Notes under the pieces: generated by a model
What the model was told of the DNA's origin: nothing
Databases searched by the model: none
Seen by the model: only the letters and a program-made list of their open reading frames with translations
Position numbers and translations under genes: made by a program
Shown: positions 1 to 35,279 of the stretch, in pieces
Layout: the number at the start of each line of letters is the position of its first letter
How positions within the stretch are numbered: the stretch's first letter is position 1
From: Eubacterium sp.
GTDB taxonomy: Bacteria > Bacillota > Clostridia > Oscillospirales > Acutalibacteraceae
DNA: 35,279 nucleotides
Direction: 5' to 3'
Assembly: GCA_022511205.1 (NCBI GenBank)
Contig: JAFLRY010000019.1
Coordinates: forward strand, 1 to 35,279

Positions 1-128
1 GAAATGCGATTGACCACGGCTTTAGTATGCTCGTGACTGTGCGTATGAGTATGTTCGTGATTATGGGAATGGTCATGCTGTATGACCGTTCCGTCTTCTA
101 AAACATGGGTGTGATAGGATTCGTCCAT
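1..128 (-). CDS. RcnR/CsoR-type metal-responsive repressor, N-terminal part only
   Basis: Only the first 42 codons lie in the window; the gene runs off the left edge. The ATG at 128-126 follows a good AGGAGA ribosome site at 134-140. The visible peptide is extremely His-rich: eleven histidines in residues 6-34, mostly as HxH steps, and then TKAVVNRI, which matches the start of the first helix of the DUF156 (CsoR/RcnR/FrmR) fold. Proteins of this group are tetrameric repressors that leave DNA when they bind Cu, Ni or Co. The His-rich tail and the divergent nickel/cobalt importer suggest a Ni/Co sensor controlling that importer. The metal-binding Cys/His residues of the fold are outside the window, so metal identity is inferred from context. 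Confidence 0.75.
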   Translation of the reverse strand, partial: MDESYHTHVLEDGTVIQHDHSHNHEHTHTHSHEHTKAVVNRI

Positions 129-160
129 GCCGTGTCTCCTTGATGATTTGATTTGTTTAT

Positions 161-189
161 ATTGTACGACGACTGTGGTGGTTTGTCAA
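161..189 (-). promoter_or_regulatory. Promoter of the metal-sensor gene
   Basis: Read on the minus strand there is TTGACA (189-184), a 17-base spacer and TACAAT (166-161), one base from the sigma-A consensus overall. It points at the RcnR/CsoR-type gene starting at 128 and predicts a start site near 154. Confidence 0.65.
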
Positions 190-238
190 TCCGAGGCAAA
201 TTTTTGTTAATAAATATGCATAAAATCTGACGAAAAAT

Positions 239-250
239 CCCCCATGGGGG
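239..250. promoter_or_regulatory. CCCCCATGGGGG palindrome, candidate metal-repressor operator
   Basis: A perfect 12-base palindrome made of a C5 and a G5 tract around AT, ending one base before the -35 box of the importer promoter. RcnR/CsoR-family repressors are known to read G/C tracts flanked by A/T, so this is the obvious operator for the adjacent sensor gene. It lies about 50 bases upstream of the sensor's own -35 box. The assignment is inferred from site type and position. Confidence 0.55.
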
Positions 251-251
251 C

Positions 252-280
252 TTGTTTAGATAAAGCGGCGTTATTATACT
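252..280 (+). promoter_or_regulatory. Promoter of the nickel/cobalt importer operon
   Basis: TTGTTT (252-257), 17-base spacer, TATACT (275-280). It predicts a short leader of about 30 bases before the ATG at 319, leaving no room for a cobalamin or NiCo riboswitch. The candidate operator abuts its -35 box, which suits repression by blocking RNA polymerase. Confidence 0.6.
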
Positions 281-318
281 TGATATAGTATTCGTTTGAA
301 AAAAAGAGGGTATGTTTA

Positions 319-1338
319 ATGCATATGGCAGATGCTTTAGTATCACCGGCAGTGGCGGGAACATTGTACGTTTGCTCTGCAGCGGCGGCAGCTTATTCCG
401 TAAAACAGGTGCGGCTGGATACTGACACGAAAAAAATTCCTGTGATGGGCGTTATGGGAGCTTTCGTGTTTGCTACGCAGATGATCAATTTTACTATTCC
501 CGGAACAGGCTCCAGCGGACATTTGTGCGGCGGTATGCTGCTTTCCGCGCTTCTTGGCCCATATGCCGGGTTTCTGGCAATGATCGGAGTTCTGCTTACT
601 CAATGCTTGCTTTTTGCGGACGGCGGTTTGCTGGCTTTAGGGTGTAACGTATGGAACATGGCGTTTTACGGCTGTTTCATTGGCTCTCTGCTTATATGGA
701 AACCGATCATGCGAAACGGTATGTCAAAGATAAAGATAATTGCGGCTTCTATTATCGGCTGTGTGCTTACACTGCAATTAGGGGCATTCAGCGTAACGCT
801 GGAAACGATGGCATCCGGCATAACGGAATTGCCCTTCGGAGCGTTCGCGGCAACCATGCAGCCGATCCATTTGGCAATAGGATTCGTAGAGGGAATGATC
901 ACCGCGGCGGTGCTTGTATTCGTCCATGAAGCCAGACCGGAGCTGCTCTTTGCCAATTCGGGAGCTGAAAGAGCAGAGGGCAGATTCTCGTTGAAAAAGA
1001 CTTTGGCGATCCTTTCCGTGGCGGCGGTGCTGATAGGCGGGTTGTTGTCTTTAGTCGCTTCCGCTTATCCGGACGGTTTGGAATGGTCTATCGAGAAGCT
1101 GACAGGCGCTTCCGAGCTGGAAGCGGCAGGCGGACTTCATCAGGCCGCAAGCTCCATACAGGATTTTACTTCCCTGCTGCCCGACTATTCTTTTAAAGAT
1201 TCCGAAACGCCCTTAGGAACAACGTTTTCCGGTATCGTCGGCGTGTTGGTAGTAGTGGGCGTCTGCATAGGCGCTTGCCTCCTGTTCAAATTCTTCAAAA
1301 AAAGCAAAGCAAGAAAAGAGAAAAAGCGCGATGAGTAA
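319..1338 (+). CDS. cbiM: Nickel/cobalt ECF importer, substrate-binding membrane subunit CbiM/NikM with fused N domain
   Basis: This is the S component of an energy-coupling-factor importer for Ni2+ or Co2+. The N-terminus MHMAD carries His2, and GSSGHLCGG places another His at 68; both match the metal-binding positions of NikM. About six membrane segments fill residues 8-205. The C-terminal part (about 229-326) has two further segments around the motif PDGLEW at 251-256, typical of the NikN/CbiN partner, so M and N are fused in one chain, a common clostridial arrangement. The gene starts an operon with cbiQ (8-base overlap) and cbiO. Metal choice between Ni and Co cannot be read from sequence, but the nickel-cofactor genes at 25.7 kb favour Ni. 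Confidence 0.9.
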   Translation: MHMADALVSPAVAGTLYVCSAAAAAYSVKQVRLDTDTKKIPVMGVMGAFVFATQMINFTIPGTGSSGHLCGGMLLSALLGPYAGFLAMIGVLLTQCLLFADGGLLALGCNVWNMAFYGCFIGSLLIWKPIMRNGMSKIKIIAASIIGCVLTLQLGAFSVTLETMASGITELPFGAFAATMQPIHLAIGFVEGMITAAVLVFVHEARPELLFANSGAERAEGRFSLKKTLAILSVAAVLIGGLLSLVASAYPDGLEWSIEKLTGASELEAAGGLHQAASSIQDFTSLLPDYSFKDSETPLGTTFSGIVGVLVVVGVCIGACLLFKFFKKSKARKEKKRDE

Positions 1339-2143
1339 AATAAGCAGCGCGATTCGAGAAATAAATCGCTTAGATGAATCAGCCGCCAAAGATCAGTGGA
1401 TGAACCGCATTCATCCACTGGTTAAATTTATTATAACGGTTGGATATATTGCGGTCGTCGTGTCTTTTGATAAATACGACATAATAGGGCTTGCCGGGAT
1501 GGTTATATATCCCATTGCCGGTTTTATGCTTTCGGAGCTGTCGTTTTTGGAATGTATGAAGCGCCTGCGTTTGGTTTTGCCGCTGATTTGTTTTATAGGT
1601 ATCCTGAATCCGCTCTTTGATCAAAACTACGTGTTCGTTGCAGGGATACAGATGAGCGCGGGAATATTATCTATGATCACCCTTATATTAAAAGGCTTGT
1701 TCAGTGTCTTGGCTTCTTATCTTTTGATCGCCACAACCTCTATCGATAAAATCTGTTACGCCTTGCGCTTGCTGCGTATACCCAAGCCAATGGTAACGCA
1801 GTTTATGCTGACGTATAGATATATCACTGTTCTTTTGGCGGAGGTCAACCGTATCACCCAAGCGTATGCTCTGCGCGCGCCTAAGCAAAAGGGAATACAT
1901 TTTAAGGTGTGGGGTTCTCTTATAGGGCAGCTGCTCCTGCGCAGTATGGATCGCGCGAGTAGCGTATATGAAAGCATGCGGCTGCGGGGTTATAATGAAG
2001 ATTACAAATATATGAGGGAAAGAATTGCCATTCACCCTAAGGATATCGTGTATCTGCTCTTTTGGGCAGGAATTATCGTGCTATTCCGAATATATCCGGT
2101 GATACTGATCATTGGAAATTTTGCGGGAGGGATATTTAGATGA
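1331..2143 (+). CDS. cbiQ: Nickel/cobalt ECF importer, transmembrane coupling subunit CbiQ/NikQ (EcfT type)
   Basis: The 270-residue protein is the T component that links the metal-binding subunit to the ATPase. It has a soluble N-terminus with the usual NRIHPLVKF opening, several hydrophobic segments between about 35 and 140, and a cytoplasmic coupling region with ALRAPKQKG near 180 and SMRLRGYN near 217; the latter is the A-R-G type motif that docks on the ATPase. A last membrane segment lies at about 238-262. It overlaps cbiM by 8 bases and cbiO by 4, so the three are almost surely translated together. Confidence 0.9.
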   Translation: MSKISSAIREINRLDESAAKDQWMNRIHPLVKFIITVGYIAVVVSFDKYDIIGLAGMVIYPIAGFMLSELSFLECMKRLRLVLPLICFIGILNPLFDQNYVFVAGIQMSAGILSMITLILKGLFSVLASYLLIATTSIDKICYALRLLRIPKPMVTQFMLTYRYITVLLAEVNRITQAYALRAPKQKGIHFKVWGSLIGQLLLRSMDRASSVYESMRLRGYNEDYKYMRERIAIHPKDIVYLLFWAGIIVLFRIYPVILIIGNFAGGIFR

Positions 2144-2874
2144 GCCATATAAATATTAAAGTGGAAAACGTTTCTTTCGGATACGAGAAAGGAGCGGAGA
2201 TATTATCACAGATCTCGCTTCACGCTAAAGAAAATGATTCGATCGGAATTATCGGCGCAAACGGTGTCGGAAAATCCACGCTTTTGAAGCTGCTTGTGGG
2301 CCTTTATTTGAATTTTGATGGCTCAATTCGTATAGAAGACGTACCTGTTCAAAAAAGCACGCTGCCCCTGATACGCTCTAAAATCGGCTACGTATTTCAG
2401 GATTCGGACAGTCAGCTGTTTATGACCACGGCCTATGAGGATATTGCGTTTGCGCCGAGAAATTACGGCTTGCCTGAGAATGAGGTGCAAAGCAGGGTAG
2501 AGCAGGCGCTTCGTTTGACGGGAATTGAGCATTTAAGGGATAAGCAGATATATAAGATGTCCGGCGGGGAGAAAAAGCTTGTATCTATCGCCACGATTTT
2601 ATCCATGACGCCGGATATCATTTTAATGGACGAGCCTTCCATTGCGCTTGACCCGAAAAACAGAAGAGTTCTTATTAATATTTTAAATTCCTTTGAGCAT
2701 TTAAAGCTCATCGCGTCACACGACTTGGATTTGATATTGGATACCTGCGAAAGAACTGTTTTAATGGCAGGCGGTAAAATAATCTGTGACGGCCCCACGA
2801 AAGAGATCCTAACAAATAGGGAATTATTAGAAGCTAACGGCTTGGAGCTTCCGTTTTGTTTGCAAAAAAGATAA
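2140..2874 (+). CDS. cbiO: Nickel/cobalt ECF importer, ATP-binding subunit CbiO/NikO
   Basis: A 244-residue ABC ATPase with all diagnostic motifs: Walker A GANGVGKST at about 39-47, a Q-loop VFQDSDSQLF, which is the form usual in ECF ATPases, the signature MSGGEKK near 143, Walker B IILMDEPS near 164 and the switch His in SHDLD near 193. A single ATPase gene implies a homodimer, as in Nik/Cbi systems, unlike the EcfA-EcfA' pair of vitamin importers. It is the last gene of the operon. No clear terminator follows in the 106 bases before the next gene. Confidence 0.93.
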   Translation: MSHINIKVENVSFGYEKGAEILSQISLHAKENDSIGIIGANGVGKSTLLKLLVGLYLNFDGSIRIEDVPVQKSTLPLIRSKIGYVFQDSDSQLFMTTAYEDIAFAPRNYGLPENEVQSRVEQALRLTGIEHLRDKQIYKMSGGEKKLVSIATILSMTPDIILMDEPSIALDPKNRRVLINILNSFEHLKLIASHDLDLILDTCERTVLMAGGKIICDGPTKEILTNRELLEANGLELPFCLQKR

Positions 2875-2980
2875 GAAGCACTGTATCCTGCCTTTTGGAT
2901 TCGGCTCATTTAGCTATTTACGAATCACTTCAACTGTGATATATTGTAATTGAGATCCTTAATATTTCGATTGGAGAAGC

Positions 2981-4105
2981 ATGATGGAAACGAAAACTAA
3001 AAAAAGCCGAAAAGGGTTGAAGCTTATGGGAATAATAATCGGAATAATTATCGGAGTAATAGCAGTCATAATTTGCTCGGCAGTGATCGCGATAGGCGTA
3101 TTGACCGCGCCTGTTGATGATAAATCAGAAAAAGCAGTTGCGATCGGCGGTATGCTTACCTCCGAAACGATCAATTATAAGGAAGAAAGCACCGCAGGGC
3201 TTGAGAAAAATCCTTTAATTAAAATAATGCAGGTGTTTTGGAAATCCTGCGCAAAAAGCGACGCTGAATTGCATGCCAAGCAAACGCCTCCGGACACGCT
3301 GATAAAAGAGTATGATATTCCCTACATAGATGACGGCAACAGATACCATATGCTCGACGTTTATTATCCAGAGAACGCAACGGGAGATCTTCCCGTTATA
3401 ATTGATATTCACGGCGGCGGCTGGATGTACGCGGATAAAAGCTTAAACGAATATTATAATTTAAGCCTTGCGGACAGGGGCTTCGTAGTATTCAGCATAA
3501 GCTATCGCCTCGTGCCGGACGTAACGGTCAACGAGCAGCTGATGGACTGTATGGAAGCGCTAAAATGGATCAGCGAAAATATGGATAATTATCCGTGTGA
3601 CGGTAAGAACATAATGCTTACAGGTGATTCCGCGGGCGGAATGCTGGCCGCATACAGTGCCGTTTTACTTCAAAGCGGCGAATTGAGAGATATATTCGGG
3701 GTCACAGACGCAAATATGGAGCTTACGGCTCTGCTTTTAACGTCTCCCGTGCCGAATATGAATGAGGGCGGCGTGACTGATTTTGTAAAAACGATCTGCT
3801 GGGGATTGGATTATAAAAGCAAGGCAACCTACGAATATATGAATTTCGATCAGATAATTGATTACGCGAAGCTGCCGCCAACGTATTTGATCACCAGCAG
3901 CGGAGACGTTTTGGCTCACTCGCAAACGCTTAAAACGTATGAGCTTTTAAAAAGTAAGGGTGTTGACGTCCGGCTGGCGGATTATACGGATTTAAGGGAC
4001 AATGAGGAGCTTCCCCATGTTTTCTGCGTACTTGAACCCTTTGACGAATTCGGAAGCAGAGCCAATGACGAAGCGATTGAGTTTTATAAGAAAACTATGG
4101 AATGA
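2981..4105 (+). CDS. Membrane-anchored alpha/beta hydrolase (HSL-like esterase/lipase fold)
   Basis: 374 residues. A Lys/Arg-rich start is followed by a membrane segment at about 14-40, so the enzyme is probably displayed outside the membrane. The hydrolase domain (about 105-374) has the oxyanion motif HGGG at 144-147, the nucleophile elbow GDSAGG with Ser217, a likely Asp309 (SSGD) and a likely His346 (LPHVF). This is the order expected for the hormone-sensitive-lipase/carboxylesterase group, which splits small esters or acetylated substrates. Two ATGs are in tandem; GGAGAAGC precedes both. It follows the nickel operon but shares no evident function with it. The natural substrate cannot be read from sequence; deacetylation of glycans is one possibility. 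Confidence 0.82.
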   Translation: MMETKTKKSRKGLKLMGIIIGIIIGVIAVIICSAVIAIGVLTAPVDDKSEKAVAIGGMLTSETINYKEESTAGLEKNPLIKIMQVFWKSCAKSDAELHAKQTPPDTLIKEYDIPYIDDGNRYHMLDVYYPENATGDLPVIIDIHGGGWMYADKSLNEYYNLSLADRGFVVFSISYRLVPDVTVNEQLMDCMEALKWISENMDNYPCDGKNIMLTGDSAGGMLAAYSAVLLQSGELRDIFGVTDANMELTALLLTSPVPNMNEGGVTDFVKTICWGLDYKSKATYEYMNFDQIIDYAKLPPTYLITSSGDVLAHSQTLKTYELLKSKGVDVRLADYTDLRDNEELPHVFCVLEPFDEFGSRANDEAIEFYKKTME

Positions 4106-4163
4106 TTTTTTGCAGAAATAAGCTTATTTACGTTTTATTTTTAGAGGGTTGGGGGATAAATAA

Positions 4164-4775
4164 ATGAAATTAGATACCCGGAAAATGAAATGGACAAGAG
4201 AGCCGAAAAGTTACGTTATTTCATCTAATAAAATAGAAATTGTGACAGAGCCTCATACTGACTTGTGGCAACGCACGTACTATCATTTTCGTAACGATAA
4301 TGCTCCTGTTTTGCAGATTTCTACAGACGAGAAGTATTTCTCTTTTATCGTAAAAACAGAATTTGAAAGCAAGAATCGCTTTGACCAATGCGGTGTTGTT
4401 ATGTATTTGGACAGCGAAAACTGGTTAAAGGGATCAGTAGAATATGAAAACGAGCAGTTTCAGCATTTGGGAAGTGTGGCGACGAATATGGGTTATTCTG
4501 ATTGGGCTACCACAGCCATTGATGCTTCTATCAAATCCATGTGGTATCGGTTCAGCCGCAGGGAAGACGATTATTGTATCGAATGCTCTGCGGACGGCAT
4601 AAACTATAGCCAAATGCGAATTTGCCATATGTGGAAAGCTATCGGCACGATCCGGTTCGGCGTTTACGCGTGCAGCCCTGAGGATTCTTCCTTCAGGGCA
4701 ACCTTTACGAATATGGAAATCACTGATTGCCAATGGCTTGCGCATAACGGGCAGGCTCCGGATGAGCAGTGCTGA
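4164..4775 (+). CDS. DUF1349 family protein (concanavalin-like fold)
   Basis: 203 residues without signal peptide or membrane segment, so cytosolic. The whole length fits DUF1349, a concanavalin-A-like beta-sandwich family (COG3506): the stretch GVVMYLDSENWLKGS near residue 78 and the tail IRFGVYACSPEDSSF near 165 are typical. The family lacks a firm biochemical role; a carbohydrate-binding or glycan-related function is often supposed. It lies 58 bases after the hydrolase. That gap holds a 14-base palindrome (AAATAAGCTTATTT, 4116-4129) followed by T-rich sequence that might act as a weak terminator. The gene ends at a strong terminator. Confidence 0.8.
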   Translation: MKLDTRKMKWTREPKSYVISSNKIEIVTEPHTDLWQRTYYHFRNDNAPVLQISTDEKYFSFIVKTEFESKNRFDQCGVVMYLDSENWLKGSVEYENEQFQHLGSVATNMGYSDWATTAIDASIKSMWYRFSRREDDYCIECSADGINYSQMRICHMWKAIGTIRFGVYACSPEDSSFRATFTNMEITDCQWLAHNGQAPDEQC

Positions 4776-4795
4776 TAAGCTTACAGATTATTAAA

Positions 4796-4835
4796 AACAG
4801 GACAGCGCCTTCAAAAAGCGCCATCCTGTTTTTTT
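4796..4835. terminator. Bidirectional intrinsic terminator between convergent genes
   Basis: The stem pairs AACAGGA (4796-4802) with TCCTGTT (4824-4830) and GCGC (4805-4808) with GCGC (4818-4821), with a 9-base loop and a T run to 4835 on the plus strand. An A run before the stem gives a U tract on the minus strand too, so it can also end the beta-helix lipoprotein transcript arriving from the right. Confidence 0.85.
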
Positions 4836-4854
4836 ATGCTATGAGAACTGAATA

Positions 4855-7392
4855 TCAGTCGATCAATTCTATTTTCACGTTGTCTACGTAAACGCTCTTT
4901 CCGTGGGGCGCGTTAAATTCGAGAGCAAGCATGCAGTCGTTATTGACCGCGTCCTCCATTTCTTTTATAACGTCCCATTCAGCGGGTTCGGTTTGGTCCT
5001 TTTCCCAGATCTTCATATACATTTTGCTTTCATAGACCATCGTCTTGCAGGTGTACCACGTTTTATATTTTATATCCTTATGAACGCCGCTTTCGTTGAT
5101 TCCCTTTGATTCAAGGCGGGCTGTGGTAGAAAACTCCGGGGTGATGTTGGAGGTGTAATCAAGAGCGCTTCTGCGGATCACGTTGTACATTCCGAGAAAA
5201 CCCGAGAGGCTCTTTGAGAACATAAAATCAAAAGTGGTAACGTTGCTGCCGAAGCTTTGATTGAAATTGACCTTTGTGTTTTCGTTGTTGCTGTCTATTT
5301 CAAGATATTTGTTTTGGGATTTCTCCTTGATACTGACAAGAGCGTCTTGGTTTTCACCAACCGTCCAATGCTCCGAAATAAAGCTTCCTGTTTCGTAGCT
5401 TTCAAAATCATCTTCAAATAGGGTTTTCAGCGTGAAAGATTGAGAAATGTCTGTCTGAGCGTCAGTCGGTTCTAAGGAAGTCAAAAGCTCTTCAGGTTTA
5501 TTACGTCCTCCGATCACTCCGGCATTGTCGATGATTTTTTGGATCTTATCGTTTCGCTCTCTGTTAATATAAATTGAGTTTTCCCGGTAATCGTTTTTGC
5601 CGTTTTGGTTTCTGCCAACGCCGAGCGCGTTTTCAAGCACGTTGTTTTTAACGGTATATCCGCCGGTCTGCTCGTCCATATAAATGCCGTTCGTTCCGTA
5701 ATCAGCCCATTCCGGAAGAACTATATCGTGAATATAATTTCCGCTCATTTCGGAATTCGGTTGCTTTGAGAGGGTGTAGATCCCGCCGGCGTCGCAAAGC
5801 ACCTGGCTGGTGTGGTGGATATTGTTGTTTAAAATTTTGTTGTTCGACATAGCGTTATCGGCGTTCGTCCAGCCGTAGCCAACGGATATGCCTGTGTACG
5901 GAGCATAGGCGATCTCGTTATTCGCAATTAAAATTCCCTTTGGATAGCCTGCGCCGATTGCCACTGATCCCTCGTAATCCGTTCCGATATGGTGAACGTA
6001 GTTGTTTATAATGCTGTCATCAGTGCATATTTCGTCCTTGTTTTCGGGGTTGTACGCAACGTGAAAATCCGTGTTTTTATCAACAACGAATTTGCCGATC
6101 ATAATGCCGTTTCCGCTGATATGCTGAATGATATTATCCTGAATAAGAGAGTTATCAGTGCCGTAATTCAGATCGATCCCGACTGCGCCCATATTCTGAA
6201 CGGTGCAATTCTTCATTGTGAAATTGTGGGTATTGGCAACGTATATTCCCGCGGACGGTCTTAACGCGCCGTTATCGTTATCGCTGAAAATGCAGTAATT
6301 GGCAAACATACCTGCCTGAAGCTCAACGAGACCCTGCTCACTCGGTAAATTCCAAGTGCTGTATTCAAAGGTGATGCCGTCAAAGGTGAGATCGTTTACC
6401 TTGCTGTTGTCGCTCGTATTAACGGATACAAGCGTTTCAAGTCTCGGCGCGGTCACTGTTGCCGAACGCATATCAAGCCCGCTCGGCGCCTTGAAATAAA
6501 GCGTATTCCTGCTTTCGTCAAGATACCATTCGTTTTCCGTATCGATAAGCTCGTAGGCGTTTTCGATGTAGTAAACGAAATCGCGGGTACCTGCGTGTGA
6601 ATAGCCGTCGATATTCGGATGTAAGCGGTTGAATATCAGTTTGCTTTCGTTGTCTTGAACGCGGATAGCAACCTGATCTTCTTCGATTCTTGCTGATTTT
6701 ATCCTGAGTATGTTTTCGACCCAGGCGGTGAGAACGTGAAGCTCAACCTTTTCAAGATTATTGAACTCCTGAAATTCATTCAAAGCTATGTATATTTCTC
6801 CGTAGGCGGCAGGGCGGAGCGCGTCCGCGCCGTCGTAAAATAAGTTTTCGGGAATGAGATTGCCCTTAACGTCAAATCTTGATGCGCCGATGATTCTCGT
6901 TGAATAATCAGTGTTGCTTCTTGCTCTGACTGCTTTTTCACCGTTGACGTATAGCTGGCGGAACGTAAAGCCCGCGTCTACCTTGGCGGAATAAATGTTT
7001 TTATCACTGTCAAAAAGAGTGAAGCCGCCAATTTCCGTGCCTCCGCTGATAACGGGGTCAGCACCCTCAACGGCAGTATAAATGATATCAAAATCGTTCG
7101 TGGCGCTGTCTCTTTCATCAAAGATAAGTGTGTCGTCTAAAACGTAAGTGCCGTCGTCAAGATAAACGATGATATCGCCGCTCATATCCTGATTGATTTT
7201 TCTGACCTCAGCCTGAGCTTTCTCAATCGTTAAAAACGGGCTTTCCTTCGTTCCGTTATTATTATCGTCGCCAAAGGGACTTACGAAGATTTCCGCCATT
7301 ACGCTGTGCGGCTTTTCGGTTTTATTAGCGCAGCCCATAAAGCCAACCCCTATTAAAGAAATTGATAATAAAAGGCAAATAATTCTTTTCAT
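4855..7392 (-). CDS. Right-handed beta-helix lipoprotein, probable glycan-active enzyme (GH141-like)
   Basis: 845 residues. The start has a lipoprotein signal with lipobox ending at Cys21 (GFMGC). The opening IFVSPFGDDNNNGT...ESPFLTIEKA near 35-58 and the long series of Asn-rich turns between about 330 and 630 mark a parallel beta-helix of the kind seen in polysaccharide-acting enzymes; the N-terminal pattern most resembles GH141-type proteins, some of which act on fucose or xylose linkages. From about 670 a separate beta-sandwich (LamG/CBM-like) domain begins with FEDDFESYETGSF. So it is an outer-surface enzyme or binding protein for glycans. It is divergent from a sugar symporter at 7600, suggesting one pathway. 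Exact activity and family number are uncertain. Confidence 0.75.
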   Translation of the reverse strand: MKRIICLLLSISLIGVGFMGCANKTEKPHSVMAEIFVSPFGDDNNNGTKESPFLTIEKAQAEVRKINQDMSGDIIVYLDDGTYVLDDTLIFDERDSATNDFDIIYTAVEGADPVISGGTEIGGFTLFDSDKNIYSAKVDAGFTFRQLYVNGEKAVRARSNTDYSTRIIGASRFDVKGNLIPENLFYDGADALRPAAYGEIYIALNEFQEFNNLEKVELHVLTAWVENILRIKSARIEEDQVAIRVQDNESKLIFNRLHPNIDGYSHAGTRDFVYYIENAYELIDTENEWYLDESRNTLYFKAPSGLDMRSATVTAPRLETLVSVNTSDNSKVNDLTFDGITFEYSTWNLPSEQGLVELQAGMFANYCIFSDNDNGALRPSAGIYVANTHNFTMKNCTVQNMGAVGIDLNYGTDNSLIQDNIIQHISGNGIMIGKFVVDKNTDFHVAYNPENKDEICTDDSIINNYVHHIGTDYEGSVAIGAGYPKGILIANNEIAYAPYTGISVGYGWTNADNAMSNNKILNNNIHHTSQVLCDAGGIYTLSKQPNSEMSGNYIHDIVLPEWADYGTNGIYMDEQTGGYTVKNNVLENALGVGRNQNGKNDYRENSIYINRERNDKIQKIIDNAGVIGGRNKPEELLTSLEPTDAQTDISQSFTLKTLFEDDFESYETGSFISEHWTVGENQDALVSIKEKSQNKYLEIDSNNENTKVNFNQSFGSNVTTFDFMFSKSLSGFLGMYNVIRRSALDYTSNITPEFSTTARLESKGINESGVHKDIKYKTWYTCKTMVYESKMYMKIWEKDQTEPAEWDVIKEMEDAVNNDCMLALEFNAPHGKSVYVDNVKIELID

Positions 7393-7450
7393 TATGTATC
7401 TCCTTCATTTTTTCTAATTCAATATTAGCATAGAAATGAGGAAAGCGACA

Positions 7451-7475
7451 CGACATTATTTCGCTTATAATGTCG
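7451..7475. repeat. Perfect 9-base inverted repeat in a divergent promoter region
   Basis: CGACATTAT (7451-7459) pairs with ATAATGTCG (7467-7475) around a 7-base centre. It lies between the divergent lipoprotein and symporter genes, upstream of both likely start sites, which suits a regulator site shared by the two. No regulator gene is next to it. A TGCTAATAT extended -10 for the lipoprotein gene can be read on the minus strand about 25 bases to its left. Confidence 0.5.
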
Positions 7476-7503
7476 CACAGCCGTTGCATATCGGGCTCGT
7501 TCG

Positions 7504-7532
7504 TTGACAAGTCCATAAATGATTTGTATAAT
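7504..7532 (+). promoter_or_regulatory. Perfect consensus sigma-A promoter for the sugar symporter
   Basis: TTGACA (7504-7509), 17-base spacer and TATAAT (7527-7532), an exact match to consensus in both boxes and spacing. It predicts a start site near 7539 and a leader of about 60 bases. So strong a promoter for a transporter usually implies tight repression. Confidence 0.8.
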
Positions 7533-7534
7533 TG

Positions 7535-7570
7535 TTTTATCAACCAAACGCCCGATAAAAAGCTTTTATC
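7535..7570 (+). promoter_or_regulatory. Three alternating TTTTATC/GATAAAA units in the symporter leader
   Basis: TTTTATC (7535-7541), GATAAAA (7554-7560) and TTTTATC (7564-7570) follow one another at and just after the predicted start site. The middle unit can pair with either neighbour: a 12-base-loop hairpin or the palindrome GATAAAA-AGC-TTTTATC. It may be an operator blocking the strong promoter or a small RNA switch; sequence alone does not decide. Confidence 0.45.
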
Positions 7571-7599
7571 AATAACTTTTTAAATAAGGAGAAAGCACT

Positions 7600-9021
7600 A
7601 TGCTTGAAAAAATAAAGGAAATTCCAAAGGAAATAATAAACCATTGGAAAACGCCGCCTGAGGGGAAGTATATACCGTATAAGGAGTTCGCTTCATACAG
7701 TATCGGCGGCATCGGCGTTAATACGATAAATTCGCTTTTCGGATACGTTGCTCTCAACGCCAACTGCCTGCTGATCGGCTCTGCATACGGCATTCAGCCA
7801 ACGCATCTTGCGTGGCTGAATATCATAATGGGCATTATCAATCTTATCAAAGCTCCGTTTATCAGTATGCTTATTGATAACACAAATTCTAAATACGGAA
7901 AATTCCGCCCGTATCTTTTGTACACAGGTGTGCCTACTGCGGTTCTGCTTTGCTTTATGGCATTCATTCCAAATGATATCAACTACGTGGCAAAGGTTGC
8001 CGTTATAGGCGTTACGTACGCGTGTTTGATGGTTTTTCAGGCGCTCTACGCTCAGGCGTTTACAAGCCTTGCGCAGGTGCTTACGCCCAACGGCGAGGAG
8101 CGGACCGGTCTGCTTTCGGTCAGTATGTTTATTTACAGCCTTGGCCCGTCAATCGTGAATATGCTGCTTCCGATTTTTGCAACGCTCACAGGCGGTATGA
8201 CGGAGTTTAAAACCTACAGGGTTTTCTTCCCGATATTCTCAATAATCGGCATAGCGTTAAGTATAATGACCTTTAAAGGCACAGAGGAAAAAATCGTTGT
8301 TTCCAAAGATTACGTTGCCAAGGTTAAATTCAGCGAGGGCTTTAAGCAGGTGGCAAAGAATAAATACTTCTGGCTGATAAACGCTTATTCGATTCTCGGC
8401 GCGCTGAAATACGGAATAGGCTCGATTCTCGGCTGGTATTGCATTTATCAGATACAGAGCGACGCAATGCTGGGCGTTATGAATACCGTTATCGGCACGG
8501 CTTCAGTGCCTCTCATGCTTCTCGCGCCGTTGCTTGCGAAAAAGCTTGGTAAAAGAAACGTTATTATCTGGACGAATTTGATCCGCGCGATTCTTTGCGT
8601 CGTTATGTTTTTCACGATGAATAATACGGTAGTATTCTTCGTTTTCCTGTATCTTGCCACGGTTACGATGGGAGGCGACAGCGTTGTTACAACCTCGATG
8701 ACCGCTGAAATATTTGACTATCAGCAGTGGAAAACAGGCGTTAGATTAGAGGGCTTTATAACACAATTCGGCGCAATGCTCACAACGTTTGTCGGTATGT
8801 TTACCGGGTTTATCGTTCCGTATTTTTACGAACTTTACGGGCTGAAAAATGATTACACGGTGCTTTATGATCCGGCCGTGAGAACCCCGATATTCAATAT
8901 TTTGATCATAACAACGATCATCAGCTGTGTGCTTTGCGTTATTCCAATGTTCTTCTATAATTTAGGGGAAAAGGATCATCAAAAAATTATCGAAGAATTG
9001 AAAGAAAGAGTAAACGAATAA
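7600..9021 (+). CDS. GPH-family sugar:cation symporter (MFS)
   Basis: 473 residues with about 12 membrane segments. The glycoside-pentoside-hexuronide signature is present: after the first two segments comes DNTNSKYGKFRPY near residue 90, the GPH form of the D-x-T-x-x-x-x-G-K-x-R-P loop. GPH carriers import disaccharides, pentosides or hexuronides together with Na+ or H+. The start is fixed by AGGAG eight bases upstream. It is divergent from the beta-helix lipoprotein, so it may import the sugars that enzyme releases. The precise sugar cannot be read from sequence. It ends just before a bidirectional terminator. Confidence 0.88.
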   Translation: MLEKIKEIPKEIINHWKTPPEGKYIPYKEFASYSIGGIGVNTINSLFGYVALNANCLLIGSAYGIQPTHLAWLNIIMGIINLIKAPFISMLIDNTNSKYGKFRPYLLYTGVPTAVLLCFMAFIPNDINYVAKVAVIGVTYACLMVFQALYAQAFTSLAQVLTPNGEERTGLLSVSMFIYSLGPSIVNMLLPIFATLTGGMTEFKTYRVFFPIFSIIGIALSIMTFKGTEEKIVVSKDYVAKVKFSEGFKQVAKNKYFWLINAYSILGALKYGIGSILGWYCIYQIQSDAMLGVMNTVIGTASVPLMLLAPLLAKKLGKRNVIIWTNLIRAILCVVMFFTMNNTVVFFVFLYLATVTMGGDSVVTTSMTAEIFDYQQWKTGVRLEGFITQFGAMLTTFVGMFTGFIVPYFYELYGLKNDYTVLYDPAVRTPIFNILIITTIISCVLCVIPMFFYNLGEKDHQKIIEELKERVNE

Positions 9022-9028
9022 TAAATAG

Positions 9029-9066
9029 AAAAGAGATCAAAACCGCGTGGCTTTGATCTCTTTTTT
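9029..9066. terminator. Bidirectional intrinsic terminator
   Basis: AAAGAGATCAAA (9030-9041) pairs with TTTGATCTCTTT (9052-9063), with a short GC-containing loop and T run to 9066. The A run on the left side gives a U tract on the minus strand as well. It separates the symporter from the convergent surface-fibre cluster and can end both. Confidence 0.88.
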
Positions 9067-9081
9067 ATGCCGGATTTGCAA

Positions 9082-9687
9082 TCAGTCTGCCTGGCGTAGC
9101 CAAGCTTTGAACGTGAGCGAAAACTCCAGATCGTTACCATCCTTATCTTTGCCAACGTAATACTCGCTGACATAGAGCTTATCGTCCTTCAAAATATGGA
9201 TCTCACTGTATGGCGTTCCCGCGTCAAAAATACCCTTATATTTGTATATGTTTTTGTCCTCGTCGAATAATTCCCATGTATTTGTCAGCTCGTAAGTGAC
9301 CGTTTCAGGGAAGAAATCAGATTCGGTAACCTGTACAAACAGCTCATAATCGACCTCGGACTTGTCAAGCTTAAGCTCGATAATCGGATCCTTGGCGATA
9401 TCAACACCGGGGATAACCTTTCTATATGTGTACGCCGTAGTCTTTATACTCTCATTGAGGACGTAAATGCCGTTTTCAAGCTTCGGTTCGTGTTCGTAAA
9501 TATTGATCTCGCCACCGGCGGCAACTCGGGCGGAATCGGTATAGGAATGCTCAATTACATATTTCGCATACAGATTGCTGACCATACAAGTGGAAAACAT
9601 CGTAAGCGTAAGAATAATGCCAACAGTCCAAAACAATATGTTATGAATAGTAAACCGCGACTTTTTTTCGTATTTATTCTTTTCCAC
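9082..9687 (-). CDS. SipW-dependent TasA/camelysin-like surface protein (third substrate)
   Basis: About 201 residues. A hydrophobic segment near 17-38 ends in NLYAKYVIE, the AKYV-type cleavage site of SipW-processed proteins, followed by DSARVAAGGE. The same AKYV-E...DSARVA block is found in the TasA-like protein at 11389-12516. The rest is beta-rich and acidic, consistent with the TasA/camelysin (M73-like) beta-sandwich. No sorting signal is seen. It is the last gene of the minus-strand cluster, directly after a SipW-type peptidase. The start is non-ATG: GTG at 9687 with GGCGGTG upstream is preferred; the in-frame GTG at 9696 sits too close to AAAGG. Confidence 0.72.
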   Translation of the reverse strand: MEKNKYEKKSRFTIHNILFWTVGIILTLTMFSTCMVSNLYAKYVIEHSYTDSARVAAGGEINIYEHEPKLENGIYVLNESIKTTAYTYRKVIPGVDIAKDPIIELKLDKSEVDYELFVQVTESDFFPETVTYELTNTWELFDEDKNIYKYKGIFDAGTPYSEIHILKDDKLYVSEYYVGKDKDGNDLEFSLTFKAWLRQAD

Positions 9688-9745
9688 TGTCGGCACCGCC
9701 TTTCAATTTATCATCTGTTTTAGCTTCTCTTTTAGGAGAAGGCAG

Positions 9746-10300
9746 TTATTCGCCTTTAAGGCGTTTGATCTCTTCTATGATTTTCTCTTTATCTTCATAA
9801 GCTTTTTTGCGCTCTTTCATATGGGGAAGCTCAAAAAGAACTATCATAGCCGCAATTATAAGTATAAAGCCAACCGGGGTTTTCAAAAAACGTATCAGCG
9901 CTCCTATAAATGGGATATGGAATACGGCTTTTCCTTTTATATCAGATACAGAAATCGGACTGTCATTAACCTCGTTGGCGTCTCCTTTCGTTACTATCTC
10001 GTCGCCGTCAACGGAAACTATCTTGTGGATAACAAGCATACTCTCATCCTGATACACAACGATATCGTCTACTCCGTAGCCGCTCTGTTCATGAACGACC
10101 ACCAAGTCATTCACGGAGAGCGTTGGCTCCATACTGCCGGAAAGCACCACGGAAAAGCCCCAGCCAAAGGGCATAGGCATAGCGTTTCCCGCCAAGGTTT
10201 GAGCATTCCAGTTATACAGTCTTATGCCAATTACAAGGCTGATTACTGCCAAAAGGAGAATTCGCCCGATGGTTTTCAATTTTCTTTTCGTTTCACTCAT
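9746..10300 (-). CDS. sipW: SipW-type signal peptidase I (second copy)
   Basis: 184 residues from the ATG at 10300, one base after the stop of the anchored surface protein, implying translational coupling. A first membrane segment lies at about 12-27. The catalytic region has SGSMEP with Ser56, IHKI with His92 in place of the bacterial Lys, and GDAN with Asp107; this Ser-His-Asp set is the archaeal/ER-type (SipW) form. A second membrane segment (about 135-155) is followed by a highly charged tail. It probably removes the signal of the adjacent AKYV/AKFV proteins. It differs clearly from the other SipW in this cluster, so it is not a recent duplicate. Confidence 0.85.
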   Translation of the reverse strand: MSETKRKLKTIGRILLLAVISLVIGIRLYNWNAQTLAGNAMPMPFGWGFSVVLSGSMEPTLSVNDLVVVHEQSGYGVDDIVVYQDESMLVIHKIVSVDGDEIVTKGDANEVNDSPISVSDIKGKAVFHIPFIGALIRFLKTPVGFILIIAAMIVLFELPHMKERKKAYEDKEKIIEEIKRLKGE

Positions 10301-10301
10301 T

Positions 10302-11180
10302 TTATTCAGCCTGTTTCTTTTCCTTACGGTCTGATTTAAAGAGGGCAAATATCATAATGCAAAGTCCCGCAAAGGAGCCTGCGCTCAGCAGGCAAAGGAG
10401 TATGAGCTGTGAATCGTCTCCCGTATGCGGCGGATCAACAAGACCTGAGTTGGGATCGTCCGGATCATCGTCATGCACTGCAACGGTGCGGATAATAATG
10501 TGCAGTTCCATATCCTGACCAACGGCAAGATCGCCAAGCATGGTGTCGTAAGCATCGTCGCCGCGCTCAAAGGGCCATTCCCACTCAAGATTGAAAACGG
10601 CATATCTGCCCGCGCCAAGCTCTGCGCTGTAATTTACAGTGTTGAGCTCCATCACATCAACTTTATTATCGGGCGAGCCCAAGAGATATTTGTTCGTATG
10701 ATCCCATACGCGTGCCTCAACGGGAAGCCAAAGGTCTGTTCCCGTAACGTAGGCTTCCATTGTCATAGTATAATCCAGCGCTACGTCGCCCGTGTTGGCG
10801 AGCGTGAACTGGTAAATGTTGGATGTTCCGGGGGCGATAAGCTTATCATCGTTACCCTCAGGGCCTATAACGGTGATTTTTCCTGTTTCATCATAGAAAA
10901 GCTTGAAAATCTCCTCCTCGGCCTCCATATGGAATTCGGGGTTATGCTTTTCATCATCGCTTATATACTCGGTCTGTCCGCTCCCACTGTCAGATGAAGG
11001 GGCGTTTGAATCGGTATCCGCGTTTTCAGTAAGCGAATGAACGTTTACGAATTTTGCCGAGGTATAGGGGATAACTCTGCCGAAAAGGAGCGAAACGGAA
11101 ACCGTTACGCATAAAACTAAAATAAGGATGAGCGCAATGAGATTGCCGGACGATTTCTTTTTGTTGCGTTCGGTATTCAT
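10302..11180 (-). CDS. Sortase-anchored surface protein with SipW-like N-terminus and PPHTG sorting signal
   Basis: 292 residues. The N-terminal hydrophobic segment (about 13-34) leads to TSAKFVN at 41-46, similar to the AKYV SipW cleavage sites of its neighbours. A Ser/Asp-rich linker follows (about 50-80). The core shares LIAPGT and LEWEWPFE with the TasA-like protein (LVAPGT, FTWEWRFE), so they are likely paralogues. The C-terminus is a cell-wall sorting signal: PPHTG at 250-254, hydrophobic stretch at about 259-282, basic tail. PPxTG is accepted by class B sortases such as that of Clostridioides difficile, and a srtB lies in this cluster. AGGAGG eight bases upstream supports the start. 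Confidence 0.8.
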   Translation of the reverse strand: MNTERNKKKSSGNLIALILILVLCVTVSVSLLFGRVIPYTSAKFVNVHSLTENADTDSNAPSSDSGSGQTEYISDDEKHNPEFHMEAEEEIFKLFYDETGKITVIGPEGNDDKLIAPGTSNIYQFTLANTGDVALDYTMTMEAYVTGTDLWLPVEARVWDHTNKYLLGSPDNKVDVMELNTVNYSAELGAGRYAVFNLEWEWPFERGDDAYDTMLGDLAVGQDMELHIIIRTVAVHDDDPDDPNSGLVDPPHTGDDSQLILLCLLSAGSFAGLCIMIFALFKSDRKEKKQAE

Positions 11181-11234
11181 TCATGCTCCCTCCTTTTCAG
11201 CGTTGATTTTTTTACATTTGCGTTTATATTATGC

Positions 11235-11302
11235 TTCGGTGTTTTAGAAAACCCGAAAGAAAATATTTTAAATTATCTTTCGAACTGTCGAAAGCACCGA
11301 AA
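11235..11302 (-). other. Structured intergenic RNA candidate before the anchored protein gene
   Basis: TTCGGTG (11235-11241) pairs with CACCGAA (11296-11302) to close a domain. Inside lie a 7-base-pair hairpin CTTTCGA/TCGAAAG (11277-11283 with 11288-11294) and short GTTTT/AAAAC and GAAAG/CTTTC pairings, giving a possible junction on the minus-strand transcript. It sits between the TasA-like gene and the anchored-protein gene. It matches no riboswitch class I recognise. Confidence 0.4.
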
Positions 11303-11305
11303 CCT

Positions 11306-11333
11306 GCGCGGCCGCAGCCACAAGCAGCCGCGC
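11306..11333 (-). terminator. GC-rich hairpin after the TasA-like gene (attenuator or processing site)
   Basis: GCGCGGC (11306-11312) pairs perfectly with GCCGCGC (11327-11333). It stands out in A/T-rich surroundings, 56 bases after the stop of the TasA-like gene. No T run follows on the minus strand, so it is not a classic terminator; it may slow polymerase or protect the upstream message from exonucleases, giving more TasA-like protein than the downstream products. Confidence 0.4.
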
Positions 11334-11388
11334 AAGCCTTTGGTTAATTAGTTTTTAGCTTCAATTAAGAATTTATGTATTCTCTTAA

Positions 11389-12516
11389 TTAGTCAACCTG
11401 AGTTACGCTGATGGTAACGTCAATGCTAATGTCAGTGCTGTAAGAGCTATTCGCAAGAGTATAATTCTGAGGAAGCTCGGTAAAGGTGGTCTGCTGGCCG
11501 TCTACATATTCCTTAACGTTGCCGGCAGCGATATCACCGAGAAGAGTATCCTTCTTATCCCTGAGAGCCTTGGCAGCTGCCTTACCCTCTGCAGTTGCAT
11601 AAGTATCTTTCACAGCGTTTGCCTGAATGAAAGCTTTAGCAGCGTTGATATCGGCCTGAGTATGACCGGGAGTTTCGCTTGCAGTCTCGTCCTTAAGAGC
11701 ATTCTGAGCATCCCAGTAAGTTTCAGCAGCGGTCTTAGCCTTTGCGTTTACAACATTGGTATCCTCTTCAAATCTCCACTCCCAAGTAAAGGTGAGCGTG
11801 CCGATACCGCCGGCAGCAACATTGGCGAGATCGGTGTTCGCGTCAACGAAGATTCCGTTATCGCCGTTGATAGCGTTAAGTACCGCGTCAATATCGCTGA
11901 GAGAGCCTGTAACCTTTTTGTCAGTACGAGTACCCGGAATGCTTGCAAGTGCCGCGTCGATCTGAGTTCCAAGCTTTGCAATGAGATCGCCTTCGATCGT
12001 GAATACGATAGGATGGTATTCAGCTTCAGCATCGAAAGTGTCTACCGCAGAGGTGGTCATATCCGGCAGAGCGGCGTTGTTCTTAAGGAATATATCCTTA
12101 ACATCGGCAACATCGATCTTTACGTTAACGTCAACCTCAGGTGTACCGGTAACGCTTATCGTGAATTTCTTGTCGCCGTTATTCGTACCGGGAGCAACGA
12201 GATTGTCTGTGTTTGAAGATTCAACAGAAAGTAATGTAAGGTCTTTCGGGGTTCCGGTAAGATTTTCATCTAATGTTGAACCGCCGGGAGTGTTGCCCTT
12301 GCCTTCGTTAGGAGCGGAGGGATTTACTTTGAAGTAGGTCTTGTCAAATAAGGTACCGGTTGCGGTAACTTCAACGCCGAACTTCGCAACACGGGCAGAA
12401 TCCTGAACGTAACCTTCAGTTACATACTTCGCGAAAGTTCCGCTGATGATGCTTGTTGAGAGAAGTACGGCAACTAAAAGTACGCTTGCAACTCTCATCA
12501 TTTTGTTCTTTTTCAT
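11389..12516 (-). CDS. TasA/camelysin-like SipW-dependent fibre protein
   Basis: 375 residues from the ATG at 12516, chosen because AAGGAG lies seven to nine bases upstream; an in-frame ATG further up has no such site. The signal segment (about 8-27) ends in GTFAKYVTE, the SipW-type site, followed by DSARVAKFG. The mature part is beta-rich with LVAPGT near 106 and FTWEWRFEE near 243, then an Ala-rich, probably helical insert (about 248-335) that the smaller paralogue lacks. The end returns to beta strands (ISIDVTISVTQVD). TasA relatives form extracellular fibres in biofilms. It lacks a sorting signal, and the gene follows sipW and a long structured leader. Role as main fibre subunit is inferred. 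Confidence 0.8.
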   Translation of the reverse strand: MKKNKMMRVASVLLVAVLLSTSIISGTFAKYVTEGYVQDSARVAKFGVEVTATGTLFDKTYFKVNPSAPNEGKGNTPGGSTLDENLTGTPKDLTLLSVESSNTDNLVAPGTNNGDKKFTISVTGTPEVDVNVKIDVADVKDIFLKNNAALPDMTTSAVDTFDAEAEYHPIVFTIEGDLIAKLGTQIDAALASIPGTRTDKKVTGSLSDIDAVLNAINGDNGIFVDANTDLANVAAGGIGTLTFTWEWRFEEDTNVVNAKAKTAAETYWDAQNALKDETASETPGHTQADINAAKAFIQANAVKDTYATAEGKAAAKALRDKKDTLLGDIAAGNVKEYVDGQQTTFTELPQNYTLANSSYSTDISIDVTISVTQVD

Positions 12517-12557
12517 GAGTTTTTCTCCTTTCATGGTTTGTGCCTTTCGGCTGTTAA

Positions 12558-12630
12558 ATTCTTCCCCCATAGGGCAAGCCCCCCGGGAGAATTTATATAT
12601 TCAACCCCGTGTGGCTTCCGGGGGAAGAAT
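12558..12630 (-). promoter_or_regulatory. Long structured leader element upstream of the TasA-like gene
   Basis: ATTCTTCCCCC (12558-12568) and GGGGGAAGAAT (12620-12630) form a perfect 11-base-pair stem. Within it AAGCC/GGCTT and a CGGG...GAAT/ATTC...CCCG helix stack to give one long hairpin with an A/U tip. After it, on the minus strand, comes a small GCC-GAAA-GGC hairpin and then the AAGGAG of the TasA-like gene. It lies between sipW and its substrate gene. It does not match c-di-GMP, SAM or other riboswitch consensus that I can recall. Confidence 0.55.
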
Positions 12631-12641
12631 AGCGTAAATGC

Positions 12642-12691
12642 TCACTGCGTTTGCAGTGAATAGTGAAGAGGTTAGGGTCTGCTTCGCAGAC
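12642..12691. repeat. Pair of short perfect hairpins, possible dispersed intergenic repeat
   Basis: TCACTGC/GCAGTGA (12642-12648 with 12653-12659) and GTCTGC/GCAGAC (12677-12682 with 12686-12691) sit side by side just after the sipW stop codon. Between them is AGTGAATAGTG (12655-12665), whose complement CACTATTCACT recurs at 33805-33815. The pattern is that of a small palindromic repeat scattered in intergenic DNA. Confidence 0.45.
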
Positions 12692-12707
12692 GATCATAAT
12701 ATTTTTA

Positions 12708-13355
12708 TTACTGATCGGAGCTTTTCTGTTCCTCCGCTTTCGCGGCCTTCAGCGCCTCAAGCTCTGCCAGCAGTGCTTCTGTATCCTGTTTGTTCATCTT
12801 TTCATAGCGCTTGCGTCTGAAAAGATCCCAGCCGATGAGCAGAATGAGCGGAAGTACTACACAGATGATAAGACCTGCCGTAGTCTGCATAAACATCGCA
12901 ATGTTGCCCGCGCCGCCGATCCTCGCAACGTAAATACCTACGAGTTTCTCTTCAGATACAGGCAAGCGATCCGCCGTGTCGTTGGCGTCACCCTGAGTGC
13001 GGAAGTAGATCGTTCCTTCTTCATCGTACAGCTCAATAACTCTATGGGTAAGGATGCTGGTTCCGTTTCCGTCCGGATCAAAGAAAGCGATAACGTCTCC
13101 AACTCGAACGTCTGCTCCGTCGATCTGTTCAACGACGATGAGGTCTCCGCTCAGTATCTCCGGCTCCATTGATCCGGTAAGAACGATGAGGGGCGCGTAT
13201 CCGCCGATCTTCGGAACCTCTTCCGTATTGGTGTAGCTCTTAACGATCAAAGTGAGATTGACTATAAGGATCGGGATAAGAATAATGCAAAGAACGATTC
13301 CTATAGCCGTCATGATCTTGTGATTGACTGTTGTTTTTTCCTTGGCCTTTGACAT
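12708..13355 (-). CDS. sipW: SipW-type signal peptidase I (first copy)
   Basis: 215 residues. Membrane segment at about 15-38, then TGSMEP with Ser62, LTHRV with His104 and GDAN with Asp123: the Ser-His-Asp arrangement of SipW/ER-type peptidases rather than the Ser-Lys pair of ordinary bacterial LepB. A second membrane segment (about 150-172) is followed by a charged, coiled tail of some 40 residues. SipW is needed in Bacillus to process TasA, and the next gene here encodes a TasA-like protein with the matching signal. AGGAGG ten bases before the ATG supports the start. It probably begins a transcript separate from srtB, as a terminator lies between them. Confidence 0.9.
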   Translation of the reverse strand: MSKAKEKTTVNHKIMTAIGIVLCIILIPILIVNLTLIVKSYTNTEEVPKIGGYAPLIVLTGSMEPEILSGDLIVVEQIDGADVRVGDVIAFFDPDGNGTSILTHRVIELYDEEGTIYFRTQGDANDTADRLPVSEEKLVGIYVARIGGAGNIAMFMQTTAGLIICVVLPLILLIGWDLFRRKRYEKMNKQDTEALLAELEALKAAKAEEQKSSDQ

Positions 13356-13594
13356 TTAAATAGAGCCTCCTCAGCAGATTATCATAAAAAAGCGAAAACT
13401 TCACCTATATAATATTTTAATTATATTAACATACCAAATTTTAAAAATCAATACGAAATTTTATTTTTATTTTACATAAAATATCCAAAATGTAAAAATT
13501 TCGGGATTTTTCTGTTTCTTTTATAACTTATAGTTTAAAAAAATAGCATAAATAATAGTAAAATGCAAGCTTTTTTTATAATGTGAATTTTTGG
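13356..13594. other. A/T-rich intergenic region upstream of sipW
   Basis: About 240 bases with runs of A and T and no convincing ORF. It holds the sipW ribosome site and the promoter at 13423-13451. Such A+T content upstream of a promoter could bend DNA or act as an UP element or binding area for global regulators; no specific site can be named. Confidence 0.5.
13423..13451 (-). promoter_or_regulatory. Promoter of the sipW/TasA-like gene cluster
   Basis: On the minus strand TTGATT (13451-13446), 17-base spacer, TAATAT (13428-13423) with a TG one base before the -10 box (extended -10). It gives a leader of about 60 bases before the sipW ATG. Other A/T-rich choices exist nearby, so the exact site is uncertain. 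Confidence 0.45.
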
Positions 13595-13639
13595 ATAGAA
13601 AAAGAAAGGGATGACAGACTGTTGAGTCTATCATCCCTT
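13595..13639 (-). terminator. Intrinsic terminator of srtB
   Basis: On the minus strand a 15-base stem (13625-13639 with 13606-13620, one mismatch) around a 4-base loop is followed by TTCTTTTTC. It ends srtB transcription seven bases after its stop codon, so srtB and the sipW cluster are separate transcripts. Confidence 0.85.
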
Positions 13640-13645
13640 ATTTTA

Positions 13646-14419
13646 TCATTGCGTGGAAGAGAGCGGGGTCAGCTTCCCGAATACTATGTATCTTGCGTTG
13701 TCAAATTCATAAGAGCAGGTGGAGAGCATAATGATATGATCACTACCCGTAACGTCTACGTCAGATTTAAAGGTGGAGTTTGCCGTCAGCTTCTGTAAAA
13801 AAGCTTCAAATTCTTCCGTATTTCCGATCTCCGTGCGGTAAATATCAGAATCAGCGTCGGCAGTGAAGCCCGCAAACAGGTCTATTTTGTAATTCGTCTC
13901 CGGCGTTAAATAGTATAAAACCGGGTGTTCTTCAAAATACTTTTGCTCTTTATAGTTCACCAGAGTGCCGAACATTGAGGCGTTTTTCATATTGTGGCCG
14001 TAGATGATATGATTTTGCCCTGTTCCAACGGCGGGGCAGCGGTAATCGGCAAACAGCGTTCCCGTTTTGAGGTATTCGCCGTGCAGATCACGTCGCAGAT
14101 AATAATCGTTGTCATCAGCCTGCACCACGGGATAATGTATCGGTGTGTTTTCGCAATAGAGCCAGCCGATAATATCTGAATTTTCCCGCATAAGCGAGCC
14201 GAAATCAACACTGATAGGGGCTGTTTCCTCAGGCGTAACCTCCTCGTTTGGCGCTTGCTCCGTTTCGTGGGGCTTTTCGATAACGAAGCGGTTTTGCAGA
14301 TCGTCGTAGGCTTTATCTGCTTTTTGATATCCGTAAAGGGTGATCGCCACTCCGGCAGACGAGACGACGAATACAAGCGCAAACACGATACATATAACAA
14401 GATATATTTTCCTTTTCAA
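13646..14419 (-). CDS. srtB: Class B sortase
   Basis: 257 residues. An N-terminal membrane anchor at about 5-28 is followed by a linker rich in Glu/Pro and the sortase barrel from about 70. Catalytic residues are all present: His142 in IIYGHNM, Cys235 in MLSTCSYEF and Arg243 in NARYIVFGKL. The helix before the barrel and the spacing of these residues fit class B. Class B enzymes in clostridia can join PPxTG or NPxTx proteins to peptidoglycan, and the PPHTG protein three genes downstream is the only sorting-signal protein in the window. The start codon is TTG at 14419, with GAGG upstream; the nearby ATG is in another frame. Confidence 0.92.
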   Translation of the reverse strand: MKRKIYLVICIVFALVFVVSSAGVAITLYGYQKADKAYDDLQNRFVIEKPHETEQAPNEEVTPEETAPISVDFGSLMRENSDIIGWLYCENTPIHYPVVQADDNDYYLRRDLHGEYLKTGTLFADYRCPAVGTGQNHIIYGHNMKNASMFGTLVNYKEQKYFEEHPVLYYLTPETNYKIDLFAGFTADADSDIYRTEIGNTEEFEAFLQKLTANSTFKSDVDVTGSDHIIMLSTCSYEFDNARYIVFGKLTPLSSTQ

Positions 14420-14463
14420 ATTTTCTCATCCTCTTCTGTCTTGTTCTATGCAGTCTACAGTGT

Positions 14464-14492
14464 ATTATAGAAAAAAACTCGGGATGTGTCAA
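14464..14492 (-). promoter_or_regulatory. Perfect consensus promoter for srtB
   Basis: TTGACA (14492-14487), 17-base spacer, TATAAT (14469-14464) on the minus strand, exact in both boxes. It points at the TTG start at 14419, giving a leader of about 40 bases. The strong promoter paired with a weak start codon suggests that output is limited at translation. Confidence 0.75.
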
Positions 14493-14563
14493 TCGTATAT
14501 GTTTATCTCAAACGTTTCAATATTTCATCGTGAATGAAAGCGGCAAAAATATAAGCCTTTCTA

Positions 14564-14593
14564 TTGAAAAGAATATTGAAAATGTGATACAAT
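14564..14593 (+). promoter_or_regulatory. Candidate promoter of the orphan gene at 14641
   Basis: TTGAAA (14564-14569), 18-base spacer, TACAAT (14588-14593). Its place inside the longer open frame is an argument for starting the protein at 14641 instead of 14530. Confidence 0.4.
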
Positions 14594-14640
14594 TTTTGAA
14601 AACAGACAGATTTCGTCAAAAAATAACGGAGAAAAATGAT

Positions 14641-15240
14641 ATGAAAATCATAATAAAATTTGAAGACGTTGATATTTCATCGATCGTAAAGACTTATCAA
14701 AAGGACAAACAGGAGGAGCTTGAAGGCTCGTCACGCTTCGGCAGCCTGAAAAAGCAGCTTTTCGGCGCGGGAATGGCGTTTGCGGAATTTGCTGCGAAGG
14801 AATTGTTGGAAAAAAAGCCTGAAGTAATTGAGCGCACCGCCGAAAGCATGGCCAAAAACTATTTGGAAAAGCACAGACTAAAGCTCACGCTTGATAAAAT
14901 AATACTGCTGACAGATGATTCGAGCACTGATCTCAGCGGTGTGGCAGCTGAAATCTCAGATGTGGACTATTCTCAGATTTTAACTTCTGTCAGCCCGAAG
15001 CTTGTAAAAAGGCTTAAAAAAACGTACAAAAACAGCGCTTTGCTGAAAATATTAAATGTTATCACCTCGGATGATGAAACGTTGAAAAACATAATGTCCG
15101 CCATAGACGATGAAAAGAAAGAACAGCTTTTGCAGATATTCGTTACGGAGTATAACGACGTGATTTGCAACGAGATCAATGGGTTAGCGCAGAAGAGAAA
15201 TATTGCTGCGAAGGTCAACGAAATCATCATTGAAGCCTGA
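14641..15240 (+). CDS. Protein of unknown function (199 residues, helical, charged)
   Basis: I do not recognise this protein. From the ATG at 14641 (GGAG nine bases upstream) it has 199 residues; the frame is open back to 14530, but that extension has no ribosome site. There is no signal peptide. A short, moderately hydrophobic Gly/Ala patch near residues 40-55 (FGAGMAFAEFAAKELL) could touch a membrane; the rest is Lys/Glu-rich and predicted helical. It stands alone between divergent srtB and malQ with its own promoter, so context does not assign a role. Length, codon use similar to neighbours and the ribosome site support a real gene. Confidence 0.6.
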   Translation: MKIIIKFEDVDISSIVKTYQKDKQEELEGSSRFGSLKKQLFGAGMAFAEFAAKELLEKKPEVIERTAESMAKNYLEKHRLKLTLDKIILLTDDSSTDLSGVAAEISDVDYSQILTSVSPKLVKRLKKTYKNSALLKILNVITSDDETLKNIMSAIDDEKKEQLLQIFVTEYNDVICNEINGLAQKRNIAAKVNEIIIEA

Positions 15241-15289
15241 TCGTTCAACGCCAAGTATAGGCAAAGCGGGACGAAACGAAAAACGATCA
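15238..15289 (+). repeat. 8-base inverted repeat upstream of the malQ promoter
   Basis: TGATCGTT (15238-15245) and AACGATCA (15282-15289) are exact complements 36 bases apart. They lie between the orphan gene and the malQ promoter. No T run follows, so it is not a terminator; a regulator site or looped structure is possible. Confidence 0.35.
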
Positions 15290-15295
15290 ATTGAA

Positions 15296-15324
15296 TTGAC
15301 AGCGGATGAGATTGAATATATACT
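15296..15324 (+). promoter_or_regulatory. Promoter of malQ
   Basis: TTGACA (15296-15301), 17-base spacer, TATACT (15319-15324). It predicts a start near 15331 and a leader of about 40 bases to the ATG at 15373. The palindrome CTGATCAG lies in that leader. Confidence 0.65.
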
Positions 15325-15372
15325 AAACTAAGTTGACTGATCAGCCATAAATTGGCAGAAAGGGGGATATAT

Positions 15373-16854
15373 ATGAATCGCAAAGTGCCGAGAATGGCGG
15401 GAATTTTGATGCCTATAGCCTCTCTTCCGTCAAAGGACGGAGTAGGAAGCTTCGGAAAGGAAGCCTATCGGTTCGTGGATTTTTTGGCGGATGCCGGCGT
15501 TCAGATGTGGCAGGTTTTGCCCTTGAATCCGCTGGGCTACGGCAACAGCCCGTATCAGCCCTATTCCTCATATGCGGGGGACGAATTATATATAGACCTT
15601 GACTTGCTTATGGAAGACGGCTATCTGTTTGAAAGCAGGGAAACCCTGCCGAATACGGGGCGCATTGATTACGATCGTGCGAGAAGCCACAAGCTGCCTT
15701 ATCTTAAGGAAGCGTTCAAGCGCTTTGAAGGCCTTTCCGCAGAAAAGAATGCGTTTGATGAGTTTTGCAAGCAAAGCTGGGTTTATCAGTACGCGGTGTT
15801 TATCACCTTAAAAAAGCACAATGGTATGCGTTGCTGGAACGAGTGGCCTGACGCTCAGCGTGATTGGACACCTGAAAGCGATTTCGACCTCTCTTCCTAC
15901 GAAAACGAAATCCGCTTCAATATGTTTTTGCAATATCTGTTTTATAAGCAATGGAATGCTCTGAAGCGCTACGCCAATGGAAAGGGCATTTTAATGGTGG
16001 GCGACGTTCCGTTTTACGTTGGTATCGACTCGCTGGACGTATGGCAGGCGCGGGATAACTTTCTTCTGGACGAAAAGGGCTACCCCACCTTTATCGCGGG
16101 AGTTCCCCCGGATTATTTCAGCGCCACCGGTCAGCGCTGGGGAAACCCGATTTACGATTGGGAAAAAATGGAAAAGGATAAATTCCGATTTTGGATAGAC
16201 CGCTTGCAATACAGCGCAAGGCTTTACGATATCGTGCGTATCGATCACTTCCGCGCCTTTGACACCTACTGGAAGATACCATCCTCCTGCGAAACGGCGA
16301 TGGTGGGCGAGTGGCTTGAAGCCCCGGGATACGCCTTTTTTGACAGACTGCTGGAAGAGCTTCCCGATATCTGGCTCATTGCGGAGGATCTGGGAGAGCT
16401 TCGCCCTGAAGTTTTGGTACTGAGAGACGCTTACGGACTTCCCGGAATGAACGTTGCGCAATTCTCCCTGCCGGATACGGACGCCGTTAAAAAGAACCAA
16501 GTTATTTATACAGGGACGCACGACAACCAAACGGTTATCGGCTGGTATGAGGAAATGGACACCGAGGCAAGGCTGAAAATCAACCGCAGTCTGGACGGAG
16601 AGGGGAGAAAGGGCAAAAGCTTCTCCTACCGTATGCTTCACTATGTGATGAACAGCGACGCGGATTATGCTATTGTGCCTGTATCCGACTTGCTGGAGCT
16701 GGACGATTCCGCGCGTATAAACACGCCGGGAACTGTCGGAAGCCCCAACTGGGAATGGCGTTTAACGGAGCTTGAATCCTTAATATCCCGCAAGGATTTC
16801 TTAAAGGAAATGATAATCTCCTCTAAAAGAATGCCGATCTCCAAGACTGAGTGA
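15373..16854 (+). CDS. malQ: 4-alpha-glucanotransferase (amylomaltase, GH77)
   Basis: 493 residues from the ATG at 15373, which has AGGGGG upstream; an upstream in-frame TTG lacks one. The enzyme moves alpha-1,4-glucan segments between maltodextrins in the cytosol, releasing glucose. GH77 hallmarks are clear: LPLNPLGYGNSPYQPYSSYAG near 49-69, nucleophile Asp291 in RIDHFRAF, acid/base Glu338 in AEDLGEL, and Asp384 in GTHDNQT. Length fits the family. A substrate-binding lipoprotein follows, pointing to use of imported maltodextrins. The intergenic region between the two has an 8-base-pair hairpin (16896-16923) without T run, perhaps protecting one of the messages. Confidence 0.96.
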   Translation: MNRKVPRMAGILMPIASLPSKDGVGSFGKEAYRFVDFLADAGVQMWQVLPLNPLGYGNSPYQPYSSYAGDELYIDLDLLMEDGYLFESRETLPNTGRIDYDRARSHKLPYLKEAFKRFEGLSAEKNAFDEFCKQSWVYQYAVFITLKKHNGMRCWNEWPDAQRDWTPESDFDLSSYENEIRFNMFLQYLFYKQWNALKRYANGKGILMVGDVPFYVGIDSLDVWQARDNFLLDEKGYPTFIAGVPPDYFSATGQRWGNPIYDWEKMEKDKFRFWIDRLQYSARLYDIVRIDHFRAFDTYWKIPSSCETAMVGEWLEAPGYAFFDRLLEELPDIWLIAEDLGELRPEVLVLRDAYGLPGMNVAQFSLPDTDAVKKNQVIYTGTHDNQTVIGWYEEMDTEARLKINRSLDGEGRKGKSFSYRMLHYVMNSDADYAIVPVSDLLELDDSARINTPGTVGSPNWEWRLTELESLISRKDFLKEMIISSKRMPISKTE

Positions 16855-16895
16855 AACTGAAAAAATCATAGACATCGTTTAATTTTGCGATAAAA

Positions 16896-16923
16896 AGGCA
16901 AGACGGATTCTCCTTTCTTGCCT
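16896..16923 (+). other. Intercistronic hairpin between malQ and the binding-protein gene
   Basis: AGGCAAGA (16896-16903) pairs with TCTTGCCT (16916-16923) over a 12-base loop. The sequence after it is GAAAATATA, not a T run, so read-through is expected; it may stabilise the malQ message or favour higher binding-protein levels. Confidence 0.4.
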
Positions 16924-16949
16924 GAAAATATATGGTCAGGAGTGAAAAT

Positions 16950-18209
16950 ATGAAAAAATTATTTGCTGTCCTTTTGGCGGCCGTAATGCTGTTTACACTT
17001 ACCGCATGCGGTTCGGGCGGAAACAACGGCCCCGATGAACCCGCGGAAGGCGAATGGGCCGGTACTTACGACGTGAAGATATGGATAGCCGATAACGCAG
17101 TAGAACTTACCAAAAAGCAGATCGCTGATTTTAACAGTTCAAATGAATACGGAATCGTTATCAACGCCGCGATAGAAGCGGTGAGCGAAAACGATTCTGC
17201 CGACAATATGCTTGCAGACGTGAATGCCGGTGGTGATATTTTCTGCCTTTCACAGGCTCAATTCGACCGCCTTGTACAGGCCGGCGCACTTTCTAAGCTT
17301 ACCGAGAGCGCCGCTAAAGCCGTTACCGAAGCCAACGATGCCGGTATAGTAGGCGCTGCCAAGTCGGATGAGGATATCTATGCCTATCCCCTCAGCTCCG
17401 ATAACGGATATTTACTGTATTACGACAAGAGCGTTATCCCCGATGAGGACGTGACCAGCCTTGAAAAGCTCATTGAAGACTGCGAAGCTGCCAACAAACA
17501 TTTCTGTATGGAGCTTGAAACCTCTGCTTGGTATCTTGCGGGCTTCTTCTTCGGCACGGGCTGCCTTTCCGATTGGACTGTTGATAAGGATGGTAATTTC
17601 GTATCAGTCAACGATACCTTCAATTCGGCAAACGGTCTTATCGCCGCTAAGGGGATGAAGAAGCTCCTTGATTCACCGATACACGTTAGCGCTTCCGGCG
17701 CGGAGAACTTCGCAAACGGCGCTGCGGTAGTTGTAACCGGTACTTGGGGATACAATATCGGCAAAGCGATACTCGGCGATGATATCGGCGCGGCCGCTCT
17801 GCCGTCATTTACCGTAGACGGCAAAGAGTATCATATCGGTTCTTTCAACGGTTGCAAGCTGTTGGGCGTAAAGCCGCAGGATGATGCTGTCAGATCAGCC
17901 GTTCTTCACAAGCTGGCGCAGTTTCTCACAGATGAGGAGCGTCAGACGGAGCGCTTTGAAGAGCTTGCGTGGAGCCCTACAAATATTAACGCTCAGGCGT
18001 CGAGTGCCGTTCAGTCGAATCCGGGTCTTGTGGCTCTGTTTGCCCAAAGCCCCTATTCAGTTGCTCAGGGGCAGATCCACAGCTCATGGTGGAGCATTGC
18101 CAAGACTATTGCCGATGACGTAAAGGCCGCTGATAATGACGAGGAAATTCAGGCCGCGCTTGACAGCTATCACGATAAGCTGGATTCACTGTTTGAAACG
18201 TCTGATTAG
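16950..18209 (+). CDS. ABC-type sugar-binding lipoprotein (extracellular solute-binding family 1)
   Basis: 419 residues from the ATG at 16950, set by AGGAGTG upstream. A lipoprotein signal ends in LTACGSGG with Cys20. The body has the features of family 1 binding proteins: VKIWIADNAVELTKKQIADFN at the start, YAYPLSSDNGYLLYYDKS near 143 and a late WSPTN segment. The order of strands and these motifs resemble maltose-type binding proteins. With malQ directly upstream it is likely a maltodextrin receptor. No permease or ATPase gene accompanies it in the window, so the rest of the importer must be encoded elsewhere; sugar identity is inferred from malQ. Confidence 0.85.
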   Translation: MKKLFAVLLAAVMLFTLTACGSGGNNGPDEPAEGEWAGTYDVKIWIADNAVELTKKQIADFNSSNEYGIVINAAIEAVSENDSADNMLADVNAGGDIFCLSQAQFDRLVQAGALSKLTESAAKAVTEANDAGIVGAAKSDEDIYAYPLSSDNGYLLYYDKSVIPDEDVTSLEKLIEDCEAANKHFCMELETSAWYLAGFFFGTGCLSDWTVDKDGNFVSVNDTFNSANGLIAAKGMKKLLDSPIHVSASGAENFANGAAVVVTGTWGYNIGKAILGDDIGAAALPSFTVDGKEYHIGSFNGCKLLGVKPQDDAVRSAVLHKLAQFLTDEERQTERFEELAWSPTNINAQASSAVQSNPGLVALFAQSPYSVAQGQIHSSWWSIAKTIADDVKAADNDEEIQAALDSYHDKLDSLFETSD

Positions 18210-18226
18210 TTGAATCTCAAAAAAAC

Positions 18227-18260
18227 ATAGCCACCGGTTAAATCGGTGGCTATATTTTTT
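18227..18260. terminator. Intrinsic terminator, usable from both strands
   Basis: ATAGCCACCG (18227-18236) pairs with CGGTGGCTAT (18244-18253) around a 7-base loop, followed by T6. An A run in front gives a U tract for the minus-strand GH95-like gene arriving from the right. Confidence 0.9.
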
Positions 18261-18281
18261 GGCTTTTTAATTGCGGCGTTA

Positions 18282-20966
18282 TTATTTCTTGTTTATCTCG
18301 AATGAAACGGACTTCGTTTCGCCCGCGTTAAAGGTCAATTCCTGAACTTCATCGGAAAGTCCGCAGGATACGGTGATCGTCTGATCGATATCGGAGCTTA
18401 TCTCAACTGTTGCCGTGCCCGCTTTGATATCCCATTCAAGCTTTTCCACCGTTGCGCGGGTGCGCGCCTTGATGCCTGTTAACGTTCCTTTGTCAAAACC
18501 GCTGTTGGGAAGAGCGGGGAGAATTTCGATCTCGCCCGCGTTTGAGAACACGAGGCTTTCATTGATTATTCCGAGATAGCCTATGGCAAAATCGGTGCAG
18601 TAGCAACTGTTGCGATCGTAATCGTGATTGGTCATCAGTGAATCGTAACGTATTCTGTGATTTTCAAGCTTTAACAAGGCTTTTGAAAGGCTGTCTCTGT
18701 CCTTAAGCCTTGCGGCAATAAGGGAGCGGTGAATAAGCGCGTGGCTCGCTTCATTTTCACTGGTTCTGTTGGCGATCGCCTGAATTGCCGCGTTTGCCAG
18801 TTCCTCGTTGTCCTGCGTTTCAAACAGCGGCCATACGCAGTAGAGATGGCTCAGATGTCTGTGGGTGTTGTTTTCCTCAAAGGCGGTGGTTGCCCATTCC
18901 TTGAGCGCTCCCGTTTCGTCATAGAGATAGGGCGGAAGATCGTTGAGAAGCTGCTCCCATTTTGACGTATCCGCATTTGGCGCTACTCTCGACATAATGT
19001 CAAGCAACATAATGAGATTATCTCTGCAAGCCGCAATATCAATAGCGCAGTTGGCGTCAGACGGGCTCCAGTAGTTTGAGGGATTGTTTTCAGGTGAATA
19101 GCTGGGCAGTATGCAATAGGTTTCGCCCTCGTTCAACCCCGTCTTGCCCTCTTCGTAGTGGATGCCACCCTCGGAATCGGTATAATAATCGGGTGTCATA
19201 AGCTGATCCCAGTAGTTCGCTGATTTAACCAAAAGCGGATAAAGAATATCCTCCTCCAGCCTCAAATAACCTCTGTCCGTGATTTCCTTGATCTGTGCGT
19301 CCGTCAGATCCTCGGCAACGGGGGAGAGAACGGATCGAAGCGCGTTAAGATCGAATTCATCGCTCAGCGGAATATTGATGTTTCCGTAGCACTGAAGCGT
19401 TTCGTATAAGGGCTGGATCATCCAGGAGGTACCCGCGTTCCAGTATCTGAAAGGATAGGGATAGCAGGTTTCAACGATAACAGCCTTGTCGCCGTCAGAG
19501 TTAACGGGAGCTTGTATCGCCTCCGTGAAGCCGTGGGTGGCGTAAGCGTTCTCCTCCCAGTCGGGAAGCTGGCGCAGAATGAAATAAGTATAGCCGATGG
19601 GTGACGATGAAATGTTGCCCGTATTCATAGACGAGGTTTGCAGGTTGACGTTCGCGTCCATGGTGTATTTGCTTCCCCAACCTGTGTTCCATTCGCCCGT
19701 CCACATACCGTAAAGGCGGCTGGTGGAATAGCCGCTGCAACAGAGATAAGCAAATCTGCCCGCGTAATACGTTCTTTGTGCAAGGGCAGAATTAAGCTTT
19801 CCGCTTCCGTGCTGAGCGTTCAGAAGGCTTTCGTTTGAAGCGGCGCTGTCCTCCAGCGTGAGGGTAACAGCGTCAAACTGAGGTTGATAGACAGCAAGGT
19901 GATTTTCAAGCGCCTTATCGTAATCAAATTCGCCGTCTGCCGTGTATTTATCTGCGATTGTCTTCGCCTGAGCGTACAGCTCGTCAACAAGCGTAAAATC
20001 CGTCTGCTTATTGAAAGCAACATAAACGCCCATATCGTAGGTGCGGTCGGAGATCGTGATGAGGTAAACCGCGTCCGCATCGGTTATCTTTATGCCGCAG
20101 TTGTCTCCGCTGAACTGGCGTTCCCAGTTGTTTTTATCAAGATATACCTTTTCTTTCGTGCCGCCCTCCGCTATAACGTAGGTATGCGTAGCGTAGCCGC
20201 CGTATTTCAGCTCGCTGTTGTCATAGGCGGGATAGTGGGCAACGAGGGCAATGGAATCCGCCTCATCACTCACAAGCTTTTTATATTTAAGGTTGTTTTC
20301 ATCACTGCTGCCGAAATTCGCCATAGTGCAGAGATCGTCCAGCGACAGGGTCATATTGACCTTTGTGCCGTTGCTTGACGATGAGATTTCCGTGATGACC
20401 GCGCCGTCTGCCATCGAAGTAAAGGACGTTCTATTCCAAATACCGTCGCTATTTTCATAACGAACTCCCACCTGCGAGGTCTCATAATCCGTATAGCGAA
20501 CGTAGTTTTTCTCGCCCTCGCCCTCAATATCAAGCCTGAGCTGTCCGCCGGGGTGGAAGCGGTAAACGTCATCGTAATTGGCGATATCCGTTATGTCTTC
20601 GTGATTAACGATCGCCTGCTTAACGGTCTCCAATTCCTCAAAGGTTTCGGGACAGTAACGTACGTTTCTGTTTGGCATAATAAAGTGCATATTCTGGAAA
20701 ATGAACGTATCGGAATAGGGCGAGCCGCTTGTAACGAAACCCTGAAGCCCGTTGCCCGAAACCATTCCCTGCCGCCAGGCATCCGTTTTATTCTGCTCTG
20801 TTGCTGAAAGCTCATCGTAGTTTTCGCTGTATGATATCTTGCTCATATCAGTAAACAGATCATCAATTTTCATATTGGTCTTTTCGCCTCCCGAACACGC
20901 CGCAAGCGAAACGGTAAGCGCTCCGCAAACAGTTAAACAAAGTATTTTCTTTATGAATTTATTCAT
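18282..20966 (-). CDS. GH95-like glycoside hydrolase, lipoprotein
   Basis: 894 residues. A lipoprotein signal ends in LAACSGG with Cys24. The body resembles GH95: an N-terminal beta-domain with WRQGMVSGNG near 64-73, an (alpha/alpha)6 barrel bearing HRHLSHLY at 702-709, and a C-terminal beta-domain with EIEILPALPNSGF near 812-824. GH95 enzymes remove alpha-L-fucose or alpha-L-galactose from host or plant glycans by an inverting mechanism. Parts differ from classical members, so the sugar specificity is open. The enzyme should be displayed on the outside. GGAGGTG precedes the ATG. A TGATATAAT extended -10 lies at 20986-20994 but is so close to the ribosome site that I doubt it is the main promoter. 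Confidence 0.75.
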   Translation of the reverse strand: MNKFIKKILCLTVCGALTVSLAACSGGEKTNMKIDDLFTDMSKISYSENYDELSATEQNKTDAWRQGMVSGNGLQGFVTSGSPYSDTFIFQNMHFIMPNRNVRYCPETFEELETVKQAIVNHEDITDIANYDDVYRFHPGGQLRLDIEGEGEKNYVRYTDYETSQVGVRYENSDGIWNRTSFTSMADGAVITEISSSSNGTKVNMTLSLDDLCTMANFGSSDENNLKYKKLVSDEADSIALVAHYPAYDNSELKYGGYATHTYVIAEGGTKEKVYLDKNNWERQFSGDNCGIKITDADAVYLITISDRTYDMGVYVAFNKQTDFTLVDELYAQAKTIADKYTADGEFDYDKALENHLAVYQPQFDAVTLTLEDSAASNESLLNAQHGSGKLNSALAQRTYYAGRFAYLCCSGYSTSRLYGMWTGEWNTGWGSKYTMDANVNLQTSSMNTGNISSSPIGYTYFILRQLPDWEENAYATHGFTEAIQAPVNSDGDKAVIVETCYPYPFRYWNAGTSWMIQPLYETLQCYGNINIPLSDEFDLNALRSVLSPVAEDLTDAQIKEITDRGYLRLEEDILYPLLVKSANYWDQLMTPDYYTDSEGGIHYEEGKTGLNEGETYCILPSYSPENNPSNYWSPSDANCAIDIAACRDNLIMLLDIMSRVAPNADTSKWEQLLNDLPPYLYDETGALKEWATTAFEENNTHRHLSHLYCVWPLFETQDNEELANAAIQAIANRTSENEASHALIHRSLIAARLKDRDSLSKALLKLENHRIRYDSLMTNHDYDRNSCYCTDFAIGYLGIINESLVFSNAGEIEILPALPNSGFDKGTLTGIKARTRATVEKLEWDIKAGTATVEISSDIDQTITVSCGLSDEVQELTFNAGETKSVSFEINKK

Positions 20967-21250
20967 TAAAATTCACCTCCGGCTGATTATATCATAATTT
21001 TCAGGATAAATAAATACGGTATTTCAAAGTATTTAACGTAGTATTAATGGCTGCGTTTGCAAAAGGCAGGAGATTGTTTCAAGAGTATTTCGGCAGAAGC
21101 TTTTGATAGAGCTAAAAAAATATTATGAGTTATATACTTTGTATTTGCTATTTATATTTTAATGTGTTAAACTATCATACGAATTATGAATGATGACATC
21201 GGAGATCCGCTTTGCTGAGGATTTGCCAATAATAAATAGGAGAACATTTT
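20967..21250. other. Divergent intergenic region, little recognisable content
   Basis: About 280 A/T-rich bases between the divergent GH95-like and DUF3737 genes. Besides the weak promoter at 21145-21173 I see no hairpin, repeat or short ORF with a ribosome site. Confidence 0.5.
21145..21173 (+). promoter_or_regulatory. Weak candidate promoter for the DUF3737 gene cluster
   Basis: TTGCTA (21145-21150), 17-base spacer, TAAACT (21168-21173) with TG one base before the -10. Moderate match only; leader of about 70 bases to the ATG at 21251. Confidence 0.35.
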
Positions 21251-22120
21251 ATGGGCGAAAAGAAAGAATACCGCCAAGCGTATCTGACGGGTGAACGCGC
21301 GCTTTTTCAGGGGGAAAATCTCAGGATCGTTGACACGATTTTTGCTGACGGCGAATCTCCTTTAAAGGAAAGCCGCGATATTGAGCTGATCGGCAGTATG
21401 TTTAAATGGAAATACCCGCTTTGGTATGCTGAGAATATTATTGCGAAAAATTGCACCTGGTTTGAAATGGCGCGCGCCGGCGTTTGGTATACGAAGCATA
21501 TCACCGTGGAGAATTCTGCCATTGAAGCACCGAAAAATTTCAGGCGCTGTGAGGATCTCGTGCTGAAAAACGTATCATTGCCGAACGCGGCGGAAACCCT
21601 TTGGCATTGTGACGGCGTTGTGATGGAGCACGTTACCGCAAAGGGAGATTACCTTGCGATGAATTGCCAAAATATGAAGGTTTCCGATCTGACCCTGTAC
21701 GGCAACTATTCCTTTGACGGCGCGAAAAACGTTGAGATACGAAATTCTCATCTGCTGTCTAAGGATTCCTTCTGGAACAGTGAAAACGTTACCGTTTACG
21801 ATTCTTTTATTTCGGGCGAATATCTCGGCTGGAACGCCAAGAATCTCACGCTGATAAACTGCACGGTGGAAAGCCTTCAGGGAATGTGCTATATCGATAA
21901 TCTTGTGATGAAAAACTGCAAGCTGATCAATACTACTCTTGTGTTTGAATATTCAACGGTGGATGCGGATATCGTCGGCAAGATAGACAGCGTTATGAAT
22001 CCCTCGGGCGGCGTGATCCGCGCTGATTCGATAGACGAGCTAATCATCGAAAAGGATAAGATCGATCCCTCCAAAACGAAAATTATTTGCAGATGTGATG
22101 ATAAATCCTCTTGCGCATAA
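21251..22120 (+). CDS. DUF3737 family protein (beta-helix-like)
   Basis: 289 residues, no signal peptide. The chain is a series of short repeats of about 20 residues with patterns such as NVTVYDSFISGEYLGWNAKN and NLVMKNCKLINTTL, which fits a right-handed beta-helix; the full length corresponds to DUF3737. The family is common in gut Firmicutes and lactobacilli but has no established activity. It is 31 bases ahead of a MalY/PatB-type gene, a pairing I recall from other genomes, so the two probably act together. AGGAG precedes the ATG. Confidence 0.82.
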   Translation: MGEKKEYRQAYLTGERALFQGENLRIVDTIFADGESPLKESRDIELIGSMFKWKYPLWYAENIIAKNCTWFEMARAGVWYTKHITVENSAIEAPKNFRRCEDLVLKNVSLPNAAETLWHCDGVVMEHVTAKGDYLAMNCQNMKVSDLTLYGNYSFDGAKNVEIRNSHLLSKDSFWNSENVTVYDSFISGEYLGWNAKNLTLINCTVESLQGMCYIDNLVMKNCKLINTTLVFEYSTVDADIVGKIDSVMNPSGGVIRADSIDELIIEKDKIDPSKTKIICRCDDKSSCA

Positions 22121-22151
22121 ATAAAGATGCAAACGAAAGGCAGAGCGTGTT

Positions 22152-23333
22152 ATGAGATATGATTTTGATACACCGATAAACCGCAGAAATACGAATTCCC
22201 TGAAATGGGATATTGCGGAAAACGAGCTTCCCATGTGGGTGGCGGATATGGATTTTGTTGCCGCGCCTGAAATTCGTGAGGCGATCAGAGCAAGGGCCGA
22301 CCACGGCGTTTTCGGCTATTCCGTGATACCCGAAGAATGGAATCAGGCATATATCGGCTGGTGGCAAAGGCGCCACGGCTTTACTATTGATAAGGATTGG
22401 CTCGTATTTTGCACGGGCGTTGTACCTGCCATATCAAGCATCGTTCGAAAACTTACCACTCCTGCGGAAAAGGTGCTGATCCAAACTCCGGTGTATAACA
22501 TCTTTTTCAATTCCATTCTCAATAACGGCAGGCAGGTTTTGGAAAGCGGACTTAAATACAATGACGGCAAGTACGAGATCGATTTTGATGATCTGGAGCA
22601 AAAGCTTGCAGATCCGCAGACTTCTCTTATGATCCTTTGCAATCCCCACAATCCCGTTGGAAAAATTTGGGATAAAGATACGCTTGCGAAGATCGGGGAG
22701 CTTTGCCTTAAGCACCACGTTGTGGTGCTGTCCGATGAAATTCACTGCGATCTCACCGATCCGGGAAAGGAATATATCCCATTCGCCTCTGTTTCAGAGG
22801 ACTGCAGGGAAAACAGCGTAACCTGCATCGCGCCGACGAAGGCCTTTAATATGGCGGGGCTTCAGACTTCCGCGGTGATGATCCCAAATCCCGTTCTTCG
22901 CCATAAGGTTTGGCGCGCGCTCAACACCGATGAGGTGGCCGAGCCCAATGCCTTCGCGATAGACGCAACGATCGCCGCATTTACGAAGGGCGACGGTTGG
23001 CTCGATGAACTCAGGCGGTATATTTTTGAGAACAAAAAAAGAACTGTTGAATTTATCGAAGCCGAGCTTCCTCAAATAAGCGTTGTACCGTCTGAGGCAA
23101 CGTATTTGTTGTGGCTGGATTGCTCGAAAATGGCGGGAACAGCCGCTCAGGCAGCAGGATATATTCGGCAGAAAACAGGACTGTATCTATCAGGCGGCAG
23201 TCAATACGGAAGCGGCGGGGAAAGCTTCATGCGCCTGAATATCGCCTGCCCGCGCTCCACGCTTGAGGACGGCCTTGCAAGGCTGCGTGACGGCATCCTC
23301 TTCTATGAGGAATACGTTAAAAACAATGATTAA
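22152..23333 (+). CDS. MalY/PatB-family PLP-dependent C-S lyase / aminotransferase
   Basis: 393 residues, fold type I PLP enzyme in the cytosol. The MalY/PatB opening (FDTPINRRNTNSLKWD and LPMWVADMDF near 5-35) is plain. The PLP lysine is Lys230 in APTKAFNMAGLQ, with NPHNPVG at 164-170 and SDEIHCD near 194-200 as cofactor contacts. Members usually split cystathionine or other cysteine S-conjugates to thiol, pyruvate and ammonia; E. coli MalY also represses maltose genes. The presence of malQ upstream is suggestive, but most relatives are just lyases. It follows the DUF3737 gene with a short gap. Confidence 0.9.
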   Translation: MRYDFDTPINRRNTNSLKWDIAENELPMWVADMDFVAAPEIREAIRARADHGVFGYSVIPEEWNQAYIGWWQRRHGFTIDKDWLVFCTGVVPAISSIVRKLTTPAEKVLIQTPVYNIFFNSILNNGRQVLESGLKYNDGKYEIDFDDLEQKLADPQTSLMILCNPHNPVGKIWDKDTLAKIGELCLKHHVVVLSDEIHCDLTDPGKEYIPFASVSEDCRENSVTCIAPTKAFNMAGLQTSAVMIPNPVLRHKVWRALNTDEVAEPNAFAIDATIAAFTKGDGWLDELRRYIFENKKRTVEFIEAELPQISVVPSEATYLLWLDCSKMAGTAAQAAGYIRQKTGLYLSGGSQYGSGGESFMRLNIACPRSTLEDGLARLRDGILFYEEYVKNND

Positions 23334-23359
23334 ATACGAACGAAACAGAGGACAAAGAA

Positions 23360-24307
23360 ATGCATTTGATTAAAATAGATAAAAGCCATTATCAGGGTCA
23401 GGCAGACCCGTATATTTTGAAAAGCGGCGGAAGATATTATATTTACGTTACTGGGCATGACGCGATCTACGCTTATCATTCGGATGATCTTTTTGACGGC
23501 TGGGAATATTACGGCAAGGTTATGGAGATGCCCGGTCACGAGGCGTTCTGGGCGCCCTGCGTAATAGAGCTTGACGGAAAATTTTATATGTATAATTCAG
23601 TTGAGATTTACGATGATGAGCCTGATAAGGGCGGCCACAGAGGGGCAATGCACGTTTCCGTTGCAGATAACCCTCTCGGTCCGTTTACCGATACGAAGCG
23701 CATACTTCATCCGTTTTCAATCGATTCCCACGTTGTTAAAAACGAAGCGGGACTGTTCATTTTCTATTCCTCAAACAGATTTGAGGGAGAGAGGATAGGT
23801 ACCTGCATTTACGTTGACAAAATGCTTGATCCGTTTACTCCCGCGGGCAAGCCTGTTTTGGTAGTTGAGCCTACTCTTGACGAGGATATCTACAGACACG
23901 ACAGATATAAAAAAGGTCAGCACTGGCACACGATCGAGGGCGCGTTTTATTTTAAAGAGGGCGACTGGCAGTACGTTATGTATTCAGGCAACTGCTATGA
24001 AAAGCCCACGTATTATATTGGCTATGCCCGGGCGAAAACGAATGAAACGGACTTAACGAAAATCAAATTTGAAAAATATCCGGATGACAATACATATTTC
24101 CCTGTGCTGAAAGCCAACGAGTTTGAAGAGGGAACGGGTCATCATTCAATGATAAAGGAAAACGGACAGTGGTATGCGATCTATCATGCGAGGGATTACG
24201 GCTTTGAGGCGGATACCAGCGCCTTTGACGCGAGAAACGCAAGAATCTGTAAGCTTAACGTTGAGGACGGTATTATCACCGCCGAAAGATATGAGGATCA
24301 TATATAA
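23360..24307 (+). CDS. GH43-family glycoside hydrolase, cytosolic
   Basis: 315 residues without signal peptide. The five-bladed propeller pattern of GH43 is seen with the three catalytic acids: Asp16 in QADPYI (base), Asp122 in SIDSHVV (pKa modulator) and Glu193 in TIEGAF (acid). GH43 enzymes are mostly beta-xylosidases and alpha-L-arabinofuranosidases, so it probably trims short arabino- or xylo-oligosaccharides after import. It lies 26 bases after the PLP-enzyme gene, so it may share its transcript. Substrate specificity cannot be read from the sequence. Confidence 0.88.
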   Translation: MHLIKIDKSHYQGQADPYILKSGGRYYIYVTGHDAIYAYHSDDLFDGWEYYGKVMEMPGHEAFWAPCVIELDGKFYMYNSVEIYDDEPDKGGHRGAMHVSVADNPLGPFTDTKRILHPFSIDSHVVKNEAGLFIFYSSNRFEGERIGTCIYVDKMLDPFTPAGKPVLVVEPTLDEDIYRHDRYKKGQHWHTIEGAFYFKEGDWQYVMYSGNCYEKPTYYIGYARAKTNETDLTKIKFEKYPDDNTYFPVLKANEFEEGTGHHSMIKENGQWYAIYHARDYGFEADTSAFDARNARICKLNVEDGIITAERYEDHI

Positions 24308-24360
24308 AATCCATATCAGCTTAATGAGACAAACCGTAATTATCCGAAGGCGGCAGGCTT

Positions 24361-25602
24361 ATGAATATATTCAAAAAGCAATTCCACCGCACCACGGCAG
24401 TGGCGGCGATTTTCGTACTGTTGCTATGTGTTGGTGTTATTGCGGGCTGTACCAAAACAGATACGAATAATATAAATACCGAGTTTACCGCTGAAGAGCT
24501 GCTTGCCGATTATGATAAGCTTTGGGAAATGCTGGAGGAGGATTATATTTATTTTCCGATTTTGGAAAGCAGGAGAGTAAATATAGAAGCCCTGAGAGAA
24601 TCCACAAGGCAGCGGCTTATTGACCGTGTTACGGATTTTGACAGCTTTTATTATCTGCTGAACGATATGTTTTACAGAATGGAGTATTTCGCGCATCTCA
24701 GTATAGTAACGCCCGAACAGTTAGATGTTTACCGTGAATATTATACCGAGGGCAGCGGCTGGCAAAAGACTTTCCAAAATCCGCAGACCGAGGCCATTTA
24801 CGAATACTTAAAAAGCAAATCGGATAAATCATTTACCGATACCAATGCCGATACGAACGGTTATCGCGAGGTGGAAGCCTCCTACGATGCTCAGCGCAAA
24901 GCGGTAACTTTTGTTATTACAAGCTTTGATAGCGCAGTTTTAGAACGGGACAAGGATTTTATCATCAACTATCTCAGCACCCTTGGAGATGCGGAGATCG
25001 ATCATATTATTTTTGATATTTCGGGAAATGCGGGCGGTAACGATTTGTATTGGCAGAATAATATCGTAGCACCCTTTGGCGGCATATATGAATGGACAAA
25101 TTATTTGTACCTGCGTGATACGGAGCTGACCAGAAGCTGCTTTTTCAGCGATTTTGTCCCTAAGCCGATCAGCGAAATAAAAGATCACCAGTTGCCCGAT
25201 TTCGTGCAGGAATTGGGATTAACGCATTTTATTAAGAACAACAACAGGCTTGCAGGAGTTGGCGATGACGCGATCCTCGGTGATAATGCGCTGTCGGAAA
25301 AACGCTGGGTAATAATTGATGCTCGTGTGTATTCATCGGCAGACAGCTTCAGTGCCTTTTGTAAGGCAACAGGCTGGGCAACGCTGGTGGGGCAAACGAC
25401 CCTCGGAGACGGTCAGGGCACTTCGCCCGTAATGATCTCACTTCCGAATACAGGGCTTCTGGTGCGCTTCAGTGCCCTTGCGGCTGAAACACCGAACGGC
25501 ACGCTGAACGCCGTTACAGGAACTGATCCCGATATTCCCGTTGCTTCTTCTGTAAGCTCGCGGGATACTGTTAATGAATTGATAGATAAAGATATTCATT
25601 GA
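24361..25602 (+). CDS. S41-like (C-terminal-processing type) peptidase lipoprotein
   Basis: 413 residues. The signal ends in VIAGCTKT with lipobox Cys30, so it is tethered outside. An N-terminal helical region (about 42-125) precedes the S41 core, with FDISGNAGGND near 218-228 (the usual D-RGN-GG loop) and VYSSADSF at 323-330 carrying the likely nucleophile Ser326, then GQTTLGDGQGTSPVMISLPNTG and the closing GTDPDIPV. No PDZ domain is visible. Relatives split proteins at non-polar C-termini or process cell-surface peptides. Whether the Ser-Lys/Glu set is complete is uncertain. It is 54 bases after the GH43 gene. Confidence 0.78.
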   Translation: MNIFKKQFHRTTAVAAIFVLLLCVGVIAGCTKTDTNNINTEFTAEELLADYDKLWEMLEEDYIYFPILESRRVNIEALRESTRQRLIDRVTDFDSFYYLLNDMFYRMEYFAHLSIVTPEQLDVYREYYTEGSGWQKTFQNPQTEAIYEYLKSKSDKSFTDTNADTNGYREVEASYDAQRKAVTFVITSFDSAVLERDKDFIINYLSTLGDAEIDHIIFDISGNAGGNDLYWQNNIVAPFGGIYEWTNYLYLRDTELTRSCFFSDFVPKPISEIKDHQLPDFVQELGLTHFIKNNNRLAGVGDDAILGDNALSEKRWVIIDARVYSSADSFSAFCKATGWATLVGQTTLGDGQGTSPVMISLPNTGLLVRFSALAAETPNGTLNAVTGTDPDIPVASSVSSRDTVNELIDKDIH

Positions 25603-25663
25603 TGTTTTACATATATTTAAAACACGCGCTGTTTTATAACTGAATTTTTCATGGAGAAAACGA

Positions 25664-26419
25664 ATGATAAGCGAAACGAAACAAATTTTAGAAGCCGTTA
25701 AAAGCGGCGCTCTATCGGTGGATGAAGCGTTGCTGAAGCTGAAGACTGAACCCTTTGAGGACATCGGCTTTGCGAAGGTGGATCTTCATCGCAAAACGCG
25801 GCAGGGTGTACCCGAGGTGATCTACGGAGCCGGCAAGACGGCTCAGCAGATGATCGGCATTATCGATGCGATGAGGAAAAACGGCGAGGAACGTATTCTG
25901 ATCACCCGCCTTTCTCACGATGCCGCCGAGGAAATCAGACAAAAGCACGATATCACTTACTACCCGGAAGCGAAAATAGGGCTTGCGGGCGGTTTCCCCG
26001 TTCCGAACGGGATCGGAAAAATCGTTGTGGCAACAGGCGGAACGAGCGACATTCCCGTTGCCGAGGAAGCGGCTCTTACGGCTGAGGCGCTCGGTAATGA
26101 AGTCATACGGCTTTATGACGTGGGCGTTGCCGGTGTTCATCGGCTTTTATCCCATAAAGAGGAAATTATGAGCGCAAGCGTTATTATAGCTATTGCAGGT
26201 ATGGAGGGAGCGCTTGCCAGCGTTATCGGCGGGCTTGCGGATTGCCCCGTGATCGCCGTTCCCACCAGTGTGGGCTACGGAGCGGCATTTGAGGGCTTAT
26301 CGGCTTTGCTCTCTATGCTCAACTCCTGCGCCAGCGGAATATCCGTTGTTAATATTGATAACGGCTTTGGCGCGGGCTATCTTGCAAGTATGATAAACCA
26401 TATGGAGGCAAAAAAATGA
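25664..26419 (+). CDS. larB: LarB, pyridinium carboxylase/hydrolase of nickel-pincer nucleotide synthesis
   Basis: 251 residues. LarB carboxylates nicotinic acid adenine dinucleotide at C5 and releases AMP, giving P2CMN, the first step to the nickel-pincer nucleotide cofactor of lactate racemase. The N-terminal helical part holds GFAKVDLHRKTRQGVPEVIYG near 35-55; the C-terminal PurE-like domain holds VATGGTSDIPVAEEA near 122-136. The family's reactive cysteine is present as Cys222 in NSCASG. The stop overlaps the larC start by four bases, so expression is coupled. GGAG precedes the ATG. Confidence 0.95.
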   Translation: MISETKQILEAVKSGALSVDEALLKLKTEPFEDIGFAKVDLHRKTRQGVPEVIYGAGKTAQQMIGIIDAMRKNGEERILITRLSHDAAEEIRQKHDITYYPEAKIGLAGGFPVPNGIGKIVVATGGTSDIPVAEEAALTAEALGNEVIRLYDVGVAGVHRLLSHKEEIMSASVIIAIAGMEGALASVIGGLADCPVIAVPTSVGYGAAFEGLSALLSMLNSCASGISVVNIDNGFGAGYLASMINHMEAKK

Positions 26420-27594
26420 AAGCATTATATTTAGATTGCTCCATGGGCGCGGCAGGGGATATGCTCACCGCCGCTTTGTTGGAGCTTCTGCCTGATCCCG
26501 ATGAGTTTATCGCAAGATTAAATGCGCTTTCCATTCCCGGTGTGCGGTTCAGGAAAGAGACCGTAACGAAATGCGGTATTAGCGGAACGCATATTTCCGT
26601 CACCGTTCACGGCGGGGAAGAAAGCGAAGATATGCGCGAACATAACCGCGAGCATCACCATAGCAGTATGCGTGAGATAGAGCATATCGTATCGCATTTG
26701 AATTTACCCGAAAAGGTGGAGAAGGATGTTCTCGCCGTTTACGGGCTCATCACTCAGGCGGAAAGCCACGTTCACGGAGTGCCTGTAACGGATATACATT
26801 TCCATGAGGTGGGTACTATGGACGCGATCGCGGACGTCACCGCGGTGTGTCTGCTGATGAATGAGCTGGCGCCTGATGAAGTGGTCGTTTCTCCCGTTCA
26901 CGTGGGGAGCGGTCAGGTCAAATGCGCCCACGGAATTCTATCCGTCCCCGCGCCTGCCACGGCTTATATTTTGAAGGACGTTCCGATTTACGGCGGCAGT
27001 ATCAAAGGAGAGCTTTGTACTCCAACCGGCGCGGCGCTTTTGAAGCATTTCGCCATGCGTTTCGGCGATATGCCTGTAATGAAAACGAGCGCCATTGGCT
27101 ATGGAATGGGCAAAAAGGATTTTGAAGCGGCAAACTGTGTTCGCGCGATGCTGGGCGAGACGAATGACAAAAGTGATACAGTTTTGGAGCTTTCCTGCAA
27201 CGTTGACGATATGACTGCCGAGGCGATCGCCTTTGCAACGGAGCGTTTGTTTGAAGGCGGCGCTAACGAGGTCTATACAGTGCCTATCGGTATGAAAAAA
27301 TCGCGCCCCGGAACGCTTATCCGAGTTATGTGTAAGGAGCAGGACAGGGAGAAATTTATTGGTCTGCTTTTCAGGCACACCACCACTATCGGCGTGCGGG
27401 AAGCTGTTACACACCGCTACGTTCTTGACAGACGTATAGAGACCTTGAACACCCCCTACGGCGAGGTTCGCCGCAAGGTATCCTCCGGCTACGGAGTTAG
27501 CCGCGCGAAATATGAATACGACGATCTTTCACGTATTGCAAAAGAGCGGAATATCAGTCTTGATGACGTAAAAAAGGATATTGAAAGCTTATAG
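26416..27594 (+). CDS. larC: LarC, nickel insertion enzyme (CTP-dependent cyclometallase)
   Basis: 392 residues. LarC inserts Ni into the dithio-carrier nucleotide with CTP hydrolysis to finish the cofactor. The opening LYLDCSMGAAGDM is diagnostic. A His-rich loop (EHNREHHHSS at about 75-84) probably gathers nickel. The N- and C-terminal halves are one continuous frame, unlike in Lactiplantibacillus, where a programmed frameshift joins LarC1 and LarC2. Motifs such as HFHEVGTMDAIADV near 128-141, GELCTPTGAALLKH near 199 and the KKSRPGTLIRV stretch near 293 are intact. It is linked to larB by ATGA overlap and to larE by 14 bases. Confidence 0.95.
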   Translation: MKALYLDCSMGAAGDMLTAALLELLPDPDEFIARLNALSIPGVRFRKETVTKCGISGTHISVTVHGGEESEDMREHNREHHHSSMREIEHIVSHLNLPEKVEKDVLAVYGLITQAESHVHGVPVTDIHFHEVGTMDAIADVTAVCLLMNELAPDEVVVSPVHVGSGQVKCAHGILSVPAPATAYILKDVPIYGGSIKGELCTPTGAALLKHFAMRFGDMPVMKTSAIGYGMGKKDFEAANCVRAMLGETNDKSDTVLELSCNVDDMTAEAIAFATERLFEGGANEVYTVPIGMKKSRPGTLIRVMCKEQDREKFIGLLFRHTTTIGVREAVTHRYVLDRRIETLNTPYGEVRRKVSSGYGVSRAKYEYDDLSRIAKERNISLDDVKKDIESL

Positions 27595-27608
27595 GAGAGA
27601 ACCTTTTT

Positions 27609-28421
27609 ATGGATATAATACACGAAAAAAAGCAGCATTTGGAAAACCATCTCAGGGAGCTCGGCAGCGTTGCCGTTGCCTTTTCCTCGGGCGTTGATTC
27701 AACCTTTCTTCTTAAGGTGGCACACGATGTTTTGGGCGAAAAGGCGATCGCCGTGACCGCGCGCTCCTGCTCTTTTCCCGCGAGAGAGCTGAATGAGGCA
27801 ACGGCTTTTTGCGCGGAAAACGGAATAAAGCATATAATCGTGGATTCGGAGGAACTGGCTATTGACGGCTTCAGTCAGAATCCCAAAAACCGATGCTATC
27901 TTTGTAAAAAAGAACTGTTTACGAAGATAAAAAGCATTGCAAAGGAGCATGGAATTTCCCATGTTGCGGAGGGTTCAAATACGGATGATAGCGGCGATTA
28001 CCGCCCCGGACTCATGGCGGTGGCGGAGCTGGAAGTCAAAAGTCCGCTGAGAGAGGCAAAGCTCTCAAAGGCGGAGATACGCACGCTCTCCAAGGAAATG
28101 GGCTTGCCCACATGGGATAAGCAGTCCTTCGCATGCCTGTCCTCACGGTTCGTTTACGGAGAAACGATCACCGAGGAAAAGCTTTCTATGGTTGACAAAG
28201 CGGAGCAAAGATTGCTTGATTTGGGCTTTCATCAGGTGCGCGTTCGAATCCACGGAAATATCGCAAGAATCGAGATAGACCGATCCGAATTTGAAAAGAT
28301 ACTTCAGCCCGAGATCGCGCAGGAACTCAACGGATATCTCCGTGAGCTGGGCTTCCTTTACGTTACCTTAGACCTCGGCGGTTATCAAATGGGAAGCATG
28401 AACAAAACCTTGGATTTGTAA
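27609..28421 (+). CDS. larE: LarE, sulfur transferase of nickel-pincer nucleotide synthesis
   Basis: 270 residues. LarE activates the carboxylate with ATP and installs the sulfurs of the cofactor. The PP-loop SSGVDSTFL lies at 26-34. Three cysteines sit at the key places: Cys96 and Cys99 (NRCYLCKK) and Cys176 (SFACLSSR). In the L. plantarum type only the last is kept and is sacrificed to dehydroalanine; the three-cysteine pattern fits the other type, in which a [4Fe-4S] cluster is thought to carry the sulfur, so the enzyme could act more than once. EGSNTDDSGDYRPG at 121-134 completes the nucleotide site. It is third in the lar operon. Confidence 0.95.
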   Translation: MDIIHEKKQHLENHLRELGSVAVAFSSGVDSTFLLKVAHDVLGEKAIAVTARSCSFPARELNEATAFCAENGIKHIIVDSEELAIDGFSQNPKNRCYLCKKELFTKIKSIAKEHGISHVAEGSNTDDSGDYRPGLMAVAELEVKSPLREAKLSKAEIRTLSKEMGLPTWDKQSFACLSSRFVYGETITEEKLSMVDKAEQRLLDLGFHQVRVRIHGNIARIEIDRSEFEKILQPEIAQELNGYLRELGFLYVTLDLGGYQMGSMNKTLDL

Positions 28422-28447
28422 TTCTGTTTTAAATAAGGAGTATGAAA

Positions 28448-31327
28448 ATGAATTTGGCAGTGGGAGCGAAGCTCTGCGGCTTCACCGTAAACCGCATAAG
28501 AAACTCAAAGGAACTTGGCGGAGATTTTATAGAGATGACCCATGACAAGACGGGCGCTGAGCTTTGCTGGGCGGACAACAAGGAGGAAAACAAGCTCTTT
28601 TCCGTTGCGTTCAAAACCCTTCCTGAGGACAGCACCGGTGTATTTCATATTTTGGAGCATTCCGTGCTTTGCGGCTCTGAAAAGTATCCCGTTAAAGAAC
28701 CCTTTGTTGACCTTATGAGAAGCTCGATGAACACGTTCTTGAACGCGATAACCTTTCCCGATAAAACGCTCTATCCCGTATCCAGCCGCAACGAGCGCGA
28801 TTTTCTCAATCTTTCCTCAGTTTATCTTGACGCGGTGTTTGCTCCCGCGCTTTTAAAAGATCCCAATATTTTCTATCAGGAGGGTATCCATACCGAGCTG
28901 AACGACGGTGTACCTTCCTATAAGGGAGTCGTTTTCAACGAGATGAAGGGCGCAACGTCAGGCATGGACGGCAAGCTGTGGCGGGGGCTTCAGGCGCTGA
29001 TCTTCCCCGATAACTGCTACCGCTTCAATTCGGGCGGCGATCCCGCGGTGATTCCCGATCTCACCTATGAGCAGTACGTTGATACTTATAAAAGATACTA
29101 TCATCCCTCTAATTCCCGCTTCTTCCTTGACGGCGACGTTCCCCTTGAGGATATCCTCGGTATGATAAACGCATATCTTGAAAAGTACGAAAAAGAGGAT
29201 ATAAGCTTTGAAGTCGCCGTGCAGACCCCCGTCGCAAACGAAGGAACGGCATACTATGAGATTTCCCCTGATGAGGACGGCTCGAGAAAAGCGGCTCTGG
29301 CGCTGGGCAGGATAGTCGGCACCTGGGAGGAAAGGACAAAGCTTAACGCGGCGCAGATACTGTGCGATGTGCTTGCGGGTTCTAACGAAGCGCCGCTGAA
29401 GCGCGCGATACTTTCTTCAAATCTTGCGGACGACGTGGAAATGTATATAACCGATGCGAGAAACCAGTGTCCCTTTATGCTGGTAATAAAAAATTCAGCC
29501 GCGGATGACGCGGATAAGATTTTGGAGGTTATAAAGAACACGGTAAATGGGCTGATAACGGACGGAATTGATAAAAAATCGATTCTTGCCTCGATCAACA
29601 GATTAGCCTTTAATTTAAAGGAACTGCCTGAGCCCCACGGGCTTTACCGCCTTTTCAACGCTCTTAGTTCCTGGAATTACGGCGGCGATCCGCTTCTCTA
29701 TCTTGAAAATGACGATATGATCGAAAGCCTGAGAGGAATGGCTGAAAACGGCGGCTTTGAGAAGCTGCTTGATGAGATGCTCGGCGATCTCAACAACCTT
29801 TGTACGCTTCATATGCTGCCCTCACAAACCTTTGCACAGGAGCAGAGAAAGGCGGAGGCTGACAGGGTTCAAGGAGAGGTTTCAGCGCTAACCGATGAGG
29901 AACGCGAGGGACTGATCGAGCTGAATGAAAAGCTTGTTCTTTGGCAGCAAACTCCCGATTCACCCGAGGCGGCGGCAACGCTTCCCACCCTTGAGCTGAG
30001 CGCTGTTAAGGACGCTCCGGAAGCCCTTGAAACGATAGAAAGCGTTGTTGACGGAGTGACGGTGCTTTACCACCCGCTTCAGACCAACGGAATCGTTTAT
30101 CTTACGATGTATTTTCCGCTGACGGCCTTCAGCCTTGATGAAATTTCAAAGCTGTCACTTCTGCCGGCTTTGCTCGGAGAGTTGCCTACCGAAAAGCACA
30201 CAGCCGCCCGGCTTCAGCAGGAAATAAAAACTTATATCGGAAGCCTCGGCTTTGAGCTGGAAGCCTTTGCCAAGGACGGAAACACCGAAACCTGCACGCC
30301 GTATTTGATAGCAAAAGCCGGGATTCTCAAAGAAAATCTTTCAATAGCTCAGCTACTCATAGCGGAAATACTGACCCAAACACGCTTTGACGATCACGAA
30401 AAAATCAAAGAGCTTCTTATGCAAAGCTATGAGCAGGCACGCCAGGCAGTGGTGGCGGACGGGCGCGTTATGGGCAGACGCGCCGTTAACGCCCATTACA
30501 GCGCGAAAGCCGCGGTAAATGAAGCAACGGACGGCGGCTATTCATCATATAAATTCATCAGCAACTTTGCAAAAAAATTCGATGATAATATCGACCCGTT
30601 CGTTTCCCTTGCCGAGCGCGCTCAAAGCAAGGCGATAGGCAAAGCGGGGCTTGTGCTCAGCGTTATTGCAGATGAAGAAATTGCTGTTAACGAGCTGATC
30701 GCTCTGCTTCCCGAGGGTAAGGAGAGTCCCAAGGAGGCGGCGTATAAAACTGCGCTTCCCGAGAAAATCGGTATTCGCGTTCCGGCGCAGATTTCTTTTG
30801 CCGTTAAAGGCATCAGTCTGGCAGAATACGGACTTAAAACCACGGGCAGCCTGAGCGTAGCAAGCAAGATACTCGCGCTTGATTATCTCTGGAACGAGGT
30901 GCGCGTTCAGGGCGGAGCATACGGCGTTCATTTTCCCGTGTTGCATGACGGGCGCATAACCTGCACGTCCTACCGTGATCCTTCGCCCGCCCGCACGCTG
31001 GGCGTATATGACGGCTTATCCGAATTTTTAGGCGAATTTTGCCACAGCGGAGAAGACCTTGATAAATATATCATCTCAGCCGTTTCTTCAACTGAACCCC
31101 TGAGAGATCCCGATGAATACAGATACGCTGTTGACGAGCTGTGGTTCTCAGGCGTTACCTTTAATGAGAGAGCTAAAACGCGCCGCGAAATGCTCTCAAC
31201 TACCCGCGAGGATCTTGAAAACTGGCGTTTCGCCCTTGATAAAATGGCGAAAAACGGCGCGGTTTGCGTAGTCGGCAATGACGAGGCGCTTAAGTCCTGC
31301 GACGGACTTACAGTTTTTGAACTATAA
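28448..31327 (+). CDS. M16C-family zinc metallopeptidase (presequence-protease type)
   Basis: 959 residues from the ATG at 28448, which lies seven bases after GGAG; an ATG at 28442 is only one base from it. The inverted zinc motif HxxEH is His67-Glu70-His71 in FHILEHSVLCGSEKYP, with a further zinc Glu in NEMKG near 146. The long four-domain chain (M16, inactive M16, hinge and M16C-associated domain) fits the PreP/Cym1 group, which closes on and degrades peptides of tens of residues. There is no signal peptide, so it is cytosolic. It is only 26 bases after larE and probably belongs to the same transcript, though a functional bond to nickel is not evident. Confidence 0.93.
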   Translation: MNLAVGAKLCGFTVNRIRNSKELGGDFIEMTHDKTGAELCWADNKEENKLFSVAFKTLPEDSTGVFHILEHSVLCGSEKYPVKEPFVDLMRSSMNTFLNAITFPDKTLYPVSSRNERDFLNLSSVYLDAVFAPALLKDPNIFYQEGIHTELNDGVPSYKGVVFNEMKGATSGMDGKLWRGLQALIFPDNCYRFNSGGDPAVIPDLTYEQYVDTYKRYYHPSNSRFFLDGDVPLEDILGMINAYLEKYEKEDISFEVAVQTPVANEGTAYYEISPDEDGSRKAALALGRIVGTWEERTKLNAAQILCDVLAGSNEAPLKRAILSSNLADDVEMYITDARNQCPFMLVIKNSAADDADKILEVIKNTVNGLITDGIDKKSILASINRLAFNLKELPEPHGLYRLFNALSSWNYGGDPLLYLENDDMIESLRGMAENGGFEKLLDEMLGDLNNLCTLHMLPSQTFAQEQRKAEADRVQGEVSALTDEEREGLIELNEKLVLWQQTPDSPEAAATLPTLELSAVKDAPEALETIESVVDGVTVLYHPLQTNGIVYLTMYFPLTAFSLDEISKLSLLPALLGELPTEKHTAARLQQEIKTYIGSLGFELEAFAKDGNTETCTPYLIAKAGILKENLSIAQLLIAEILTQTRFDDHEKIKELLMQSYEQARQAVVADGRVMGRRAVNAHYSAKAAVNEATDGGYSSYKFISNFAKKFDDNIDPFVSLAERAQSKAIGKAGLVLSVIADEEIAVNELIALLPEGKESPKEAAYKTALPEKIGIRVPAQISFAVKGISLAEYGLKTTGSLSVASKILALDYLWNEVRVQGGAYGVHFPVLHDGRITCTSYRDPSPARTLGVYDGLSEFLGEFCHSGEDLDKYIISAVSSTEPLRDPDEYRYAVDELWFSGVTFNERAKTRREMLSTTREDLENWRFALDKMAKNGAVCVVGNDEALKSCDGLTVFEL

Positions 31328-31387
31328 AAAGCAGTGTATTATACGTAGCTTATAACATCGCAAAAGCATGAGCAAATCACAGCGGTA

Positions 31388-31416
31388 TTGCAATTTGTTC
31401 TATAATGATATAAAAT
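31388..31416 (+). promoter_or_regulatory. Promoter of the M3 peptidase gene
   Basis: TTGCAA (31388-31393), 17-base spacer, TAAAAT (31411-31416). It predicts a start near 31423 and a leader of about 45 bases ending in AACAGGAGG. Confidence 0.55.
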
Positions 31417-31468
31417 ATTATTAATTACGGCGGAGCTGTCAGCCTCCGCATGAACAGGAGGAAAACGT

Positions 31469-33172
31469 ATGAAATTCAGCGAAATGCCATATGAGCGCCC
31501 GGAGCTTGATAAGGTTAAAGCTCAGCTTGCGGAGCTTGCCGAGCAACTCAAGTCCGCAAAAAACTATGAAGAGGCAAAAGCCGTCTTTCTTGAAAAGGAA
31601 AAGACACAGAAGCATATTCAGACTGCCGCAACACTATGCAGCATTCGTCACTCCATCGATACCCGCGATGCGTTTTACGATAAAGAAATGGCTTTTTGGA
31701 ACTCCGCTATTCCGGAGCTTCAGGAGTATGAACAGCTCTTTACAGCCGCAATGCTGGAAAGCCCCTACCGCAATGATTTTGCCGCTGAGTACGGCGATCT
31801 GATGTTTGTCAATGCTGAGATCGCCCTCAAGACCTTCTCGCCGGATATCATTCCCGAGCTTCAGCAGGAAAATGAGCTTACGAAGGAATACGATAAACTT
31901 ATCGCCTCCGCTAAGGTTCCGTTTGAGGGCGGGGTGTATACGCTTTCTCAGCTTACTCCTTTTAAGCGTGATCCTGATGACGCGCGCCGCCTTGCCGCTT
32001 GGAAAGCCGAAGGCCAGTGGTTCAAGGAGCAGCAACCTAAGCTTGACGAGATTTATGACAAGCTTACGCATCTGCGTGACACAATGGGCAAAAAGCTTGG
32101 CTATGAAGGCTACACCACCCTCGGCTACTACCGTATGGGAAGAAACTGCTATACTAAGGAGGACGTGGAGAAATTCCGCGCCGCCGTTCGCAAATATCTC
32201 GTTCCCGTTGCCGATAAGATCTATCGCAAGCAGGCGGAGCGTCTCGGCAAAGAATATCCGATGAGCTTTGCTGATAACGCGCTTGAATTCCGCTCGGGCA
32301 ATCCCACTCCCTGCGGAACTCCCGATGATATTCTTGCCCAGGGCAAGAAGTTCTATGATGAGCTTTCTCCCGAGACCAGTGAATTTTTCAATATGATGCT
32401 TGATAACGAGCTGCTTGACGTACTCTCAACCGAGGGCAAGAACAGCGGCGGCTACTGCACGGAGATCGCTGACTACGGCGTACCGTTCATTTTCGCGAAT
32501 TTCAACGGCACTCAGCATGACGTTGAGGTCGTTACCCACGAGGCAGGGCACGCCTTTGCCAGCTGGATGAACCGTGACCGCGTACCTATGGATTATATCT
32601 GGCCGAGCATGGAGGGCTGCGAGGTCCACTCCATGTCTATGGAATTTATGGCGTGGCCGTGGGCAGAGGGCTTCTTCGGTGATGACACGCGCAAATTCCG
32701 CTACAGCCACCTTTCGGGCGCTTTAACGTTTATCCCCTACGGCACGATGGTGGATCACTTCCAGCACGAGGTTTACGCGCATCCCGAGTACACTCCAAAG
32801 GAGCGCCACGCCGTGTGGAAAAAGCTTCTCGGCGAATATATGCCCTGGATGAAACTGGACGGCGACATTCCGTTTTACAGCGAGGGCGAAGGCTGGCAGC
32901 GCCAGAGCCACATTTATGATATGCCTTTCTATTATATTGATTACTGCCTTGCGCAGACGGTTTCCCTGCAATTCTGGGCAATGCTTCAGCAGGATCGCAA
33001 GAACGCGTGGGAGCATTATATGGCATATACCCGCCAGGGCGGAAGTCGAGTATTCACCGAGCTTCTGGCGAATGCGGGGCTTGAGAATCCGTTTGAGGAG
33101 GAGTGCCTGAAGGGCGTTTGCGCGAAGGCCGATGAGTGGCTTGATAATTACGACCTGAAGGGAGCGCTCTGA
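31469..33172 (+). CDS. M3-family oligoendopeptidase (PepF-like)
   Basis: 567 residues. The zinc site HExxH is His357-Glu358-His361 in VTHEAGHAFASW, with the third ligand Glu expected in GCEVHSMSMEFM just after. The rest matches the M3 helical fold, including IFANFNGTQHDVEVV before the site and GEGWQRQSHIYDMPFYYIDY near 474-492, which lines the active cleft. M3 enzymes cut short peptides in the cytosol and help recycle them for growth; there is no export signal. AGGAGG sits upstream of the ATG. It is followed at once by a membrane protein gene, 1 base away. A peptide-type binding lipoprotein lies downstream, fitting peptide use. Confidence 0.94.
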   Translation: MKFSEMPYERPELDKVKAQLAELAEQLKSAKNYEEAKAVFLEKEKTQKHIQTAATLCSIRHSIDTRDAFYDKEMAFWNSAIPELQEYEQLFTAAMLESPYRNDFAAEYGDLMFVNAEIALKTFSPDIIPELQQENELTKEYDKLIASAKVPFEGGVYTLSQLTPFKRDPDDARRLAAWKAEGQWFKEQQPKLDEIYDKLTHLRDTMGKKLGYEGYTTLGYYRMGRNCYTKEDVEKFRAAVRKYLVPVADKIYRKQAERLGKEYPMSFADNALEFRSGNPTPCGTPDDILAQGKKFYDELSPETSEFFNMMLDNELLDVLSTEGKNSGGYCTEIADYGVPFIFANFNGTQHDVEVVTHEAGHAFASWMNRDRVPMDYIWPSMEGCEVHSMSMEFMAWPWAEGFFGDDTRKFRYSHLSGALTFIPYGTMVDHFQHEVYAHPEYTPKERHAVWKKLLGEYMPWMKLDGDIPFYSEGEGWQRQSHIYDMPFYYIDYCLAQTVSLQFWAMLQQDRKNAWEHYMAYTRQGGSRVFTELLANAGLENPFEEECLKGVCAKADEWLDNYDLKGAL

Positions 33173-33173
33173 T

Positions 33174-33719
33174 ATGGCTCAGAGAAAAAAGCGGGGCAAG
33201 GCGGCAAAAGCCGCCTACTTCGTTTCATCCGGCAACGGAAATTATGTTTACACAGGCCCGCTCTATTCTATCATTGCCGGATCAGGGTTGACTGCCCGGC
33301 AGATAAGCATGCGCCGATTGCTTTTTTGCGGCTGTATAACCGCGTTATCCCTGCTGTGTGGGCTTCTTCCCGTGCCCGGAATGAGCAATACCTTTTACGT
33401 TATTATTCCGTATGCGGGAGCATTGATCTTCGGCGCGGTATCCTTGTGGAAAGCGGCGCGCGTAGCCTATTGGGGCGGAGACAAGCTGAGAGAATACGTT
33501 TATGAATCTACCGTGAAGCAGATCCCCGTGCTGACGCTTTTTTGCGCCGTGTTTGCGGGAATATCGGTAATAGGGGAAGGGCTTTGCCTTGTTTTTGAGA
33601 AAGCCGATCCCTCGTCAATCCCGCCGGCAATTGTATTTATTCTTGCCCACGCTGTTATTTTAGTGTTGGCGCTCGTTGAGCGTAGATTTGAGTCGAAGCT
33701 TGAGTGGGGAAATCATTAA
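33174..33719 (+). CDS. Small membrane protein of unknown function
   Basis: 181 residues. A basic N-terminus (MAQRKKRGKAAKA) is followed by four hydrophobic segments at about 48-65, 72-93, 114-134 and 146-166, with a short charged tail. I do not recognise a family. It starts one base after the M3 peptidase stop, so it is co-translated with it; the link may be incidental. Start and length are supported by this tight coupling and by codon use like its neighbours. Confidence 0.75.
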   Translation: MAQRKKRGKAAKAAYFVSSGNGNYVYTGPLYSIIAGSGLTARQISMRRLLFCGCITALSLLCGLLPVPGMSNTFYVIIPYAGALIFGAVSLWKAARVAYWGGDKLREYVYESTVKQIPVLTLFCAVFAGISVIGEGLCLVFEKADPSSIPPAIVFILAHAVILVLALVERRFESKLEWGNH

Positions 33720-33745
33720 AAAACAGTAACAAAAGTATTTTTTTC

Positions 33746-33774
33746 TTGACATTATCGCGGTAAAGCGGTAAAAT
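33746..33774 (+). promoter_or_regulatory. Promoter of the peptide-binding lipoprotein gene, with GCGGTAAA direct repeat
   Basis: TTGACA (33746-33751), 17-base spacer, TAAAAT (33769-33774). Two head-to-tail copies of GCGGTAAA (33757-33764 and 33765-33772) fill the spacer and enter the -10 box, a natural position for a repressor. The start site would be near 33781, giving a leader of almost 200 bases. Confidence 0.65.
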
Positions 33775-33860
33775 AAATTAAATTTAGTATGCTACAGTGC
33801 CATACACTATTCACTTTAGCGGTTTAAATCGATAAGCCGTATGGCGGCTATTGTAGCCCG

Positions 33861-33940
33861 AAAATGGGGTACCCCATTTTACTTGTATCTGTGATACAAG
33901 TAATGATCTTATCAGTTAGAGACCGAAAGGTCTCCGATAA
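33861..33940 (+). other. Three consecutive strong hairpins in the leader of the peptide-binding lipoprotein gene
   Basis: (a) AAAATGGGGTACCCCATTTT at 33861-33880, a perfect 20-base palindrome; (b) ACTTGTATC/GATACAAGT (33881-33889 with 33893-33901), 9 base pairs, 3-base loop; (c) GAGACC-GAAA-GGTCTC (33919-33934) closed further by TTATC/GATAA (33909-33913 with 33936-33940). A/T-only tracts A6-C-T6 and A6-T6 then lead to GGAGGT. Not a classic terminator. Function could be message stability, attenuation or ligand sensing. Confidence 0.6.
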
Positions 33941-33977
33941 AAAACTTTTTTCAAAAAATTTTTTGGAGGTAAAACGA

Positions 33978-35279
33978 ATGAAAAAAGCAAAGAAAGTGCT
34001 TGCGTTATTGCTTGCAGTTGCCATGGTCCTTGGACTTGCGGCTTGTGCAAAGCCATACACAGGCGGAGACACTTTGGTTGCTTCGATCGAGCAGGGTCTT
34101 GAAGGAAAATTCTCTCCCTTCTTCTCTCTTAGCGCGGCTGATTCTGACGTAGTTGGTTTCACAAGCCTTGCTACCTTCCCTGTAGACCGTGTTGGCAACC
34201 CCATACTTCATGGCATAAATGGTGAGAAACGTACCTATAACGGCACAGAGTACACCTATTATGCAGCCGCTGACGTTGATATTACTCAGAACGATGACGG
34301 CACCGTTTACTACGACATGACCATGCGTAAGGACATCACCTACACCGATGGCTCAAAAGCCAACATCGATGACCTTATCTTCGGTCTCTATGTAGTACTT
34401 GATCCTACATACGACGGTAACATCACCATGTATTCTCTTCCCATTCAGGGTCTTGATGAGTATCGTAACGGTATGGACAGCCGCCTTAACCTTCTCTTAG
34501 CAGAGGGCCCCGGCGAATACAAGGCTACCGATTACTTCACTCAGGAGCAGCATGACGCATTCTGGGCAGCATTTAATGCCGGTGGCGCAAAGTTCGCTCA
34601 GGAGATCGTTGATTACTGCATAGCTGCAGGCTATGGCGATAGTGTTGCCACAGCTGCTGCTATTTGGGGTTATAAGGGTCTTGCTGCTGACGCTACTGCC
34701 GCTGACTTCTTCGCAGCTATCGTTAAGCAAATGGGCTATGACCTTTCCGATGACGGTATCAACTATGAATCCGCAGGCACCAGCATTTCCAGCTTCATCG
34801 AGGCTGAAATGGGCGCAGACGCTTTCGCAGAGCTTTCCATCGGTGTTGAGACCGGTGAGTCCGCTGCGAACATCACCGGTATCCAGAGAACCGGCGACTA
34901 TTCCATGCGTATAATCACCACTGAGTTTGACGCTACCGTTATCTATCAGCTTGGAATGTACATTGCTCCTATGGCTTACTACGGCGATCCCGCTCAGTAC
35001 AACTATGAGAACAATCAGTTCGGTTTCACGAAGGGCGACCTTTCAATCGTAAGATCTAAGACCACTGCTCCTCTCGGCGCAGGTGCTTATATCTACAAGT
35101 CTTATGAGAACGGTACCGTTCGTCTTGAGGCTAACCCCGATTATATCTTCGGCGCTCCGAAGATCACCAACTTACAGCTTCTTGAAACCAGTGAAGCCAA
35201 CAAGACCAGCGGTGTTGTTGCCGGCACTATCGATATCGCAGACCCGTCCTACAGCACCGATACCGCTAAGGAAATCGCT
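33978..35279 (+). CDS. Peptide-type ABC substrate-binding lipoprotein (family 5), 3' end cut by window
   Basis: 434 codons are visible; the frame is open at the right edge. Signal peptide MKKAKKVLALLLAVAMVLGL ends at a lipobox LAAC (Cys22). The body fits family 5 (oligopeptide/dipeptide-type) binding proteins: an early SIEQGLEGKFSPFF block, YDMTMRKDITYTDGSKANIDDLIFG near residue 113-137, and later GAGAYIYKSYENGTVRLEANPDYIFG, all usual for the family. The codons are strongly biased and the ribosome site (TTGGAGGT) is strong, so it should be abundant. It is the likely first gene of an importer operon whose permease and ATPase genes would follow outside the window. Confidence 0.9.
   Translation, partial: MKKAKKVLALLLAVAMVLGLAACAKPYTGGDTLVASIEQGLEGKFSPFFSLSAADSDVVGFTSLATFPVDRVGNPILHGINGEKRTYNGTEYTYYAAADVDITQNDDGTVYYDMTMRKDITYTDGSKANIDDLIFGLYVVLDPTYDGNITMYSLPIQGLDEYRNGMDSRLNLLLAEGPGEYKATDYFTQEQHDAFWAAFNAGGAKFAQEIVDYCIAAGYGDSVATAAAIWGYKGLAADATAADFFAAIVKQMGYDLSDDGINYESAGTSISSFIEAEMGADAFAELSIGVETGESAANITGIQRTGDYSMRIITTEFDATVIYQLGMYIAPMAYYGDPAQYNYENNQFGFTKGDLSIVRSKTTAPLGAGAYIYKSYENGTVRLEANPDYIFGAPKITNLQLLETSEANKTSGVVAGTIDIADPSYSTDTAKEIA

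Follow-up and report, generated by a model that had tools for sequence, protein, structure and literature searches.

A conserved gene set of Clostridia that probably builds a surface protein fibre tied to the cell wall

To our knowledge, the tapA-sipW-tasA set of Bacillus subtilis has one SipW and no sortase. TasA fibres are reported to grow via an N-terminal donor strand, and initiation and anchoring of the fibre are described as a presumed role of TapA in Bacillus (PMC9674648). The CapP-TasA-CalY system of B. cereus is likewise described as sortase-independent, with one sipW (PMC13082335). In Clostridium perfringens, srtB lies 5' of sipW, behind which come the genes of a SipW-dependent fibre protein and of more secreted proteins, sipW-bsaA is transcribed both alone and by readthrough, and deletion of srtB is reported to leave polymer and pellicle visibly unaffected; in BsaA, an LPXTG-like motif was not predicted by the authors (PMC7395162). 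The SrtB of C. difficile acts on (S/P)PXTG substrates and is described as a single sortase for several surface proteins (PMC4155245). Among openly licensed papers, none was found that describes a cassette with two SipWs and a sortase-tagged TasA-like protein.

The DNA analysed here, called the window, is a stretch of 35,279 nucleotides from Eubacterium sp. (Acutalibacteraceae; GCA_022511205.1, contig JAFLRY010000019.1, positions 1 to 35,279). Six genes occupy 9082-14419 of its minus strand, namely srtB, SipW1, TasA1, a PPHTG-ended anchor (ANCH), SipW2 and TasS, all on one strand as a sequence-only reading had described them. The features are as follows.

14464..14492, minus strand: sigma-70-type promoter-like site TTGACA-17-TATAAT upstream of srtB (12/12 matches; pattern match only)
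13646..14419, minus strand: srtB, class B sortase, 257 aa (TIGR03064 204.7 bits)
13606..13639, minus strand: intrinsic terminator after srtB (15-pair stem and T tract; -25.4 kcal/mol, z -6.7)
12708..13355, minus strand: SipW1, SipW-type signal peptidase, 215 aa (TIGR02228 97.6 bits)
11389..12516, minus strand: TasA1, TasA-like, putative major subunit, 375 aa (signal-end pattern, alignment with relatives, structure model)
11233..11303, minus strand: long RNA hairpin between the TasA1 and anchor genes (fold of 11181-11330)
10302..11180, minus strand: ANCH, 292 aa, TasA-like, carrying a PPHTG sorting signal (translation)
10419..10433, minus strand: PPHTG sorting motif (read in the sequence)
9746..10300, minus strand: SipW2, 184 aa from the ATG, the other SipW-type signal peptidase (TIGR02228 77.9 bits)
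9082..9687, minus strand: TasS, small TasA-like protein, 201 aa (alignment; kinship by TasA1 profile)
9029..9064, minus strand: intrinsic terminator after TasS (16-pair stem; -23.9 kcal/mol, z -4.1 for 9000-9090)

For TasA1, the start at 12516, which aligns with relatives, appears more likely than 12570, the limit of the open frame, and the more likely start of SipW2 is the ATG at 10300, one base past the anchor stop.

Judged by its published description, the srtB/sipW-bsaABCRSD region of C. perfringens has srtB, sipW and secreted-protein genes in a like order (PMC7395162), although SipW dependence is here suggested by the signal. One SipW is described there together with a two-component system in the operon, whereas the present cluster has two SipWs and no BsaRS-type two-component genes between the srtB and TasS genes; it also has a PPHTG-ended TasA-like protein, with a giant secreted protein and a further small protein, TasT, elsewhere. 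The sequence-only reading had called the combination plausibly undescribed, a claim that has to be given up in part, because srtB beside sipW-bsaA has already been published and sortase, SipW and fibre protein together are thus not wholly new. With B. subtilis, the locus shares a SipW-type peptidase adjoining TasA-like substrates, an accessory protein with a presumed part in starting the fibre and holding it to the cell, and, behind the signal peptide, a segment that is a candidate donor (PMC9674648), whereas the window proteins are unmatched by the Pfam TasA/camelysin model. As in the mixed filament described for B. cereus, there are several putative SipW substrates, one of them predicted to sit at the cell surface (PMC13082335). 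A class B sortase and PPXTG-type signals are common to the window and C. difficile, but in place of the single sortase described there (PMC4155245), the window-type SrtB comes in addition to a common SrtB.

The SipW1-TasA1-anchor-SipW2 order recurs in other Clostridia. A search returned 42 named loci, at least 12 of them from ruminant gut samples by sample titles, and the 38 with a clear anchor were retained, which leaves aside L086 to L089, whose anchors score 44 to 47 bits. On a gene map of all frames of at least 60 residues, TasA1 lies directly upstream of the anchor in 36/38 loci, the remaining two starting at a contig end, and SipW2 lies directly downstream in 37/38, overlapping it in 31 of the 37 by computed starts. 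Such constant flanking is an arrangement beyond chance, and the sequence-only reading, which had staked itself in advance on co-occurrence in relatives, therefore stands on this point. Several of the profiles, those of the locus and pattern scans among them, had the window and part of these loci as their source, and their scores are accordingly not independent. Several SipW genes sit beneath longer antisense frames.

The gene set also extends past the window. Relatives hold two further parts, the giant secreted protein and TasT, and both are present on a different contig of the window's own genome; the system is thus bigger than the window. Many cassettes are accompanied by a giant, and in L082 TasS is fused to it. 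The giants combine a variable body with a recurrent C-terminal module of ~115 residues, which was not found in several cassette giants, including L061, L077, L079 and L090 and the cut giants of L070, L073, L080 and L118.

Both peptidases are SipW-type, exceeding the TIGR02228 cut-off of 51.85 (SipW1 97.6 bits; SipW2 77.9 bits with its frame taken from the upstream start), yet by the Bacillus SipW equivalog model NF046067 they are not Bacillus SipW orthologues, reaching 98.1 and 69.1 bits against its cut-off of 190 bits. In a SipW tree from 27 sources, one branch splits SipW1 from SipW2 (support 95/79, with the bootstrap unsettled), and the window SipW1 clusters with 26 other SipW1 proteins, SipW2 standing apart. 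The two peptidases are accordingly kept side by side in relatives as separate groups, as had been proposed.

The proposed relatedness of the three substrates was borne out by profile comparison of the anchor with TasA1 (99.5%, E 2e-22) and of TasA1 with TasS (98.6%, E 9e-16, partly via the common signal-peptide region). None of the three has a credible Pfam or NCBIfam family match or matches PF12389 (TasA/camelysin, M73), which is also unmatched in the window's own genome while a B. subtilis control matches. PF12389 is absent from the 13 families matched by 30 TasA1 members, and from the 25 listed of 27 families matched by 34 anchors. Searches of PDB chains with the three substrate profiles and the TasA1 sequence gave nothing credible, and neither the anchor model nor the TasA1 model has a Foldseek match at E 0.001. 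TasA heads the structural matches of the predicted anchor core, tied with GOLD domains; for the TasA1 model, the entries ranked above TasA mostly hit a helical insert, absent from some relatives such as the TasA1 of L068, which makes this a weak test of its fold. These predicted structures give only a hint of kinship to the TasA fold. The structural matches of TasA1 include 9ikk (TLP-1b) and 9ikj (TLP-1a), names on which literature was not found.

TasA1 has a SipW-type signal end, FAKY...DSARVA. A signal end followed by AxVA was found in 41/42 TasA1-type proteins, the window's included, and in 0/42 anchors. By this pattern, KY...DSARVA is a candidate donor segment, and the anchor, which lacks it, could take a place at a fibre end only.

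SrtB exceeds the TIGR03064 cut-off (204.7 against 153.75 bits), and its translation has the His motif YGHNM and the Cys/Arg motif STCSYEFDNARY. The anchor has PPHTG near its C-terminus, ahead of a 38-residue tail that is first hydrophobic and then charged, and xPxT[GS] with a hydrophobic tail occurs in 31 of the 38 anchor relatives. The window anchor has no TIGR03063 or TIGR01167 match at E 0.1; among 34 anchor members, TIGR03063 (SrtB target) is matched by 7, at best 2.6e-7, and TIGR01167 by 10. Neither TasA1, which ends VTQVD, nor TasS, which lacks a membrane segment at its C-terminus, has a sorting signal.

An SrtB of any kind is present in 37 of the 39 cassette genomes searched (35 from the 42 loci and 4 others) and in 76/80 genomes of the genus. 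As presence anywhere in a genome is therefore uninformative, window-type SrtB alone was used. Within the genus it occurs in 6/7 cassette genomes and 0/73 others (Fisher 2e-8, kinship ignored), the six cassette SrtBs scoring at least 223 bits and the next best 124.7, and it is a second SrtB beside the common one of those 76 genomes. A 13-row clade (98/94) contains cassette genomes only, in a tree of 57 rows picked mainly from the best-scoring places rather than from every SrtB found. In this genus the window-type SrtB goes with the gene set and appears dedicated to the cassette. In summary, the sequence-only reading holds for co-occurrence, the two SipW groups, the cassette-tracking SrtB and substrate kinship, and fails in part in regarding the combination as undescribed.

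The conserved set is best read as a wall-anchored TasA-type fibre, in which a TasA-like base would be joined to peptidoglycan by SrtB and would carry a polymer of TasA1; we give this a probability of roughly 0.58. Cleavage, anchoring, polymerisation, end positions and adhesion are steps that we infer. SipW1 would cleave the abundant subunit TasA1, and SipW2, encoded directly after the anchor gene, would process the anchor and/or TasS. The dedicated SrtB would cut the anchor at PPHTG and link it to peptidoglycan. TasA1 would then polymerise on its anchored relative, probably inserting KY...DSARVA into the next subunit, like TasA, and the fibre may be capped or decorated by TasS, TasT and the giant secreted protein. 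A more specific form, a usher-less donor-strand pilus of Gram-positive gut bacteria, is tentative: here a groove-only TasA-fold base would be welded by SrtB, TasA1 would form the shaft, TasS/TasT would carry a giant adhesin, and the two SipWs would process base and shaft separately.

Transcription signals bear on how closely the sortase belongs to the fibre. The promoter-like site upstream of srtB scores best of 27 such sites in the scanned stretch (shuffles: mean 11.6), and with its strong terminator srtB looks like a separate transcription unit. Between TasA1 and the anchor, the fold of 11181-11330 reaches -41.4 kcal/mol (z -2.3; equalled by 4/200 shuffles), and its hairpin is a possible partial terminator. 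The separate srtB signals would suit a BsaA-like matrix fibre that is secreted: SrtB would be a mere neighbour, released TasA1 would assemble by itself in the medium, and the part played by the anchor would be minor. Such an arrangement would also agree with SrtB lying within just 4/38 anchor loci, and with C. perfringens, where the order is alike, srtB deletion is reported to have no effect and polymers are described as mainly extracellular (PMC7395162). It is nevertheless unlikely in view of the anchor sorting signal in 31/38 loci and the special SrtB confined to cassette genomes (6/7 against 0/73).

Display without any fibre, with TasA-fold proteins standing singly as receptors or holders of the giant adhesin, or forming a spore-surface layer, is quite doubtful. 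Polymerisation of these proteins is itself conjectural, some anchors carry large additions (855 aa with repeats in L084; longer, without the motif, in L078 and L080), and many cassettes come with a giant. Against this, 41/42 TasA1-type proteins keep a segment where TasA has its donor strand, and polymers are reported for the SipW substrates BsaA, TasA and CalY (PMC7395162, PMC13082335, PMC9674648). Some streptococcal pili are said to be polymerised by a class B-like sortase, but a covalent pilus built by SrtB is very improbable here, even with a dedicated SrtB following the cassette within the genus, as only one of three substrates has a sorting signal and the putative major subunit TasA1 has none.

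For the wall-anchored fibre, a sorting signal on a TasA-like relative together with a cassette-tracking sortase makes the attachment of fibre to cell testable. If the reading is true, a patchy set of Clostridia would possess an unrecognised wall-anchored fibre system, whose giant may be an adhesin and whose protein families, among the members scanned, lack a named Pfam match.

All six genes that the sequence-only reading had placed on one strand of the window are borne out by the window's own gene map.

Genes of the putative fibre locus in the window
13646-14419, minus strand: srtB, class B sortase (SrtB), passes curated model
12708-13355, minus strand: SipW1, SipW-type signal peptidase, passes curated model
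11389-12516, minus strand: TasA1, TasA-like putative major subunit, no credible family match
10302-11180, minus strand: ANCH, PPHTG-ended TasA-like anchor protein, no credible family match
9746-10300, minus strand: SipW2, SipW-type signal peptidase, passes curated model
9082-9687, minus strand: TasS, small TasA-like protein, no credible family match

The three substrates TasA1, ANCH and TasS have no credible match among the families scanned, and profile comparison relates ANCH to TasA1 (99.5%, E 2e-22) and TasA1 to TasS (98.6%, to which the shared signal region contributes). Since srtB has its own terminator and a promoter-like site with 12 of 12 consensus positions, it is probably separate from the remaining genes; a second terminator lies 3' of TasS. 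TasA1 also carries a helical hairpin (window 11527-11760, residues about 253-330) inserted between its WEWRFE and DTLLGD motifs, similar to one in locus L053 and absent from most of 30 aligned relatives. A 236-aa protein with no credible family assignment is encoded divergently from srtB (14530-15240, plus strand). Further genes in the window are a cobalt uptake set at 319-2874 (CbiM, CbiQ, ATPase) and, at 25664-28421, an AIR-carboxylase/nickel-insertion/PP-loop set suggestive of LarB-LarC-LarE.

An alignment of six ANCH proteins, used as the query against named bacterial genomes, gave 42 loci, all titled as Clostridia except L086 (uncultured bacterium), and 12 of the 42 titles name a ruminant gut site. 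Order was counted in the 38 loci where ANCH scores above 90 bits. TasA1 is directly upstream of ANCH in 36 of these (the other two, L065 and L067, begin at a contig end), SipW2 is directly downstream in 37 (the exception is L084), and SipW1 is upstream of TasA1 in 33, the remaining five being L058, L065, L067 and L081, with too little flank, and L084, without SipW1. With starts as chosen by script, the ANCH and SipW2 genes overlap in 31 of 37 loci; in the window the ATG of SipW2 comes one base after the ANCH stop. L084 equals contig C37 of genome G042 in length, and in that genome SipW1-SipW2-SrtB (L036) lie on a different contig. In a tree of 27 sources, one branch separates SipW1 from SipW2 (95/79; all 200 bootstrap trees, with the bootstrap not settled and 7 further SipW rows outside the count), and the pair is therefore likely old and not a local duplication.

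TasA is reported to grow by insertion of an N-terminal strand into the next subunit (PMC9674648). A candidate donor-segment pattern, in which the signal end [FYLI][ASL][KR][YF] is followed 5 to 14 residues on by Ax[VI][AE], occurs in 41 of 42 TasA1-type proteins, 14 of 28 TasS and 0 of 42 ANCH, the window and four added loci included, and in a slightly looser form in 16 of 20 further TasA-like proteins. If ANCH has the predicted TasA-like fold, then without the segment that TasA1 keeps it could only be an end piece, which would suit a fibre base fixed by SrtB; this putative role is our central proposal. A C-terminal xPxT[GS] with a hydrophobic tail is present in 31 of 38 anchors (29 TG, 2 TS; 16 PPxTG), in L064 and L083 the tail after the motif is longer, and the anchors of L077, L078, L080, L081 and L082 have no such motif. 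Of 34 ANCH members, 7 match the NCBI SrtB-target model and 10 the LPXTG model; the window's own ANCH matches neither.

The window, L052, L053, L054 and L056 have the SrtB gene within the locus, and elsewhere it may sit apart from the cassette (SipW1-TasA1-ANCH-SipW2). Contig L197, which belongs to the genome that also contains L055, has the order giant (a large secreted protein), TasT (a fourth small protein) and SrtB. SrtB also comes after a giant in G011 and G094, where that giant has no match among the other large proteins compared. Some SrtB occurs in 76 of 80 genomes of the genus, most with a common SrtB. When the window SrtB was the query, six genomes, every one a cassette genome, scored at least 223 bits, and every other place among the matches listed scored at most 124.7 bits. 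This window-type SrtB is found in 6 of 7 cassette genomes of the genus (not in G025) compared with 0 of 73 others (Fisher 2e-8, kinship ignored). In a 57-row tree, a 13-member clade (98/94) contains SrtBs of cassette genomes only; cassette genomes whose SrtBs fall outside it include G025, G276, G526, G527 and G533. SrtB domains within long open frames (about 480-900 residues) are seen in several cassette genomes (L139, L143, L147, L148, L150 and others). The window's genome, G000, has a separate locus (L048, contig C28:2969-7714) with two sortases and LPQTG/LPRTG proteins, resembling an ordinary sortase pilus.

The nearest studied system is C. perfringens srtB beside sipW-bsaABCRSD, for which BsaA polymers are reported as mainly extracellular, and BsaA polymer and pellicle as unaffected by srtB deletion (PMC7395162). 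The null deletion fits a sortase that would tie fibres instead of building them; it equally fits a SrtB without any role. Readthrough is reported for sipW-bsaA (PMC7395162); by analogy, the long hairpin that separates TasA1 from ANCH, with a modest z of -2.3, might raise TasA1 relative to the genes behind it.

After TasS, many relatives carry the giant, about 1,400 to 1,850 aa in most, with TasT before or after it. L052 and L053 share the window's order SrtB-SipW1-TasA1-ANCH-SipW2-TasS, after which comes a gene truncated at the contig end whose product has 59% and 62% identity to the N-terminal end of a 1,803-aa giant on contig C14 of G000. This giant is itself followed by a TasT with 49% identity to that of L050 (giant and TasT together at C14:22911-28966; L207:10912-16967). 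G000 thus seems to hold the complete set split between two sites, each interior to its contig with other genes around, assuming a correct bin (completeness 97.3, contamination 1.84). The giants' bodies differ. A C-terminal module of ~115 residues was found in 18 of 56 large proteins searched (6 of the 18 built the model, L200 is weak, and one locus, L046/L091, is counted twice), and a number of cassette giants, L061, L077, L079 and L090 among them, gave no match. The Listeria-Bacteroides repeat domain is above cut-off in all five full giants scanned and SpaA below cut-off in one; for the giants of G000, G011 and G094 there is no Pfam match. The giant at L082:11862-16601 begins with a fused TasS-like domain (106.9 bits), and the 855-aa ANCH of L084 (the same protein as for L045) has added repeats, which suggests that the fused parts are physical partners.

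The system is distributed patchily: of 80 genomes in the genus, 12 show a SipW-type match and 7 (G000, G011, G025, G042, G091, G092, G094) carry all or a clear part of the cassette. Among 393 genomes sampled across the class (completeness at least 90%), ANCH matches occur in 19: only six cover the ANCH body (G000, G066, G276, G310; weakly G141, G468), 12 lie in the sorting-signal region alone, and the remaining match, in G494, is weak as well as short. The genus also has a second kind of SipW locus (L038, L040, L042), which combines several proteins that have SipW-type signals with one short protein (106-149 aa) ending in SPxTG. In G025 a 1,147-aa SipW-signal protein with many FDTSNVT-type repeats follows the cassette (L033:6804-10247), and a near copy of its start lies on the same contig with a small TasA-like protein and SipW2 (L044:8186-9783).

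Among the papers listed by the literature searches, none showed a description of this cassette. The earlier interpretation of a fibre with a wall anchor is partly supported, through the conserved order around ANCH and, within the genus, the restriction of window-type SrtB to cassette genomes, and it is extended; the base role of ANCH is one that we infer. We would place the cassette among the SipW/TasA-type fibre systems, as a novel variant.
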